Positions 1 to 15,502 of a stretch of 15,502 bases of DNA are shown here, one piece after another. Within the stretch, counting starts at the first letter, position 1. The number at the start of each line of letters is the position of its first letter. The notes beneath the pieces are model-generated. The model was given only the letters and a program-made list of their open reading frames with translations, ran no database searches and was not told the DNA's origin. The position numbers were made by a program, and so were the translations under genes. The stretch comes from Oscillospiraceae bacterium (GTDB lineage: Bacteria; Bacillota; Clostridia; Oscillospirales; Ruminococcaceae): contig CAADWC010000132.1 in the NCBI GenBank assembly GCA_900752625.1, positions 1-15,502 on the forward strand. Reading direction: 5' to 3'.

Positions 1-225
1 AAATTAGACGAGCTGGGCAGGATCGTGCTTCCGATGGAAATAAGAAAAAGCTTTGATCTTGCCGAAAAAGATCCTATCGAAATCTATACGGATGACGATA
101 TGATCATTCTTAAAAAGTTTCAGCGCACTTGTGTATTCTGTAATAGCGCAGAAAATGTTGTAGAATACAAAGGCAGGACTGTCTGCACAGAGTGCCTGAA
201 CGAATTGAAAGGTGAAAACAAATAG
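1..225 (+). CDS. AbrB/SpoVT-type transcriptional regulator with C-terminal zinc ribbon (5' partial)
   Basis: The frame is open from base 1, so the true start lies outside the window. The visible 74 residues begin KLDELGRIVLPMEIRKSF, the swapped-hairpin DNA-binding motif of the AbrB/MazE/SpoVT family, in which a dimer inserts a beta-rich fold into DNA. The next part (DPIEIYTDDDMIILKK) completes that fold. The C-terminal third carries two Cys pairs, CVFC and CTEC, about 20 residues apart, which fits a small zinc ribbon as in Firmicute AbrB homologues. Only a few N-terminal residues are probably missing. It is followed by a terminator and so is likely the last gene of its own unit. A regulator at the edge of a transfer region suggests control of the element, but the target is not visible. 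Confidence 0.85.
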   Translation, partial: KLDELGRIVLPMEIRKSFDLAEKDPIEIYTDDDMIILKKFQRTCVFCNSAENVVEYKGRTVCTECLNELKGENK

Positions 226-243
226 TGTGTCACGGTGGCACAC
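225..243 (+). repeat. Short hairpin overlapping the AbrB-like stop codon
   Basis: GTGTGTC (225-231) pairs with GGCACAC (237-243), including one G-T wobble, across a 5-nt loop. It begins on the last base of the stop codon. No T-run follows directly, so it is not a terminator on its own; it may be an operator or an mRNA 3' structure beside the terminator at 263-289. It could be chance. Confidence 0.35.
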
Positions 244-262
244 TCAATAGATATTGAAAACT

Positions 263-289
263 CGGCTGCTGATATGTAGCCGTTTTTTT
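263..289 (+). terminator. Rho-independent terminator after the AbrB-like gene
   Basis: CGGCTGC (263-269) pairs with GTAGCCG (276-282), a 7-bp stem with one G-T wobble and a 6-nt loop, followed at once by seven T (283-289). This is a classical intrinsic terminator on the + strand. It separates the regulator from the ssb-led operon. Confidence 0.8.
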
Positions 290-321
290 ATAGAAACTTG
301 CTGACAAGGAGGTGGTTCTGA

Positions 322-405
322 ATGAACAACATATATGAAAGGAGGTGCTGTGATGCTGAATCAATGCGTTATAATGGGGCGAGTAGCAACGGACTTAGAG
401 CTTAA
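322..405 (+). CDS. Possible 27-codon leader ORF overlapping the ssb start
   Basis: An ATG at 322 lies 7-8 nt after a near-perfect Shine-Dalgarno, AAGGAGGTGG (306-315). The frame encodes MNNIYERRCCDAESM and continues to a TAA at 403-405, inside ssb in another frame. The ssb ribosome binding site (341-346) lies within this ORF, so ribosomes on it could affect ssb initiation. I recognise no product. The strong RBS is the only support; it could equally be a remnant. Confidence 0.25.
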   Translation: MNNIYERRCCDAESMRYNGASSNGLRA

Positions 406-760
406 ATCCGTTCCGATGCAGAACAACAAGGAAAAAAGATACGTCTTTTTCAATCTTGCTGCTCAGAGAAGTTATCTCAATGCTGACGGCAGCCGGACTA
501 CTGATTTTATTCATTGTGTCGCCTGGGGCGGTACAGCGGAGTTTATTTGCAAGTATTTCGGTAAAGGCAGAATGATGATAGTTTCCGGAGAACTGCGCTG
601 CCGTTCTTATTTGAAAAACGATGAAAAGCGCACGATAACGGAGCTGCTTGTTACCAAAGTTGATTTTTCGGGCGAGCCTAAGCCAAACACTTCCGATGAT
701 ACATTGTCAGAAGATGTTGGTTCCGATGAATTACTTTCTGATGACGGAGTTCTGTTTTAA
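353..760 (+). CDS. ssb: Single-stranded DNA-binding protein
   Basis: 135 residues from the ATG at 353, chosen because GGAGGT (341-346) sits 6 nt upstream; the in-frame ATG at 335 would place that RBS inside the gene. The protein is a bacterial-type SSB that coats single-stranded DNA as an OB-fold oligomer. Visible family features are the opening strand NQCVIMGRVATDLELK, the FFNLAAQRSY strand, the TDFIHCVAWGGTAEFICKYF core (W and AE conserved), KGRMMIVSGELRCRSY and a final VTKVDF strand at about residue 105. A short acidic linker ends in DDGVLF, a variant of the usual DDDIPF tip used to dock partner proteins. It heads a group of DNA-metabolism genes on the element and likely protects the transferred strand in the recipient. 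The element copy is shorter than typical chromosomal SSB because the linker is short. Confidence 0.93.
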   Translation: MLNQCVIMGRVATDLELKSVPMQNNKEKRYVFFNLAAQRSYLNADGSRTTDFIHCVAWGGTAEFICKYFGKGRMMIVSGELRCRSYLKNDEKRTITELLVTKVDFSGEPKPNTSDDTLSEDVGSDELLSDDGVLF

Positions 761-789
761 ATTACGATGATTGAAAAGAGGTTTTTACT

Positions 790-1419
790 ATGAAAATGGA
801 TATTACTTTTAACGTATACGAGGCAAATGATTTTTGCGGTTATGCAAATGTTGTTTTCGATGAGAAGTATGCTCTTGAGCACATTCAGCTGCGTAAAAAT
901 GCTGACGGCGGTCTGTATGTTGTGACTCCCGGCTATACCAATAAGAACAACGAACGCAAGGAATTTTTTCACCCGGTTTCAGCAGAATCTCGAAAAGAGT
1001 TTGATACAGCTGTTATAAAAGCATATAATCAAACAAAGTCAACAGGCAACAGAAAAACTACGGTCGTAAATGACTTGCCGCCTATGGAAATATCTAAGGT
1101 CAATGCTGCAGAATACGAAAGAGGTATGACAATAGGACTGGCAAGCGTTGGCTTTGCTAAGAGCTATATGCTTGATGGTATTCAGATCAAAACAGGTCAG
1201 AACGGTGAATATCTTAACCTTCCGAAGTATACACAGCCCGTCCTTAATCAGGGCAGTCCAGTCTATGACGAAAACGGACGTCCCAAAAAGGATTATCGTG
1301 ATGTTTTCAAGCCTATAACCAAAGAGGCATACGAAGAACTTAAAAACACTGTGCTTGATAAATTCTATGAAAAATCAAGAGCAGCGGAATTGTCAAAAGA
1401 ACGAACCGCACGCTTTTAA
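790..1419 (+). CDS. Tandem SpoVG-like domain protein
   Basis: 209 residues; the ATG at 790 follows AAAAGAGG (774-781). I read two SpoVG-like domains. The first (about 3-80) has the family order of a beta hairpin, LEHIQLRKNADGGLYVVTPG, a charged turn, then FFHPVSAESRKEFDTAVIKAY. The second (about 99-195) repeats it: MEISKVNAAEYERGMTIG, SYMLDGIQIKTGQNGEYLNL, then YRDVFKPITKEAYEELKNTV and KFYE. SpoVG proteins are small nucleic-acid-binding regulators in Firmicutes, normally single-domain and about 95 residues, so this is a duplication or fusion. The linker (80-98) is polar, and the second copy has a longer loop (VLNQGSPVYDENGRPKK). It lies 29 nt after ssb and 22 nt before the primase-like gene, so a role in binding element DNA or RNA is likely. 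The SpoVG assignment is by motif pattern only. Confidence 0.72.
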   Translation: MKMDITFNVYEANDFCGYANVVFDEKYALEHIQLRKNADGGLYVVTPGYTNKNNERKEFFHPVSAESRKEFDTAVIKAYNQTKSTGNRKTTVVNDLPPMEISKVNAAEYERGMTIGLASVGFAKSYMLDGIQIKTGQNGEYLNLPKYTQPVLNQGSPVYDENGRPKKDYRDVFKPITKEAYEELKNTVLDKFYEKSRAAELSKERTARF

Positions 1420-1441
1420 AATAATAAAGGCGGTGTAAATC

Positions 1442-2635
1442 GTGACTAAAAAAAAATCAAGCGGAGGTCAGTATATAGTCTATACTCCTGAAGAGCTTGC
1501 ACAGGCAAGAGATACTGATATGATCGAATTTCTTGGCAGACATAACGGTTATTCATTCGTCCGCGAGGGTTCGGATTATCGCTGTAAAGAGCATAACAGT
1601 CTGTGTATACGATCTGACCGTAAACGGTGGTATTGGAACAGTCAGCAGTTAGGCGGGAACAATGTTCTTGATTGGCTGCAAACAGTAGAGCGTTTTGATT
1701 TTAAGACTGCGTGCAGTATCGTTATTTCAAAAGGCTCATATGACAGCCGTAATTATAACCCGGCACCAAAGACGGTTTCCAATAAGGAGAAAGCAGTTTT
1801 TTCATTGCCGCCTGCCGCAGAAGGACAGTATAAACGAGCTTATAGTTATCTTGCTTATGTGCGAAATATTTCTCACGAGGTCATTACTTACTGCTTTCAG
1901 AATAAGTCGCTATATCAGGACAACAAATACAACTGTGTATTTGTGGGTCGAGACGAGAATGGAACGGCTAAGTTTGCAGAGCGCAAATCAACGTCCTTAT
2001 ATCCATATGCAATCGGAAAAGTAGATGTAAGTCTTTCTGATAACGTTTCGCCAATCTATATGAAAGCGTTAATGAGGGTAGGGCGTTCGGATTATGATTA
2101 TGCAAATATAACTAACGATATGGAGTTTATCTATGACCGTGAAACGCAGGATAAATTCCACAACGCATTGAAAGGTCACAAGTTTCGCGGAAATATAAGC
2201 GGCTGTGATTTTGATTACGGCTTTCATATTGACGCGCAAACAAAGTCTGATAAGGTTTTTGTGTTCGAGGCTCCAATAGACGTGATGGCTCACTGCACAT
2301 TAACAAATATGAAAGCTCAACAAGCCGGTATGCCCGATTGGAACCGTGCATTTTTAAAACATAATAGGTTGTCACTTTCGGGTACTACTGACAGATCATT
2401 AAAGCCGTATCTTGACAGACACCCAGAGATAAATCAGATCATTGTCTGCACGGACAATGATAAGGCTGGCAGAAAGGCAGCTGAAAACATCAAAGCAAAA
2501 TATTCGGCAATGGGATATAACGTGAAGTATATACCGTCTAAGCAAGGCAACGACTATGCCGAGTATCTTGATATAATCAAAGAGGCACAGAGTGACGTGT
2601 TTGAACATGATAAAACATATAAATTCAGGAGGTAA
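1442..2635 (+). CDS. DUF3991/Toprim primase-like protein
   Basis: 397 residues from a GTG at 1442 preceded by AAAGGCGG. The N-terminus (about 15-100) resembles the DnaG-type zinc-binding region (YRCKEHNSLCIRSDRKRWYW, then GGNNVLDWLQ), but only C48, H51 and C55 are present and the usual second Cys knuckle is absent. A DUF3991-like section follows (about 120-190; YLAYVRNISHEVITY, then FVGRDENGTAKFAE). The C-terminal Toprim domain shows its acidic signature: VFVFEAPIDVMAH (E276) and IIVCTDNDKAGRKAAENIK (D338, D340). Such proteins are carried by many Firmicute mobile elements and are thought to prime the complementary strand or act in replication. About 55-60 residues between AERKSTS and FRGNISGCDFDYGF look longer than in relatives I recall. 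The last two Arg codons contain the RBS of the next gene, so the two are coupled. Confidence 0.85.
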   Translation: MTKKKSSGGQYIVYTPEELAQARDTDMIEFLGRHNGYSFVREGSDYRCKEHNSLCIRSDRKRWYWNSQQLGGNNVLDWLQTVERFDFKTACSIVISKGSYDSRNYNPAPKTVSNKEKAVFSLPPAAEGQYKRAYSYLAYVRNISHEVITYCFQNKSLYQDNKYNCVFVGRDENGTAKFAERKSTSLYPYAIGKVDVSLSDNVSPIYMKALMRVGRSDYDYANITNDMEFIYDRETQDKFHNALKGHKFRGNISGCDFDYGFHIDAQTKSDKVFVFEAPIDVMAHCTLTNMKAQQAGMPDWNRAFLKHNRLSLSGTTDRSLKPYLDRHPEINQIIVCTDNDKAGRKAAENIKAKYSAMGYNVKYIPSKQGNDYAEYLDIIKEAQSDVFEHDKTYKFRR

Positions 2636-2640
2636 TCAAC

Positions 2641-2898
2641 GTGAACTTTTTAACGAAATTGGCGGCAAATCCGTCTGCGGAAACATCAGGAATAATTGAG
2701 TGGTTTAACAGTTGGTCGGATCAGGCTAAACTTATAGTTCCTGCGGTCGGAACATTTCTTGCTATTATAGTAGGTCTTGTAGTAATGTTTGCCGGACGTA
2801 ATTGGTCAGAAGTTGCAAAAAAGTGGGCAGGAGCGATAATTGCGGGCATCCTTATTATAAGCTATGCTCCATCGCTCATTACCGGTATGGTAAACTGA
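2641..2898 (+). CDS. VirB2/TrbC-like small two-helix membrane protein (candidate pilin)
   Basis: 85 residues from a GTG at 2641; its RBS CAGGAGG (2626-2632) lies within the end of the preceding gene. A soluble N-terminus (MNFLTKLAANPSAETSGIIE, residues 1-20) is followed by two hydrophobic helices, about 30-51 (LIVPAVGTFLAIIVGLVVMF) and 63-82 (AGAIIAGILIISYAPSLITG), joined by a short basic loop. Size, topology and position upstream of the VirB6, VirB3 and VirB4 homologues match VirB2/TrbC-type subunits of Gram-positive type IV secretion. There is no sequence signature strong enough to prove the family. The strong hairpins just downstream would fit a protein needed in greater amount than the rest of the operon. 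Confidence 0.65.
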   Translation: MNFLTKLAANPSAETSGIIEWFNSWSDQAKLIVPAVGTFLAIIVGLVVMFAGRNWSEVAKKWAGAIIAGILIISYAPSLITGMVN

Positions 2899-2923
2899 TG
2901 ATTGGTTTTCTGTCAGAAGAACG

Positions 2924-2948
2924 AAATGCCTGCATTGCGGGCATTTTT
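2924..2948 (+). terminator. Terminator-like hairpin inside the transfer operon
   Basis: AAATGCC (2924-2930) pairs with GGCATTT (2940-2946) around a 9-nt loop, and the T-run continues to 2948. It lies 25 nt after the VirB2-like stop and could cause partial termination between the pilin candidate and the large channel genes. Its T-run is shared with the left arm of the inverted repeat at 2944-2984. Confidence 0.55.
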
Positions 2949-2984
2949 CAAACAGTCCGTACTTTATACGGACTGTTTGAAAAA
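2944..2984 (+). repeat. 18-bp perfect inverted repeat with 5-nt loop
   Basis: Left arm 2944-2961 and right arm 2967-2984 are perfect reverse complements, with loop CTTTA. The arm runs from five T through CAAACAGTCCGTA. On either strand the 3' arm ends in A, not T, so it is not a standard intrinsic terminator. It ends just upstream of the RBS of the VirB6-like gene. It may stabilise or process mRNA, antagonise the neighbouring terminator, or bind a protein. Confidence 0.8.
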
Positions 2985-3004
2985 TTAATGAAAGGATTGA
3001 CACT

Positions 3005-5563
3005 ATGAGTAGATTTAATAAATCAATATATCGGTATGCATTTATAGCTTTCTGTACGATAATGCTGTCAATACTGTACTTTGGGATATCAGCAGCTGCC
3101 GCAGTAGATTATGACAGTCTGAGTTCTGATGTTCTGGAGCATATCAAGGTCAGAACAGGATTGCGCAACTTAATACGCGCAGCACAATTTGCAATACTCA
3201 AAACGATAGCAATGATAGTCGATGAGTTCGATGAAGCTATTGATGTCATAATGCACTTGAATTTATATGATTTGCTTGACGGCAAATTCAGCTGGGACTT
3301 GCAGCCGCTTGCATGGGCAGTGCTGTCGCTGTTTATAATAATCGCAGGGTTTACTTTGATGGTATTTGCAGATAAGCTCAAAATAACAGATACCTTAAGG
3401 AGCATTATAATCTCGTCAACAATAATAGTAGCTTTTCCTACGCTTATATCCGCATTTTCAGACCTCAAAGATAAAGGCGTAGATACAGTAGACGCATTGT
3501 CCTCAGATATTAACCAGGTCGATGAGAATGGTTTGGTTTATGGCTTGGGAGATACACTATTATCATCAAATATTGTAGCAATAACTGATGTAGACGGTCA
3601 GCTGCATTATTATAATGAAGTTAAAGATAGATATCCCGGGTCGATCTATCACATCAATATCAATGACTGCCTCGATAATTCTGTATGGGATAAAGAGCCT
3701 GTCGGCATTGACAGTATAGACGGTTCGCAGACGCGCTATTCTGAGCTGACTACATTAAATATGATGGATTTGCTTGGATTGAGAGCACAATATGTTGTTT
3801 ATGTCCAGGCTTTAGAAAATGATTATGGCGTTGTAGTATCAGACGGGCAATATGCGTCAGGTGACGGCAGCGCAAGAGAACCTGATTATATACAGGACGG
3901 CACACCACATTGGAACGAAGTAACAATGACCGTTGACGAATACCGCAGATATCTTATCAACCTTATATCGACTCATACAGCTGTTGTTGATGCAGGACTA
4001 CAGTCTGAAGTGGCAGCAAAGAATACTATAGAAGAAGCGCTTGAGGTCATTAAGGATATTGTTATAAGACGTTTAAATATACAACAGAATCAGTATTACG
4101 CGGCTCACGGCACAAGCACAACATATTTCTATCGTGAATTGATTACGCAAGATGATTATGAATCTATGGCGTGGTACGATCAGCTTATTACTCAGGTCAA
4201 GACATTAGGATATCCATCGGAGTACATATATGCTTTTGATATGAATTTCTGTTTTACGCTGTTTATACTGATTGTTACAGCAATCTGTCTGCTGTTTGCA
4301 GGCTTTAAGCTTGGTACAATGCTTTATGATATCCTCTTTATGTCGCTGATCGGCTCAGTTGCCGCTGCTACAGACGCGACAAGTGCAGGCAGAGCCAAAA
4401 AGATAGTAATGGAGCTTATATCATCATACACAATATTTATTGTAGTGGCTTTTGTGCTCAAGCTTTATCTGATATCTGTAACGGGTATATATAATAATAT
4501 TGATAATATCATTGCGCAGATAATACTGCTTATCGCCGGTGCAAAATTTGTTATAGACGGACCCGATATAGTAGTTAAGCTACTCGGAATAGACGCAGGC
4601 GTTAAGAGCGGCGCAGCAACGCTGACTGCAATGCACTCGGCGGCGTCTATGGTGCAGAATGTTGGTCGTACAGTAGGCAGAGTAGGCGGAACGGCACTTG
4701 CAGCGCCTTCAAAGATTGCGTCGGTAGCCGGTTCTATGTATGCCGCTGCCAATGATATAAAAGGTGCAGACGGTATTGCAGAAAAGGTCGGCGCAGCTGT
4801 TGAAAACACACCTGTAGGACAGGCTTTCAAGCAGTCCGCACTTAATAATGTACGCACAAATTCCGATTACTCGGATTATAAGGCTGGTCAGCCTGATAAG
4901 GAACATACTAGTCCTGCAAAAGTAGCAGGTAATATCGTTGGCTCTGCCGCTAAGACAGCTACTGATGTAAGTTCTGCATTAAAATCAGCAGGCAGCTCTG
5001 TTAAAAACAGTGTAGGCAGCTATTTTAATAGCATAAAAAATGCTGATGGCTTTAAAGATACCACTACATCGGTTGGTGCACCACTTAGCAAACTTGCAAG
5101 TAATGCTGTTACAGATTTTAAGGACGGATATGCTCAATCAAGAGGAGCAGCTAATAATATGCAAACTAACAATGCCGCAGCTCCTGCTCAGGCATTTGGC
5201 AGAGATGGTAAAGATGGCAGCAATGGCAGGGACGGAAAAGACGGCATTGACGGACTGAAAGGTGCTGACGGCAGAAACGGTGAAAATGCTATAGCTCAAT
5301 CGTCTGAAAAGTCAACAGCTGTTTCATCAACGGAACATTCTGAACCATCAAGCGGCAGGGGCTTTACAGAAACTGCTGATAATTATGACAGCAGCACTAA
5401 TATTGAAACTGAAATGGCAAAACCTAATGACGCAGGCAGCGGCTTCGCCCAATCAGAGCAGCGAGCTGAATCCTTGGTGGATTCCTATGCCGACAGGCTC
5501 AGACAATCGGAGCATAGCGACACATTTGCAGACAAGGAAAGAAAAGAGGAGAGTAATAAATAA
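3005..5563 (+). CDS. VirB6/TrbL-like conjugation channel membrane protein
   Basis: 852 residues; ATG at 3005 after AAAGGA. Residues about 9-33 form a signal or anchor helix ending in AAAAVD, a possible cleavage site. Hydrophobic segments follow near 103-122 and 133-152. An extracytoplasmic region (about 155-405) is acidic and Tyr-rich. A second membrane cluster lies near 412-434, 439-455, 472-493 and 501-518, and ends in VIDGPDIVVKLLGIDAGVKSG, a motif I associate with VirB6/TrbL-type proteins of Gram-positive conjugation systems (pLS20_p028-like). The tail (about 540-852) is low-complexity, rich in Ala, Ser, Gly and Asp, with a collagen-like stretch at 732-761. It should form the inner channel with the VirB3 and VirB4 homologues. 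The stop TAA shares its last base with the next ATG. The exact subfamily is from memory and not certain; the topology and context are strong. Confidence 0.8.
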   Translation: MSRFNKSIYRYAFIAFCTIMLSILYFGISAAAAVDYDSLSSDVLEHIKVRTGLRNLIRAAQFAILKTIAMIVDEFDEAIDVIMHLNLYDLLDGKFSWDLQPLAWAVLSLFIIIAGFTLMVFADKLKITDTLRSIIISSTIIVAFPTLISAFSDLKDKGVDTVDALSSDINQVDENGLVYGLGDTLLSSNIVAITDVDGQLHYYNEVKDRYPGSIYHININDCLDNSVWDKEPVGIDSIDGSQTRYSELTTLNMMDLLGLRAQYVVYVQALENDYGVVVSDGQYASGDGSAREPDYIQDGTPHWNEVTMTVDEYRRYLINLISTHTAVVDAGLQSEVAAKNTIEEALEVIKDIVIRRLNIQQNQYYAAHGTSTTYFYRELITQDDYESMAWYDQLITQVKTLGYPSEYIYAFDMNFCFTLFILIVTAICLLFAGFKLGTMLYDILFMSLIGSVAAATDATSAGRAKKIVMELISSYTIFIVVAFVLKLYLISVTGIYNNIDNIIAQIILLIAGAKFVIDGPDIVVKLLGIDAGVKSGAATLTAMHSAASMVQNVGRTVGRVGGTALAAPSKIASVAGSMYAAANDIKGADGIAEKVGAAVENTPVGQAFKQSALNNVRTNSDYSDYKAGQPDKEHTSPAKVAGNIVGSAAKTATDVSSALKSAGSSVKNSVGSYFNSIKNADGFKDTTTSVGAPLSKLASNAVTDFKDGYAQSRGAANNMQTNNAAAPAQAFGRDGKDGSNGRDGKDGIDGLKGADGRNGENAIAQSSEKSTAVSSTEHSEPSSGRGFTETADNYDSSTNIETEMAKPNDAGSGFAQSEQRAESLVDSYADRLRQSEHSDTFADKERKEESNK
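5198..5287 (+). repeat. Collagen-like Gly-X-Y coding repeat
   Basis: Ten consecutive G-X-Y triplets (residues 732-761 of the VirB6-like protein), rich in GRD, GKD, GID and GAD, each starting with a GGN codon. The codons vary (GGC, GGT, GGA), so this is kept at protein level rather than being a recent DNA slippage product. Short for a stable triple helix, and without the usual proline. Confidence 0.8.
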
Positions 5564-5916
5564 TGGGACTTGTACCTAAAACGACAAAATCAGAAGTAAA
5601 AGTTTTCAGAAATCTGTCTGTCACACGAGTTATAGGTCTGATAGCGTCGGGTGGCATGGGGCTGACTATCGGGTCTATGCTGCCGTATGACTGGTTACAG
5701 ATAGGCTTATCATTAGCATTTGTGATACTGTTTATGATAGCATCGGGCAAAGCTCCTACAGATCCGACAAAGCCATTTGTGATAGGGTTGCTGCAATATG
5801 TAACATATAAGCTGATGCCTAAAAAACTTTATGGCAAAAACACAGAAGAATACATTGAATATAAAGAAAGGTTAAAGGCTAAGAATGAAAAGAGAAAAAA
5901 CAAAAAGAAAAAATAA
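5563..5916 (+). CDS. VirB3-like small membrane protein
   Basis: 117 residues. The ATG overlaps the stop of the VirB6-like gene by one base (TAATG), with GAGGAGAG about 9 nt upstream, so translation is coupled. Two hydrophobic helices lie at about 21-40 (TRVIGLIASGGMGLTIGSML) and 44-61 (WLQIGLSLAFVILFMIAS). A cytoplasmic segment follows, and the C-terminus is very basic (KNEKRKNKKKK). Size, topology and position directly before VirB4 match VirB3/PrgI-type subunits, which anchor VirB4 at the membrane. Firmicute proteins of this kind are often left as domains of unknown function (perhaps DUF5592). The last 32 nt overlap the VirB4 gene. Confidence 0.68.
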   Translation: MGLVPKTTKSEVKVFRNLSVTRVIGLIASGGMGLTIGSMLPYDWLQIGLSLAFVILFMIASGKAPTDPTKPFVIGLLQYVTYKLMPKKLYGKNTEEYIEYKERLKAKNEKRKNKKKK

Positions 5917-8512
5917 GCGTATATCAGCTATTGAAAGCCTGCCTGACCTTGTGGAAATAGGTGAATACAAAGGTGAAGGCATTTTTGAACTATTCTGTCA
6001 GAACAAAAAAACGTTTTGCTGCCTTGTGAAAATATCGGGAATAGATATTTTCCATTACACTGATGAGGATAAGGCTCAGGCATTTCGGAATTTCGCAGCG
6101 GCTACTATGTCGCTGCATATTCCGTATAAGTTTGTTTTTACGGACGCGCACCCACAGTTACAATCTCAGATAGATTATCTGAGCTACAAGGAGCGTAAGA
6201 CAACTCATCCACTTGCTAAAAAGGTGCTGCAAAATCAGATACACATACTTAAAGATAAGGAAAAAACGCAGAGTGACAAGCTTGCTTTTCTTATGCTTTT
6301 TTCCGACAGCCATCAGGAGTTGCAGCAGTCTGCGGATAGTTTTGCAGACAATATGACTGATACAAATGTAGAGCGGTGTGAAAAAAATCAAGTGTTTGAC
6401 TTTTTTTGTAACCTTATGTGCTGTACCGGCACTGCGGATAAGCATACTGCATTACCTGACACGATAAATTTTGCTCCGTCAAGTATACATACCGATAATA
6501 ACTGTCAGACTACATTAGTTGTTTATGATTACCCAGCTGTGCTAAAAAACCTAGAAATTGCAAGCCTAATATCGAGAATAGAAGATGTTGTTTTCACGCT
6601 TGACGTTGAAACTATTCCGAAGGCTCAGGTGATGAAAGAACTTAGATACTCGCTGAAGGAACTGCGGTCAAGAAGAGTATTAAATCAGGAAGCGGACGAA
6701 GAAAGTGATACAGCTCTTGAATTTGAAAAACTGATGACTATCCGAAACGATATTGCCAACGGCAGCGAACAGATGATGTACACAACGCTGAGGTTGATTA
6801 TAAGTGCAAGAGATAACAAATCGTTATCGAAACGTGTAAAAGAAATCAAGCAGTTGCTTGAAGAAGAGGGCATATCAACTTTCGTACCAATAAACAATTT
6901 GCAAAAGGAGTACGTGTTTAGGGTATCTCCTGCAAATACAGTCAAGACACCTATGCCGCTGAACGATACATACAGAATGCAGTATCCGTTCTATTATCAG
7001 TCGCACCTTGACCCGACAGGAATGATATTCGGCATTTCGGGCACTGGAGGACTTGTCAACTTTGACTTTTTCACGCGAACACCAATGCGTCCAAGCTATG
7101 ATATGCTCCTGATAGGCGTTAAAGGTTCAGGAAAGTCCGTTGCACTTAAATCTCTTGTACAGGACTATCTCGTTTTAGGCAATAAGATACTTGTCCTTGA
7201 TATCGAATCTGAGTATTCCGACCTAGCTAAAATATACGGCGGACAAATAATTAAGCTTAACAAAAATTCGCTTCTAAATACAATGCAAATGAACAAGGTT
7301 ATAGATTCGTCTCGTGAAGATGATGATTTTGATGAAGAATCGGAAAATGCTATTAACTTTGCAAGTGAAATATCACGAATAATAACGTTCTTTTATCAGT
7401 ACATACCTGAGCTTTCAGACATCGAGGCAGAAGAGTTAAAGGATATAATCGTTCAGACTTATGCGGAGAAGAACATTACAGATACTACAGACGTAACAAA
7501 GCTGAAAGCCACAGATTTTCCGATATTCAGCGATGTACTTGATGTCATCAGAAAACGTCTGTACCGTCCTGACGGCAGCTTTAATGAGCTTACAGAACGT
7601 AAGATAGATATACTTGAAAAGCTTGAAATATATCTGAAATCGCTTGCCGAGGGTATGTATAAATCAATGTTCAACGGGTACTCAAATGTAGAGATTGCGG
7701 ATAATAACCTTATAATATTTGATGTAAAGGCACTTTCGCAGCTCGATGAGCGTATATATGAAGCACAGCTATTCAATATCATATCTTTGATGTGGGCGGA
7801 AACCTGTAAGAACGTTGATTATAACAACCGCATTAATCACCCTTATGACAGAAGATATGTTATCTCGGTCATAGATGAAGCACACCGTTTCATCAATGCG
7901 AATAACTCACACGTTACAAGCTTTATAGAGCAAGAGTGCCGTCGAACACGAAAGTATGACGCTGCGCTTTGGCTGGCGTCGCAGGCAATGTCTGACTTCA
8001 ATCCGAGCGGATCAAGCGCAGGCGCAGAAAAAGTCAGAACAATATTCTCTCTTATACAGTATAAAATCATACTTAAGCAGTCCTCGGACAGCTTGACTGA
8101 CCTTGAAATGTCTTTGCGGTCATTCCCGAGATCTGAGCTTATATCCACTAAAGACTTTATCCCGGGTGAAATGCTCATAGGTTTCGGCTCCGACAAGAAT
8201 CGTATCCATTGTCTGCGTACTATCAATGAGATAGCCCTGTTTTATATCGGCAACAGCCGCGACAAAGAACAGATAGTGCATAAGCTTTTCGACCGTTATT
8301 ATCACGATAAGAGCCGTGAGGAATATGCACAGCTGCTGAGAAAGCAGAAAGGACGTTTTCACGAGATATTTACTGAAGAAATACTTGAGTATTACGGCTA
8401 TTGCAGACAGGACAGCGAACATTTATACAAACTTGTGTATATGGCTGTAGACAAGCTCATTCAGGAACTGCTTATGCTTAATGAGAAGGTAGGGGATCGG
8501 TATGGAGTATAA
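5885..8512 (+). CDS. VirB4-type conjugation ATPase
   Basis: 875 residues; the ATG at 5885 lies inside the end of the VirB3-like gene, with AAAGG about 7 nt upstream. VirB4 proteins are hexameric ATPases that power assembly of the mating channel and substrate transfer at the inner face of the membrane. The N-terminal half (about 30-380) is the VirB4 accessory domain; residues 370-400 contain LDPTGMIFGISGTGG. Walker A is GVKGSGKS at 411-418, followed by LVLDIESEYSDLAK, typical of the VirB4/TraE branch. Walker B is VISVIDEAHRF (D664, E665), followed by ECRRTRKYDAALWLASQAMSDF. Catalytic motifs look intact and the length is usual for the family. The N-terminal 12 residues are strongly basic because they share DNA with the Lys-rich tail of the previous gene. 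It overlaps the next gene by 11 nt. Confidence 0.95.
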   Translation: MKREKTKRKNKRISAIESLPDLVEIGEYKGEGIFELFCQNKKTFCCLVKISGIDIFHYTDEDKAQAFRNFAAATMSLHIPYKFVFTDAHPQLQSQIDYLSYKERKTTHPLAKKVLQNQIHILKDKEKTQSDKLAFLMLFSDSHQELQQSADSFADNMTDTNVERCEKNQVFDFFCNLMCCTGTADKHTALPDTINFAPSSIHTDNNCQTTLVVYDYPAVLKNLEIASLISRIEDVVFTLDVETIPKAQVMKELRYSLKELRSRRVLNQEADEESDTALEFEKLMTIRNDIANGSEQMMYTTLRLIISARDNKSLSKRVKEIKQLLEEEGISTFVPINNLQKEYVFRVSPANTVKTPMPLNDTYRMQYPFYYQSHLDPTGMIFGISGTGGLVNFDFFTRTPMRPSYDMLLIGVKGSGKSVALKSLVQDYLVLGNKILVLDIESEYSDLAKIYGGQIIKLNKNSLLNTMQMNKVIDSSREDDDFDEESENAINFASEISRIITFFYQYIPELSDIEAEELKDIIVQTYAEKNITDTTDVTKLKATDFPIFSDVLDVIRKRLYRPDGSFNELTERKIDILEKLEIYLKSLAEGMYKSMFNGYSNVEIADNNLIIFDVKALSQLDERIYEAQLFNIISLMWAETCKNVDYNNRINHPYDRRYVISVIDEAHRFINANNSHVTSFIEQECRRTRKYDAALWLASQAMSDFNPSGSSAGAEKVRTIFSLIQYKIILKQSSDSLTDLEMSLRSFPRSELISTKDFIPGEMLIGFGSDKNRIHCLRTINEIALFYIGNSRDKEQIVHKLFDRYYHDKSREEYAQLLRKQKGRFHEIFTEEILEYYGYCRQDSEHLYKLVYMAVDKLIQELLMLNEKVGDRYGV

Positions 8513-9680
8513 GGTAGCCAATCGTAAATATCTGCTGTTTATTGTGGCGATAACTGCTATTTTTGCAACTATAATCTGTATGTCGGCTTTTTCATCAGTT
8601 GCCAATAAAGGAAACTTTACTAAGAATTATGACCAAGTAGTCGAGTTCGGAGAATGGTATATCAAGGTAAGCAACGCGCTCTATATTCCTGAAAGAAATA
8701 CAGTCGAATTTACTTTCAATGTTAAAGCACGGTTCGATAAAACAAGCACAAGCAAGCCTGAAATATACCTTGTAACTACCAATCGTTCATATAAGACCGG
8801 TAAGGAATACTACGCAGCCGAAAGTGAACGGGACCACATCTGTTATGTAGTGAATAATGTCGAAGAAGATTTTAGCTATATAACGGTAAGTTTCAGCTCG
8901 CAGGCTCCGGATACTGAGGTTCCAGATTCAGTTGACGAGTTTGGTGATGTAATTCCCGGAAGTATCAGAAAAGGTGAAACTACTGTGGGATATGTGCGGA
9001 TTGACATAAGCGATATGACGGTTCTGACGTCTCAGGAGCGCAACACCTTTACTACTCAGAACACCACCGCTATCACAAGCGCCCGTGCAAGCTCTACATA
9101 CACCGAAGAACTGCCTGCCGGTGTGAGTGTTGTATCTACAACGACAACAACGATTACTACCACCACAACGACAGCAAAATCAAAGTCTACTACATCGAAG
9201 AAAATAACAACTAAAACGATCACAGCTGAAGCGAACGCTGCAAGTTCGGCAGATACAGCATATATTCCGCCGCAGACAGCGGCTGTTCCGCAGCACCAGC
9301 CTACAGCTCCTGTAACGCAGTATCAGACTCAGACTCAGGAACAGCCACAGACACAGCATGTTACACAATCTGCAACAACTGTGCAGGCCACAACTACTGT
9401 TACAACACAAGGTGCTGTAAGGGTAAACGGAATACGTCTGGAGACTAATTTTACAGCGAATAATATCATATTAGCTATCGGACAGCGTGCACAGACAAGA
9501 GCTGTTATAAATCCTACCAATGCTGATAATAAGACAGTATCGTGGACAAGCAACAGACCCGATATAGCAGTTGTCGACGGCAGCGGAAACATTACAGCAG
9601 TATCAAAGGGCAAAGCGATAATAACCGCAACTACTGCTGACGGAGGTCTGTCGGCATCGTGTATGGTAACTGTACAATAG
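8502..9680 (+). CDS. Membrane-anchored surface protein with Thr-rich linker and Big_2 Ig-like domain
   Basis: 392 residues; ATG at 8502 after AAGGTAGGGG, overlapping the VirB4 gene by 11 nt. Residues about 10-32 form one hydrophobic segment (signal or anchor; no sortase motif at the C-terminus). Residues 40-175 are a beta-rich domain I do not recognise (begins EFGEWYIKVSNALYIPERN). Residues about 180-240 are Thr/Ser-rich and 250-303 are Gln, Pro and Thr-rich, a flexible stalk. Residues about 305-392 match a bacterial Ig-like group 2 (Big_2) fold: VNGIRLETNFTANNIILAIG, the WTSNRPDIAVVDGSGNITAV core, then GKAIITATTADGG. Big_2 domains occur in adhesins and other cell-surface proteins. In the middle of the channel operon it may help contact between mating cells or span the cell wall; that role is inference. 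A VirB8-like anchor role for the N-terminal part cannot be excluded. Confidence 0.8.
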   Translation: MEYKVANRKYLLFIVAITAIFATIICMSAFSSVANKGNFTKNYDQVVEFGEWYIKVSNALYIPERNTVEFTFNVKARFDKTSTSKPEIYLVTTNRSYKTGKEYYAAESERDHICYVVNNVEEDFSYITVSFSSQAPDTEVPDSVDEFGDVIPGSIRKGETTVGYVRIDISDMTVLTSQERNTFTTQNTTAITSARASSTYTEELPAGVSVVSTTTTTITTTTTTAKSKSTTSKKITTKTITAEANAASSADTAYIPPQTAAVPQHQPTAPVTQYQTQTQEQPQTQHVTQSATTVQATTTVTTQGAVRVNGIRLETNFTANNIILAIGQRAQTRAVINPTNADNKTVSWTSNRPDIAVVDGSGNITAVSKGKAIITATTADGGLSASCMVTVQ

Positions 9681-9690
9681 GAGAATAGAT

Positions 9691-10293
9691 ATGAAGGAAG
9701 AGTTATTTATATATCCTGTGCATCAGGATAACGCCGCTGATGAGTATATGAAGATAGGCAAACAGCGCAGAAAAATGCTGCCTGTGATGCTCATAAGCTT
9801 GCTGACAGGAATCGTTTTTCTTTGTCTAAGTGACGTTTTTGATACGACATTACTGTACTATCTTGCAATAGTTTTGTTCGTCTTTTCGGCGGCTGTGATT
9901 TATGGTGCAAAAAGCTTGCACACAACAAAGTTAGTCATCAGAGCCTATGCAAGTCATATCGAACTGGACTATTATTCTTATGAATATGCAACAGTAAAAA
10001 AAATCAATGCAGCGTATTCTGATATTCAGCAAGGCTATCTGCTTGATAACTTTCGGGAAGTAACATTAGTGTTCAGAGCGGACAGCAGCTGTGTGAACGG
10101 CTATAGCCTGAATGGTGAACCTGTGGAGTGTGAGAACAAATTTGTAAGGCTGAAGCTAAACGAGCGAACACCTGAGCAAGCGTTCTTCATATATGTTGCA
10201 CCTAAGCTGTTTAAAATGCAGTTCAACAAGAAGAAGGCATTGGGGAAATATGGTGATGAAAGCGATTTCTACAACGATTGCAGCGATATATGA
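9691..10293 (+). CDS. Two-helix membrane protein, possible PH-like cytoplasmic domain
   Basis: 200 residues; ATG at 9691 with AGGAG (9679-9683) 7 nt upstream. Two hydrophobic helices, about 31-47 (VMLISLLTGIVFLCLSD) and 53-72 (TLLYYLAIVLFVFSAAVIYG), sit near the N-terminus with a very short turn between them. The rest (75-200) is soluble and beta-rich: LVIRAYASHIELDYYSYEYA, then the AYSDIQQGYLLDNFREVTLV stretch. This order, two N-terminal helices and then a beta domain with a Y-S-D-I-type strand, resembles membrane-tethered PH-like proteins, but I cannot confirm it. It is the last gene of the channel operon; only 10 nt separate it from the surface-protein gene. No function is assigned. Confidence 0.7.
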   Translation: MKEELFIYPVHQDNAADEYMKIGKQRRKMLPVMLISLLTGIVFLCLSDVFDTTLLYYLAIVLFVFSAAVIYGAKSLHTTKLVIRAYASHIELDYYSYEYATVKKINAAYSDIQQGYLLDNFREVTLVFRADSSCVNGYSLNGEPVECENKFVRLKLNERTPEQAFFIYVAPKLFKMQFNKKKALGKYGDESDFYNDCSDI

Positions 10294-10321
10294 CAGCTGA
10301 TAACATCCAGTAAATATATGC

Positions 10322-10350
10322 TTTAGTGGTAAACAAATCAAACGTACAAT
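10322..10350 (+). promoter_or_regulatory. Candidate sigma-A promoter for the first RHH gene
   Basis: TTTAGT (10322-10327) and TACAAT (10345-10350) are separated by exactly 17 nt. The -10 matches the consensus in 5 of 6 bases, the -35 only in 3 of 6. Transcription would start about 7 nt later, just before the RBS AAAGGAGAG (10364-10372). It lies in the 86-bp gap between the channel operon and the RHH gene. Confidence 0.4.
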
Positions 10351-10379
10351 GAAAATTTTAAACAAAGGAGAGATGTATT

Positions 10380-10694
10380 TTGAAGCTTACTATTCGAGAT
10401 ATGCAAGATGAAATATTAGAAAAATTAGATAAATTGGTCATAGAAAAACATTATAATTCTCGTAATCAATTAGTAGTAGATATTCTATCGAGATATGCTG
10501 CCGTCAATGATGAGCTTTATGTTCAGGCTCTGAATGTAGTAGTCAGAACAATGGTGCGCGAGCAGCTTGATAAGCTGTCGGAAACATCTGACAGTTGCCT
10601 GCGGTCAATAGAGATTGCAGCCAAGAGATTATCGAAGGCAGCACAAAAATTAGATATGTATATTACAGATGATTTTATGTATGACGGAGAATGA
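10380..10694 (+). CDS. Ribbon-helix-helix DNA-binding protein (relaxosome or partition type)
   Basis: 104 residues from a TTG at 10380. TTG is chosen because AAAGGAGAG lies 7 nt upstream and because the first beta-strand (KLTIRDM) starts right after it; the first in-frame ATG would remove that strand. The N-terminal 45 residues fit the RHH fold: strand LTIRD, helix QDEILEKLDKLVIEKHY, turn NSRNQ, helix LVVDILSRYA. The rest (46-104) is helical and charged and could mediate oligomerisation. RHH proteins bind operator repeats as dimers; family members act as relaxase accessory factors (MobC type), plasmid partition adaptors (ParR type) or repressors (CopG/Arc type). The neighbouring phased repeat array is its obvious candidate target. 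Position before the relaxase operon favours a relaxosome role. Confidence 0.7.
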   Translation: MKLTIRDMQDEILEKLDKLVIEKHYNSRNQLVVDILSRYAAVNDELYVQALNVVVRTMVREQLDKLSETSDSCLRSIEIAAKRLSKAAQKLDMYITDDFMYDGE

Positions 10695-10798
10695 CTTTTT
10701 TCTTTCTGACAGAAAAAATATCTGATATAGTGTAACTGTTCGTCCTGTTGGAAAGAGCATACCAAAGCCATATTTTGCTTTAAAAGGGATAATGTTTA

Positions 10799-10902
10799 GT
10801 ATTATTTTGTAATACTTAGTGTTATTCCGTGTTATTTTTAGTATTATTCCGTGTTATTTAATATTATTACGTAATATTTTGAGTATTATTTTGTGTGTAG
10901 GT
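10799..10902 (+). repeat. Phased array of ten ~10-bp repeats
   Basis: Units begin at 10799, 10809, 10819, 10829, 10841, 10851, 10861, 10871, 10883 and 10893. The best units read GTRTTATTYY (GTATTATTTT, GTGTTATTCC, GTGTTATTTT, GTATTATTCC); two are GTAATA variants, the seventh begins with A, and the last is degenerate. Spacing is 10,10,10,12,10,10,10,12,10, so each set of four occupies 42 bp, equal to four helical turns at 10.5 bp. The two 42-bp blocks (10799-10840 and 10841-10882) agree at about 31 of 42 positions. Strand-symmetric elements are embedded, e.g. GTATTA and TAATAC (10799-10815) and the palindrome TATTACGTAATA (10865-10876). This pattern fits cooperative binding of an RHH or iteron-binding protein along one face of the DNA. 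Confidence 0.85.
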
Positions 10903-10966
10903 GACATCACTTTTTTTAGTATTAAAACTCGGTACTACCGAGTTTTCCAATGAGGTGTGATGTCAC
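10901..10966 (+). repeat. Outer inverted repeat enclosing a hairpin (oriT-like)
   Basis: GTGACATCAC (10901-10910) and its exact reverse complement GTGATGTCAC (10957-10966) are 46 bp apart and enclose the hairpin at 10924-10946. The left arm abuts the end of the repeat array. Inverted repeats next to accessory-protein sites are typical of origins of transfer. Confidence 0.65.
10924..10946 (+). repeat. 10-bp perfect inverted repeat with 3-nt loop
   Basis: AAAACTCGGT (10924-10933) and ACCGAGTTTT (10937-10946) are perfect reverse complements around loop ACT. The four trailing T are part of the stem and are followed by CC, so it is at most a weak terminator. Its place inside the outer inverted repeat suggests a relaxase recognition hairpin or operator. 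Confidence 0.75.
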
Positions 10967-10970
10967 ACCT
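10953..10970 (+). promoter_or_regulatory. 18-bp palindrome, possible operator
   Basis: AGGTGTGA (10953-10960), centre TG, TCACACCT (10963-10970): 8-bp perfect arms with a 2-bp centre, the form of a dimeric repressor site. It shares bases with the right arm of the outer inverted repeat, so both structures cannot form at once. It lies about 54 bp upstream of the second RHH start. Confidence 0.5.
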
Positions 10971-11023
10971 TTATGCTCATTCACAAGCCACAATAAAGAA
11001 CCTAAATAGATTAAGGAGGAAAT

Positions 11024-11467
11024 ATGTATAAAGTAGCAAAGCGATTAAGCATATCCGTTGCTAAGGACACTCTTGACCTTATTGAACAGCTTATTGATAT
11101 GGGGATATGCAACAGTACATCGAACCTTGTCAGCATAATGGTAAGACACGAGGCAGAACGCTGTGGTCTGATAGAGCCGATTAAAGGTAGTACTCAGCCG
11201 ACAACAGATTCCTCGGCAGTTGACGCGTTGTCAAAAAAAGTAAGCGAGTGCATTGCGATCACCAAAGCTATTGATGACAAAGCATATGTGCTGCTGGATT
11301 GCTTTAACAGTTTTTTGCAATACGCAGAGCCGGACAGCTCTGTTGAATATGCACCGATGGACGTCAAGTTAAACAAGTCAAATATTGACAATCAGCACGA
11401 ATATGTCAAAAAGTCAAACCAAAGTCTTAAAGAGCGCAAGCACATTGAGAAGCTTGGGAAGATATAA
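11024..11467 (+). CDS. Second ribbon-helix-helix-like protein, relaxase accessory candidate
   Basis: 147 residues; ATG at 11024 with AAGGAGG (11013-11019) ideally placed. The N-terminus fits an RHH fold: strand KRLSISVAKD, helix TLDLIEQLIDMGICN, then STSNLVSIMVRHEAERCGL, with the conserved S-x-x-x-L-V-type turn also seen in the neighbouring RHH protein. A Ser/Thr-rich linker (about 55-65) leads to a helical section (VDALSKKVSECIAITKAIDD) and a basic C-terminus (YVKKSNQSLKERKHIEKLGK). It ends 27 nt before the relaxase gene, the usual position of a MobC-like accessory protein that binds oriT and helps melt the nick region. Little overall similarity to the first RHH protein is visible beyond the fold. 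The role is inferred from context. Confidence 0.6.
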   Translation: MYKVAKRLSISVAKDTLDLIEQLIDMGICNSTSNLVSIMVRHEAERCGLIEPIKGSTQPTTDSSAVDALSKKVSECIAITKAIDDKAYVLLDCFNSFLQYAEPDSSVEYAPMDVKLNKSNIDNQHEYVKKSNQSLKERKHIEKLGKI

Positions 11468-11494
11468 AAATATGAAACAGGCAGGTGATGCCAT

Positions 11495-13708
11495 ATGCCG
11501 GCAATAGTATATATGCAGTCCTTTAAATACGAATGGAATATCGGAGGGTATGACTTCTACAGCTATATGGAGCGACCTGAAGCATTTGAATCGAAGCTGC
11601 ACAACAGTCAGGGGGATATGTATTATGACTACCTCGAATATATGCGAAATGATGAAAAATCAGACGGTATTTTTAACGCTGAGAAAGACCATATATCCCA
11701 GGAAGAAATATCCAGATATCGCAACTTAGAAACGGTTTCCCAGACACGTGGCTGTCCTAAGTACCTGGGAGTCATATCTTTTAACAACGACTATCTCACT
11801 GAGAATGGATTGATGACTCCTGACGGCAGACTTGATCACAGTCGTCTGAAGGACTACGCCCGTAATGGAATCAACGCACTGATAAACGAATCAAAAAAGC
11901 TTAACGCCAATAATGTATATTGGACTGCTGCGATCCACGAGAACACAGACAACATACATATACACTATCAGCTTTGTGAATATAACCGATTAGAAGACCG
12001 CAAGAAACTATATAAGGACAAGGATATGCTTGAACTGTCTGCCTTTGAGGCGCTAAAATCCAAAATGGTAAGTCAGATATCACCGCAGACGGAACGTCTG
12101 AAACGTATCACTCAGCTTGAAAGGGGAATAGTACACTCTGATATGTCTGCAGCTTTTGGACGCTGTGAGAAGAAAATATTAGAACTATATTGCAAGCTGC
12201 CGGAGGACAAGCAATGGCAGTATAACCGTCCGAAAATGAAACCGTATAAGGCTGAGATAGACAATGTAGTTCGCAGTATTATCGAGAGCGATGAGAAGCT
12301 GTCAGAGCAGTACAAGGCTTTTGAAAAAGAGCTTGAGGAATATGACCGGTATAACTTGTATCTCTATGGTAAGCGTAAGGATATACCGACCCGCGAGCGC
12401 AGCGCAAGCTTTAACCGGCGCCGTGACTTCTATAGCAGAGCAGGAAATGCTTTGCTGAACCGCTTAAAAGAACTGGATTTTGAGCCATCGGCAGCGCCGT
12501 ATCCGTCAGAAGAAGAAAACAGCATACCCGAGGACGTTGCTGATATATCAGAATTTCTTTTTTCTGAAGGATTGGATACTGATGACTTATCTGAGCCATC
12601 GGCAGCGCGATATCTGTCAGAAGAAAAAAGCAAAGCTAATGTATATATGCGATGGAATGCGTTATACAAAAAGGCCTGCAAGCTGCTCTATGATAAAGAC
12701 TCAAAGCTTGAAGAATATCAGGAAGCCGAACAGCTGCTGCTTATTGAAGCACAGCGCGGTAATGTGCTTGCTATGCACGATTTAGGCAAGCTTTACTCCA
12801 CTGAAACGCTGGGAACGAAAGACGAAAAAAAATCATACGCATATTACTGGGACGCATTGCAGGGCTTTTTAAAAATTGAGCCTACAATGCAACAGAAAAT
12901 CAAACCTTATGTCCAATATCGAATAGGAAAGATGTATTACTATGGATTGGGCACCGAGCAGGACTATGTAAAGTCTTTTGAATGGTTTGAGAAATCAGCT
13001 ATGCAAGGCAATAAGTTTGCACAGTACAGTCTTGCAAATCAATACTATTACGGAAACGGCGTTGAGAAGGACTTGTCCCAGGCATTTAAGTGGTATAACA
13101 AAGCTGCGGAACAGGGACAGCCTTATGCGTTATATGCTGTCGCTCAGATGTACAGCAAAGGAGAGTACGTTGCCAAAGATAATGATGCAGCCCAGAGATA
13201 TTACCGGGACGCATTGTCAGGTTTTTTTGCGCTTGAAAAAAAGGGGCAGGCTGATGACAATTTACTGTACAAGATAGCCACGATGTATTATAAGGGGCTT
13301 GGCTGCGATAAAGACCATGACGCTGCAGAAAAACATTTTATGTTGTCGGCTAACAAGAATAATACCTACGCTCAATTATCTCTGGGCATCTTGAAATATC
13401 ATCAGCTGAAAAAAACTGAAGCAAAGGAATGGCTGCAAAAATCAGCTGACAACGGCAATGAATATGCCGCAGAGATATTGAAAAATATTAGTAAACCATC
13501 GGCGCGATCTGTCAGGAGAAAAAAATTTGATCGCACTAAAGCACATTATGTAAATTATCAGTTGCGTAGTATGTTGAACGAATTAACATATGAGTATGAG
13601 CGACATTTAAAAGAGTTGCAGCGTGATTATGAGTATGAACAAGAACGTAGTCTTGGTATCAATAGTGAATACGATTATATAGATATAAGTGAAAGTATGA
13701 AAAGGTGA
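11495..13708 (+). CDS. MobP-type (MobA/MobL-like) relaxase with C-terminal Sel1 repeats
   Basis: 737 residues; ATG at 11495 with CAGGTG upstream. Relaxases nick oriT and stay bound to the 5' end through a Tyr. The metal-binding motif is clear: HENTDNIHIH, with H148, H155 and H157. The N-terminus has two Y-x-Y-M-type motifs, FYSYMERPEA (about 21-30) and DYLEYMRNDE (about 45-54), like the Y-[IL]-x-Y-[MI]-x-R-DE motif of Firmicute MobP2/MobP3 relaxases; which Tyr is catalytic cannot be told. Residues about 200-330 are helical and charged. A linker at about 330-390 has duplicated PSAA-x-Y-x-SEE units. Residues about 415-663 contain several Sel1-like (TPR-related) repeats, e.g. YRIGKMYYYGLGTEQDYVKS and YSLANQYYYGNGVEKDLSQA, probably for protein contacts. 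The basic C-terminus is rich in Tyr and Glu. It is followed after 4 nt by the coupling-protein gene, whose RBS overlaps its end. Confidence 0.87.
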   Translation: MPAIVYMQSFKYEWNIGGYDFYSYMERPEAFESKLHNSQGDMYYDYLEYMRNDEKSDGIFNAEKDHISQEEISRYRNLETVSQTRGCPKYLGVISFNNDYLTENGLMTPDGRLDHSRLKDYARNGINALINESKKLNANNVYWTAAIHENTDNIHIHYQLCEYNRLEDRKKLYKDKDMLELSAFEALKSKMVSQISPQTERLKRITQLERGIVHSDMSAAFGRCEKKILELYCKLPEDKQWQYNRPKMKPYKAEIDNVVRSIIESDEKLSEQYKAFEKELEEYDRYNLYLYGKRKDIPTRERSASFNRRRDFYSRAGNALLNRLKELDFEPSAAPYPSEEENSIPEDVADISEFLFSEGLDTDDLSEPSAARYLSEEKSKANVYMRWNALYKKACKLLYDKDSKLEEYQEAEQLLLIEAQRGNVLAMHDLGKLYSTETLGTKDEKKSYAYYWDALQGFLKIEPTMQQKIKPYVQYRIGKMYYYGLGTEQDYVKSFEWFEKSAMQGNKFAQYSLANQYYYGNGVEKDLSQAFKWYNKAAEQGQPYALYAVAQMYSKGEYVAKDNDAAQRYYRDALSGFFALEKKGQADDNLLYKIATMYYKGLGCDKDHDAAEKHFMLSANKNNTYAQLSLGILKYHQLKKTEAKEWLQKSADNGNEYAAEILKNISKPSARSVRRKKFDRTKAHYVNYQLRSMLNELTYEYERHLKELQRDYEYEQERSLGINSEYDYIDISESMKR
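12482..12517 (+). repeat. Short dispersed repeat, copy 1 (in relaxase linker)
   Basis: Starts GAGCCATCGGCAGCGCCGTA and ends with GTCAGAAGAAGAA. It closely matches copy 2 at 12593-12628, 111 bp further on and in the same frame; both encode PSAA-x-Y-x-SEE. Confidence 0.7.
12593..12628 (+). repeat. Short dispersed repeat, copy 2 (in relaxase linker)
   Basis: Starts GAGCCATCGGCAGCGCGATA and continues TCTGTCAGAAGAAAAA. It lies just before the Sel1 repeat region. Thirteen bases of its right part (TCTGTCAGAAGAA) also occur at 2909-2921, after the VirB2-like gene. Confidence 0.7.
13496..13525 (+). repeat. Short dispersed repeat, copy 3 (after the Sel1 region, frame-shifted)
   Basis: CCATCGGCGCGATCTGTCAG followed by GAGAAAAAAA. 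It is copy 2 with a 3-nt and a 2-nt deletion, so the second half is read in another frame (PSARSVRRKK instead of PSAARYLSEEK). Similarity at DNA level but not protein level points to a nucleotide repeat rather than a protein motif. Confidence 0.55.
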
Positions 13709-13712
13709 TAAT

Positions 13713-15502
13713 ATGTATGAAAATGAGAATGACAACAATCTGAAGCATATTTTGTCAAAGTTAATACAAGTAATATGCTTTACCGCATTGTTTTTCTTCG
13801 GAAGCAATGTACTGTTAAAGTATATGTCGCTTATTTTTAAAAGCATTAAATACGGCGCAAATATCCCGGAGGATTATTTTAAATTTAAGTGGCATTATCT
13901 TATTGAGATGTTTGGCAGCAAAACAATAATGGCGTTTGGCATAAGTTTTATGCTTGCTTGTTTTATTACAATGCGCATAGAGGTTTTTTGGCAGGTAAAG
14001 CATGGCAGCAAAAACATTAAATCCGATGATAGATTTATGAACAACAAAGAGATGAGAGAAAATTTTGTATGTGTTGAAAACTGCGATTTTACCAATGCTG
14101 AAACAGGCGGAGTTATAATGAATATCGATGCCAATAACACAGCGTATATCGATACTGAAAATGTACATAACCTTATAATTGGTACAACCCGAAGCGGTAA
14201 AGGACAAACAGTTGCAGAACCGCTTATATATTCCTGTATGAAAGCAAAGAATAAACAGTCGATGATTATCAATGATATGAAAGGTGATATATGTGAAGAT
14301 ACCTATGCTACTGCTCAGGCTAATGGATATCAGATATACATACTCAACCTCGATAATGACAGACGGTCCGACGAGTGGGACCCGCTATATTACGCCAAGA
14401 TAGAATATGCTGCTGCAATGAAAGATGCAGATAAATTTGGCGAAGAACCTAATCTGTCAAAAGTAACAAAAAAGGTGACGTCCATTGCAAAACTGCTTAC
14501 CGATGACCCACACACTGATCCACTCTGGCCTGAGTCTGCCAAGTGGCTGCTTGTAGCAATGATACTTTTTATGTTTGATGAAGGATATAAGAGTGGAAAA
14601 CTTGATCTTGTAACAATGCCATCGGTTCAGAATTTCTTTATTAACTATGCTTCTCACGACGAAATGAGAGGAAAGATAAAGGTCAACGCACTCGATCAGC
14701 TGTTTCAGCAGCTGCCTTTCGATCATCCAGCAAAGGCGGCTTACTCAGGTTCGAACTTTGCAAAAGGTGAAATGCGTGGCTCAATATTTTCGATCCTTGC
14801 TACAAACCTTTCGCTATTTGGCACTGATTATGGCGTGCGCCGTATAACAAGCGGCAATACTATTGATTTTGAAAAGCTTATTGATCCTGAAAGGCCTTGC
14901 GTTATATATCTTATTCTGCCTGATGAGGACAGATCGCGTGACGTATTGGCCTCAATGTTTATTGACCAGTGCTACGATTACCTTGCAAAACGTGCTAAGA
15001 CGTTTCCCCGAAAATACTTACCACGTCGTGTACGATTTGTTATAGATGAGTTTGGCACGATGCCTGTTATCCCGGCAATGGATAGTAAAGTATCTCTTGC
15101 TGCAGGTCACAACATGCTTTTTGATCTGGTCATTCAGGATCTGAATTTTTTTGACAACAAATACGGTTCAATGGCCAAGTCTATCAGAGGTACTATAGGT
15201 AATGTAATATATATTAACTCAATAGATAAGGATACCAACTCGTATATATCGTTGCTACTTGGCAACAAGCAATATGAATACAAGACTTATTCAGGAGATC
15301 TCAGAGAATGGCTGAAACATCAAAACGTAACACAGGAAACAAAACCGCTGCTTTCTGCCACTCAACTCGGCCGACTTAAAAAGGAACGTGCGATAATCAT
15401 ACGTCAGAGGTGCTATCCTATATATTCAAATCTCAGGTCATTCTGGAAACTGCAAATTAAGAACACACCAATAGACAGTATTGTGATTGGCGATGTTGTG
15501 AG
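13713..15502 (+). CDS. VirD4/TraG-type conjugation coupling ATPase (3' partial)
   Basis: ATG at 13713 with AAAGGTG (13701-13707) overlapping the relaxase stop; the frame stays open for 596 codons to the window end. Coupling proteins are membrane-bound hexameric ATPases that bring the relaxase-DNA complex to the secretion channel. Two N-terminal hydrophobic segments lie near 17-42 (LIQVICFTALFFFGSNVLLK) and 72-93 (IMAFGISFMLACFITMRIEV). Walker A is GTTRSGKG at 157-164, preceded by VHNLII and followed by QTVAEPLIYS, a pattern of the TraG/VirD4 group. The SMIINDMKGDICEDT stretch follows. Walker B is VRFVIDEFGTM (D445, E446), followed by PVIPAMDSKVSLAAGHNM. Catalytic motifs are intact. Only the C-terminus is missing. 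Direct coupling to the relaxase gene supports a dedicated relaxase-coupling protein pair. Confidence 0.95.
   Translation, partial: MYENENDNNLKHILSKLIQVICFTALFFFGSNVLLKYMSLIFKSIKYGANIPEDYFKFKWHYLIEMFGSKTIMAFGISFMLACFITMRIEVFWQVKHGSKNIKSDDRFMNNKEMRENFVCVENCDFTNAETGGVIMNIDANNTAYIDTENVHNLIIGTTRSGKGQTVAEPLIYSCMKAKNKQSMIINDMKGDICEDTYATAQANGYQIYILNLDNDRRSDEWDPLYYAKIEYAAAMKDADKFGEEPNLSKVTKKVTSIAKLLTDDPHTDPLWPESAKWLLVAMILFMFDEGYKSGKLDLVTMPSVQNFFINYASHDEMRGKIKVNALDQLFQQLPFDHPAKAAYSGSNFAKGEMRGSIFSILATNLSLFGTDYGVRRITSGNTIDFEKLIDPERPCVIYLILPDEDRSRDVLASMFIDQCYDYLAKRAKTFPRKYLPRRVRFVIDEFGTMPVIPAMDSKVSLAAGHNMLFDLVIQDLNFFDNKYGSMAKSIRGTIGNVIYINSIDKDTNSYISLLLGNKQYEYKTYSGDLREWLKHQNVTQETKPLLSATQLGRLKKERAIIIRQRCYPIYSNLRSFWKLQIKNTPIDSIVIGDVV

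Follow-up and report, generated by a model that had tools for sequence, protein, structure and literature searches.

A helically phased repeat array beside the oriT region of a MOBL-type conjugative element, proposed to be a docking region for a predicted ribbon-helix-helix protein

The window (the whole stretch of DNA analyzed here, 15,502 nucleotides) is part of a conjugative element, with genes for SSB, a TOPRIM primase, a pLS20_p028-type membrane protein, a VirB4 ATPase, two ribbon-helix-helix (RHH)-type proteins and a MobL relaxase, along with a candidate TrbC/VirB2-like pilin whose match fell below the cut-off. The pLS20_p028-type protein (3005–5563) carries a collagen-like Gly-x-y stretch near its C-terminus (residues 732–759), its Pfam Collagen match (E = 0.0006) being under the cut-off. 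A predicted membrane-type protein of 200 aa (9691–10293), possibly belonging to the transfer module, precedes the first RHH gene (RHH1), and similar-looking ORFs of 189–219 aa, as judged by eye, precede RHH1 in the related loci L001, L004, L006, L009, L027 and L036.

Between RHH1 (10380–10694, plus strand) and the second RHH gene, RHH2 (11024–11467, plus strand), the interval 10694–11024 holds, in order, a repeat array, a nested inverted repeat, CCTTTATGCTCATT (from 10968) and a ribosome-binding site. The relaxase gene follows on the same strand (11495–13708). The outer arms of the inverted repeat are GTGACATCAC and GTGATGTCAC (10901–10910 and 10957–10966) and enclose a perfect inner hairpin, AAAACTCGGTACTACCGAGTTTT (10924–10946); neither feature is assigned to a strand, and both recur in relatives. 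When the stretch 10895–10990 was folded as single-stranded DNA the nested hairpin was obtained (−17.8 kcal/mol, z = −5.2), and none of 200 shuffles was equally stable. The oriT core, ACCTTTATGCTCATTCA (10967–10983, plus strand), includes at 10971–10978 the motif TTATGCTC, found at the same place in relatives. Here CTTTATGCTCATT (10969–10981) contains TTATGCTC exactly and matches 9 of 11 positions of CTTATGCTCTT, the oriT core reported for five MOB-MG plasmids, pWBG749 among them (PMC4652767). The nick is presumed to lie in or near ACCTTTATGCTCATTCA.

Given that the array adjoins a nested hairpin and TTATGCTC, which lies inside the published pWBG749-type core, and that a MobL relaxase gene follows, we identify the window, on its sequence, as holding the oriT region of a MOBL conjugative element. 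The features by which MOBL/MOB-MG-type oriTs are recognized were found in the window, namely a core after an inverted repeat, a 5' hairpin, and a place upstream of a MOBL relaxase gene that is accompanied by RHH genes. Rfam at gathering thresholds gave no match in the window. A terminator role for the inner hairpin was dropped, as a terminator scan found none, and replication iterons were also dropped, there being no Rep protein among the window proteins scanned.

The array (10798–10892, plus strand) was delimited by its unit steps, by Tandem Repeats Finder and by self-match against shuffles. It consists of nine units of about 10 bp (consensus GTRTTATTYY) that start at 10799, 10809, 10819, 10829, 10841, 10851, 10861, 10871 and 10883. 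An earlier note on this DNA had counted ten repeats; the nine are real, whilst only 5 of 10 positions of the proposed tenth (10893, GTGTGTAGGT) agree with the consensus. The steps from unit to unit are 10, 10, 10, 12, 10, 10, 10 and 12 bp, which bears out the claimed 10-10-10-12 spacing with 42 bp for four units, and both 12-bp steps end where the note had placed a 2-bp extension, before 10841 and before 10883. The units pair as blocks of 20 and 22 bp that together make the 42-bp super-repeat. Their consensus scores (out of 10) are 10, 7, 10, 10, 10, 9, 8, 9 and 10, the 7 belonging to the second unit (10809). Two of the five blocks are imperfect dyads with 7 of 9 pairs (19-mers at 10798 and 10860), and the remaining three form 3, 4 and 1 of 9 pairs. 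Tandem Repeats Finder reported two periods, one of 42 bp (2.3 copies with 79% matches and no indels) and one of 22 bp (4.5 copies with 75% matches and 7% indels). Self-match of the intergenic region peaked at a lag of 42 with a score of 28, which was reached by none of 200 dinucleotide shuffles; in a second run the best of 300 shuffles scored 19.5.

At 10.5 bp per turn, the best fit among the periods tried, all nine units fall inside an arc of 51 degrees (resultant 0.941, compared to 0.693 at 10.0); for equal steps of 10 bp the computed drift is 137 degrees. The suggestion that the longer step is a helical correction keeping all units on one face of the DNA therefore holds in the window element. 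The number of consensus matches was unremarkable for AT-rich DNA (8 observed; mean 3.5 and maximum 9 in 1000 shuffles), and the significant feature of the array is its register, not how many matches it contains.

Relatives were collected mainly through the relaxase. Alignment of MobL gave 10 loci in genome contigs, and whole-genome searches with the relaxase domain of the window gave 11 of 297 genomes in the family of genome G001 (three already known), one of 391 in its class (G001 itself) and 5 of 29 in the genus of G004 (Ruminococcus albus AR67). The pattern CGGTNYTACCG-N18-45-TTATGCTC, run over 396 genomes, matched in 12 of them, comprising six known loci, one new oriT (L075) and five without the hairpin. 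In viral contigs the same pattern gave 24 stretches, none with a nested hairpin when the flanks were inspected by eye, and two protein-based scans of viral contigs gave no confirmed relative. A first protein scan of genome contigs gave no match; plasmids gave no match by DNA-level search and none with the RHH2 protein.

TTATGCTC was found near the relaxase gene in 20 loci, window included. The order RHH1, array, nested hairpin, TTATGCTC, RHH2, MobL was present in 16 of these 20, again with the window, the RHH2 genes being assigned by position and by eye. RHH1 homologues in the 15 other loci occupy the same position and share 24–34% identity with window RHH1. The four loci left out (L022, L031, L032 and L033) were excluded because no RHH1 gene was seen upstream; their relaxases stand at 30–32% identity, like that of L008, which was kept, and in L032 and L022 the core is on the opposite strand from the relaxase gene. 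L031 and L033 were moved to a second set; L022 and L032 entered no set. No core was found in L002, L003 and L010, where the upstream DNA extends to at most 701 bp. As their inner hairpin 11 of the 16 loci carry CGGTACTACCG or CGGTTTTACCG; by eye, 11 of 14 Bacillales plasmid loci carry TAGGCNNNGCCTA, and the pLS20-like loci have CCGCACTGCGG. In L001 two small ORFs of 104 and 76 aa (3333–3880) sit between the oriT core and RHH2, so this gap tolerates insertions; the 76-aa ORF carries CxxC pairs, and the pair is perhaps toxin-antitoxin-like cargo.

The second set comprised 20 loci that were not used in forming the idea, some of their sequences being known before measurement: 17 plasmid loci with a core (of 18 fetched, pLS20 included), L031, L033 and L075. 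The plasmids come from Priestia, Bacillus, Lysinibacillus, Planococcus, Exiguobacterium and Lactobacillaceae, and were taken as 13 of the 60 rows of one listing (mostly soil, food and laboratory species) and 4 of the 20 rows of another. One of the 18 plasmid loci, L090, has no TTATGCTC within 1300 bp upstream. L089, a near-copy of pLS20, was omitted from the statistic, leaving 19 loci, and true independence is lower than this number since L043 and L087 (both pLS20-like), L081 and L083, and L084 and L085 are alike. Measurement in this set was on a fixed 190-bp stretch, not on the interval from RHH1 to the hairpin.

A repeat array lay between RHH1 and the hairpin in all 16 loci with this gene order. 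Its self-match was beyond all 200 shuffles in 14 of them and was reached by 1 of 200 in L037 and by 5 of 200 in L030, and the array of L028 is weak with an irregular period. In the DNA just upstream of the array, which is mostly RHH1 coding sequence, no lag reached threshold in any of the 16. The case that the earlier note had named as refuting, in which neighbors are intact and the array or its spacing is lost, was thus absent from these loci, with the reservation that L030 and L037 are weaker and L028 irregular. In the second set 13 of 19 loci had a significant array and six (L038, L087, L088, L091, L031 and L033) had none.

The strongest lags were 42 bp in the window, 44 in L001, 43 in L004, 32 in L005, 33 in L006, 32 in L007, 22 in L008, 64 in L009, 32 in L027, 55 in L028, 42 in L029, 63 in L030, 32 in L034, 22 in L035, 33 in L036 and 42 in L037, so that the array step across the 16 loci is near whole helical turns, usually 22, 32 or 42 bp. 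For the smallest strong lags the mean cosine was 0.81 at 10.7 bp, a value reached by none of 20,000 random period sets. When the window was dropped and one locus was kept per RHH1 cluster (n = 10), 54 of 50,000 sets reached the observed fit (2–69 over thresholds of 0.4–1.0). Both the rule (smallest lag with half the top score) and the null (periods uniform over 15–66 bp) were of our choosing, and the period results were stable over thresholds of 0.4–1.0. The second set gave a best period of 10.8 bp (2 of 20,000 sets; 0–5 of 50,000 over the thresholds). The helical value of the family, 10.6–10.7, is slightly above 10.5.

Relatives restore phase otherwise than the window does. By eye, half-sites are 8, 11 or 12 bp apart and are then followed by a step of 14–31 bp; wherever a short lag shows, the half-sites are 8–12 bp apart, and phase is therefore restored by the following step, the 12-bp step of the window being one way of doing so. 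The units themselves differ among most elements: GTATGAC/GTATGAA in L004 and L035, GTATATCC in L009, TGTATAGCAC in L006, CGGTAAAGTGTATTTACC in L034, TTATTTAAG in L036, TGATATCA in L005 and GTATGGCA in L007. GC-rich phased units such as GGGGACG and GTCGCCA occur in the second set (L081, L082 and L083), so phased AT tracts are not the point. The comparison of unit spacing with unit sequence, which had been proposed as a check, thus came out with phase conserved across relatives and sequence not. Plain tandem-repeat slippage was considered and dropped, as alone it does not account for periods of whole turns in arrays whose units are unrelated.

Conservation of helical register over sequence looks to be new, repeat-bearing oriTs with RHH partners being already known; periodic short direct repeats have reportedly been described at oriT2 of pAD1. 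The literature searched, mostly outside subscription journals, yielded no statement of a conserved helical phase without conserved sequence, and the word "helical" is absent from the main texts of PMC4652767, PMC8136818 and PMC5675868.

RHH1 (104 aa) is a predicted RHH protein and the proposed binder of the array, on the basis of a weak Pfam match, an AlphaFold model and its conserved position. Against Pfam RHH_1 it scored 15.5 bits, below the cut-off of 20.5, and its best Pfam row, EF-G-binding_N, was likewise under its own cut-off; 3 of 18 RHH1 homologues matched RHH_1 at E ≤ 0.01 (best 9.5e-07). The model (mean pLDDT 82.1, pTM 0.38) has helices at residues 10–22, 28–43 and 45–50 and a long helix at 53–102. 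It shows two helices in RHH geometry, and residues 1–51 superpose on the RHH domains of NikR, CopG, PutA and Arc, with no Foldseek E below 0.001. Residues 1–9 are extended and were not assigned as a strand in this model, which is of a monomer only. RHH1 is accordingly predicted from the model to have two domains, an RHH-like part (1–51) and a single long C-terminal helix (53–102). TraM, PcfF and ParR were absent among the fold matches listed, an absence that carries no weight. Comparison with pLS20 Aux1 gave no BLASTP match, and an hhalign alignment (probability 57, E = 1e-4) covers the RHH part only.

RHH2 (147 aa) is a putative RHH protein assigned by its position between oriT and the relaxase gene, and its start is preceded by an AGGAGG-type ribosome-binding site. 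Its match to RHH_1 was weak (E = 0.018, below the cut-off) and its structure model, of low confidence (pLDDT 62.7), was too poor for use. RHH2 occupies the position of pLS20 Aux2 and pWBG749 SmpO and equals Aux2 in length (147 aa); against Aux2 it gave no meaningful BLASTP match and an hhalign probability of 6.8. The relaxase is of MOBL/MobP2 type with C-terminal Sel1 repeats, and matched PF18555 with 221.5 bits (cut-off 28.5) and NCBIfam MobP2 with 192.2, under the cut-off of 200. It shares 26% identity with pLS20 MobL over the relaxase domain (E = 2e-30). Residues Y24, H148, H155 and H157 are invariant among 17 aligned sequences, and Y24 aligns with pLS20 Tyr26, the reported active-site residue (PMC5313138). 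Among the best 120 of 1991 homologues of MobL, lengths run from 411 to 1240 aa and the repeat domains vary. Close metagenomic protein relatives were found for RHH2 (78% identity), RHH1 (80%) and the relaxase (88%), and probably lie on one contig, since each has a longest contig of 14,882 bases.

To assign the array to a protein we relied on covariation across the 16 loci. RHH1 similarity predicted array similarity (Mantel 0.315, p = 0.0028; with either strand allowed 0.374, p = 0.0003), and did so given RHH2 (0.271, p = 0.0054 in the partial test) and given the relaxase (0.275, p = 0.0096). Taken alone, the relaxase gave p = 0.099 with the array (0.048 on either strand). Similarity in the outer right arm of the hairpin went with that of the relaxase (Mantel 0.266, p = 0.0105) and not with that of either RHH protein (p = 0.54 and 0.27). 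The covariation is modest, comes from as few as 16 loci as raw p values among 18 tests, and leans partly on the close pairs L001–L004 and L009–L035; RHH2 and relaxase starts were placed by a script, and some of the proteins (for example in L006, L009 and L035) have surplus or questionable residues at the N-terminus. No array match was stronger than that between L004 and L035, where the RHH1 proteins are only distantly alike (0.23); both arrays have GTATG half-sites in an 8+14 bp arrangement. We read this likeness as convergence or exchange of arrays.

That RHH2 rather than RHH1 binds the array, as proposed for pLS20 Aux2, we consider improbable, though it has points in its favor. Binding of Aux2 in pLS20 is reported to follow the TGTGCAT repeats in the 5' part of oriT (PMC5675868), and in the Planococcus plasmid locus L039, which has an array, a single small gene separates oriT from the relaxase gene. 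Taken by itself, RHH2 shows a weak correlation with the array as well (0.17, p = 0.065; p = 0.022 on either strand). However, once RHH1 is held fixed, RHH2 does not predict the array (p = 0.61), and SmpO of pWBG749, encoded at the same position as RHH2, is reported to bind at two sites, ossA and ossB, the latter located in the right arm of the inverted repeat IR2 (PMC8136818). These comparisons favor, without proving, an arrangement in which RHH1 would sit on the array and the relaxase on the hairpin.

We therefore propose, with considerable confidence, that auxiliary proteins dock on this array as part of a MOBL-type oriT, the array being a set of cooperative RHH1 sites on which a one-faced complex would position the relaxase. 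The gene for RHH1 lies directly before the array, and the half-sites are most likely occupied by RHH1 dimers or tetramers. As each site comes round to the helix face of the one before, the bound protein would form a continuous, one-sided nucleoprotein complex, with the long C-terminal helix of RHH1 holding it together. The probable effects of this complex are to bend or unwind the neighboring oriT and to recruit or position the MobL relaxase, which would recognize the nested hairpin and nick inside TTATGCTC or at most some tens of bases away from it; RHH2 would be a second auxiliary factor, nearer the nick. Binding, bending, recruitment and a need for the array in transfer are suggested here by analogy with pLS20, pWBG749, pCF10 and TraM. 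An additional role as an autoregulatory operator for the RHH2 and relaxase genes is compatible with this proposal.

The earlier note had left a centromere, an operator and an oriT accessory array side by side. The last is now strongly favored, as the array abuts a MOBL-type oriT and this layout is found in 16 loci. An operator in the main, through which RHH1 or RHH2 would autoregulate the RHH2 and relaxase genes and which would have no direct part in DNA processing, is in our view unlikely. RHH proteins are classically repressors, and the array does stand upstream of RHH2 with its ribosome-binding site; MobC of RA3 is reported to autoregulate as well as to stimulate transfer (PMC4175270). Yet 131 bp, the oriT hairpin included, separate the end of the array from RHH2, and a promoter scan of 10200–11100 found no sigma-70-like site on the plus strand and two on the minus strand (mean of shuffles 4.9). 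The constant place of the array beside hairpin and core in 16 loci fits an oriT better, and the upstream repeats of pLS20 and pWBG749 are reported to be needed in cis for transfer.

That the repeats act by DNA shape alone, as helically phased AT-rich tracts curving the DNA beside oriT, is a good deal less probable. Whilst the array is AT-rich with its T tracts in phase, and a static bend has been measured in the pLS20 oriT (PMC5313138), the GC-rich phased arrays of L081, L082 and L083 and the tracking of RHH1 by array sequence argue against it. Least probable of all, and very doubtful indeed, is a parC-like centromere with RHH1 as ParR analog and the array as partition site. RHH1 does precede the array, and ParR is an RHH protein that binds iterated sites, tandem and in register. 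But no ParM/ParA-like ATPase was found among the 11 window proteins scanned (from a 15.5-kb window of an incomplete element), the array is surrounded by genes for a T4SS, SSB, a primase and a relaxase, and pLS20 has its gene for actin-like Alp7A (63288–64463) about 29 kb around the circle from oriT (motifs at 27588–27793). The comparison that the earlier note drew with ParR on parC is thus unsupported by context, the window proteins scanned including neither an actin nor a ParA.

A broader reading, which we offer tentatively and put a little short of an even chance, is that MOBL arrays are defined by helical register and not by sequence. The units would turn over together with RHH1 as a private identity tag, and a one-sided RHH1 filament of element-specific length and period would load the relaxase, an arrangement shared by Clostridia, Bacillales and Lactobacillales plasmids. 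The surviving constraint would then be that every site comes back to the same face after 2, 3 or 4 turns. As repeats vary between elements, oriTs are hard to find by sequence; if phase is the conserved property, TTATGCTC, the nested hairpin and a phased array together could locate oriTs and transfer partners in Firmicutes elements. If true, this bears on how RHH auxiliary proteins build the relaxosome in Gram-positive bacteria.

Among known systems, the pWBG749 family of staphylococcal conjugative plasmids shares with the window the core motif, an adjoining branched hairpin, repeats upstream and an RHH gene before the relaxase gene. Its oriT has the hairpins IR1–IR3 before the core and the accessory repeats AR1–AR3 upstream, with SmpP as relaxase and SmpO as RHH protein (PMC4652767, PMC8136818). 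Mobilization was undetectable for oriT clones without all three accessory repeats, and AR1 or AR2 could be removed singly without effect (PMC4652767). Unlike the window, it has three inverted accessory repeats instead of a nine-unit phased array, and the published text available describes no RHH gene upstream of oriT.

In pLS20 of Bacillus subtilis both RHH proteins, Aux1 and Aux2, are reported to be essential and to bind oriT, and an oriT without its 5' 100 bp, in which two of the three repeats are lost, was non-functional; the repeats are attributed to Aux2, whose gene adjoins that of the relaxase, and not to Aux1 (PMC5675868). pLS20 carries TTATGCTC at 27745 and has a spacing of 21 bp between two of its three TGTGCAT copies. 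The published sequence after which the nick signal drops off, GAATCGGGGGCCGG, starts at 27781, 36 bp after the start of TTATGCTC, so that the mapped pLS20 nick lies outside TTATGCTC and TTATGCTC need not be the nick itself. pLS20 resembles the window in its homologous relaxase, in two small RHH proteins encoded upstream of it and in direct repeats upstream of TTATGCTC, but differs in having both aux genes downstream of oriT and only three repeats (steps of 21 and 55 bp).

F-like TraM/TraY and pCF10 PcfF work with other relaxase families. Like the predicted RHH1 they combine an RHH N-domain with a C-terminal stalk, and sites in oriT, bending and relaxase recruitment are reported for them (PMC6514445, PMC12117103). 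In contrast to the window, they use few sites and not a long array. ParR/parC centromeres and other RHH proteins on iterated sites share with the window an RHH protein and tandem sites in register; in the window, where no partition ATPase was seen, the array lies instead in oriT.
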